In this document: positions 1 to 39,119 of the stretch, piece after piece | Layout: each line of letters starts with the position of its first letter | Position numbering within the stretch: position 1 is the stretch's first letter | From: a virus | Virus record (IMG/VR): IMGVR_UViG_3300010149_000050 | Span: 1 to 39,119 of that record | Direction: 5' to 3' (one strand) | DNA: 39,119 bases | Translations under genes and position numbers: made by a program | The notes under the pieces: model-generated | Seen by the model: only the letters and a program-made list of their open reading frames with translations | Database searches by the model: none | Told to the model about the DNA's origin: nothing

Positions 1-3000
1 GCTAAAGTTTATAGTGAATCTTTAGAGTCTTTCTTAATACCAGAAAAATTTGATAGAGTATTTAAATCATCATATGATACTTTTAAAAATACATTTAAAA
101 ATGCAAGAAATATATTTAAAAAACAAATAGAAGAATATGTTGGTATTCAGGAAAGAAATATACTATTAAATCAATTAGATAAATTAGATATTATACCAGA
201 TCCAGATCAAGTAGAATCATTTTTACTTACAGGAGATTCTAGTCAGCTACGTAATTTTTATAATGATAGTGGTGAGGTAACAGCAATTAATAATCCAGAA
301 AAGTTAAAAGATATAAATGAAAAGATTGGAATATATAATGCAACTAGACCTGATAAAGTAGAAGAAGAAATTCAGGAAGAAGAAGTAGAATTAGAAAATA
401 AAGACTTACAAGATATTTCAGAAGGTGTAGGAGTACAAGTTTCAAAAACAATTACTCCTTTATTATCTAACTCACTGAAACTTGCATATGAAGAATATTC
501 TTCTAGGGCAGCATCATTAAATCAAAAACCATTAAAATATAATGAATGGTTAAATAGTGAAGCAGGAAAAAATCATAAAGAAGCATTTTTTACAATTAAA
601 CAATTATGGGTAGCAAATGACTTATTAATTAATGCTGATAACTCATTAACAGAAGAGCAAATAAAAGCAGATGCTGGTTTAGTTGATTGGTTGAGAAGTG
701 AAGAAGGTAGAAATGATCCGGGAGTATTAGAAGTATTGAATTCTGTTAATCTAACAATTGATGAATTAATAGGTCAAAAAGAATTATTACCTGAAGAAGG
801 AAGTACAGTTAGAGGAGATACTAACAAACGTGTAGTTAGAAAAGGACCTAACGTATCAATTGTTGAAATTAAAACATTAGATTCAGATGGCAATGAAGTT
901 TTATCATATAAAATAAAAGATAACTTTGGAAAAGATATTTCACCAGAAATATTAACTTCATTAAATATTGCAGAAGATGCTTTATTTACAACATCTGAAC
1001 AAGCTCTAAATGCATTTACAAAAATTGAAGCTGCAGTTCCAGATACAACAAAATATGTATTTGATAATACCGTATTAAAAGTAGGTAATTTTGTTTATGA
1101 TAGAAATGGTAATGAGTTTATAGTATTAACCAGTCCAAAAGATATTGAGGCTAAAGGAAATATATTAGAGATAATTCCTTCAGATAAAAATTCTGATCCT
1201 AACAGATTAGATTTTATTAAAGAATTAAAACCTGGAGAGTTTGAAAACTTTTATACTTTACAAAAATTAGAGATTGTTGATTTACCAGATAATGTATCTA
1301 AGCTAGATATTAGAGATATAATACAACCATATCCACATGTTAATAGAGAAACTGGTGAGACAAATGCAAAGGCAAGAGAGCGATATGAGTTTATAATTTC
1401 TAATTTAACAGAAGAAGAAAAGGATCAATTAGTAATAGTATATAGAAAGGATCCTGAAGGAGGAACAGCTAAAGGTAAATTAACTATTGGAGATCAACCT
1501 TCTAATCCTTTAGTAGAAAATATTCAAGCTAAATCTATAATAGGGTTAGCTTTTGGTAATAGTAATACACTTAGTAGAATTAATGGTAAACTTATTGATA
1601 ATAACTTAGAGCCATCAGATTCACCAGAAGGAATATTTGCCTATTTTAAAAATGATAATTATGAGTTTGAAGGTGTATCAGATCCTATAAACTTTACTAT
1701 TGATCAAGCTAAAAATGTAATTGACTTTAGCAAAATACAAGAAGGTAAGAATATTTCTGATGAACAAAAACTAGATATTATTATTAAATCTTTTGCAAAG
1801 AATAAATTACTTAGCACATCAACCGAATCATTAGCTTCTGACTATAATGGTTTTATTCCTTTATCTGGATTATCAGAAAGTTTTACTTTAGATCAATCAA
1901 TTGATGGTTTAATTTTTGATGCTGCTAATCCGCAAAAAGCAGATGAGTTAAAATACAATGCTTCAGATGAATTTGGTAATAAAGTTATAATTCAGATCCA
2001 AGGAGAAGGAAAGAATAAAACAAGAATTGAACGTACAAATCTTCAAGATGCTGCAGCAGTTGAACTTATAAATAAAGTTAATAAAGGTTTAGAAAAAGCT
2101 GGTGAAATAGATGAGAATAATAATTTTACTAACCCTAATATTACTGAGAAGTATGCATTAGCTGTATTATTACCTAGTGGAACATATAAACTTGTTCCAT
2201 TAAAAACTGAACAGTTTAATAGTGATGAATTAAATGAATTATTTATTGGTGTAGTTGATAGAGCAATGCTCACAACACAAGAAAATTTAGATGTTGAAGT
2301 TACTGATGATACAACAGTAAAGCAATTAGAAAAAGCTAAAGAAAAAAATATTGCTTATAATAAAGAATTTAATTCTGAAATTAAAGATTCATTATTTATT
2401 TCATCATCTCTTAAAGGGTATAGATATGAACTACAAGTTAGTCCATGGGGTAAAATAAATTTACAATTAAGACAAAGTGTTGGTCAAAATAAATACAAGA
2501 CTATACAAACTGCATACTTAGGAATATCTGATTTAATGGCAGACTCATCTGCTAAAGATAAAATGGATATACTATTAGAAAAGTTTAATAATCAAGTTAC
2601 AGAAGATCAAAAAATATCATTTAATAACTTTAGAAAATCTTTTCCAATAGATGCCGGTGTTCAAGAGATTCTTGATAAAACAACAACTAATGTTCAGTAT
2701 GATGTTATTGCTAGACCAAGATTATTTATAAACGCTGATTCTGCAAGACAACAGGCTATTATAGATGCTTCAATATCTACTAATAGCGAAAGTGTAAAAG
2801 TTCCAGTTGAATCTGCTCAAGCAGCTATTGATAAACCTGAACCACAACAAGTAGAAAGAGTTGTTGAAGCTGCACCTGAAGTTGCTGAAGAATTTACACC
2901 TGATCAAAGATTAGAAAACTTAAAAGAACAACTTAATGTACTTAAAGCTGAAGTTACTAAAGATTTAACCGGTCCTGCTATAGCTAAAGCTATGAGGACA

Positions 3001-6000
3001 GATGAACGGGTAATTAAGTTAAAAGAAAAAATAAGAAAAGCAGAAGATGAATTAAATGCTGCAAATAAAATATTACCTGCAAATACAACTGAACAAGCTA
3101 ATGCTGATATTGAAGAATTTAAATCTTGGGCTAAATCAAATTTACCTGATTTTATTACTATTGATGATATAAATACATTAGGTAATAACATGAAAGCTGG
3201 CGGTGTTCGTGTTGGTGCTTTTGCATTAGGATTATATAATTTAGGTGGTGGTCTAACTATCAACGGTACTATATATACAGGAGCTACAAATCCATTTAAA
3301 TATCATGAAGGATTCCATGCTGTATATAGATTACTTTTAACAGACGAACAACAAGCAAAATATTTATCTATTGCTAGAAGAGAAGTTAGAGCTAAGTTAA
3401 GAAAAGAAGGTAAGAGCTATAGAAAAGAACTAGAAAGATTTAAAAACTCTGCAGATACATATTCTGATATGAGTGATTCAAGATTAGAAAAAGAATATCT
3501 TGAAGAATACATGGCTGATGAGTTTGAATTATTTAAACAAAATCCAAGATCTACTAAAACAGATTCTAGTATTAAATCATTATTCAATAGAATATTAGAA
3601 TGGATAAAAGCATTATTTAATTCATATACTAAGAATGAACTATTAACTCTTTTTGAAAATATAGATTCTGGTAAATTTAGAACAGCTTCTGTAAAAAATA
3701 ATAACTTTACTACAAATCTAATTGAGGGTGTATCTGTTGAAGCTAATGCATTAATTCCATATGATTTTGTTAGTGAAACAAACAAAGATGGAGACCGTAA
3801 TATAGGATATTTATATTTGGATAGTGCTATTGCAGAGCCGATGATTAGATCAATAGCAGCTACATTTTTAACAGATGTTTCATCACAAACACAAGCAAAA
3901 AAATTAAGAGAACTTGAATCAAAGTTTAAAGAAGTTGAAGAAGTTGAAGACATTACTCCAGAGGAAATTTTAAATAATATTCTTGATGAGTTTGAGTGGC
4001 TTTATAGTTTAGATAATGAGATTAATGATGATAAATCTGATATTCAAAAAGAACAACTTGAAAATGTTAGTAAATCATTTGAACTATACAGATCCGAGAT
4101 TAAAAAAGATGTAAATTCATTACTTAGTATAATAACTAAACAAAGCGCAGATCAAGAATTTGATAATGAATTTTTTGAAAGTGAAGCTGGATTAAGAACT
4201 GTTGAGCAGTTTAATAAAGATGCATCAATGATTGGTGGATTTGCTAGTCTTGCTGAAGGTATAAGAGCTTATATAGCAACTACTACATTAGAGGATGTAG
4301 ATTACTTTGGTAACAAAGAACTAAGCGAAGGTAGACCATTGATTGTTCCTGTTGAATTTATGGATGCTTATAACGGAATGTTAAAAGCTGTAAAGAACTT
4401 AAGTGATTCAAAAGAGATATTAAGGAACATGTATTACTTTGGTCAGGATAATCCAAATACAGGAGCTGTTGTAAATAGAATGCTATTAGATACTATTGGT
4501 GATAATGGCATTGAAGTTATAGAGTCTGATAATCCATTACCAGAAAAAATTAAAAATCCATTATTACTTCAAAGTATATTAAAAGGTTTTGAAAACTTTA
4601 GAGTAAACTATTTATTCATGCAACGTGATGATACAGGTGGTTCTTTAATATATTCAGCAGCAAATAGAGATGATGTTAACTCACAACTTTCAAGATGGTC
4701 ACAAGCATGGGTACAAGCATCTAAGAAAATTAAATCTGATAAAACTTTTAAAGATGGAGCAATAGAAGCAATTAATAAGTTTAGAGTTTATCTTGAAGGT
4801 ACACAGTTAATTGATGATTTACAATTAGATAGAATATCTAAAGAGACATCACAAGATTTGTTTAACTATACTGGTATAAGATTAAGCAAAAAATATATTG
4901 CTTTTAGTATAGCGTATAATAGAGAATCAAGAACTCCAAAACAAGAAACTAATTATAATGCTAATCAATATGTTTTACCTATAGATTCAGCAGATATAGA
5001 ACAATTGCAAAGATCTATAGAAAGTAATGGTGATATATTTGATCCTGGAATAGAAGGTATGTCTTCACGTTTAAATAAAATGAGTGAAAACAATGCTGAG
5101 TTTGATGAAACAGTTGGTGCACCAGTATTTAAAAATCCAAATGGAGATTTGGTATATGCTCATCAGCTTCCAACATTCCACTTAAAACAAGTTGAAGCAT
5201 TAAATAATACTGAAGAACTAAATGATCTTAGAGATGGATACTTAGAAAATAATTATTTATTAAATGATCCGGCTTTCATAAAACTTTCTGATAAGAGTAA
5301 ATTAAGAGTAACTAGAATTGCAGGTAGTTTAGTAGGAAAATTAAATGAGACCGAAGAGGAAATAAATGCAAGACTAACAGGTATATCAGACAGAAGTGCA
5401 TATGGAGACTTTACTCCTAGAGAACTTGTATTATCACTTTTAAATTTTTACACTTCTAATTATAATACAAAGAGTGGTAAAGTTGAAACAGTTGAATATG
5501 AGGATAATTTAACAGATCAAACTATGACTGCGGCACTAGCTCCAGTTCTAATAAGAGTAATGGAGGCTTCAAATACTGGAGACTTATTATCACTTCCTGT
5601 TATAAAAACTGTAGAGTTAGTAAAAGGAAAAACTAAATTAACTGAAAAAGCACTTAATATTTATTTAGAACAAATAGATAATGAGTTTAAAAGAATACAA
5701 CGTGAGTCAAATTCTGAAACTAAATCTGAAGAAAGATTAGGTTATAATGATACTGATACTGGAAGAGCATTTAAATTTTATAATACAGGACTATTATTAG
5801 ATCAAAACATCAAAGAAGGTTTAGAAGAAAAAGCAAAAACTAATTTTGATATATCACTTAAAGAAGCATTATCATCATTAAATAAAACTGAAGGTCAATT
5901 TAAAAAAGATCTAGAGAAGAAATTAAATGATGAGTTTGAAAAGTTTGATCAGTTATTAGTAGAGTTAGGTGCAAAAGATTTAACAAGTAATGCAATTAAT

Positions 6001-9000
6001 AAAGGTTTATCTTCTGCTCCAGAATTAAATTTAATTAATGATAAAGAATATAATCTTAAACAAATATTCTTTAATGATTGGATCAATACTACAGCAATAA
6101 ATGAAGTGTTACTTGGAGATCAAGCTGTATCATTAAAAGATGCAGTTGATAAAACTAAAAGAGGTAAAGGTCAAAATGGTGCTTTCTATAGTTCAGAAAG
6201 TAATTTTACAGCACCTGAGTATGGTATAAATCATCCTAATAAAGAGATTAGTTATGTTGCTTTAGAAGAACCGATTGGAGTATCATCAATTGGTGGTAAG
6301 AGTATTGATAGAGCTGATGGTCAACTTTATATGACAACCAAAGCATTTAGATATACAAGATTTGGTATTGGTAAACTTACAGCTGCTCAAGCAGAATTAT
6401 TAGATAGAGTTGAAAGAGGAGAGTATATTCCTTCTTACTCAATATTTGAACCTGGAGGTTATGCTTCAAATAAAGAAATGCTAAACAGTAAGAAGATGGT
6501 TTACTTTGATGGTAAAACATATTTAAAGATGTCAGCATTTGTACTAACTCCTGAGTTAACTTCTAACCCTGATGGTACAGCTAAACCTTCCAGAGAAGCA
6601 TTACACAACTTAAGAATTAAACTTGAAGCTATTGAAAAAGAAACAAATACAATAGCCATGGCTTCTCCTTTAAGTGCTTCTAAAATGATGAAGCAAAAAG
6701 TAAATTCATTAACTACGCTTGATAATACAGAAGAGTTTGAAAATGGTTATTCTACATTAGAAACAAAATACTTTGGATTACAAGTATTAAACCCATCTAA
6801 TAAATTAGAAACAACAGATCCTACTCAAATTAAAGCTCTTGTTACTTCTGAACAAGATGACTCTGTAGAAGTTGAAGGTCTTAATATGACTGTAGGTAAA
6901 ATAAGAGAAGAATATAATAAGGCTACCAATAGAAGGCTTGTTTTAAAATATAAGAATAACAGAAATCTTATTTTTACTTTTGATAAGGCAATGAAAGAAG
7001 TTGCTGAGTTTAAAATTACAGGTAAGATAACACCTAACTTATCTATATTTTTAGATTATGCTACTGAGTCACTTAAAGCTAGTAAGTCTAGTAGTAATCT
7101 TTTAGAGTTCTTTTCTAAACAAAACGGTGAACAAAAGTATAATTTAAATAATCCTATTACTGTAAATAAGTTTGAAGAATTATTTTTAAGCTTCTTTAGT
7201 AAAGGTGTATTATCAGAAAAAATTCCTGGAGAGACTTTATCTTTAGTTTCTGATTTTGGTATGAAAGTATACAGAAGAGTATATGAAGTAGATGCTGATG
7301 GTAATCCAGTTAGATCAGAAGTAATTAGAGAAAAGCAATGGGAAAAACTTGAAGATAAACCAGAAGTATTTACTTTAAGTAATTTAACTAATGATCAAAT
7401 ACCTGCAGAAGGCATAGTAGTATTAGATAGATTAAGAACAGGTTTGATGGAATACACTAATCCTAAAGATCCTAAAACAGCTACAGGTCAACGATATAGT
7501 GAAGGTCTTGTTCCAGCGCACCATGCATCTGTTAGAAATCTTATTGAAAATACAGCTGCTAATATTCCTGAAGTTATATCAAAAATGTTTGCTGTACGTA
7601 TACCTTCTCAAGATAATCACTCTACAATGAATGTAAAGCTTGTAGATTTCTTACCTACTGTAAATGGTTCTAGTGCAATGTTCCCACAAGAATTGGTTGA
7701 GATAGCTGGATCTGACTTTGATATTGACAAGGTATTTACTCAGATAAAAGAATTCTATGTAGAGGATAATAAATTTTATGAGTATGGAGCAACAGAAGGA
7801 AGAGAGTATAAAGACTACATAAAGTATGTAAATGAAAAAGTAAATGAGAATACTCCATATGCTAAAGGATATAGACTATATGAGACCCAAGGTTTAAATA
7901 TAGAAGATTCATATACAGATGCTGAAATGCTAGCTTTAAATGATTTAGGATTTACCGATAAGTCTATAAAAGCTTTAACAGCATTAGGTCTTCCTGTAAG
8001 TAAAAAACAATATGAAGATTATAAATCTAAGTATGGAGAACCGTATGAAGCAGCATACAATAATGAAATACTAGATTATAAGTATGCACTGATGGGTAAT
8101 AGAGGTGTAACAGAAGCAAAAGAAGGAACACCTATATCATATACTCCTGCAGGTTTGGAAATATTAACAGATAAAGAAACTCAAACTGGAATACTGGAAG
8201 TATTAGAAGAACTTTTACCAGGGTTGAAAGAAAAAAATAGAGAGGATAATGTAGATGTGGATAACATACTTGGTAAGATTAAAGCATGGATGGCAAATAA
8301 AGGTGCTGCAATTGGAGCAATTGTATTACCTAATACATATCTAAGTTTATTAACTGAGTATAAATCAAAACTAAAAGGACCGGCTCCTGTATTTAACGAT
8401 AGAGCTTATAATGATTTTGGAGTATTAAATGAAATACTTAGTGATGGTACTAAAGGTGATAGAAAGCAAGATATAATATCTTCTTTAATTACTGCAATGA
8501 CAGACAATGCCAAAGAACGTTTAGCAGCAAAACTAGGTTTAAACAGACATTCTCTTAGTATTGTTGCAAATGCTACAGCATTAGGTATACCGCTTAAAAC
8601 TAGTTTGTTACTTGTCAACAATCCATTGATAACATCTATATATGATCAAGCCTTTAATAAAAAAGAAAAAACAGATCCGGGTGTTAAGAATATTCTTAAA
8701 CAACAGATTGATAATCTAACTGAAGTAAGGAAAATAAAACCTGCATCAATAAGTGATGATATATTAATAAACTACTATAATGAAGAGTTTCCTGTAGAAA
8801 AAACTGAAGAAGTTATAACCGAGGAAGCACCGGTAGAGGAAGTTGTTAAAGAAGATAAACCTGATGGAAGAGCTGAAGATATAAAATTAGGTATTCTTTT
8901 AGAGTTCCAAAAACTACTTGACATTAAAGACTTTACATCTAAGATGTCTGCTGTTACTACATTATCTAATGGATTAGGTAAAAATATAGCAGATATAAAT

Positions 9001-10629
9001 AAAAGAGTAAATGATATATCTGATCTTTTTGCAAAAGGAGCACTTATAGATTTAAATAAAGTTTTTAGAGGTTCTACTTGGCAGTCTGGTTATCTAAAAA
9101 TATTTGAACAATTTTATAATGATATAGCACCTGCTGCCTTTGTATCAGGTACAGAAAACTTTAGATCTATATTGAATGATTTATATAAGAGTATAAAAAC
9201 AAATACACTAGATTTTACTGAAGAAGTTGAATCTAAGATATCTAGAGATTTATTATCTTATTTGACAATTAAAGCTTATCAGAAAAACAAATTAGATACT
9301 AATTCACAATCTGTAGCAACATTGAATAATTCTTATATATATCCTACTGTAGAAGGTGGACAGTATAAAACTATCACTGATACTATAAATACATTAAGAG
9401 AACAGGAGGATTTAAAAGATAATTTCTTTGTTCAGAATTTTGCAATAAGCAATCCTGCTGATGATCAATCTAATACAACAGGTTTAGAATTACTTGAAGC
9501 AAATACTTTTAGAAATTTAAATCAAGCTCAAATGATTGATTTGCAAACATCATTTGCTAGATTATATGGCTCTGTTAAATATAAACAAGATGCTATAGAT
9601 ATAGTAAATTATATGATGGTTAAAGATGGATTACAAATAGGCTATGCGTCTTTAATACAAGCTATCTCACCATTTATGATGGAACAATATTTAAATCATG
9701 TTGATACAGCATCTAATGCATTGAGAAGTAATAACAATGAACTTATTACATCTACATTTGGATTAAACTTTGAAGATCTCAAATCTGAATTTATAGAAGG
9801 TTATTTGCTATCTAATAGAAGTAATACTTTATTGAACAATTATAATTTTACTACTACATTAACGGGTGATCTTATAAAACCTGAAGATGTAAATATAGTA
9901 GATGATACATTAACTGCTAAATCTGAAGATGTAAATCCTCTTTTTGTTCGTGTTACCGATACATTTGAAGGTAGAGATTTTACAAAAGTAACTTATAAAA
10001 CATATAGGCTTACAGGTGCGGATAAAGATGTTGCTACATATACCGAAGTAGAAACTACAGGTTCTAATCAACAGAATCCTATAGGATTTATGTTTGGTGA
10101 TAGACCTACATATAATCAAGTAAGAGAGTATGTAAAAAGTAGAGAGAAGAAAGAAGATACAGTTGAGGAAGAACAACAACTAGATAGAATAGATCAAGTA
10201 AAGCAGCGAGCTGCACAAGCACCAGGCGCTAATATTGAAGTTACTAGTGATGGTATTGTTAAAATCAATGATAAAAATATTGCTGATATTACACCAACTG
10301 AAAAAAATCTTAAGGTTGAAAAGGTAGAAGAATATACGGATATTGATCCAGATCTTATTGATGAACTTGATAATATTAATGAAGATGCTCAACAACTAAC
10401 ATCGGATCTATTTAATGAACTTCAAAAATTCAATGAAGAAATAAATGATAATTATACAATCATTGAAAACTTTTGGGATAGTAATATACAATTTAACAAA
10501 GAGATTAAAAATTCTCTGAGAGAAAACAATAATATATTATCTTTGGAAGACTTGATTAAAGAATATGAAGACGGTATTTATAAAGATCAAGAGGAGTTTG
10601 TAGAACAGATTAAAAAATGTAACTTATAA
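1..10629 (+). CDS. Giant virion RNA polymerase-like protein with zincin domain (5' end outside window)
   Basis: The frame is open from base 1, with no in-frame ATG before the TTG at 691, so the gene is truncated at the left edge and encodes at least 3542 residues. Numbering from base 1, residues 1102-1106 read HEGFH, a zincin metallopeptidase HExxH motif followed by an acidic helix. Residues 2572-2576 read DFDID after AGS; about 40 residues upstream is VRIPSQ (R2533, P2535). That order matches the NRxPTLHR...NADFDGD block of RNA polymerase beta-prime and the DxDxD motif of crAss-like and YonO-like single-chain polymerases. A lysine-rich stretch (K2172, K2176, K2228, K2231) could be the partner double-psi barrel. 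By analogy with phage phi14:2 it may be packaged in the virion and transcribe early genes. The polymerase call rests on motifs only; the zincin could process the polypeptide. Confidence 0.72.
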   Translation, partial: AKVYSESLESFLIPEKFDRVFKSSYDTFKNTFKNARNIFKKQIEEYVGIQERNILLNQLDKLDIIPDPDQVESFLLTGDSSQLRNFYNDSGEVTAINNPEKLKDINEKIGIYNATRPDKVEEEIQEEEVELENKDLQDISEGVGVQVSKTITPLLSNSLKLAYEEYSSRAASLNQKPLKYNEWLNSEAGKNHKEAFFTIKQLWVANDLLINADNSLTEEQIKADAGLVDWLRSEEGRNDPGVLEVLNSVNLTIDELIGQKELLPEEGSTVRGDTNKRVVRKGPNVSIVEIKTLDSDGNEVLSYKIKDNFGKDISPEILTSLNIAEDALFTTSEQALNAFTKIEAAVPDTTKYVFDNTVLKVGNFVYDRNGNEFIVLTSPKDIEAKGNILEIIPSDKNSDPNRLDFIKELKPGEFENFYTLQKLEIVDLPDNVSKLDIRDIIQPYPHVNRETGETNAKARERYEFIISNLTEEEKDQLVIVYRKDPEGGTAKGKLTIGDQPSNPLVENIQAKSIIGLAFGNSNTLSRINGKLIDNNLEPSDSPEGIFAYFKNDNYEFEGVSDPINFTIDQAKNVIDFSKIQEGKNISDEQKLDIIIKSFAKNKLLSTSTESLASDYNGFIPLSGLSESFTLDQSIDGLIFDAANPQKADELKYNASDEFGNKVIIQIQGEGKNKTRIERTNLQDAAAVELINKVNKGLEKAGEIDENNNFTNPNITEKYALAVLLPSGTYKLVPLKTEQFNSDELNELFIGVVDRAMLTTQENLDVEVTDDTTVKQLEKAKEKNIAYNKEFNSEIKDSLFISSSLKGYRYELQVSPWGKINLQLRQSVGQNKYKTIQTAYLGISDLMADSSAKDKMDILLEKFNNQVTEDQKISFNNFRKSFPIDAGVQEILDKTTTNVQYDVIARPRLFINADSARQQAIIDASISTNSESVKVPVESAQAAIDKPEPQQVERVVEAAPEVAEEFTPDQRLENLKEQLNVLKAEVTKDLTGPAIAKAMRTDERVIKLKEKIRKAEDELNAANKILPANTTEQANADIEEFKSWAKSNLPDFITIDDINTLGNNMKAGGVRVGAFALGLYNLGGGLTINGTIYTGATNPFKYHEGFHAVYRLLLTDEQQAKYLSIARREVRAKLRKEGKSYRKELERFKNSADTYSDMSDSRLEKEYLEEYMADEFELFKQNPRSTKTDSSIKSLFNRILEWIKALFNSYTKNELLTLFENIDSGKFRTASVKNNNFTTNLIEGVSVEANALIPYDFVSETNKDGDRNIGYLYLDSAIAEPMIRSIAATFLTDVSSQTQAKKLRELESKFKEVEEVEDITPEEILNNILDEFEWLYSLDNEINDDKSDIQKEQLENVSKSFELYRSEIKKDVNSLLSIITKQSADQEFDNEFFESEAGLRTVEQFNKDASMIGGFASLAEGIRAYIATTTLEDVDYFGNKELSEGRPLIVPVEFMDAYNGMLKAVKNLSDSKEILRNMYYFGQDNPNTGAVVNRMLLDTIGDNGIEVIESDNPLPEKIKNPLLLQSILKGFENFRVNYLFMQRDDTGGSLIYSAANRDDVNSQLSRWSQAWVQASKKIKSDKTFKDGAIEAINKFRVYLEGTQLIDDLQLDRISKETSQDLFNYTGIRLSKKYIAFSIAYNRESRTPKQETNYNANQYVLPIDSADIEQLQRSIESNGDIFDPGIEGMSSRLNKMSENNAEFDETVGAPVFKNPNGDLVYAHQLPTFHLKQVEALNNTEELNDLRDGYLENNYLLNDPAFIKLSDKSKLRVTRIAGSLVGKLNETEEEINARLTGISDRSAYGDFTPRELVLSLLNFYTSNYNTKSGKVETVEYEDNLTDQTMTAALAPVLIRVMEASNTGDLLSLPVIKTVELVKGKTKLTEKALNIYLEQIDNEFKRIQRESNSETKSEERLGYNDTDTGRAFKFYNTGLLLDQNIKEGLEEKAKTNFDISLKEALSSLNKTEGQFKKDLEKKLNDEFEKFDQLLVELGAKDLTSNAINKGLSSAPELNLINDKEYNLKQIFFNDWINTTAINEVLLGDQAVSLKDAVDKTKRGKGQNGAFYSSESNFTAPEYGINHPNKEISYVALEEPIGVSSIGGKSIDRADGQLYMTTKAFRYTRFGIGKLTAAQAELLDRVERGEYIPSYSIFEPGGYASNKEMLNSKKMVYFDGKTYLKMSAFVLTPELTSNPDGTAKPSREALHNLRIKLEAIEKETNTIAMASPLSASKMMKQKVNSLTTLDNTEEFENGYSTLETKYFGLQVLNPSNKLETTDPTQIKALVTSEQDDSVEVEGLNMTVGKIREEYNKATNRRLVLKYKNNRNLIFTFDKAMKEVAEFKITGKITPNLSIFLDYATESLKASKSSSNLLEFFSKQNGEQKYNLNNPITVNKFEELFLSFFSKGVLSEKIPGETLSLVSDFGMKVYRRVYEVDADGNPVRSEVIREKQWEKLEDKPEVFTLSNLTNDQIPAEGIVVLDRLRTGLMEYTNPKDPKTATGQRYSEGLVPAHHASVRNLIENTAANIPEVISKMFAVRIPSQDNHSTMNVKLVDFLPTVNGSSAMFPQELVEIAGSDFDIDKVFTQIKEFYVEDNKFYEYGATEGREYKDYIKYVNEKVNENTPYAKGYRLYETQGLNIEDSYTDAEMLALNDLGFTDKSIKALTALGLPVSKKQYEDYKSKYGEPYEAAYNNEILDYKYALMGNRGVTEAKEGTPISYTPAGLEILTDKETQTGILEVLEELLPGLKEKNREDNVDVDNILGKIKAWMANKGAAIGAIVLPNTYLSLLTEYKSKLKGPAPVFNDRAYNDFGVLNEILSDGTKGDRKQDIISSLITAMTDNAKERLAAKLGLNRHSLSIVANATALGIPLKTSLLLVNNPLITSIYDQAFNKKEKTDPGVKNILKQQIDNLTEVRKIKPASISDDILINYYNEEFPVEKTEEVITEEAPVEEVVKEDKPDGRAEDIKLGILLEFQKLLDIKDFTSKMSAVTTLSNGLGKNIADINKRVNDISDLFAKGALIDLNKVFRGSTWQSGYLKIFEQFYNDIAPAAFVSGTENFRSILNDLYKSIKTNTLDFTEEVESKISRDLLSYLTIKAYQKNKLDTNSQSVATLNNSYIYPTVEGGQYKTITDTINTLREQEDLKDNFFVQNFAISNPADDQSNTTGLELLEANTFRNLNQAQMIDLQTSFARLYGSVKYKQDAIDIVNYMMVKDGLQIGYASLIQAISPFMMEQYLNHVDTASNALRSNNNELITSTFGLNFEDLKSEFIEGYLLSNRSNTLLNNYNFTTTLTGDLIKPEDVNIVDDTLTAKSEDVNPLFVRVTDTFEGRDFTKVTYKTYRLTGADKDVATYTEVETTGSNQQNPIGFMFGDRPTYNQVREYVKSREKKEDTVEEEQQLDRIDQVKQRAAQAPGANIEVTSDGIVKINDKNIADITPTEKNLKVEKVEEYTDIDPDLIDELDNINEDAQQLTSDLFNELQKFNEEINDNYTIIENFWDSNIQFNKEIKNSLRENNNILSLEDLIKEYEDGIYKDQEEFVEQIKKCNL

Positions 10630-10635
10630 TAAACT

Positions 10636-13600
10636 ATGGCTAAGTGTCCAAATAGAAATACAGCAGAGTATAAATCTCTACAGGAAGTATATAAATCAGA
10701 AATACAAACTGATAATATAATCAATAAGTGGCAAGATTTAAATAACACAGATGTATTTCCATCTGTTGTACAAGCAAAAGAGTTTGTTAAAAATAACAAA
10801 GCAGCATTTTCATTAAAGCAAAAAGAGTTCTCTGAAAACTTATTAGCAAATCTTGTAGAAAAAAGAATACTACATAGTTACCAGGGTTTTTATTTAGTTA
10901 ATAATTCTAATCCTGCTACGTTTAAATACGATGAAGAATTCTTACAAGCTAATTTAAAAAGACTTACAAGGTATTTAGAAATTAATAATATCCCTTTAAA
11001 CTCTGTAACAATTACAAGAACACCTAAAAGCTATAAGGTGCAAGTTATAAATAATGTATTTACACCTAAAGATTTATTAGAAAAGTCTAGATCTTGGGAT
11101 ACACCACGTGCTAGAGCTGTTGTATCACATTTAAGAAGATTGTTTCCACAGGTTGGTGTAAAGCTTATGACTGAAGCTGAAGCAGAAGCTATTTGGAATG
11201 ATGAAAATAAAGTTCCTAAGTGGGCAAAAACAGATGTAAGTTTTGATCAGGTTAATTCATTTTTCTATGAAGGTCTGGCTGTATTAATAAAGGGTAGAGT
11301 AACAGATGAAACTGCAATAGAAGAAATACTACATCCATTTGTTGATGCAATTAAAGCAGATAATCCTGAGTTATTTGAAGGCTTATTAAAAGAAGCTAAG
11401 AAAAACTTTCCTGAAATGAATCAAGCAATAAATGCTGCATATTCTGACAGTAAAGGATTTACACCTCTAGATAGAAATTTAGAGATGGTTACTCAAGCTC
11501 TTTCTAGACACTTTAATAATGAGTATGAAAAAACTCCAACAAGAAGTTTCTTAACTAAAATTAAAGAAGTATTAGATTGGTTCTTAGATGTTATAGGTAA
11601 TCTTAGTGAGTACTTAACAGGTAAACCTTTTACAGCAAAATCTATAACTGCTACATCTTCTTTAACAGATATAGCAAAACTTTTAAATACATCTGATATA
11701 GAATTTAAATTAGATAGTAAAGTAGATAGTAGAGTTAGATATTCATTATCTCCTGAAAAAGATAAAGTTGTAAGAAAAGTTTTAAAAGAGTCTAATGATA
11801 TTCAAAAAGAATTTATAAAACGTTTATTTCATACTGCTAGATCATCAGAAGATATTATTGGGGACCTATCAGCAAGTAATAAAAACTCTGATTATAATGG
11901 AGATATAGTTGCTTATAATAAAAAAGATAATTCATACATGAATATATCAACAGGTGAGGTTTATTCTTCTACATCTGATTATATAGGTCTTAGTAATAAT
12001 GAGAATGATGCTCTTAATCTAGAAGTAAATGATGATATAAAAACTTTATTTGATGCTGTTGTTGGTAATGAAAGTTTTGAAGATGCTTCTTCAAGGTTAA
12101 CAACTTTGAGTGAAGAAGCTGCAAAAGAAGTGGTTGATTCTTTACAAGAACAACTTTTAGGAAATAATAATCCTATTATTCCTGATGGTGCTGTTGCATT
12201 ATCTAATGTTGTTGTGTTTGATCCAAATACTAAAACTGCAGGAACTGTAGATCTATTAGTTATTGATAAGACAGGTGTTGTTAATATTGTTGATTTAAAA
12301 GTAAGTAAAGACTCTATATATGGTGAACAAGGAAAGAAAGCATATTCTGAAGAATTACATCCATTAAAAAATGGTAGTGCTTTAAAAGAGAAACACGGTA
12401 TATTAAAAATGACTAACTCTTCTCAAAATAGCATTGAAGTAAACATGTTAAAAAGAATGCTTGATAACATGGGATACAACACTAATAGAACTTTAACAGG
12501 AGCTCAGACATTTCATGTTAAAGCTGATGGTGATAAGATTGAGGTAGATGGTGGAGTTGAGTTTATAAACGACACTAAGAATATGACATATGTGGATATG
12601 TTAATACCACAAAATGTTGATCAATATTCTAAAGACCAATTAGATGATATAATTGATAATTCTGATGATGGAATATTTGATGGTTCTAAGTATGAAGAAG
12701 ATCAAGAAAAACTAGCTGAAGAAATAGATCCTTTAGTATATCCTGAGTATAATTCTATAATGGGTATACTAGAAGATTATAGAATTGCTCTAGTAGATCA
12801 ACAAAAGGCTTTAAAAGTAATTGAACGATCGGTATTTAGAGACATGTCCAAAGAGGAACTACGTGACGAAATTGCTAGTACACTAGCATATATTTCTGCA
12901 AATATTGATAATGGACCAGCATCTAGATCTGCTACATATACATATCTTCTTCAAGGTGCTTTACGCCAAATGAAAAAATTTGCTAATTATGTTCAAGATC
13001 CTGCAAATTTTGGTAAAGATGAATACATAACCTATACTTTAAATTTCAATAGATTTTTAAGCACATTTGAACCTTTATTTTTAATACAAGATTCTCAAGA
13101 TCATAATGCTACACAAAGAGCATTAATACGTCAGATGGATATATTAAGAAATAAGATAAAAGGAACAGGTGTAAGAAAGAAAGAAAATGAAACTGAAGAA
13201 GAAAGAATATTTAGAGAAGGATTAGTAAATGATGCTATAATTAATTTTGTAAAAGAAAAAATTAGAGAAAGATCTAATAATGACTGGGGTGGTAAGCAAA
13301 GTGTATTTACAGAACAAGATTTAGATGATCTTGTAAGAAGATCACCTGATATATCTCAACTTGCTTTATTAACTCAAGATATGGCTACTCAATCTGATGC
13401 AATGCTTTCTGTTATGGATAAAATATATAAAACCCAAAAACAAAAGGTACTTGATTTAATTGATCAGCGTAATAAACTTGTAATTAATAGTGCTAATAAG
13501 TTAATTAAATTATATCCAAATCTAAAAAGAAATCAGCTTTATGACTTCATGTCTATATTTGATAAAGATGGTAATTTTACAGGAAGATATATAAAACCTA

Positions 13601-16329
13601 TAGGTGAGCTATATAATAAAATACAAGACGATCTAAGATTTCAACTATTTGATGATACAGGTTTACCTTATAAATACAGGGATGTTACAGATTTATCTAC
13701 AGCATCTCAAGAAGATATTCAATATAATATTGATTTAGCTAATAAGAAAAAAGCATTTGCAGATTTTTTTAGAGCAGAAGAAATAGATGAAGATGGTAAT
13801 CTTGTAGATGGTGAGTATCATTATTATACAGATGAGTTTAAGAAAGCTAGAGATATACATGAGTTTTGGCAGGTAAGTGCTAATGGTAAATATGGAGAGT
13901 GGAAAAAAAGAAATAGCATTTCAGCTAGAGATTATGCTGTATATAGAGCAAAGTATTTTGAATCTTCTACATATGATCAACCACAAAGAGTTAAAGGTAA
14001 TCCAACAGGTGTAGTTGTAAAAAATGTTAAGAGTGAATTTCCTAAAGTTGAATATAGAAAAGTTAGAGAAATAACAAAGTCTGGTAAGGATATGCGTGAT
14101 AAAAAGTACGCAGAACTTATGGATCCTACTAAAACTGATGCGGGTACATTAGCTAGAAGAGAGTTCTATAACTTATTTATTAAAATGTATGAGGAAGATT
14201 TACTAGAAAAGATTCCTGAATATCAAAGAGATCAAATGATGGGTAGAGTCCCCACTATTAAAGATAACTTATTAAGTGATCTAAAGGATAAACCAAACAT
14301 AATATCTAAGATGTGGAGTGATATTACAACATCTGTAAAAAACTTAACTCAAGAAACATCAACTATGAAAAAAGTCATGCTTGATGAATCAGGTAACTTT
14401 ACAAATCAACTACCAGTATTCTATACAGGAAGGCCAAGAATGGATGGTGAATTAGAAGAAGTAGAAAAGAAGATGGCTTTTGTTGAAGAACAAAGAGTAA
14501 AAGGTCTTATAACACCCGATAAGTATAATGCACAAATTAAAGAGCTTAGAGGAGAATATAATAGAATATATAATAAACCATCAACAGGTGAACTAAGTAG
14601 AGATTTAGGATCTAGTTTAATAAAGTTTAATGCTATGGCTACACACTATGAAGTTATGGGTGAAGTAGAAGATACATTAAATGCTTTTGTTAAAGTATTA
14701 GAAAGAAGAGAATATGACTTACCTGTTGCTACAGGTCAAAGTTTTGTTTCAAGAACTAAAGAAGGCGTTCTTAAAGCTGTAGGTTTTACACGAGATCAAG
14801 GTTTAGAAGCTAATGCTGTAAGAAGAGCTAAAAAATTCATGTCAATGGTTTTTTATGATAATGAACTAGCAAATAAAGGCATGTTTGATAAAATTGCAAA
14901 AGAAATAACTGGTGCAACATCATTAACATGGGTAGCATTTAACCCTATGGGTAACTTTAATAACTATGCTCTAGGCAGAATAAATAATAATATTGAAATG
15001 CTAGGTCAAAGATTTTTTAGTAAAAAAGCATATTTAAGAGCAACTAAAGAATTTAATACAAATGCTATTCCTGGAATGTTTGAAAGAATAGGAAGTGGTG
15101 CAACTGATTTAGTAGATATTGCTACACTAGGTAAACTAGGTTTAAAAAAATCTGATTATGATGCCGATAAAGCAAATAATAAATATGAAGCTGTAACTCA
15201 ATATTTTAGAATGATGGATCCTGATACAGATATACGTGAGAATAGTTCTAAGTATGATGATTCATCTTTATGGTCAAGATTTAAGGAATGGGGTTATGTA
15301 ATGCAGGATGCTGCTGAATATAATGTACAATCTAAAGTAGGTGTTGCAATGTTAATGGATACTATTATAAAGAACAGTAAAACAGGAGAAACATTATCCC
15401 TATATGATGCATTACATTTTGATGCTAAAACTAATACCGTTTCTTTATTAGAAGATTATGATATTGTTGTAGATAAAAAAGGAAATAAGATTGCTGATTA
15501 TAACGACAATTTTAGATATGATTTAAGAAATCAAATAAGGGAAGTTAATAAACAAATTCATGGTAATTATGCTAAAGAAGACAGAATGGTTCTTCAGAGT
15601 TATGCTCTTGGTAACTTAATAACACAATTTAAAAAGTGGGTTGCACCAGCATTAAGAGCTAGATATCAAAGAGAATATTTTGATCAAAATTTAGGATGGA
15701 TGGAAGGAAGATACCTATCATGGTGGAAGTTTACAAACTATGCAACTAAAGAATTTATTAAAGGTACTAGAGATATTAAAGCTTTAAAAGCAGGTTTTCT
15801 TGAACAATATGGATATACCGGTGAAGGTGGTAATCTAGATAAAAGAGCATTAAATAAATTACAAGGATTTTATAGAACTGTAGGTGAAATTGCAATTCTA
15901 TCATCAGTTTTTGTATTAAACTCTCTCATGGATGGATTATTATCAGGTGATGATGACTCAGATACAATGAAGAGATTAAAAAATCTTGCAAGATTACAAG
16001 CAGATAGAACTAAAGATGAAATGTTAACATTTATCCCAGTACCTGCAGGCATTGAACAAAATTATCAAATGTTCTCTAATCCTATAGCATCACTAAAACT
16101 ATTAAGAAATACATCAAAAGCTTTACAATTAAGTCTTACAACACCAGTTGCCTATATTACTAAAGGCGAAGATGCTTTTTATAGAGATTCAGATTATGTT
16201 TACCAAAACAAGCCATATAAAGGCATGTTAAAAGTAAATAAACAATGGCAGAGATCATTACCAGCTATAAGAACATACAGTAAATATATAGATGCTATTA
16301 AGAAACAAGATTTTGAGATAGGATTCTAG
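10636..16329 (+). CDS. Giant protein with degenerate zincin and PD-(D/E)XK nuclease-like domains
   Basis: This 1897-residue protein starts 6 bp after the giant polymerase-like gene and is probably co-transcribed with it. Residues 225-236 contain E229-E230-I-L-H233, which aligns in style with a zincin HExxH helix whose first histidine is glutamate, so this peptidase fold is probably inactive. Residues 536-555 read GTVDLLV... (D539) and then VDLK (D553, K555). Near Q597 comes a helix resembling the QxxxY helix of RecB/Cas4-like PD-(D/E)XK nucleases. The remaining ~1250 residues are mostly predicted helical and charged, with one strongly hydrophobic segment at about 1750-1771. A structural or ejected internal virion protein acting on DNA or the cell envelope is an inference from size and neighbour. 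The stop is TAG, one base from a convergent gene. Confidence 0.65.
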   Translation: MAKCPNRNTAEYKSLQEVYKSEIQTDNIINKWQDLNNTDVFPSVVQAKEFVKNNKAAFSLKQKEFSENLLANLVEKRILHSYQGFYLVNNSNPATFKYDEEFLQANLKRLTRYLEINNIPLNSVTITRTPKSYKVQVINNVFTPKDLLEKSRSWDTPRARAVVSHLRRLFPQVGVKLMTEAEAEAIWNDENKVPKWAKTDVSFDQVNSFFYEGLAVLIKGRVTDETAIEEILHPFVDAIKADNPELFEGLLKEAKKNFPEMNQAINAAYSDSKGFTPLDRNLEMVTQALSRHFNNEYEKTPTRSFLTKIKEVLDWFLDVIGNLSEYLTGKPFTAKSITATSSLTDIAKLLNTSDIEFKLDSKVDSRVRYSLSPEKDKVVRKVLKESNDIQKEFIKRLFHTARSSEDIIGDLSASNKNSDYNGDIVAYNKKDNSYMNISTGEVYSSTSDYIGLSNNENDALNLEVNDDIKTLFDAVVGNESFEDASSRLTTLSEEAAKEVVDSLQEQLLGNNNPIIPDGAVALSNVVVFDPNTKTAGTVDLLVIDKTGVVNIVDLKVSKDSIYGEQGKKAYSEELHPLKNGSALKEKHGILKMTNSSQNSIEVNMLKRMLDNMGYNTNRTLTGAQTFHVKADGDKIEVDGGVEFINDTKNMTYVDMLIPQNVDQYSKDQLDDIIDNSDDGIFDGSKYEEDQEKLAEEIDPLVYPEYNSIMGILEDYRIALVDQQKALKVIERSVFRDMSKEELRDEIASTLAYISANIDNGPASRSATYTYLLQGALRQMKKFANYVQDPANFGKDEYITYTLNFNRFLSTFEPLFLIQDSQDHNATQRALIRQMDILRNKIKGTGVRKKENETEEERIFREGLVNDAIINFVKEKIRERSNNDWGGKQSVFTEQDLDDLVRRSPDISQLALLTQDMATQSDAMLSVMDKIYKTQKQKVLDLIDQRNKLVINSANKLIKLYPNLKRNQLYDFMSIFDKDGNFTGRYIKPIGELYNKIQDDLRFQLFDDTGLPYKYRDVTDLSTASQEDIQYNIDLANKKKAFADFFRAEEIDEDGNLVDGEYHYYTDEFKKARDIHEFWQVSANGKYGEWKKRNSISARDYAVYRAKYFESSTYDQPQRVKGNPTGVVVKNVKSEFPKVEYRKVREITKSGKDMRDKKYAELMDPTKTDAGTLARREFYNLFIKMYEEDLLEKIPEYQRDQMMGRVPTIKDNLLSDLKDKPNIISKMWSDITTSVKNLTQETSTMKKVMLDESGNFTNQLPVFYTGRPRMDGELEEVEKKMAFVEEQRVKGLITPDKYNAQIKELRGEYNRIYNKPSTGELSRDLGSSLIKFNAMATHYEVMGEVEDTLNAFVKVLERREYDLPVATGQSFVSRTKEGVLKAVGFTRDQGLEANAVRRAKKFMSMVFYDNELANKGMFDKIAKEITGATSLTWVAFNPMGNFNNYALGRINNNIEMLGQRFFSKKAYLRATKEFNTNAIPGMFERIGSGATDLVDIATLGKLGLKKSDYDADKANNKYEAVTQYFRMMDPDTDIRENSSKYDDSSLWSRFKEWGYVMQDAAEYNVQSKVGVAMLMDTIIKNSKTGETLSLYDALHFDAKTNTVSLLEDYDIVVDKKGNKIADYNDNFRYDLRNQIREVNKQIHGNYAKEDRMVLQSYALGNLITQFKKWVAPALRARYQREYFDQNLGWMEGRYLSWWKFTNYATKEFIKGTRDIKALKAGFLEQYGYTGEGGNLDKRALNKLQGFYRTVGEIAILSSVFVLNSLMDGLLSGDDDSDTMKRLKNLARLQADRTKDEMLTFIPVPAGIEQNYQMFSNPIASLKLLRNTSKALQLSLTTPVAYITKGEDAFYRDSDYVYQNKPYKGMLKVNKQWQRSLPAIRTYSKYIDAIKKQDFEIGF

Positions 16330-16330
16330 T

Positions 16331-16663
16331 CTATTTCTTTTTGCTGCTTTCTAGTTTTGTGATGGTTATTTCCATATCATGTACTCTATCCATTAGATCA
16401 TTTACATTCTCCTTAAGATAATTAAGTTGTAAATCTTGTTTAGAGTCAGCAGGTAAAGAACCCATTTCACCTCTAGGCCACTTAATTCTAAACTCATCAT
16501 TTAGTATAACATCATCTTGCATTCTAAGTACTTCAACTTTTAATTGTGAGATTTCTGCTGTTAAACTAAACCAAATACCTGCAATAGTTATTATGCCAGC
16601 TATTAAACCAATTAAGGTTTTTATATCAAGTTTTACTTCTGATTTTTCTGATAATGATTTCAT
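16331..16663 (-). CDS. Small membrane-anchored coiled-coil phage protein
   Basis: The 110-residue product has a charged N-terminus and one transmembrane helix (about residues 14-34, LIGLIAGIITIAGIWF). A heptad-like region follows, then a central RIKWPRGEMGSLPAD motif and a second coiled coil ending in lysines. I chose the ATG at 16663. The longer reading begins with TTG at 16672 and adds only three residues. The WP-G-LPAD core resembles a conserved protein family of Bacteroidota phages with no assigned role (from memory, not searched). A spanin-like or envelope-tethering role fits the topology but is unproven. It lies downstream of nrdA beyond a terminator and has its own promoter-like sequence. 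It converges on the giant nuclease gene with a 1-bp gap. Confidence 0.72.
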   Translation of the reverse strand: MKSLSEKSEVKLDIKTLIGLIAGIITIAGIWFSLTAEISQLKVEVLRMQDDVILNDEFRIKWPRGEMGSLPADSKQDLQLNYLKENVNDLMDRVHDMEITITKLESSKKK

Positions 16664-16683
16664 AGTAGTCAATAGTTATATAA

Positions 16684-16714
16684 TAAATATACAACATATA
16701 TAATCTTAAAACAA
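16684..16714 (-). promoter_or_regulatory. Bacteroidota-type promoter candidate for the 110-aa gene
   Basis: On the minus strand a TTG (16712-16714) is followed after 20 nt by TATATTTA (16684-16691). This fits the Bacteroidota -33 TTG / -7 TAnnTTTG pattern except for the last base. The box sits about 20 nt upstream of the ATG and just downstream of the nrdA terminator. AT-rich sequence makes chance matches likely. Confidence 0.4.
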
Positions 16715-16716
16715 GA

Positions 16717-16743
16717 AGAGCCAACCTTATTAGGGTTGACTCT
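16717..16743 (-). terminator. Hairpin terminator after nrdA
   Basis: AGAGCCAACC pairs with GGTTGACTCT (one mismatch), forming a ten-position stem closed by a 7-nt loop. Read on the minus strand it lies 30 bp after the nrdA stop and is followed by a T-rich stretch (TCTTGTTTT). It probably ends the nrd operon and separates it from the 110-aa gene. Confidence 0.6.
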
Positions 16744-16772
16744 ACTAATTTTACATAAAATATATAGTTTAA

Positions 16773-18398
16773 TTATGCTTCACAACTTGCACACTCAAGA
16801 ATATTTCTAGAGAATGCTTGTGCAGAACTTACACTAAACTGATAGTATAGTGTCTTTACTCCTTGTTCATGAGCAAAAAGATATAGTTGATTAATATCTT
16901 TAGCTGGAACTGACGGGTCAATCATTAAATTTAAAGACTGAGCTTGATCAATAAATTTTTGTCTTGCTGCAGCTTGAATGATAATCTCTTTAGGAGATAT
17001 CTCAATAAATGATTTAAACACACCTTTTGTTGGGAAGTCTAAGTGTTGAACGGAACCATCTTTTTTAAGGATATCTTCCCACACTTCTTCTGTATCAAGA
17101 TTATATTTTGCTAACTCTTCTTTTAAGAAAGGATTCTTATATATAGTTTTAGACTTAGCTAAATCCTTTACAAAATAATTGGACTTGATAGGTTCAATAC
17201 CCATACTCACTTGACCATGAATGAATGAACTAGATTTAGTTGGTGCAATAGCCACTAATGTAGTATTTGCATAACCTTCTCTAATTGATTTAACACCCTT
17301 TGTTTCACAGAGATCCATTGAAGCTATTTCTGATCTTGTCTTTATTATAGAAAATATTCTACTATTTATCATCTTAGCTTCTGTTGATTCAAACTCAATA
17401 AGTTTAGATTGTAAATAAGAATGCCATCCTAATACACCTAAACCTATAGCTCTATGATCACTTGCAAATTTATATGCTCTACCCATTCCAGGCATTGTTT
17501 TAGACTTAGTAATAAATTCATCTATCACAGCATTTAAAAATAATGTGTAAGTTTCTATTGCATCCGTCTCAACAATTTCATCCCAGTGTAATAAGTTCAA
17601 AGAACCTAAACAGCAAACAAATGAATTAAAACTATCTGTTGGTAACTGTATTTCAGAACAAAGATTAGATGCAGTAATATCCATACCTAGCTCTTTATAA
17701 GGAGAGTTGTTATTTGAGTTATCTTTAAACATTATATATGGATAACCGAACTCATTTCTTTTCTGAATTATCTTGGCCCATACTTTACGCTTATCAGGAT
17801 CTCCACTCTTCATATCATCTATCCACTTATCTGTTACACTAATACCAAACTGTAGATTTTGTATTGGGTTACCTTCTCCTCCTATCTCTAAAAATTCCAA
17901 TACATCAGGATGTTCAACAGGTAGCCATGCAGCACACGCTCCTCTTCTTGCTTCAGATTGTTTGCAAACATCTACAACAGTGTCATAGATTCTTGCATAA
18001 TGTACTGGTCCATCTGCAGTGCCTCCGGTTGATATATTTGAGCCTCTAGGTCTAATATTACCTAAGTAAACACTAGTACCTCCTCCATACTTAGACATCA
18101 TACCAATCTCACGTCCTGCATTCAAGATGCTATCTAAGTTATCATCTACATTAGATCCATAACAACTTATAGGTAAACCTTTATGCTTACCAAAGTTAAT
18201 CCAAACAGGAGTGGACAAGGAGTAAAAACCCCTTGCCATATAATCCTCAAACTTTTCAGCAAAGCCATTAATCTTTAAGTATTTTTCTGCTATAACTGCA
18301 ATATCATGTATACGTTGTTCAGGAGTTTCATTTATATAACCCCTTGATAAAAATGTACGGCTTTCTTCATTAAGCCAATAATACTTTTTTCTTTCCAT
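16773..18398 (-). CDS. nrdA: Ribonucleoside-diphosphate reductase large subunit (class I)
   Basis: The product reduces ribonucleoside diphosphates to deoxyribonucleotides, supplying dNTPs for phage replication. Visible catalytic features, with E. coli equivalents, are: C79 (C225) in PISCYGSNVDD; N245-L-C247-S-E249 (N437, C439, E441); C262 or C263 (C462) in FVCCLGSLNL; the radical-transfer pair Y518-Y519 (Y730/Y731); and a C-terminal CASC pair (C536, C539) that would be re-reduced by thioredoxin or glutaredoxin. At 541 residues it is much shorter than the ~760-residue E. coli enzyme. It has no recognisable N-terminal ATP-cone, so dATP feedback inhibition is probably lost, as is known for some phage enzymes. 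It follows nrdB by 6 bp and ends at a hairpin. Confidence 0.96.
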   Translation of the reverse strand: MERKKYYWLNEESRTFLSRGYINETPEQRIHDIAVIAEKYLKINGFAEKFEDYMARGFYSLSTPVWINFGKHKGLPISCYGSNVDDNLDSILNAGREIGMMSKYGGGTSVYLGNIRPRGSNISTGGTADGPVHYARIYDTVVDVCKQSEARRGACAAWLPVEHPDVLEFLEIGGEGNPIQNLQFGISVTDKWIDDMKSGDPDKRKVWAKIIQKRNEFGYPYIMFKDNSNNNSPYKELGMDITASNLCSEIQLPTDSFNSFVCCLGSLNLLHWDEIVETDAIETYTLFLNAVIDEFITKSKTMPGMGRAYKFASDHRAIGLGVLGWHSYLQSKLIEFESTEAKMINSRIFSIIKTRSEIASMDLCETKGVKSIREGYANTTLVAIAPTKSSSFIHGQVSMGIEPIKSNYFVKDLAKSKTIYKNPFLKEELAKYNLDTEEVWEDILKKDGSVQHLDFPTKGVFKSFIEISPKEIIIQAAARQKFIDQAQSLNLMIDPSVPAKDINQLYLFAHEQGVKTLYYQFSVSSAQAFSRNILECASCEA

Positions 18399-18404
18399 AT
18401 TTTT

Positions 18405-19385
18405 TTAAAATAAGTCATCAGCTGTTATAGCCTTTGACTTTTTATTATAATCTATTTGTTTTTTATAAAAGAAGTCTCCTTCTTTAGTTGCAGTAATCTC
18501 CACCTCAAACCATTTTGTTGACTGTAATAAGTTATTATCAATTTCAAATATAGGTTTCATACCTATTTTCTTTAATGAGTTGTTAAACCTATTCATTATA
18601 AAATGTTTTATGGTTTCTTTAGGTAAAAAAGATAACTCACCTTGTTCAAATATCCAATCAAGAATACCGCACTCAGCTTCATAGGCTTTTCTAGATGCAG
18701 AATAAATTAATTCTTCAAACTCATCATCAAACCATTCAGGGTTCTCAGACTTGATTATATTAATTATCTCTACGCCAAAGTTACCATGGATATCTTCTTC
18801 TTTACTTGTTGCTTCTACAACGTTAGAAATACCTTTAAATAGGTTTTTCTCTTTGTTAAAAGACATCATTATTAGAAACTGACTAAATAAACTTACATGC
18901 TCAATAAATAAAGAAAATAATAATACAGATTTAGTATACATTTTATTATCTCTACTACGTGAACCATCTAAGTATTTTTTAAGATATTTAATTCTACCTT
19001 TAATAGCTGGTATCTCAACAACAGTTTTAAACTCTTCTTCAAGTCCAAGTATTCTAAGTAGTCTTGCATATGCATCTTTGTGTCTAACTTCAGATTCAGC
19101 AAAGGTCATACCCACATCACCAATTTCTGTAATAGGCATTCTTTTATACAAATCTGCCCAAAAAGTTTTTACATTAACTTCTATTTGAGCTATTGCAAGC
19201 ATTGTCTTTTTTATAACTTCACGTTCTTCATCAGTAACTTTAACTTTAAAGTCATCTATGTCAGTTGTAAAGTTATACTCAGTATCAATCCAATAAGAGT
19301 GTCTAATTGCATCTTTATATTCAAGTAAAGATGGGTACTCATAGGGCAAAATATTTTCCCTAGATAAAAAAATGTTCTTCTTCAT
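18405..19385 (-). CDS. nrdB: Ribonucleoside-diphosphate reductase small subunit (class I)
   Basis: This 326-residue ferritin-like subunit generates the radical used by NrdA. The expected metal ligands are visible: E69 (QIEVNVKTFW), E99 and H102 (SEVRH), E162 (FIEHVSLF), and E197 and H200 (EEDIH). The radical tyrosine Y106 sits four residues after H102, as in E. coli (H118/Y122). The first ligand is Glu rather than the Asp of E. coli NrdB. The FAESEVRH...AY wording is typical of Bacteroidota-type NrdB, supporting the host guess. It is the gene immediately upstream of nrdA. The 78-nt gap to the preceding small ORF holds only a weak hairpin (GTTATA/TATAAC, 19408-19431) near the start. Confidence 0.96.
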   Translation of the reverse strand: MKKNIFLSRENILPYEYPSLLEYKDAIRHSYWIDTEYNFTTDIDDFKVKVTDEEREVIKKTMLAIAQIEVNVKTFWADLYKRMPITEIGDVGMTFAESEVRHKDAYARLLRILGLEEEFKTVVEIPAIKGRIKYLKKYLDGSRSRDNKMYTKSVLLFSLFIEHVSLFSQFLIMMSFNKEKNLFKGISNVVEATSKEEDIHGNFGVEIINIIKSENPEWFDDEFEELIYSASRKAYEAECGILDWIFEQGELSFLPKETIKHFIMNRFNNSLKKIGMKPIFEIDNNLLQSTKWFEVEITATKEGDFFYKKQIDYNKKSKAITADDLF

Positions 19386-19463
19386 AAGTGTGTTTTTGTG
19401 ATTAAATGTTATACCATGTTTTTGATATAACGGTAATATATAATTTAGTTTAATTGAGATGAA

Positions 19464-19652
19464 TTACCAAGTATAGATGAATATAAATTTTATAAAAATT
19501 ATACCTACCTCAATACCAGCGGCTTGGTAAACTTGTCTTTCCCCGTCTACCTCCATTGACATATTACAATTAATAATATGTATACCTAATAATGACTGTT
19601 TTGGTAATAATTCTACGTTAGCAATTACCGGTGCTTTTCTTGTTTGTGACAT
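19464..19652 (-). CDS. Small unknown ORF at the head of the nrd operon
   Basis: This 62-residue ORF begins with ATG and reads MSQTRKAPVIANVELLPKQS. It ends in a short hydrophobic stretch (GIIFIKFIFIYTW). It is the only ORF that fills the space between nrdB and the divergent control region, and it has a promoter-like sequence upstream. I do not recognise the product. The hydrophobic tail might anchor it, or it could be a broken remnant of a longer protein. Its coding status is less certain than its neighbours because nothing else constrains the frame. Confidence 0.5.
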   Translation of the reverse strand: MSQTRKAPVIANVELLPKQSLLGIHIINCNMSMEVDGERQVYQAAGIEVGIIFIKFIFIYTW

Positions 19653-19749
19653 AATTATGTTTGTTTTAAAAATTAGTTTTTTGTATATTATACTTATAAG
19701 TTGTTAAGCTAACACAGTCAACAACAAATATATATATATTTATATTTTA
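19653..19749. promoter_or_regulatory. Divergent control region between the nrd operon and the small-gene cassette
   Basis: These 97 bp separate leftward and rightward transcription units. On the minus strand TTGACT (19716-19721) and TATAAG (19693-19698) are spaced by exactly 17 nt, a sigma-70-like arrangement pointing toward the nrd operon. TATATTTG (19725-19732, minus) also matches the Bacteroidota -7 box. An interrupted GTTG...CAAC dyad (about 19700-19726) overlaps these elements and could be an operator. No comparably good plus-strand promoter is apparent, though the region must hold one for the cassette. Confidence 0.4.
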
Positions 19750-20166
19750 ATGATATCTAGAATTATCAATATTTTATTATATTTTGACTTTCAACCCTTA
19801 TTGTTCTTTTGGGTTACAAGTGATATATTAAATAACCAAGTATTATGGACTTCCCTATCCTATTGGCAAGATGCTGGACAAGCTTATACGTACTGGTTAT
19901 ATTTTGCCTACCTAATAGGTAGTATAGGCATGCTCTATTGTATATCTACTAATAACAGAAAACTGTTATGTAAATTTGTATCATACTATTTAATATTGTT
20001 TTTGTTTTCTACAATAAGATATTTAATAAGTATTTATTTTGGTGCTGGTAAATCTTTCAGTACAATTGATGCAAAAAATATAATTATAACATGTTGGTAT
20101 ACGTTCATGTGGGTATGGATTTCATTTAAATTAAAAAAAGAAAATTTACATAAATCATTGTCATGA
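19750..20166 (+). CDS. Multi-spanning membrane protein of unknown function
   Basis: The 138-residue product is dominated by hydrophobic, aromatic-rich segments. About four transmembrane helices are plausible (roughly residues 5-23, 45-65, 73-93 and 108-126), followed by a lysine-rich tail, presumably cytoplasmic. It is the first gene of the rightward cassette. Its stop overlaps the start of the next gene by four bases (ATGA), so the two are probably translationally coupled. No family is recognised. A lysis-related or superinfection-exclusion role would fit a phage membrane protein next to a coiled-coil anchor, but this is speculation. Confidence 0.68.
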   Translation: MISRIINILLYFDFQPLLFFWVTSDILNNQVLWTSLSYWQDAGQAYTYWLYFAYLIGSIGMLYCISTNNRKLLCKFVSYYLILFLFSTIRYLISIYFGAGKSFSTIDAKNIIITCWYTFMWVWISFKLKKENLHKSLS

Positions 20167-20474
20167 GCGAAGGATTAGTTACAATAGTTATAACTCTTAT
20201 TACTGTTTTATTTTCAGCAGGTGCCTGGAGATTCTACGAGAAGAAAATAAGCACAACTATAAAATATAAAGACGATCAAAGAACAGACCAAAATATGTAT
20301 AGAGACGATTTAAGAGATAGAGTTAAACGACTTGAGCAATTGCTTACTGACAGTGCAGAAGAGAAAGACAAGATGAGAAAACAAATACTCACACTTACGA
20401 AAGAGGTGAGTAGCCTAACAGTTAAGGTTGAGTTCCTTGAGAAGGAAAACGAGAGACTTAAGGCGATCAGATAA
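20163..20474 (+). CDS. N-terminally anchored coiled-coil protein (spanin/holin-associated candidate)
   Basis: Residues 5-22 (LVTIVITLITVLFSAGAW) form one transmembrane helix. The rest of the 103-residue chain is a charged coiled coil (RVKRLEQLL, LTKEVSSLTVKVEFLEKEN). This single-helix plus long-coil topology is shared by inner-membrane spanins and by many small phage envelope proteins. No lipoprotein partner with a lipobox was found next to it. It overlaps the preceding membrane gene by four bases. The function is inferred from topology only. Confidence 0.72.
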   Translation: MSEGLVTIVITLITVLFSAGAWRFYEKKISTTIKYKDDQRTDQNMYRDDLRDRVKRLEQLLTDSAEEKDKMRKQILTLTKEVSSLTVKVEFLEKENERLKAIR

Positions 20475-20513
20475 ATTTCATAATTCAAGTATAATTTAGT
20501 ATATTAATAATAT

Positions 20514-20747
20514 ATGATATTCAGTAAAATATTAAAAGCTATTTATACCTCCAGTATAGAGGATGTAGTAAATGCAATCACTAAAGCTGTTAAGGCGTTT
20601 AGAGATGCTGTAGTGTTTAGAGTTAAGAGAGTTAAGGAAGAAGCTGAAGATGTATCAGAAGCTTTATCCGAAGTCAAAGAGCAAATCAAAGATGTTGGAT
20701 CTGCTGCTAAAGGAGAGAAACGTAGAGGAAGACCAAAGAAAAAATAA
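20514..20747 (+). CDS. Small helical protein with C-terminal AT-hook-like tail
   Basis: This 77-residue product has an amphipathic helical body (EDVVNAITKAVKAFRDAVVF), then a charged helix, and ends in KRRGRPKKK. The RGRP core flanked by basic residues is the AT-hook signature that binds the minor groove of AT-rich DNA, which would suit this AT-rich genome. It starts after a 39-nt gap that contains TTTAGTATATTAATA, a possible promoter remnant. A DNA-binding or DNA-condensing role is inferred from the tail alone. The tail could also be a nonspecific basic end. Confidence 0.68.
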   Translation: MIFSKILKAIYTSSIEDVVNAITKAVKAFRDAVVFRVKRVKEEAEDVSEALSEVKEQIKDVGSAAKGEKRRGRPKKK

Positions 20748-20884
20748 TGGCTAAACTAATACAATCTCTAGGGCCCATAAAAAAGGCTAAAGTTAAACGA
20801 CCCGGTGTTCATGCTAAGACAAAAACATCACGTTCTAAGAATGCTACTAACTACATTAAACCCTATAGAGGACAAGGTAGATGA
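20747..20884 (+). CDS. 45-aa highly basic conserved-looking microprotein
   Basis: The gene begins at an ATG that overlaps the previous stop by one base (TAATG) and ends in TGA. The product has KKAKVKRPGVHAKTKTSRSK in the middle and finishes YIKPYRGQGR. It has many Lys and Arg residues and no acidic residue that I can see. I recall very similar RPGVHAKTKTS...YRGQGR microproteins in Bacteroidota phages, without known function; this is memory, not a search. The charge suggests nucleic-acid or ribosome binding. Confidence 0.75.
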   Translation: MAKLIQSLGPIKKAKVKRPGVHAKTKTSRSKNATNYIKPYRGQGR

Positions 20885-20955
20885 AAAAATTAATTTGTAT
20901 ATTAATTAGTAAAATCACTTTTGGTAAAGTATGCTTTGGATATTGTAAAGTATGA
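20881..20955 (+). CDS. 24-aa microprotein with paired cysteines
   Basis: The ORF is joined to both neighbours by ATGA overlaps: its ATG lies in the preceding TGA, and its own TGA overlaps the next ATG. The peptide begins MKKLICILISKITFGK and ends with two cysteines spaced C-x3-C (C18, C22). Tight coupling on both sides is the main reason to call it a gene. I have no functional assignment. Metal binding by the cysteine pair is possible. Confidence 0.58.
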   Translation: MKKLICILISKITFGKVCFGYCKV

Positions 20956-21110
20956 ATTGGATACTTACATTTGCTTTACACTGGCCGCATGATAGACTTG
21001 CTTTAGGTTGGGAGATCATGAGACCTGACGAAGAATTTTCATATTATACAATTAAATTGTATTTATTAATATTAACAATAACATTAGATACAGGAAACAA
21101 TGAATTATAA
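20952..21110 (+). CDS. 52-aa small phage protein, possibly membrane-associated
   Basis: The peptide starts MNWILTFALHWPHDRLALGW. After a PDEEF acidic turn it has a hydrophobic strand or helix (YYTIKLYLLILTITLDTG). It overlaps the preceding microgene by four bases and the following gene by eleven. The LGWE...PDEE...YTIKLYL pattern recalls other tiny phage proteins of unknown role (recollection only). The aromatic N-terminus and hydrophobic C-terminus suggest a membrane- or virion-surface-associated peptide. Confidence 0.66.
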   Translation: MNWILTFALHWPHDRLALGWEIMRPDEEFSYYTIKLYLLILTITLDTGNNEL

Positions 21111-21345
21111 AAAATATAAAAAAGGCGGTGGTGTTCTACCAATGGGTAGCTGCGACACAAAAGCAAAAATGTTAATGGTGGGTGGTCAAATTGATATGAC
21201 ACAACCTATGGTTCCACCAATGAAAAGCAAAGGTGGTAAAATGGCATATGGTGGACCTATGAAAAAGAAAGGTTACGGTGGACCCGTAAAGAAAATGAAC
21301 ATGGGTGGTAGAACTAATGGATCAAGAACTTACTCAGGTAAATAA
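21100..21345 (+). CDS. Gly/Lys/Met-rich low-complexity protein
   Basis: This 81-residue product is built from short Gly-Gly/Lys/Met units: MAYGGPMKKKGYGGPVKKMN and related stretches in the C-terminal half. A basic KKYKKGGG start precedes a middle section with a single cysteine. It overlaps the previous gene by 11 bp and the next by one base (TAATG). The composition suggests a flexible, possibly structural or nucleic-acid-associated peptide. It resembles unnamed low-complexity proteins of Bacteroidota phages, but function cannot be assigned. Confidence 0.7.
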   Translation: MNYKKYKKGGGVLPMGSCDTKAKMLMVGGQIDMTQPMVPPMKSKGGKMAYGGPMKKKGYGGPVKKMNMGGRTNGSRTYSGK

Positions 21346-21803
21346 TGAGCAAAGAGCGTAAGAAATTAAAAGACACTAAACTAGGACAGTTTCTAAAAAA
21401 GGCTGCTCCACATGTTTTAGATGTAGCTGGAAATTTATTACCAAACTCCGGTGTTCTAGGTATTGTAAAAAATATGATAGACACTGATGTTAACATGTCT
21501 CCTGAAGATAAGAAAGCTGCCAACGAACATATAAAAAACATGTTTGCTTTAGAAATTGAAGACCGTGACTCTGCAAGAGAGCGTGAAGTTGAAATTGCTA
21601 AAACACAAAGACAAGATTATATGATGCTTGCAACTGGTGCAACCGGTTTATTAGCTTTCATATTTATCATATATGCAATAGTCTACATACCAACCGTTAG
21701 TGACAATGATTTATTTGTTCACTTAATGGGTATGGTAGAGGGTGTTGTTATTGGAAATATATTTGCCTACTACTATGGTGGTAGTCCAAAAACTAAAAAA
21801 TAA
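21345..21803 (+). CDS. Holin-like protein (3-TM holin family)
   Basis: The 152-residue product has a basic N-terminus, then an acidic amphipathic region (about 60-85) with the EDRDSAREREVEIAK stretch. Two hydrophobic segments follow (about 91-112 and 120-142), the second containing GMVEGVVIGNIFAYYYGGS. The DSAREREVEIAK plus VEGVVIGNIFAYYYG combination is characteristic of the 3TM-holin family found in phages and gene-transfer agents (from memory). Holins form membrane lesions that time lysis. No endolysin gene is next to it in this window. It is co-transcribed with the surrounding microgenes. Confidence 0.75.
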   Translation: MSKERKKLKDTKLGQFLKKAAPHVLDVAGNLLPNSGVLGIVKNMIDTDVNMSPEDKKAANEHIKNMFALEIEDRDSAREREVEIAKTQRQDYMMLATGATGLLAFIFIIYAIVYIPTVSDNDLFVHLMGMVEGVVIGNIFAYYYGGSPKTKK

Positions 21804-21808
21804 TTATT

Positions 21809-21988
21809 ATGAAAAAGAATAACTACTGTTACAGTCCTGCTACTATTCCTGCTGCTATTAAAGCAAATAAGAATAGAAAAGACGTAAAGAAAAGATTACG
21901 TTTAGCTAAGAATGGTATCTCTATACCTCAAGTATCTACAAAAGCACCTGAACCTATTCAGTCTGCTAAATTCAAAAGTGGTAAATAA
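21809..21988 (+). CDS. 59-aa basic small protein
   Basis: The peptide begins MKKNNYCYSPATIPAAIKAN. It continues through a strongly basic helix (KNRKDVKKRLRLAKNG) to a Pro/Lys-rich tail. It starts 5 nt after the holin-like gene and stops 3 nt before the next start, so spacing supports expression. No family is recognised. Its composition is typical of small virion- or DNA-associated phage peptides. Confidence 0.68.
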   Translation: MKKNNYCYSPATIPAAIKANKNRKDVKKRLRLAKNGISIPQVSTKAPEPIQSAKFKSGK

Positions 21989-21991
21989 GAT

Positions 21992-22339
21992 ATGGCTAAT
22001 TTAACTGCTTACGAAATAACACAAGAAGGTTTAAAACCTACATTTGTTGATGCAGATGCTGCTGGTGATATATTAGTTAATAAAGGTGTTGAATTCTTTT
22101 ATATAAAGAATACAGGTGTTTCTACTATTACTGCTTCAGTTACTCCTGTAGTAACAACAGTTATTGATCCATTATTAGGAACTTTAGCTAAAGAAATAGC
22201 AAGTTTAGAACTAGCACCTAATGAAGAAGGTTACCTAGGACCATTTGAAACTTACGCTTTTAATGATCCTTATGGGAAGATAACCCTAAATTATTCTGAT
22301 GCTGTAGGTGTCATTCTTGTAGCTCTATATTCAGAGTAG
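21992..22339 (+). CDS. Beta-rich small protein, probable virion decoration or fibre component
   Basis: This 115-residue product has almost no basic residues and is predicted to be largely beta-strand (FFYIKNTGVSTITASVTPVV, LGPFETYAFNDPYGKITLNY). There is no signal peptide and no cysteine. The composition and length resemble phage head-decoration or fibre-associated proteins, but no specific family match is claimed. It is the last gene of the rightward cassette. Its final 29 bp overlap the end of a convergent small gene, and no clear plus-strand terminator was found after it. Confidence 0.68.
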   Translation: MANLTAYEITQEGLKPTFVDADAAGDILVNKGVEFFYIKNTGVSTITASVTPVVTTVIDPLLGTLAKEIASLELAPNEEGYLGPFETYAFNDPYGKITLNYSDAVGVILVALYSE

Positions 22340-22502
22340 TATCAATATCACTATACGTACCGTCTATATCTTTTAATATAGGTTGTGTAATAATTTGATA
22401 TTTATTATTTAACAATATACTTCTTTTTGTTAATAAATCACATATTATTATAGATTGTACAATAAGAACAGCTATTACTGCAATAAATATTTCTTTGTTC
22501 AT
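22311..22502 (-). CDS. 63-aa single-pass membrane protein
   Basis: The product has an N-terminal hydrophobic helix (IFIAVIAVLIVQSIIICDLL) followed by about 35 polar residues. It begins 18 nt after the stop of the repeat-protein gene and probably shares its transcript. Its 3' end overlaps the convergent beta-rich gene by 29 bp. An AT-rich GTATATTTA motif lies only 4 nt upstream of the ATG. Topology suggests a small anchored protein; function is unknown. Confidence 0.55.
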   Translation of the reverse strand: MNKEIFIAVIAVLIVQSIIICDLLTKRSILLNNKYQIITQPILKDIDGTYSDIDTTLNIELQE

Positions 22503-22520
22503 AATATAAATATACTAATT

Positions 22521-22958
22521 TTAATTTGGATAATAAATCCAATTACCTAGATAATCAAGTTGGTATATTCCCATAATATTACCATATCTATCTCTCTTTA
22601 TAATATCACCTGAATAATCTTCTTCCAAAGTATATATTATATTTCCATATTGATCTCTTTCTACTATATTACCTAAGTAATCCTTAGATCTTGTACTTTT
22701 AGTATTACCATATTCATCCCTTGTAATGGTATTTCCTTGATAGTCTTCAGACTCTTGTTGTATAATGTTTCCATATTGATCCTTCCATACAAAATCACCT
22801 AGATAATCTTCAGATCCTATTGCTATAATATTGCCATATTGATCTTTAGCAATTGTGTTACCTAAATAATCAGTAGAGTAAGTTATTTGAGCTAATGATA
22901 CATGTGCAAATAGTACACATAGTATAAATGTTATTACTTTTTTTATTATTTTTTTCAT
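22521..22958 (-). CDS. Secreted protein of 21-residue DYLGN/DQYGN repeats
   Basis: Residues 1-23 form a classical signal peptide (KK-rich start, FILCVLF core, HVSLA|Q cleavage), so the protein is exported, probably to the periplasm or cell surface. The mature part is about five and a half tandem repeats of 21 residues, each made of DYLGN-x4-D-Q/E-YGNI-x6 and starting at D30. The alternating Asp-Tyr-Gly-Asn spacing suggests a beta-solenoid or carbohydrate-facing repeat fold, like bacterial RHS/YD-type repeats, though much shorter. This is an unusual gene for a phage and may modify the infected cell surface or derive from the host. It sits between hairpins and the 63-aa gene. Confidence 0.8.
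   Translation of the reverse strand: MKKIIKKVITFILCVLFAHVSLAQITYSTDYLGNTIAKDQYGNIIAIGSEDYLGDFVWKDQYGNIIQQESEDYQGNTITRDEYGNTKSTRSKDYLGNIVERDQYGNIIYTLEEDYSGDIIKRDRYGNIMGIYQLDYLGNWIYYPN
22524..22871 (-). repeat. 63-bp in-frame tandem repeats (about 5.5 copies)
   Basis: The repeat unit corresponds to 21 codons of the secreted protein. Copies share the DYxGN...D(Q/E/R)YGN frame, while the six residues at the unit end vary. The plus strand shows recurring 'ccatattgatc' and 'cctaa/gataatc' words. Divergence between copies argues for old duplication followed by selection on the protein pattern. Confidence 0.85.
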
Positions 22959-22982
22959 CTCTCTTTGGTGTTAAAAGTATAA

Positions 22983-23009
22983 AGGGTGTAGAATACAATC
23001 CCACACCCT
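22983..23009 (-). terminator. Hairpin downstream of the DUF932 unit
   Basis: AGGGTGT and ACACCCT form a perfect 7-bp stem around a 13-nt loop. On the minus strand the stem is followed by TTTATACTTTT. It lies between the DUF932 gene and the repeat-protein gene, so it could end the long leftward array or attenuate the repeat gene. Confidence 0.5.
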
Positions 23010-23043
23010 ATTACACAAAACTAAATAAACATTCACATTAACA

Positions 23044-23061
23044 AGGGGAAAGAGATCCCCT
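23044..23061 (-). terminator. Short GC hairpin 3' of the DUF932 gene
   Basis: AGGGG pairs with CCCCT around an 8-nt loop, and the minus-strand tail is only weakly T-rich (TGTT). It stands 60 bp after the DUF932 stop and 35 bp before the next hairpin; the two together may form a tandem terminator. Read on its own it is weak. Confidence 0.35.
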
Positions 23062-23120
23062 GTAAACACAAATAAAACGGTTGCTAATATATATAATTAA
23101 TTTATATTATAAAAACTTAT

Positions 23121-23954
23121 CTACTCAAAAACCATAACCATTTGGTTATCAGGCATTTCTATTATGTTATTAACATTACCTTCTTGCATCTCACTTGTTA
23201 CAATTTTATTTTGGCTTAATAAATCAGCCACCATAAAATCATGAAAGTTCTGTTGACTTGATAACCACTTTCTTGGATGAGATTTCTTTAATGCATGTGT
23301 AACATGATTATAAAAACTCCAAGCATTATCACTATCAAATGTATAATCATAAGAAGGTTTCTTCATTTCTGCTTTAACTGTAGATAGTTGAGTTGTATCA
23401 AGTATTTCTTCAGATGCATATAGTCTTCCTAATAATTCACATTGCTGTTTATGATCTAGATCTACTTTTTTAAGAGCGTTTCTATCTTTTATTATTCTTT
23501 TATAATGAGTCTCAGCATTTTTAATCTGAGCTGCTATTTGCATTCCTATATCAAAATTAGCTGATCCTGAATGTTTTCTTTTAAAATTCATCATATCTCC
23601 AGAAACAACTCCATTAGAACATACGAATACATATGCGCCAATTGCACATTTAAATGTTGTGCTTTTATCATATGAGTTTGTCCATGCGAACATCATACCT
23701 AGTTCTTCTTCATCTCTGATCATTTCATCAGTTGATGATAATGGTTTTATATGATACACACCTTGTGCAACTTTTGCATCTAGATTTGCTTTATACTCTT
23801 CTTTTTCAATCTTAAAACCAGAAGCATATAACATTTGCTTTGTTCTGTCAATAACTTCTTTGTGTTCTACCACTGTATAAGTGTCACCATGAGTAGGTAA
23901 CGGTGCATGTGTCAGATATTTTTCTGATACTGTAATTGGTTTTTTATATCCCAT
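23121..23954 (-). CDS. DUF932 family phage/plasmid protein
   Basis: The 277-residue product carries the family's central signature: FAWTNSYDKSTTFKCAIGAY followed by VFVCSNGVVSGD and a KRKHSG stretch (about residues 89-132). DUF932 proteins occur widely in phages and plasmids near DNA-metabolism genes. Their biochemical role is not established. It is the last gene of the long leftward array before a pair of hairpins, with its own upstream GTATATTTA motif, so it may be expressed separately. The start ATG is preceded by an A/T-only leader. Confidence 0.85.
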   Translation of the reverse strand: MGYKKPITVSEKYLTHAPLPTHGDTYTVVEHKEVIDRTKQMLYASGFKIEKEEYKANLDAKVAQGVYHIKPLSSTDEMIRDEEELGMMFAWTNSYDKSTTFKCAIGAYVFVCSNGVVSGDMMNFKRKHSGSANFDIGMQIAAQIKNAETHYKRIIKDRNALKKVDLDHKQQCELLGRLYASEEILDTTQLSTVKAEMKKPSYDYTFDSDNAWSFYNHVTHALKKSHPRKWLSSQQNFHDFMVADLLSQNKIVTSEMQEGNVNNIIEMPDNQMVMVFE

Positions 23955-23976
23955 AATTTTTTAAACTTATTTGGTG

Positions 23977-23985
23977 TAAATATAC
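23977..23985 (-). promoter_or_regulatory. GTATATTTA motif upstream of the DUF932 gene
   Basis: The minus strand reads GTATATTTA 22 nt before the ATG, in a 72-bp non-coding gap. It approximates the Bacteroidota -7 box (TAnnTTTG) but has no good -33 TTG at 19-21 nt. It is listed because the same word occurs before other genes in this window. Confidence 0.3.
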
Positions 23986-24026
23986 TGAATTAATTTGAGT
24001 CAGTAACTATATATATATTTATTTTT

Positions 24027-24860
24027 TTAAAATATATAACGGATTGTATTTAATGGAAAGAATTGTTTATATATTTCTTTAAACTCATTTAACAATCTTG
24101 TTTTATGTACGAGAGGATACCTCATAACTCCAGATTTATTTTTTACTTCTCTTGAATATTTCATTAACTCTTTTGCTGGTTCTTCTGCCTTAGCCATCTG
24201 ATTTACATGATTGGTTAATGCTATAACTTCACACTTGTTCGTTCCTGCTACCTGCTTCACTCCATTAAAGAGATTATAATACTCCTCCTTCCAACCGGGG
24301 TAGAACACTAAAGGGCTATAATTACAATGTACTTCCCATCCTAGATCTTTTAATCTATTTATATCTTCTATTCTAGAAGAAATCTTTTGCATCTTAGGTT
24401 CTAATATATCTGAATACTTCTGAGGCATCAAGCTTACTCTTACCCTTGGTTTCTTGTTGAACTTTTTTACATTAATGTTCAACAAACTTGGATACTTAGT
24501 AGCCATTGTACTATTCAACCGTGGGTGATCATCATATCTTTTAAGATAATCAATCAACGGTTCTGGCATATGTTTTTGCATCAGAACTAAATCTGAATTA
24601 CATGCAACATCTACCATAGTATATATAGGGTCCTGTTGATCAGGTACTTTAGTAAATCCTTTTTCCCATTTAACAACAGAATGAAATATTTCATCAACAT
24701 TCTTGTTAACAAAAACTCTATGTCCATTATACCTGGACATATAACAATAAGTATCTACACAGCCTCCAAAACATCCGTAGATAATATTGGGAGCTATACA
24801 GTTAGCGCTATTATTGTTGTCTTTTGTAACAAGAGTTTTAGTCTCTTGTACTTTTATCAC
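24027..24860 (-). CDS. Spore photoproduct lyase-like radical SAM protein
   Basis: The 277-residue product contains a cysteine cluster C30-F-G-G-C34-V-D-T-Y-C39-Y, spacing CX3CX4C, near its N-terminus. Further on it reads RVSLMPQKYSDILEPKMQKI and then GWEVHCNYSPLVFYPGW. The order resembles spore-photoproduct lyase-like proteins (SLMP / RIEDINRLKDLGWEV / SP..FYPGW). SPL enzymes use an iron-sulfur cluster and S-adenosylmethionine to repair a UV thymine lesion; a phage-encoded DNA-repair or DNA-modification role is plausible. The usual spacing is CX3CX2C, so the two extra residues are odd. The gene starts with GTG and overlaps the preceding thioesterase gene by 23 bp; an in-frame stop just upstream excludes an earlier start. 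Confidence 0.72.
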   Translation of the reverse strand: MIKVQETKTLVTKDNNNSANCIAPNIIYGCFGGCVDTYCYMSRYNGHRVFVNKNVDEIFHSVVKWEKGFTKVPDQQDPIYTMVDVACNSDLVLMQKHMPEPLIDYLKRYDDHPRLNSTMATKYPSLLNINVKKFNKKPRVRVSLMPQKYSDILEPKMQKISSRIEDINRLKDLGWEVHCNYSPLVFYPGWKEEYYNLFNGVKQVAGTNKCEVIALTNHVNQMAKAEEPAKELMKYSREVKNKSGVMRYPLVHKTRLLNEFKEIYKQFFPLNTIRYIF

Positions 24861-25239
24861 TATATTTTATTCTTACTTTTTCAGCTATAGGTATAGCATC
24901 ATTATTTTCATCTATCCTTACAAATCTTATATTTGTTGATAACACAACAGATTGTATACCAGAATAGACATTATGAGCTCTAGCTTCTAGGTAAAAGGTT
25001 ATAGATGTATTACCTACATTCACAACCTTACCATATATTTTTATAAGCTGACCTTCTTTAGCAGGTTTTTTAAAGATACATTTATCTATCATTACTGTTA
25101 CCATCCGGGGTGTATCACATACTTCCATAGCATATGCTGCACCAGCGGCATCTAACCAAGCTAAAAGCTTTCCTCCAAATAGATTAGCATGAAATCCTAG
25201 ATCTGATTTTTTTATTGGATGTGTTGTTATTAACTCCAT
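24838..25239 (-). CDS. Acyl-CoA thioesterase-like hotdog protein
   Basis: This 133-residue hotdog-fold protein reads HANLFGGKLLAWLDAAGAAY (about residues 17-36), the central-helix motif of YciA/acyl-CoA hydrolases, with N19 and D30 as the likely catalytic pair. A beta-rich segment follows (MVTVMIDKCIFKKPAKEGQL). Family enzymes hydrolyse acyl-CoA thioesters, and hexamers are typical. It looks full length. Its stop region overlaps the next gene by 23 bp, and its ATG overlaps the upstream gene's stop by one base, so it belongs to the phage operon. It is probably an auxiliary metabolic gene acting on host lipid or CoA metabolism; the substrate is unknown. Confidence 0.85.
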   Translation of the reverse strand: MELITTHPIKKSDLGFHANLFGGKLLAWLDAAGAAYAMEVCDTPRMVTVMIDKCIFKKPAKEGQLIKIYGKVVNVGNTSITFYLEARAHNVYSGIQSVVLSTNIRFVRIDENNDAIPIAEKVRIKYSDKSTRD

Positions 25240-25523
25240 TATTTATCAGCTTCCAATTCTTTCTGTAAACATGCTAATGCTCTCCATGCTACTTTTGCTG
25301 TATGACGAATACCATCATCATCAATTGTACCTGCATCAATTAAATGTCTAGCTAATGCGTCATAATCATCAGATGATTTATTACGATCCCAATGTAAAGG
25401 TTTATCAGGATGATGTTGATCATTTCCTTTTAGTGATACACGAGATACTTCTAGTAAAGCATCAGGAAAATATTTAATAACGCCAGTGAATACTGGTCTT
25501 TTCTTTCTTTCTTTTGCGTTCAT
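25239..25523 (-). CDS. DUF5664-like putative dNTP pyrophosphohydrolase
   Basis: The 94-residue product reads LHWDRNKSSDDYDALARHLI and then IRHTAKVAWRALACLQKELE, with conserved W45, H60, D68-D70 and H74 in a helical arrangement. This resembles the phage DUF5664 group, annotated as dATP/dGTP diphosphohydrolase-like (MazG/HD-related), where Asp and His residues bind metal. A role in nucleotide-pool control would suit its place beside replication genes. The match is from pattern memory and the protein is short, so the enzyme activity is tentative. Confidence 0.62.
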   Translation of the reverse strand: MNAKERKKRPVFTGVIKYFPDALLEVSRVSLKGNDQHHPDKPLHWDRNKSSDDYDALARHLIDAGTIDDDGIRHTAKVAWRALACLQKELEADK

Positions 25524-25532
25524 TTGTTTTAT

Positions 25533-26198
25533 TTAGTTATTTGCTAATAATTCTAATACTTCTATTAAAGATTCATGTCTATGATTATCTTTTAAAACAA
25601 CTTTGTAAACATGTTGAGAAGAAACTATTTTAGATACTTCATGTATTGCTGAATAATTTCTATCTTTTAAATCTACTTGTTGATTATCTCCACAAAACAT
25701 CATCATGGAATTTTTACCAAGTCTTCCAAGAACCATTGATAACTGTGATCTAGTTAAGTTTTGAAACTCATCAACAATTATTATTGAATTATCAAATGTT
25801 CTACCTCTAAAATGAGCAAGAGAAACTAACTCTATGGATTCTTCTTTTTCCATTTTATCCAAGATAGCCGGTTTATTATACACCTTTCTCATATTAGAAC
25901 GTATAGGAACCAACCATGGCTCCATCTTTTCTTTTTCTGAACCAGGTAAGAAACCATTATCTTCAGTAGAAACTGTTGGTCTTGTTATAATTATCTTATT
26001 ATAGTTTCTCTTAAAGTACTGATCTAGAGCTGTTTGTACTGCAAGTAGTGTTTTACCACTACCTGCATTACCTAATATAAAATTAAAAGCATGCTTTAGC
26101 ATTTCTGCTTTTGCTACTTTTTGCTCATCTGATAAAGTTATTGAAAACCTTATTGCACCTTTTGGAGATACTTTTTCCTTGTTCTGTTTTGCTGCCAT
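25533..26198 (-). CDS. phoH: PhoH-like ATPase
   Basis: This 221-residue P-loop protein has Walker A GNAGSGKT (residues 43-50), then IIITRPTVSTEDNGFLPGS, Walker B IIIVDEFQN, and the SQLSMVLGR...MFCGDNQQVDL block typical of PhoH. Length and order match phage PhoH proteins, which are common in marine phages. Related PhoH proteins have reported RNA-linked ATPase or helicase activity; the phage role is unresolved. It follows the DNA polymerase gene by one base and ends 9 bp before the DUF5664-like gene. Confidence 0.93.
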   Translation of the reverse strand: MAAKQNKEKVSPKGAIRFSITLSDEQKVAKAEMLKHAFNFILGNAGSGKTLLAVQTALDQYFKRNYNKIIITRPTVSTEDNGFLPGSEKEKMEPWLVPIRSNMRKVYNKPAILDKMEKEESIELVSLAHFRGRTFDNSIIIVDEFQNLTRSQLSMVLGRLGKNSMMMFCGDNQQVDLKDRNYSAIHEVSKIVSSQHVYKVVLKDNHRHESLIEVLELLANN

Positions 26199-26199
26199 A

Positions 26200-28197
26200 T
26201 TAAAATAATTTCATTTGTTTACTTGGAACATTTAAGATATTATTTATTTCTTGTTCAACTGCTTCTAGATAATAACCAATATTTATGTTATAAGAATCCC
26301 ACTTAGGTTTACATTCCATTTTATTAAAAACTGTTTGTAACCATTTCCCTGCTTCAAGTTGTATTTCACGACCATCTGTCTTATGAACTTTGGTTAGCTT
26401 GACACCATTTCTTGATATATAATAACGGTTTATCTTCTGAAGTTTTTCTTCTTTATATTCTCCGTTATCAACATATCTAGATGTAATTTGCCAATCACCT
26501 TTTGATTTACCTCCAATACAGTAATCAAGTATATCTCTATTTTTTTTAAAATATTCCTCTGGTAATATATCATGAATAAAATAATTATACACTGCTTTTG
26601 GTATAACTAATTTAGATTTATTTTTATGTAATGCTAATCCATAAAAGTCAAAACGTCCTTTCATTTTTGCTCCTGCATAAAAGAACTTATTTCCATCAAC
26701 TTTAAATTTGTAATGTGGATTTTTATTCTTAATGTTTCTCCAGGTTGCTATATCAACCTCTTTATAATTATTAAGACCAATGTAATTGTTAACATCACCC
26801 AAAACTAGTTTTTGATATTCATCATGTTCTAATTGTAAGTTAGTTAATTTTTCCCACTCTTCACAAATTTTCATGTATTCATCTACATATTCTCTAGATA
26901 TTCTTGTCTCAATACCATCAGTGTTTTGCATTAATGCAACAGCTCCTGGTATTCTTTCCATGATCATTTCATATAACATTATTAGAGATAACTGACCATT
27001 AATAGTAATTCTCATTGTTAACTCAGGATCATAAAAGAAACTATTCTTATCATTGCTAAGACCAAAAGTAGAATTAAGAATAATCTTATAAACATAGTTC
27101 ATTGGATTACTCTTAGGTATCTTCTTTCTCTCCTCAAAGAACCACTCATACTGATCACAAAACTCTTGTGCTGGAAAATGTCCAGGAGACCACTTATTTC
27201 TAATCACAAGATTGGGATAGAAACTAGTGACATCCGAAGACATAATAACATAATCATCATCAGATTTATATATACCTGAAGTTCTTGCACCATGAACACC
27301 ACCTACACCAAAGTCTGTCTTGACATCTTTATAAGTAACTGAATACTTAAAAGCGCCTTTCATTCTTTCAGGATCTATCTCAACAGATTTAAATCTATCA
27401 TGTAGCTGTTTAAATTCCGGGGACTCAAACTTTATATATGGTAATATTATATCTTTAAACTTAATACTGCTTCTATGAGTTCTCATTTTTTTGAGATCTC
27501 TTTTTTCTATATTAAGTTTTTGAGACATATAATAAGCAAATAACTCTTTACTTATTCTTGGTTCAGATGCACTGAATAAATTTATACCATACTTACCTGT
27601 TAGCTCTTTTCTTAAATTAATTAATTCCTTAGATCTATTTAATATTTCTTTAGTTGACTCAACATCATTAATATTATATTCAAGTATTGTATTTATTTCT
27701 TCAGTTGTAGTTATTTCTGTATTATGATGTATAGGCATGTCTAGGATGTTATCCCAATCCATACTATACTGAATCCATTTAAGACTAGAACGTTTTGCTG
27801 GATTATCCCAGTGATGCATTTTAAATAAATCAATCTGTCCTATTTTCATCTTCCATAAAGGATAATCTTGAAAATCTTTTTTGTTTGATTTTTCTATACA
27901 TCTCTGAGCATATCTATAAATGGTATTGGCTATTTCACATGCGCTTAAGTCTAACCAATTCTTATAGTTATCTATAATAAAATGAGTTACTTGTGCATCA
28001 AAGGCTAAACCATTATAAGATATGTGCCATTCTTTATTTTTAACGTTCCTACCTAGAAAATTAATAAACTCTTCAAGATCATTTCTTAAGTCATGAATAA
28101 CAAATATTTTTGTTTCTTGACTTTTATAATCTTGAAAGCAAGCAGTAAAACAATTGCTTAGTGTTTCATAATCGTGTACCCAATGTTGTTTGTTCAT
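26200..28197 (-). CDS. Family B DNA polymerase with 3'-5' exonuclease domain
   Basis: The 665-residue product is the phage replicative polymerase. The proofreading domain shows D9-Y-E11 (Exo I), YNGLAFD with N62 and D68 (Exo II), and YNINDVEST with Y174 and D178 (Exo III). The polymerase domain shows GVGGVHGA (298-304), motif A SDVTSFYPNL with D322, motif B KIILNSTFG (K371, N375, G379), and motif C QNTDGI with D427. In motif C the first aspartate of the usual DTD is Asn425, a variant I recall in other phage B-type polymerases. There is no sign of a terminal-protein gene nearby. A strong AT hairpin lies just upstream, and PhoH follows directly. Confidence 0.93.
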   Translation of the reverse strand: MNKQHWVHDYETLSNCFTACFQDYKSQETKIFVIHDLRNDLEEFINFLGRNVKNKEWHISYNGLAFDAQVTHFIIDNYKNWLDLSACEIANTIYRYAQRCIEKSNKKDFQDYPLWKMKIGQIDLFKMHHWDNPAKRSSLKWIQYSMDWDNILDMPIHHNTEITTTEEINTILEYNINDVESTKEILNRSKELINLRKELTGKYGINLFSASEPRISKELFAYYMSQKLNIEKRDLKKMRTHRSSIKFKDIILPYIKFESPEFKQLHDRFKSVEIDPERMKGAFKYSVTYKDVKTDFGVGGVHGARTSGIYKSDDDYVIMSSDVTSFYPNLVIRNKWSPGHFPAQEFCDQYEWFFEERKKIPKSNPMNYVYKIILNSTFGLSNDKNSFFYDPELTMRITINGQLSLIMLYEMIMERIPGAVALMQNTDGIETRISREYVDEYMKICEEWEKLTNLQLEHDEYQKLVLGDVNNYIGLNNYKEVDIATWRNIKNKNPHYKFKVDGNKFFYAGAKMKGRFDFYGLALHKNKSKLVIPKAVYNYFIHDILPEEYFKKNRDILDYCIGGKSKGDWQITSRYVDNGEYKEEKLQKINRYYISRNGVKLTKVHKTDGREIQLEAGKWLQTVFNKMECKPKWDSYNINIGYYLEAVEQEINNILNVPSKQMKLF

Positions 28198-28219
28198 AAT
28201 GCTTAGTTAATTTTAGAGA

Positions 28220-28253
28220 AAAAAAAAGATATAAATTAATATATCTTTTTTTT
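28220..28253 (-). terminator. Perfect 14-bp AT hairpin with U-tract upstream of the DNA polymerase gene
   Basis: An A-run plus GATATA pairs with TATATC plus a T-run: a perfect 14-bp stem and 6-nt loop. On the minus strand the stem runs into nine T residues. It sits 23 bp after the 139-aa gene stop and 22 bp before the polymerase ATG, so it could terminate or attenuate transcription. The stem is nearly all A-T, so its strength is uncertain. It is almost symmetric and could also act on the other strand. Confidence 0.5.
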
Positions 28254-28276
28254 GGTTGGTTTAATATAGATCTGTA

Positions 28277-28696
28277 TTACACAGATGTAATGATGTTAGA
28301 TTTTTTTACTGGTTCTTTTGTATCAACTATGTATTGTTTGTAATCAAACGTATCAGCATTGATAGAAAATAAATGAATGAAAGTTTCTATATCCTTTGCA
28401 TCACTTATATAAAACTCAGAAAAAGTATCTACTAATCTTCTTTCTTCTTTTACAGTTTTACCTGTATTTTTATTAGGTGCCTTTAATCTTACAGGCTCAC
28501 CGTTATCATCCAGCTTAGGAATCATGTGATAAGACTGCTTCATTACTTTACTAATAACAGCTAGTATACCTGAAGAGGGATCATACATAGCTTCAACATA
28601 CGGACAATCCGATGTTGCTGGAATAAGGGTGAATGACTTTACATTTCTAAAACTTGATGTTACAATCATCATGTTTTTTCCAATTGTATTTGACAT
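28277..28696 (-). CDS. Unknown conserved-looking phage protein (139 aa)
   Basis: Using the ATG at 28696 the product begins MSNTIGKNMMIVTSSFRNVK. The longer form from 28717 would overlap the upstream gene by 17 bp and run through a promoter-like box, so I prefer the shorter one. It has an alternating beta pattern (SFTLIPATSDCPYVEAMYDP), a basic KNTGKTVKEERR loop and a helical C-terminus. No domain is recognised. Its position between the 192-aa gene and the DNA polymerase suggests a replication-associated role. Confidence 0.78.
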   Translation of the reverse strand: MSNTIGKNMMIVTSSFRNVKSFTLIPATSDCPYVEAMYDPSSGILAVISKVMKQSYHMIPKLDDNGEPVRLKAPNKNTGKTVKEERRLVDTFSEFYISDAKDIETFIHLFSINADTFDYKQYIVDTKEPVKKSNIITSV

Positions 28697-28700
28697 AATT

Positions 28701-29279
28701 TTATTTATTTTTTTCAAATATACTATTTAAAATATTAATCTCACTATTTTCATAAATATCTAATAGTGTTTCTTTTCTGGAATCTAATTTATCACATAAC
28801 TCATTTACATTTTCAATAAGCTTGATATCTACATTAAGTAATTCAGCATATTTTTCATGAAAATCATAAGGAAAAAGATAAGAGTCAACACGTTCTATAA
28901 TTTTAACAGTATCTCCAAAAAACCTAGTAATGGTTAATTTAGATTCAATGCTTAATCTAGAGTATTCACCTTTTATAAAATGATCATAGTCTTCTTTAAG
29001 ACTGCTAAAATCAAATATAAAAAGCTGATTATTCTTATCTAATTCAATATGACTATCAAATAGCTTTGCTTTGTGTATTACATTCTGTTCAAAAGATCTA
29101 AACTCATGAGTTCTTTTCTCTTTATATAAACATAATAACTTTCTATCTTGTATGTAATAATGATTATCCCACATTATATATGTTTGTTTAGGTACAAACT
29201 CTAATCCTTTCTTAAAATCTAATAAAGGATATAAAAACACCTTACTCTTCTGAAAATAATCACTATAAACCTTATCCAT
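28701..29279 (-). CDS. Unknown phage protein (192 aa)
   Basis: The product is rich in aromatic and charged residues (YIMWDNHYYIQDRKLLCLYK). It looks like a mixed alpha/beta N-terminal half and a helical C-terminal half ending in EINILNSIFEKNK. There is no signal peptide, membrane helix or recognisable motif. It begins one base after the nuclease gene stop and lies tightly within the replication array, so it is probably translated with it. Function unknown. Confidence 0.78.
   Translation of the reverse strand: MDKVYSDYFQKSKVFLYPLLDFKKGLEFVPKQTYIMWDNHYYIQDRKLLCLYKEKRTHEFRSFEQNVIHKAKLFDSHIELDKNNQLFIFDFSSLKEDYDHFIKGEYSRLSIESKLTITRFFGDTVKIIERVDSYLFPYDFHEKYAELLNVDIKLIENVNELCDKLDSRKETLLDIYENSEINILNSIFEKNK
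28715..28723 (-). promoter_or_regulatory. GTATATTTG box upstream of the 139-aa gene
   Basis: The minus strand reads GTATATTTG, a perfect TAnnTTTG Bacteroidota -7 core, 18 nt before the ATG at 28696. It lies inside the 3' end of the upstream coding sequence, and no TTG -33 element stands at 19-21 nt. If real, it would give an internal transcript for the 139-aa gene and the DNA polymerase. Confidence 0.35.
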
Positions 29280-29280
29280 A

Positions 29281-30267
29281 CTATAAAGTTACAACATTTG
29301 TAAGTAATTCATAAGGCAATGAGTAATTATTTTCTGTATAATGGTGCTTTGCAACACCAATTACATACTCTAATCCTTCAGCCCATTTACTTAATGATGT
29401 ATCACTAACAGGGAACGTGTATATCTGATTATACTTATCTATTACAATAAAATTAAACTTAATATCATATTCATCTGCTTTATCACCTAATGAATCATAA
29501 ACTAATTTACAATATATAGATGCTTGAAGCCAGTAGTTATAAAAGTCTACAGTTTCTTTAAAGTCTGTAACTGCTTTACCTGTTGTTTTAAGATCATATA
29601 TTAATACTTCTTTTGTATCATGGTTGATTTTATAATAATCTATATAACCGTGTAACCCAAAAGGTTGACCTTCTATTTTAGATGAAAGATATTTTTCTGC
29701 ATGTGTTTCTATAGGATCTAAATCAAAGTCAGTAGATACTTCATTAAATAAAGACATAACATATTTGTTATTTTTTATCATTTCTGCTTGATCTTTACAT
29801 TTAATCAGTGTATCCTGATCAATTGGGTCCTTATCTGTATTGGATAAATACTCCCAATATGTTTGATAACTATCCACTTTGATCTTATCTATTCTTGCCT
29901 CATCTTTTTTGAGAGACTGATATAAGTTCATCTGCTTTAATGAATCCAATATAACAAAGTCTTCTACATCAGCTAGCTTCTCAGCATCTGTATGAAAACT
30001 CATATCCTTTAGAACCTTTTTTACTGAATCACTTGGTAACTTACCAGGTAATACATTAAATTTATTTTCTAAATTCTCAGGTTCAAATACTAAACAGTGT
30101 ATTAATTTACCTTCAACTAAATGTTTATCTGTTTTAACTTCACGTTCATTTAGTATATAATCTTTATAAAATAAAGAAGGAGAAAATAATAATTTATTTA
30201 GTGATGAATAACTAAAATTAAATTCTTTCTTATAAAAATCATCTTCTTTTTGTTTGTCTATTCTCAT
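29281..30267 (-). CDS. PD-(D/E)XK nuclease (RecE/YqaJ/Cas4-like exonuclease)
   Basis: The 328-residue product shows the nuclease core in order: a helix with GKLIHCLVFEP (H57), GYIDYYK (D210), the metal-binding pair in IYDLKTTG (D225, K227), and the YWLQASIY helix (Q248, Y252). This is the arrangement of phage recombination exonucleases and Cas4/RecB-like enzymes, which resect dsDNA or trim ends. It would supply 3' single strands for the RecA-like ATPase and SSB encoded upstream in the same array. It follows a hairpin downstream of the 339-aa gene, so it may be attenuated or have its own promoter. Confidence 0.88.
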   Translation of the reverse strand: MRIDKQKEDDFYKKEFNFSYSSLNKLLFSPSLFYKDYILNEREVKTDKHLVEGKLIHCLVFEPENLENKFNVLPGKLPSDSVKKVLKDMSFHTDAEKLADVEDFVILDSLKQMNLYQSLKKDEARIDKIKVDSYQTYWEYLSNTDKDPIDQDTLIKCKDQAEMIKNNKYVMSLFNEVSTDFDLDPIETHAEKYLSSKIEGQPFGLHGYIDYYKINHDTKEVLIYDLKTTGKAVTDFKETVDFYNYWLQASIYCKLVYDSLGDKADEYDIKFNFIVIDKYNQIYTFPVSDTSLSKWAEGLEYVIGVAKHHYTENNYSLPYELLTNVVTL

Positions 30268-30299
30268 TTTGTTTAAGTTTTTTAAGATTTATTTAAATA

Positions 30300-30329
30300 A
30301 GAGGTGGTGTAATTTAATATACCACCTCT
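30300..30329 (-). terminator. Stable hairpin between the 339-aa gene and the nuclease gene
   Basis: AGAGGTGGT and ACCACCTCT form a perfect 9-bp stem, extendable to 12 with one G-T pair, around a short AT loop. It lies 6 bp after the 339-aa gene stop on the minus strand and is followed by TTATTTAAATAAATC, a weak T-tail. A terminator or an RNA-stability or processing element are both possible. Confidence 0.6.
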
Positions 30330-30334
30330 ATAAT

Positions 30335-31354
30335 TTAAATTATTTGTGATTCAAATTCATCAGATAGTTGAATAGATTTATGATCTATTTTAAAAGTACC
30401 TTCAGATTCACTTATATCTAATGCGCGTAAAACAACATTATGATAAACATATTTCTGAACCACTAAAAATGCAAATTTTGTTAGATAATTTTCTCTAGCA
30501 AGTATTTTAATATATCTATTATAATACCAACCTCTGGATGAAGATCCTGACGAATGATTATCAAAACTTTTTAATCTGTTTCTTAGTGCTTTTACATTTA
30601 CACTATTCCAATTATTTGAATATCTAAGTCTATCATAATAAAAATAATAAACTAATGAAATATAATCTAATGATTCTTCTATATTACAATTAGCCATAAC
30701 TTCTAAAGCAACTGTTATATTATCATTATCTTTACTTCTTATCATTTCCACAAGACTATAATATTGCTCTTTATCAAGTACAGTTGATTCTGAATTAGCC
30801 AGTTTTATTAAATTACTATCCAATACTAAATTATTTTTCTTAGATAAAAAGTTAAAAGTTTCAGAACTAATTCTAATATAACCATTTTGAAAATAAGCAG
30901 CTGTCTCAACATCTCTACATATCTCTCTTAAATCATCAGGTAAATTATAATATTTAAATCTTAAACAATGTTTATTATCTATTTCTTCAAGTACATCTAT
31001 AAAACCTTTATAATCATCAGAATTTTTTAATTGTTTTGTTTTTTCTAATACATCATAAATATTATATGTACTCCAATAATAACCTCTACCACTTAATTCT
31101 AAAAACTTTTCTGATATAATTCTATAATCAGCGTTATCTTCACTTCTAGTTATATTTATATTATACTTTGACTTTAAACTATCTACTTTTGTTCTTGGTA
31201 AGTTTAATTTAGGATATCTATAAAATGATTTTCCATCTAAATTATTTACGTCTAGATCTATTGTTATTTGATCTAAATTTATCATATATGTTTCAAAATC
31301 AGATTCCCATTTACCGTTTACAAATTCTACTAAATATTCTTTTATGTGTCTCAT
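30335..31354 (-). CDS. Unknown protein, paralog of its upstream neighbour (339 aa)
   Basis: The N-terminus contains KSFYRYPKLNLPRTKVDSLK, then NINIT and ADYRIIS. The same spacing is seen in the adjacent 344-aa protein (KAFVMPG...DKIKAALK...ITITN...ADLIIT). A second shared block is a helical segment with VLDKEQYYSLVEMIRSKDND (about residues 193-212). These suggest an old duplication. The N-terminal block looks like a small alpha/beta unit, loosely BRCT-like, but that is weak. No catalytic motif is visible. It sits downstream of a MoxR-type ATPase and a VWA protein, which may be partners. Confidence 0.75.
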   Translation of the reverse strand: MRHIKEYLVEFVNGKWESDFETYMINLDQITIDLDVNNLDGKSFYRYPKLNLPRTKVDSLKSKYNINITRSEDNADYRIISEKFLELSGRGYYWSTYNIYDVLEKTKQLKNSDDYKGFIDVLEEIDNKHCLRFKYYNLPDDLREICRDVETAAYFQNGYIRISSETFNFLSKKNNLVLDSNLIKLANSESTVLDKEQYYSLVEMIRSKDNDNITVALEVMANCNIEESLDYISLVYYFYYDRLRYSNNWNSVNVKALRNRLKSFDNHSSGSSSRGWYYNRYIKILARENYLTKFAFLVVQKYVYHNVVLRALDISESEGTFKIDHKSIQLSDEFESQII

Positions 31355-31358
31355 TTTT

Positions 31359-32393
31359 TTATTTTAAATATTTTTGATACTCTTTTTTTACTGATACTTT
31401 GAATACATACAAGTTTCTATTATGAATACTGATTTCTTTACGTACTATAGGTTCAAGATACTTAAAAGATATTCCATCAAGTAATTCATTTTCCTCTAAC
31501 CAGAGGATCATTTGTTCAGCTGATCTATACATTATATCACTAAAATTTACTTGACCTAACCAATATTGTATATTTTTATTCCTGCTAAATTCATAAGTTA
31601 AACTAGTATTCTTTTGAGAAAACTGCCATAGTAAGTGATAATTTTTAAAAGGATTTAAATTTGGTATAATACTTGCTGCCATCTCTTTCTCTTCTTTACC
31701 ACCATGAAGCATAGCGGTTAATTGAGATAATAGTTCTTCTGTAAGATCCATTTGTGAAGAAGAAGCATGTAGTATAGTTTCACAATCTACGGTGCCAGAT
31801 ACTCCTGTATCTATAAGATGTGCTATATTAAGTGCAAGACCTGTTATAATCCAATTATCATAAAGACTATCAACTGCTGTATGATAATAATATTTAGTAT
31901 GTTCTGTAATCTTTTCAGTTAGAATTACATTTCCTTTATATTCATCTATTAAACCATCAACAAAAGATCTGTGTGGTGAAGCACCATCTTTAACTAATTC
32001 ATAATTTACCAACTTTATAAGCATTTTACTTGTTGGAATATTTTCTCCATGCTTACATCTTCTTGCTATATTATCATTTGTTATAATTAGATCTGCTTTT
32101 GTATAATCATTTGTTATAGTTATCTTATGCTCTTTTAAAGCAGCTTTTATTTTATCTAACGATATATCAGCACCAGGCATAACAAATGCTTTCTTTTTAT
32201 TTCTAAAGCTAGTATCTGTTTCTTTGCTAGATTTTAATATATCTTCTATTTTACCATATGTTGTATTATCTTGAGTGACTAATACACTTTCTATATTTGA
32301 TCCAGCAAGGATCCCATATACAGGATCACTTGCCAAACCAAAATGTTTTAGTGCATCAGCATCATATTCTTGATATACTGATTTACTTGCCAT
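31359..32393 (-). CDS. Unknown protein, paralog of its downstream neighbour (344 aa)
   Basis: Residues about 66-107 read KKKAFVMPGADISLDKIKAA, then KITITNDYTKADLIITNDNI. This small strand-helix-strand unit resembles a BRCT-like fold in layout, ending in the KADLIIT strand. A helical region with MDLTEELLSQLTAMLHGGKE follows and matches the same position in the adjacent 339-aa protein. There is no signal, membrane helix or clear active site. It begins one base after the AAA+ ATPase stop and is separated from its paralog by 4 bp. This placement suggests an adaptor or substrate for the ATPase. Confidence 0.75.
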   Translation of the reverse strand: MASKSVYQEYDADALKHFGLASDPVYGILAGSNIESVLVTQDNTTYGKIEDILKSSKETDTSFRNKKKAFVMPGADISLDKIKAALKEHKITITNDYTKADLIITNDNIARRCKHGENIPTSKMLIKLVNYELVKDGASPHRSFVDGLIDEYKGNVILTEKITEHTKYYYHTAVDSLYDNWIITGLALNIAHLIDTGVSGTVDCETILHASSSQMDLTEELLSQLTAMLHGGKEEKEMAASIIPNLNPFKNYHLLWQFSQKNTSLTYEFSRNKNIQYWLGQVNFSDIMYRSAEQMILWLEENELLDGISFKYLEPIVRKEISIHNRNLYVFKVSVKKEYQKYLK

Positions 32394-32394
32394 A

Positions 32395-33666
32395 TTATTT
32401 AATTGTCATTTTGATGATTTCTGGATTCATCATCATCTTATTAAACTTCTGTTTGTTTCCGTTAAAGATGGTTCTTACAATCATATACTTTAGATCATTT
32501 GTAAAATAATCTTTTGTACATAATGCAATTAATCTATCTGTCACCTTTTGAGTTATCTTATTTTCTTTAGCATATACCAAAGAGTAATTAGATAATCTTG
32601 TAGCTAATGTAGATGCAATATCTGCACGATAGTTATCATCTTTACCAATACAAGATCTAAGCTCATTTAAAATGTATTGCTCATTATCATGAGTTAATAG
32701 ATCATGTGGTGTTACTAACTTATCTAGCTTATTATTAATGAAAGTTGTAAACATAGAAGCAAATGCATCTCCTACACTACCTTCACCAATCATCTGTACC
32801 ATTGCTAAGTTGCTTTCAAAAGAATCAAAGCTTGATATTGCGTTAAAGAATGTTGTGATAGATCTTGCATTAGTTTCTTGAGTAACAAGTTCTGGATGTA
32901 ATAACAAGAAGTTAATACATCTTGAATCAATACCTGCATCCTCAGCCCACTCAGCCCATACATTAACATCAAATTTTAGACTTGCAGTAATATACCTGGT
33001 CTTCTGAGCAGAGTCAATACTGTTTACTAAATAATCTCCATTATCAGGATTAGCTGTTAGAACAATATGCCAGTCCTTTGGAAGCGTCCATGAGATATAA
33101 CTTTGTCTATCAATCAATTCCATACATGCTTGAATAAAGCGCATATCTGCACGATTCCAATCATCAAGTAACAAGATACCACCTTCTTTCTTATCTGCAA
33201 TCCACTCTGGAGCACAGTAAGACATTCTGTTTTTACCCGTCATCTTGTATCCGTTCTTTAGATACTCTTGTACAGCAAGCTCATCAACCCACATTCCAAC
33301 TTTCTTAGTTGTCTTTTGAGTCATATCTGCTAGATCTTTAGATGCAGCTGCTCTTTGCGCCGCAGTATAATTTAACTGATCTCCTGTTGTCTTTGAGACA
33401 ATCTTTTCTTTATACATCTGAAACTGACGTACAGGGAAACCAACTAAGTCACCTAGCTCCTCAATCTGAGCTAAGTTTAACTTAACAAAGTTTAAATTAT
33501 TATCATTAGCAATTTCTAATATATTAGATGTTTTACCAATACCTGATTCACCTACTACTTCAACTGCTACTGGAAGCTTACCTTTTTCCTGAAGAGATCT
33601 ATTATTATTAATAATATGATTTAAAAATCCCTTTAGTTCTTTTGCGTTTAAATTTACTTGTGCCAT
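32395..33666 (-). CDS. MoxR-type AAA+ ATPase
   Basis: The 423-residue product has Walker A GESGIGKTS (residues 39-47), Walker B GILLLDDWNRAD (163-174) and sensor 1 LTANPDNGDY (203-212). An arginine-containing QKTRY helps complete the site. The layout is that of MoxR/CobS-type AAA+ ATPases, which usually pair with a von Willebrand factor A (VWA) protein to remodel or insert cofactors into targets. The VWA-domain protein is encoded two genes upstream, with the 129-aa protein between them. Phages carry such pairs, but their substrates are unknown. Confidence 0.9.
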   Translation of the reverse strand: MAQVNLNAKELKGFLNHIINNNRSLQEKGKLPVAVEVVGESGIGKTSNILEIANDNNLNFVKLNLAQIEELGDLVGFPVRQFQMYKEKIVSKTTGDQLNYTAAQRAAASKDLADMTQKTTKKVGMWVDELAVQEYLKNGYKMTGKNRMSYCAPEWIADKKEGGILLLDDWNRADMRFIQACMELIDRQSYISWTLPKDWHIVLTANPDNGDYLVNSIDSAQKTRYITASLKFDVNVWAEWAEDAGIDSRCINFLLLHPELVTQETNARSITTFFNAISSFDSFESNLAMVQMIGEGSVGDAFASMFTTFINNKLDKLVTPHDLLTHDNEQYILNELRSCIGKDDNYRADIASTLATRLSNYSLVYAKENKITQKVTDRLIALCTKDYFTNDLKYMIVRTIFNGNKQKFNKMMMNPEIIKMTIK

Positions 33667-33693
33667 TATTTTTCTTTTTTTTTATTTAGTTTA

Positions 33694-34083
33694 TTATAAT
33701 TCTGCCGAGAAATTACATTCTCCTTCTTCTTCAATACACTGAAGTATTTGTCTTCCAAGACTATAGTCAAAGTAATTACTTAACTTTTCATCTTTTAATA
33801 ATTTCATTCCAGCCCTTTCAAGATATGTTGATAAAGGAATATCTTGTTCATATGGTTTACAACCAAATAGGTCAATATATGCTAGTATAGAAGTTTTATA
33901 TTCTCCAAAACTTTCTTCAAGTTCTGTTAGTCTAGCTTTAACTTCTGAGATATTATCTGTGCTAAAGTAATATTCTAAGTATTGAGGCATTTGTCCTTCA
34001 ACACCAAACTGATCTGCTGCATCACTTGCTTGTACACCAAAGGCAAACTTACCTTCAATATCACCTGTATAATATCTACCCAT
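33694..34083 (-). CDS. Small conserved phage protein between the VWA and AAA genes
   Basis: This 129-residue protein starts MGRYYTGDIEGKFAFGVQAS and continues DAADQFGVEGQMPQYLEYYF. I recall an MGRYYxGDIEGKF...FGVQ family encoded by phages, often near replication and AAA genes; its function is not known to me. The rest is acidic and helical with cysteines (C95, C115, C123). Its ATG overlaps the VWA gene stop by one base, so the two are probably translationally coupled and may work together. Confidence 0.82.
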   Translation of the reverse strand: MGRYYTGDIEGKFAFGVQASDAADQFGVEGQMPQYLEYYFSTDNISEVKARLTELEESFGEYKTSILAYIDLFGCKPYEQDIPLSTYLERAGMKLLKDEKLSNYFDYSLGRQILQCIEEEGECNFSAEL

Positions 34084-35246
34084 TAGTTTAACTTAATTAC
34101 TTGTCCTGGTAACTCATCATTCATATCAGAAATACTACTAAGAACCCATAACGTATTCTTAGGACAGTTATCTGGAGAGTATGCTTCACCATCTGTTAAA
34201 TATATTAGAGCTGTATATTGCCCTTTATTTTCATTAAAATGATCAATTACTGGTTGGAAACTTGTTCCACCACGACCATGTATTTCCCAATTATGTTTTG
34301 GATTAAATTCTTTAACACTATTAAGACTTGTATCACACTGCGCTACTGTAATCTTATGACCTGTTTTATGCATATGGCATAATTCAGACATGAACTCTTT
34401 AAGTTCATCATTATTTACAGATCCGCTTGTGTCAACACCAACAAGAATATTATTTTTAAATTTAATCTTTAACCCAGGATTACCAGAATATCTCTTATTA
34501 TATTTACGTCTTAGTTTCTTTGTATATATTATACTAGAATTACCTATAAACCTTCTAAGATATCCTTTCCAATCAAACTTAGCAGGTTCAACATGCATTA
34601 ATCTATTAATAACCTCTGAAAGTTCTCCAGGAATGTTGCCATTTTTCTTTATTGTTGTTTCAGCTACATCCTTTAATTGATGTTCTATCTGCTTCTGAAC
34701 AAGTTTTTTCTCTGCTTCAGATAAATCATCAAACTCATCCCATGTAGCATGATCATATGGTGTTTCACCATTCATTTCATCCATTAATGAATCTAATGAT
34801 GGAGATGTACCATCTTGCTGTGCTTGACTTAATATATCATAATACTCTTTTGTACCTGCTTTAACTGGTAAATTAAGTTCTGGAAAACTTGATAACAGTA
34901 ATCCACCTTCAGGAAGTTTACTTTCAAGTATATATTGATTGATTTCTAAGTCAGCTGCTATATTAAACAACTTTGCATTGGGATATCTATCTCTAATCAC
35001 CAAATGCCCAAATGCAATATGTAATAGCTCATGTTTTATTAAACCAAATCTATGATCTTCAGATAATTCATTGAAGAAGTTCGGATTAATTGCTAACTGC
35101 ATTCCTATACCATGTTTACTTACACCTGCTGTAGGTAAAGCATCAGTATATTTCTTATTTATACCAATCAAAAAAAGCCCGTAAAAGGGCTCTGTAAAAA
35201 TTAAATTTTTGGTTGTTCTAGCAACCGCGTCTTGTATATTAATCAT
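34083..35246 (-). CDS. Zincin metallopeptidase-VWA fusion protein (DUF2201-like)
   Basis: The 387-residue product has an N-terminal zincin with KHELLHIAFGH (H72, E73, H76, H81) and a downstream ADLEIN helix likely supplying another ligand. A long acidic linker (about residues 140-200) leads to a C-terminal VWA-like domain with VGVDTSGSV (D272, S274, S276), the metal-ion-dependent adhesion site. This matches the DUF2201 metallopeptidase plus VWA architecture that pairs with MoxR/CobS-type AAA+ ATPases, encoded here two genes downstream. The partner set may remodel or process a host or phage protein. An intrinsic-terminator-like hairpin lies inside the 5' coding region. The gene overlaps the upstream 103-aa gene by 8 bp. 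Confidence 0.87.
   Translation of the reverse strand: MINIQDAVARTTKNLIFTEPFYGLFLIGINKKYTDALPTAGVSKHGIGMQLAINPNFFNELSEDHRFGLIKHELLHIAFGHLVIRDRYPNAKLFNIAADLEINQYILESKLPEGGLLLSSFPELNLPVKAGTKEYYDILSQAQQDGTSPSLDSLMDEMNGETPYDHATWDEFDDLSEAEKKLVQKQIEHQLKDVAETTIKKNGNIPGELSEVINRLMHVEPAKFDWKGYLRRFIGNSSIIYTKKLRRKYNKRYSGNPGLKIKFKNNILVGVDTSGSVNNDELKEFMSELCHMHKTGHKITVAQCDTSLNSVKEFNPKHNWEIHGRGGTSFQPVIDHFNENKGQYTALIYLTDGEAYSPDNCPKNTLWVLSSISDMNDELPGQVIKLN
35170..35191 (-). terminator. Intrinsic-terminator-like hairpin inside the VWA coding sequence
   Basis: On the minus strand AGCCC-TTTTAC-GGGCT is followed directly by a run of seven T residues, which is the textbook rho-independent shape. It codes for residues about 19-26 (EPFYGLFL). 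It would act on transcripts entering from the upstream genes before the AAA-VWA cassette. Confidence 0.5.
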
Positions 35247-35550
35247 TTTCTATTTTTAATATTTCATAATAAACTTTATTAAAACCTGGTAATACTTTCA
35301 TATTATCAATTAATAGATTAGCTGGATTTACTATCTTCTTATTTTGAAATGCTTCTTTATTCTCATTAACTCTATCTATAAATCTTTTTCTTTTTTCAAA
35401 TACTAATTGATGTGCAATAACACATGCTAAAGTATAAGGATTACTATAGTTTGAGTTTACTAAACTAAAAAAGCCAACTTCAAAATCTTCAGTAGATGCT
35501 TTTAACATCTTTATTATACCATTATATTCAGTAATATTTATTTCTTTCAT
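35239..35550 (-). CDS. Unknown small phage protein (103 aa)
   Basis: The product begins MKEINITEYNGIIKMLKAST. It is helical with a hydrophobic core segment (PYTLACVIAHQLVFEKRKRF) and a basic middle. No motif is recognised. It overlaps the VWA gene by 8 bp and sits 2 bp after the 41-aa gene, so it is translated as part of the same packed array. Function unknown. Confidence 0.7.
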   Translation of the reverse strand: MKEINITEYNGIIKMLKASTEDFEVGFFSLVNSNYSNPYTLACVIAHQLVFEKRKRFIDRVNENKEAFQNKKIVNPANLLIDNMKVLPGFNKVYYEILKIEND

Positions 35551-35552
35551 TA

Positions 35553-35678
35553 CTATATAAACAGTATTTCATTATCAGCTTGATCTATAACTTGTTGTTT
35601 CTCATCTTCATTAAGTTCATGATAATCTTTATTAAACCTAATGTTTGCTAGTTGGTTGTAAATTAATTCTATATTCAT
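35553..35678 (-). CDS. 41-aa small acidic protein between RusA and the 103-aa gene
   Basis: The ORF begins ATG at 35678, overlapping the RusA stop by four bases (ATGA), and ends 2 bp before the next start. The peptide starts MNIELIYNQLANIRFNKDYH and continues ELNEDEKQQVIDQADNEILF; it is acidic and probably helical. The overlap at one end and tight spacing at the other are the main support. Function unknown. Confidence 0.65.
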   Translation of the reverse strand: MNIELIYNQLANIRFNKDYHELNEDEKQQVIDQADNEILFI

Positions 35679-36073
35679 TTCTTCTCATTATTTTCTTTTA
35701 TTATTTCTATGTGTACTCCAGGATCTTCTTTATTGTATTTATATTGAACAAACTCAGGTATAATAAATTCTGCATTATCATCTTCAATCCATCCATTTTT
35801 TACCATATCATCCTGTACTGTTTGTGCGGGATTGATATAATCAAACTTATGTCTTGTTCCTCTGATAAATGTAAACTTTATTCTTACTGGAAGTTCATAA
35901 TTACTTAGTTCATCCTTAAACTCTTGAGCATATTGTTCATAATACTCTTTTGTTTTCTTTCTATATGCAACAACAGTTTTACTTGCTATAAAGTATTTAC
36001 CTGTCCATCTGCGTCCATTTTTACTTGAAGGTACATTTCCTGGTATAAACCATTTATTTTTTCTTTTACCCAT
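35675..36073 (-). CDS. rusA: RusA-like Holliday junction resolvase
   Basis: The 132-residue protein shows the RusA pattern: FIPGNVPSSKNGRRW near the start, then RGTRHKFDYINPAQTVQDDM with D78, D88/D89, and GWIEDDN with D98/D99. These acidic residues bind the metal that cuts four-way junctions, and the basic residues upstream contact DNA. It resolves recombination and replication intermediates before packaging. It overlaps the primase gene stop by 8 bp and the next small gene by four. The length is typical of the family. Confidence 0.88.
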   Translation of the reverse strand: MGKRKNKWFIPGNVPSSKNGRRWTGKYFIASKTVVAYRKKTKEYYEQYAQEFKDELSNYELPVRIKFTFIRGTRHKFDYINPAQTVQDDMVKNGWIEDDNAEFIIPEFVQYKYNKEDPGVHIEIIKENNEKK

Positions 36074-37043
36074 TTAATATATTTTTAAATAATGGTTTTA
36101 TAGTGGAATGAACATGTTCAAAACCATACTTAACCATTGAGTCACTAATATCTTTAGATAATGGTATTGTAAGACCATCTAAGTTATAATCAGATTTATA
36201 TCTTTCTATAGCTTTTTGTCCTGCTTCATCATTATCAAATAGAGTTATGACTTTTTTATACTTACCTTTTAGATGTTCTATAACATGAGGCTTTATCATA
36301 GTGTTCTCACTGTTAGGAGCAATAACCTCTATGTTATAACCCATTGCTTTTAGACACATAGCATCTTTAAGTGATGAGCATATAACTAAATAAGGTTGAT
36401 TAAACTTAAGCTGATCAAAACCTTGTATATGATGTTTTACATTATGAAATTTATGATTACCTTTTGGTTGATATATTTTATACACCTCATCATTATTATC
36501 AAAGTAACCATACATCATTGGTTTTTTAATTGTAATAGATTCTACGGTCTCGTCATTTTCCCTTACAAGGTTATAATATTCTATAGGATACACATTATAT
36601 TCACTTAGAATCTTTGATCCTATTCTATACTTTAACCAATACTCAGCATCCTGATTATTCCAACCTCTCTTCTTTATATAATCAACCTTCCATTTTTCTT
36701 TTACAGCAAACTCAACTTTTATATCACTACCATTTTTAGATATATAATTATTATAATCTTTTAGTATTTTATTTACTGCATCTGAATAACTTAGATCAAA
36801 TAGCATCTTTACTAAATCAATCTTATCTCCATTTTTACCAGTTGAGAAGTCTTTAAATTTATACTGCATAACTGTCTTATCAACATATACACAAAAACTT
36901 GGTGTTCTCTCATTAGGATTAAAGATTGATTTTATCTTTACATCCTGTCCTGTTAAGACTTCTGATAAATTTAAATAATATTGAAATATCCAATAGCTTG
37001 GTACATTTAACCCATCATAAACTAGATTCTTTGTATTTATCAT
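36066..37043 (-). CDS. DnaG-like primase with TOPRIM domain
   Basis: Residues 41-50 read FNPNERTPSF, followed by the KDFSTGKNGDKIDLV signature (64-78) of the primase N-terminal fold. No CHC2-type zinc cysteines are seen. A TOPRIM domain follows, with TLFDNDEAG (D270, D272) at its end. The usual TOPRIM glutamate position reads VICSSLKDAM, with Ser where Glu is expected. The 325-residue length suggests a compact primase without a DnaB-type helicase domain; no replicative helicase is visible in this window. A terminator-like hairpin lies between the SSB-like gene and this one. Confidence 0.83.
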   Translation of the reverse strand: MINTKNLVYDGLNVPSYWIFQYYLNLSEVLTGQDVKIKSIFNPNERTPSFCVYVDKTVMQYKFKDFSTGKNGDKIDLVKMLFDLSYSDAVNKILKDYNNYISKNGSDIKVEFAVKEKWKVDYIKKRGWNNQDAEYWLKYRIGSKILSEYNVYPIEYYNLVRENDETVESITIKKPMMYGYFDNNDEVYKIYQPKGNHKFHNVKHHIQGFDQLKFNQPYLVICSSLKDAMCLKAMGYNIEVIAPNSENTMIKPHVIEHLKGKYKKVITLFDNDEAGQKAIERYKSDYNLDGLTIPLSKDISDSMVKYGFEHVHSTIKPLFKNILNG

Positions 37044-37055
37044 ATTTATTTAAAT

Positions 37056-37091
37056 AAAAATGCCGGTTACAATATTACATCATAACCGGCA
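37056..37091 (-). terminator. Strong intrinsic terminator between the SSB-like and primase genes
   Basis: TGCCGGTTA and TAACCGGCA form a perfect 9-bp, GC-cored stem with a 13-nt loop. On the minus strand it is followed immediately by TTTTTATTT. It ends or attenuates the transcript of the RecA-like and SSB-like genes before the primase. Confidence 0.75.
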
Positions 37092-37111
37092 CATTATAAA
37101 TCTAATAAATA

Positions 37112-37786
37112 TTAAAATTCAAAATCACTACCTGACTCAGGAGTTGCAGGTTCAAATGAATCTGCTGGTTTAGTTTCAACCTGAGCTTTTCTTAAATGAT
37201 TTGGGTTGTTACTATCAAACTTAATTATGTTTGAATTTTCTACATTAACAGATTCCATAGCTACTCCTGCAGAACTAGGTTTAGGAAGATATAAATCATT
37301 ATTTACATATCCTTCTTTATTAACCCATTCTCTAGAGGCTAGACATACATTAATATATGCATCTCCTGATAATGCACTGCTTGCTTGAGTCATGAAGTCT
37401 TCAATTGTATTTGCTTCAATCTGATCAAGAGATTCTCTTTTACCAAGAACTTCACTCAACTGAATCATAGATTTCATCACCTCATCTACTTTAGATATTT
37501 CTTTTCCATTAGGAAGGGTTGTATCTTTAAATGCATATGGGCTGAATCTAACTCTACCAACTTGACCTTCATAACGTGGCCCATCTTGATTATTTACATC
37601 TTTCAAGAAACCTTGAAACTCTCCTTTTACAGGTGTTGTTTCTACATGTAATATAATATTATGTGAATCCGGATCATATGGCGTTACCATATATCCAATT
37701 TCATTAATTTTAACAGTGTGATTACCTGGTCCAACCACTGGTTTAATTTTGCCTGATCCTGCAGACATGTCTTTAGTACTTAACAT
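37112..37786 (-). CDS. Single-stranded DNA-binding protein-like
   Basis: The 224-residue product has a beta-rich body (GPGNHTVKINEIGYMVTPYD, VGRVRFSPYAFKDTTL), a helical middle, and a disordered Pro/Ser/Glu-rich tail ending ESGSDFEF. An acidic C-terminus ending in Asp-Phe-x-Phe resembles the SSB protein-interaction tip (DDIPF in E. coli). Its place between a RecA-like ATPase and primase fits the SSB role. No canonical OB-fold motif can be proven by eye, so function rests on the tail, length and context. It ends before a strong terminator. Confidence 0.65.
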   Translation of the reverse strand: MLSTKDMSAGSGKIKPVVGPGNHTVKINEIGYMVTPYDPDSHNIILHVETTPVKGEFQGFLKDVNNQDGPRYEGQVGRVRFSPYAFKDTTLPNGKEISKVDEVMKSMIQLSEVLGKRESLDQIEANTIEDFMTQASSALSGDAYINVCLASREWVNKEGYVNNDLYLPKPSSAGVAMESVNVENSNIIKFDSNNPNHLRKAQVETKPADSFEPATPESGSDFEF

Positions 37787-37824
37787 TCTTCTTCTTTTTA
37801 ATTAATTTTTTTAATTTAAATAAT

Positions 37825-38508
37825 TTATTTCTCATAATCAATAATTTTTGATCTAACAAGCTGTAGATCATTTGGAATAAACGCTTCATCAAACATATCC
37901 ATAGGGGATTTGCAAGTGTTTTCTCCGTTGTTCTGAGTTTCAAACCCATAAATAAGACTACCGTCTTCTTCTTTATTTATTTTAGCAAACAATACTATAG
38001 AGAATAATCCTTCTAATGTCAATGCATTATCAATCATTTTACCCACTGTTTTAGCTTTTACTCTACGTCTACCATTAATATCTGTAGATTCTTCTGAGTG
38101 AGTTAAAAAGAAACATAATAGATCTTCTCTTAAATCTTTAGGAAGTTTACCAACCTGTGCTAGGTTAGCTGCAATCTGAGTAAACTTATCATAACCTTTT
38201 TCATTGGCTTTATCAAAGTACTCAAAGCTTGACATATATTGCCAGTCATCAATAACTAAGTTTTTGATATGAGGCATTTTATCACTAACATGCTTCATTG
38301 CTTTATGAACTCCTGGTCCACTTGATACATTAATCATGTTACCATTTGGATTTTCTTTATCCAATAGTTTATACATACCTTTCCATCCTTTAAATGGTAA
38401 TGGTTTGTTTGCAATGTTTATAATTACAGTCTCTTCAGGATTTAACGTTCTAATTGATGTTGACTTGCCTGATCCTGATTCAGCAATAACTAATACTCCT
38501 ACTCCCAT
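37825..38508 (-). CDS. RecA-like (Sak4/AAA_24-type) P-loop ATPase
   Basis: The 227-residue product starts at its P-loop: IAESGSGKST (residues 8-17). Walker B follows as IKNLVIDDWQY (D87, D88), then FFLTHSEES and a KAKTVGKMID segment. This compact core is typical of phage Sak4/AAA_24 ATPases, which promote annealing or strand exchange together with a phage SSB. The next gene encodes an SSB-like protein, consistent with such a pair. It begins 3 bp after the stop of the 168-aa gene. Confidence 0.85.
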   Translation of the reverse strand: MGVGVLVIAESGSGKSTSIRTLNPEETVIINIANKPLPFKGWKGMYKLLDKENPNGNMINVSSGPGVHKAMKHVSDKMPHIKNLVIDDWQYMSSFEYFDKANEKGYDKFTQIAANLAQVGKLPKDLREDLLCFFLTHSEESTDINGRRRVKAKTVGKMIDNALTLEGLFSIVLFAKINKEEDGSLIYGFETQNNGENTCKSPMDMFDEAFIPNDLQLVRSKIIDYEK

Positions 38509-38511
38509 AAT

Positions 38512-39018
38512 TTACTTTTGATTTGATAATTTAATTGTATCATTTATTTTATTTAATGTAATATTTATATCACCTAATTTTGCTAAGATCTTATCTATAG
38601 CATCATAATCATCTGGATTTTTTATTAAGTCTAACTCAAGTATTTTAGGAGCATGTGGTGATGCAGATACTGATTTATCTATTACTTTTAGTTCTGCTAC
38701 AGGTATTAAATGTCTTTCAAAACCTGATTTGCTTTTAACTAATTCATACTCCTCTCTCCAATGTGGATTATACTTGTACAAATATAAAGTTCTTTTTGGA
38801 TCTTCAGCATCATATTCTATACTAACAAACTCTGTATAAATATCTTTTTCTTTCTCTAGTTCACTAGGAAAAAAACTAATAAATTTTTCATCTTTACCTT
38901 GTGGCCTATAAGCCATCTTAGGTATATACAATATATCAGTATCTCCAGTTGTCTGCAAATACTCTTCATGTAATTGTCTTAAAATTGCTATTTTACTTTT
39001 TCTTTCTTGTGGTGTCAT
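38512..39018 (-). CDS. Unknown phage protein (168 aa)
   Basis: The product begins MTPQERKSKIAILRQLHEEY, has a central charged beta region (FVSIEYDAEDPKRTLYLYKY) and ends in a helical segment. No domain is recognised. The ATG lies one base from the stop of the upstream partial ORF, and the stop is 3 bp before the RecA-like gene start. Position suggests a recombination accessory role, but the sequence does not show one. Confidence 0.75.
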   Translation of the reverse strand: MTPQERKSKIAILRQLHEEYLQTTGDTDILYIPKMAYRPQGKDEKFISFFPSELEKEKDIYTEFVSIEYDAEDPKRTLYLYKYNPHWREEYELVKSKSGFERHLIPVAELKVIDKSVSASPHAPKILELDLIKNPDDYDAIDKILAKLGDINITLNKINDTIKLSNQK

Positions 39019-39019
39019 T

Positions 39020-39119
39020 TTATCTAATATCTTGTTGCGGTGTACTCATTTCTTCTATTCTCATTTCTTCAAACACCGCTTTGAAAAAACTCATTCTTGT
39101 ATCACCATTTCTTGCTTTA
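39020..39119 (-). CDS. Partial ORF at right edge
   Basis: The minus-strand frame is open from the right edge to a TAA at 39020-39022, giving 32 residues that include TRMSFFKAVFEEMRIEEMST. The gene probably continues beyond the window, although an internal ATG could start a 24-aa peptide. It is spaced by one base from the next ORF. Too short to identify. Confidence 0.45.
   Translation of the reverse strand, partial: KARNGDTRMSFFKAVFEEMRIEEMSTPQQDIR

Follow-up and report, generated by a model that had tools for sequence, protein, structure and literature searches.

The stretch of viral DNA analysed here, referred to as the window, spans 39,119 nucleotides and begins inside a giant gene: positions 1-10629 of the plus strand form a single frame of 3542 aa, open at its 5' end, that carries HEGFH (residue 1102) and SDFDID (residue 2572). 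This frame of at least 3542 residues with its two motifs was the core of the original prediction and was confirmed; a longer contig (L001), identical to the window over 19,000 bases, supplies the 5' end and the ATG start of a 4462-aa protein, so that window residue n corresponds to full-length residue n+920. The features considered below, in window coordinates, are as follows.

1..10629, plus strand: giant cargo protein AB (A module plus B module, the predicted virion RNA polymerase); 5' end outside the window, full protein 4462 aa
3013..3885, plus strand: zincin-like domain at the end of module A; conserved block, hhalign to the crAss001 gp47 domain with probability 98% and E 9e-14
3304..3318, plus strand: HEGFH motif, residues 1102-1106 (full length 2022-2026), from conservation
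3502..3507, plus strand: Glu-Glu, residues 1168-1169, probable third zinc ligand on a second helix; 98% conserved, model helix 155-176
3853..4155, plus strand: predicted A/B joint, a poorly conserved linker lacking cysteine; conservation dip at full-length 2201-2300, and spacing to DFDID compared with separate RNA polymerase genes
5938..8730, plus strand: RNA polymerase core, modelled residues 1980-2910; AlphaFold pLDDT 84.7, pTM 0.83, best PDB match 6VR4 with E 6e-24
7714..7728, plus strand: predicted catalytic DFDID motif, residues 2572-2576, from motif conservation and the model
10618..10620, plus strand: TGT codon for the only cysteine of the 4462-aa AB, third residue from the C-terminus (...IKKCNL*)
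10636..16329, plus strand: cargo protein C, 1897 aa, homologue of crAss001 gp49 (blastp E 2e-27) and phi14:2 g065; one cysteine in total
10645..10647, plus strand: TGT codon for the only cysteine of protein C, residue 4 (MAKCPN...)

After C the coding strand switches, and ribonucleotide reductase, DNA polymerase, primase, Sak4-like and PhoH genes follow. The gene block with the A and C proteins adjoins this divergent replication block, and the same layout, a cargo block beside a divergent replication block with ribonucleotide reductase, is found in phi14:2 after g066 and g065. The structural block that is the signature of the order Crassvirales (TerL, portal and MCP) lies outside the window. 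On the minus strand of the replication block, a spore-photoproduct-lyase-like gene (24027-25239) stands beside a 4HBT thioesterase gene. Another minus-strand gene of the window (34083-35246) combines Pfam DUF2201 metallopeptidase-like and VWA-like domains under a PHROGs family label of HNH endonuclease.

Pfam, PHROGs and PDB sequence searches with the whole giant protein returned nothing, and its homology came from tblastn against crAss-like genomes, where residues 2401-3000 matched 97 records of crAss-like phages, including phi14:2 g066, p-crAss gp44 and crAss001-type gp50. By blastp with the full protein, residues 3020-3507 matched crAss001 gp50 (E 2e-13) and residues 1872-2152 matched crAss001 gp47 (E 5e-7). 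Module A is a homologue of crAss001 gp47, and module B of crAss001 gp50 and phi14:2 gp66. The AlphaFold model of the polymerase core was built from 42 homologues (pLDDT 84.7, pTM 0.83), and Foldseek ranked 6VR4, the structure of phi14:2 gp66, as its best and only significant PDB match (E 6e-24, probability 1.00, 997 columns), with RDR-type polymerases and P23-45 gp96 far below. The model thus appears to share the phi14:2 gp66 fold of two double-psi barrels in one chain, as judged by comparison of the whole fold. The DxDxD motif occurs in AB in a context of the YRIP...GSDFD(I/V)D type, and DFDID (model residues 593-597) falls in a loop just ahead of the strand at 598-603. Given these sequence matches together with the modelled 6VR4 match, we identify this part of the giant protein as the virion RNA polymerase of a crAss-like phage, with A joined to its N-terminus; the counterpart of A is a separate protein in other crAss-like phages (gp47, gp45, gp32 and g067). 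The phi14:2 polymerase gp66 is known to be packaged in the virion and to transcribe early genes (cited in PMC7886860); by analogy with crAss001 and phi14:2, the polymerase of the window phage would be packaged in the capsid, ejected ahead of the DNA and used to transcribe early genes.

The RNA-polymerase-like character originally proposed for the protein is therefore well supported, and several properties singled out as unusual turned out to be ordinary. DFDID had been read as a variant motif; phi14:2 gp66 itself carries DFDID, at 1361, and we dropped this reading, DFDID being the usual crAss-like motif. Neither the size nor the linked protease sets the protein apart, since A and B are as a rule fused in a large environmental clade, where most of 82 loci in one scan had both parts in one frame of 4,300-4,850 aa, with HEXXH 1,450-1,760 residues ahead of DFDID; zincins near crAss RNA polymerases had, moreover, already been annotated.

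In 57 non-redundant homologues, conservation is 98% for HEXXH and for the two Glu some 65 residues beyond it and 100% for DFD-D, which argues that neither HEGFH nor DFDID is a chance match. The zincin-like domain has both elements of a gluzincin-type site, namely HEXXH on one helix and a Glu on another. In its model (pLDDT 67) the helices bearing HEXXH and Glu are well modelled, and the region ahead of the active-site helix, where a zincin would have its three-stranded sheet, is of low confidence; the model had no Foldseek match and no PDB fold match, the profile match to the Pro-Pro endopeptidase 6fpc was weak (E 0.015), and Pfam gave nothing solid on the domain. The embedded zincin of the original prediction therefore stands as a strongly conserved HEXXH...E site, and the zincin fold was not confirmed. 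The domain is a putative zincin-type metallopeptidase, which may release the modules of a fused protein or cleave a target in the host. No homology was detected between the zincin of AB and those of p-crAss gp45 and phi14:2 g065.

The original prediction also offered, as a testable idea, that the zincin may process its own chain; in its specific form, which is independent of the cysteines discussed below, the zincin would cut AB at the A/B joint and free the RNA polymerase. The 98% conserved site sits just before the predicted joint (3853..4155, where other crAss-like phages have their gene break), and HEXXH at the end of A was found in 86/104 fused loci against 13/46 unfused ones, although this association is confounded by ancestry. 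Autoprocessing by zincins of injected phage proteins had already been put forward in 2017 (PMC5512222). However, phages that encode A and B in two genes retain a zincin (crAss001 gp47, p-crAss gp45 and crAss002 gp32), and in others one lies within protein C; as HEXXH in unfused phages is found either where A ends or close to where C begins, the zincin must have some role besides the separation of A from B. The N4 virion RNA polymerase, which likewise has an MPTase domain, is packaged without being cut (PMC5512222). We regard self-processing as possible but rather doubtful. In phages without a zincin in A, protein C often has an HEXXH domain near its start (e.g. L003 14778-19043, and many other loci).

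A feature that the original prediction missed, and the new element here, is the placement of cysteines in the giant protein and its neighbour. AB and C together hold two cysteines in 6359 residues, both at the facing ends (random-placement p 1.4e-6). A cysteine lies 2-5 residues from the C-terminus in all 54 complete non-redundant AB relatives, with a mean of 1.0 cysteine per protein over the set, and 78/79 downstream proteins carry an N-terminal cysteine, nearly always their sole one; exactly two cysteines in about 6300 residues were counted in 55/66 A-B|C systems. No internal cysteine is conserved in AB homologues, including the A/B joint region. The rule holds at every break in the known phages below, where positions are given in brackets and counted from the C-terminus when negative.

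phi14:2: g067 (-1), then (3) g066 (-2), then (3) g065
crAss001: gp47 (-3), then (5) gp50 (-9), then (5) gp49
p-crAss: gp45 (-2), then (3) gp44
cr4_1: gp26 (-4), then (3) gp27
DAC15: A (-3), then (5) B (-1), then (4) C

The annotated start of crAss002 gp33 (L007 11750-24487) looks wrong, and an ATG 32 codons downstream gives MSCTPS, which fits the family. A literature search of limited coverage turned up no paper that describes terminal cysteines in the cargo of crAss-like phages.

To cover other crAss-like groups as well, 192 non-redundant crAss-like loci were surveyed with mechanical gene calls. At breaks between the RNA polymerase gene and the next gene, a C-terminal cysteine upstream and an N-terminal one downstream occurred together in 156/164 cases, with neither in four and only one in four, two of which were wrong start-codon choices. 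Breaks upstream of the RNA polymerase gene were concordant, with both cysteines or neither, in 77/84 cases (Fisher p 4e-14). B carried its C-terminal cysteine in 164/168 cases where B and C are separate versus 0/15 where they are fused, and additional breaks bring new cysteine pairs with them, within A (L246 and L289), within B (L086), at B/C (L229) and within C (L287). As a control, non-cargo proteins encoded on the opposite strand of these loci had 1.5% cysteine, with a cysteine in the last five residues in 9% and in the first eight in 6%. Almost every chain break in A-B-C thus has a cysteine on each side, wherever it is located, the rest of the chain is nearly cysteine-free, and the outermost ends of the chain rarely or never carry a cysteine.

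The real exceptions to the pairing rule are L104, L250 and L113. Some loci tolerate 6-23 internal cysteines, so the purge of cysteine is not universal; in L093, L095 and L104 the RNA polymerase protein has 13-23 cysteines and still keeps the terminal ones. Shared ancestry inflates the survey counts: only four pairs of independent B/C changes were available, all of them concordant, and A/B pairs labelled by length alone came out at about 6 in favour and 1.5 against, A/B labels by length or by upstream ORF being unreliable and the phylogenetic pair tests underpowered. The case for the cysteines rests on the concordance at breaks and on the new break sites. The pattern also extends to Leptolyngbya phage Lbo-JY46 (L330, PP438436.1 42492-83685), which infects a cyanobacterium and has A and C homologues with no adjacent DxDxD RNA polymerase; the terminal pair at its A|C break comprises the only cysteines in 4300 residues.

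These observations make it very probable that the terminal cysteines mark a physical joint between consecutive proteins. The best overall explanation, to which we assign a probability of about 0.6, is that the cargo is joined head to tail, probably by disulfides, as an ejection train. The window would then encode the transcription cargo of a crAss-like phage, with A and its zincin-like end fused to B and followed by C, and the facing cysteines would bond, most likely as an inter-chain disulfide, into one covalent thread of fixed order and 1:1:1 stoichiometry that could be pulled through the narrow tail. Purging cysteine elsewhere in the chain would prevent incorrect bonds, and the subunits would be released by reduction in the host cytoplasm. 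Gene fusion, such as that at the A/B joint here, would be an alternative coupling without a bond, interchangeable with a cysteine pair. We infer a disulfide as the favoured, if far from certain, form of the coupling.

Several published and annotated data are relevant to this train. Virions of crAss001 contain gp45, gp46, gp47, gp49 and gp50, their cargo must pass constrictions of <50 A, probably partly unfolded (passage N-terminus first was argued for gp45), and disulfides are present in the virion tail (PMC10172136); phi14:2 g065-g067 were annotated from virion MS/MS. The N4 ejection proteins lack cysteine (gp50, with 3342 of 3500 aa read, gp51 and gp52), in keeping with cysteine being harmful in threaded proteins. 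Against a disulfide stands the assembly of virions in a reducing cytoplasm, many of the hosts being anaerobes, so that the bond would have to form late or be catalysed.

The main rival to the disulfide is a joint that is not covalent, in which the terminal cysteines form part of a shared metal site or of a buried tail-tail docking contact. It accounts equally well for the pairing at breaks and the loss on fusion, but each side offers one cysteine, with no conserved His, Asp or second Cys nearby in the tails, and the removal of cysteine elsewhere is left unexplained; we consider this reading unlikely. Less probable still, and in our view improbable, is that the terminal cysteines act as separate tags, each recognized on its own protein, for instance in packaging or turnover. 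Every tagged protein is indeed a homologue of virion cargo, yet cysteines are rare at first-in-chain N-termini and never occur at the C-termini of C proteins last in the chain (0/124), and complete A-B-C fusions, which also need packaging, lack terminal cysteines: the 5642-aa frame of L118 (722-17662) has no cysteine, and the 5677-aa frame of L153 (1232-18265) has one, which is internal. These two frames are the largest proteins in the survey. Finally, a DNA- or mRNA-level constraint at overlapping stop/start sites, suggested by gaps of a few bases at most breaks, was rejected as hardly credible, since the cysteine pair persists where A is encoded on the other strand (crAss001, cr128_1 and DAC15) and across gaps of 350-530 nt.

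With the cysteine-coupled train as the preferred reading, its scope may be wider than the window. It seems somewhat likely that, throughout this order of phages and in one cyanophage beyond it, ejected proteins are linked through single terminal cysteines into a train releasable by redox change, in which disulfide and gene fusion are interchangeable. In crAss-like and N4-like phages, the ordered exit of very large folded proteins by way of a narrow tail still awaits an explanation (PMC10172136, PMC12633501), and if cysteines couple the proteins, the answer would be a simple one, written in the sequence and open to testing on cultured phages. The terminal cysteine is also an easy marker for members of the chain and for the correction of gene starts.

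The coliphage N4 virion RNA polymerase (gp50), compared here along with the polyvalent proteins, is likewise a giant ejected polymerase with an HEXXH domain (PMC12633501, PMC5512222), but it is of the T7 type, unrelated to the crAss-like enzyme, and no terminal cysteine pairs were seen. Phage phi14:2 resembles the window in the RNA polymerase fold (gp66, 6VR4), DFDID, the A-B-C order (g067, gp66, g065) and terminal cysteines at the breaks, whereas its A, B and C virion proteins are encoded by three separate genes, its A (g067) lacks HEXXH, and a different HEXXH domain lies in g065. In PhiCrAss001 the virion-borne gp47, gp50 and gp49 correspond by homology to A, B and C, and gp47 shares the zincin-like domain of A; these are separate genes, with gp47 on the other strand, and gp50 has one extra internal cysteine. 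In p-crAssphage, gp45 is annotated 'RNAP associated protein fused to zincin protease', so the link between zincin and RNA polymerase block was already known; a cysteine pair spans gp45|gp44, as in the window, and the fusion is B-C rather than A-B. The gut phages cr4_1 (KNV51_gp26), cr50_1 (KNV26_gp059) and cr55_1 (KNV27_gp070) encode the same zincin-RNA polymerase fusion of about 4,500-4,800 aa, annotated as hypothetical protein or DNA helicase (the latter for cr50_1 gp059, L334 1058-15382, 4774 aa), with a C-terminal cysteine facing an N-terminal one in the next gene. DFDID, the A-B fusion, a zincin near the crAss RNA polymerase and the autoprocessing proposal are thus known already, and what is new is the pairing of terminal cysteines at the breaks.
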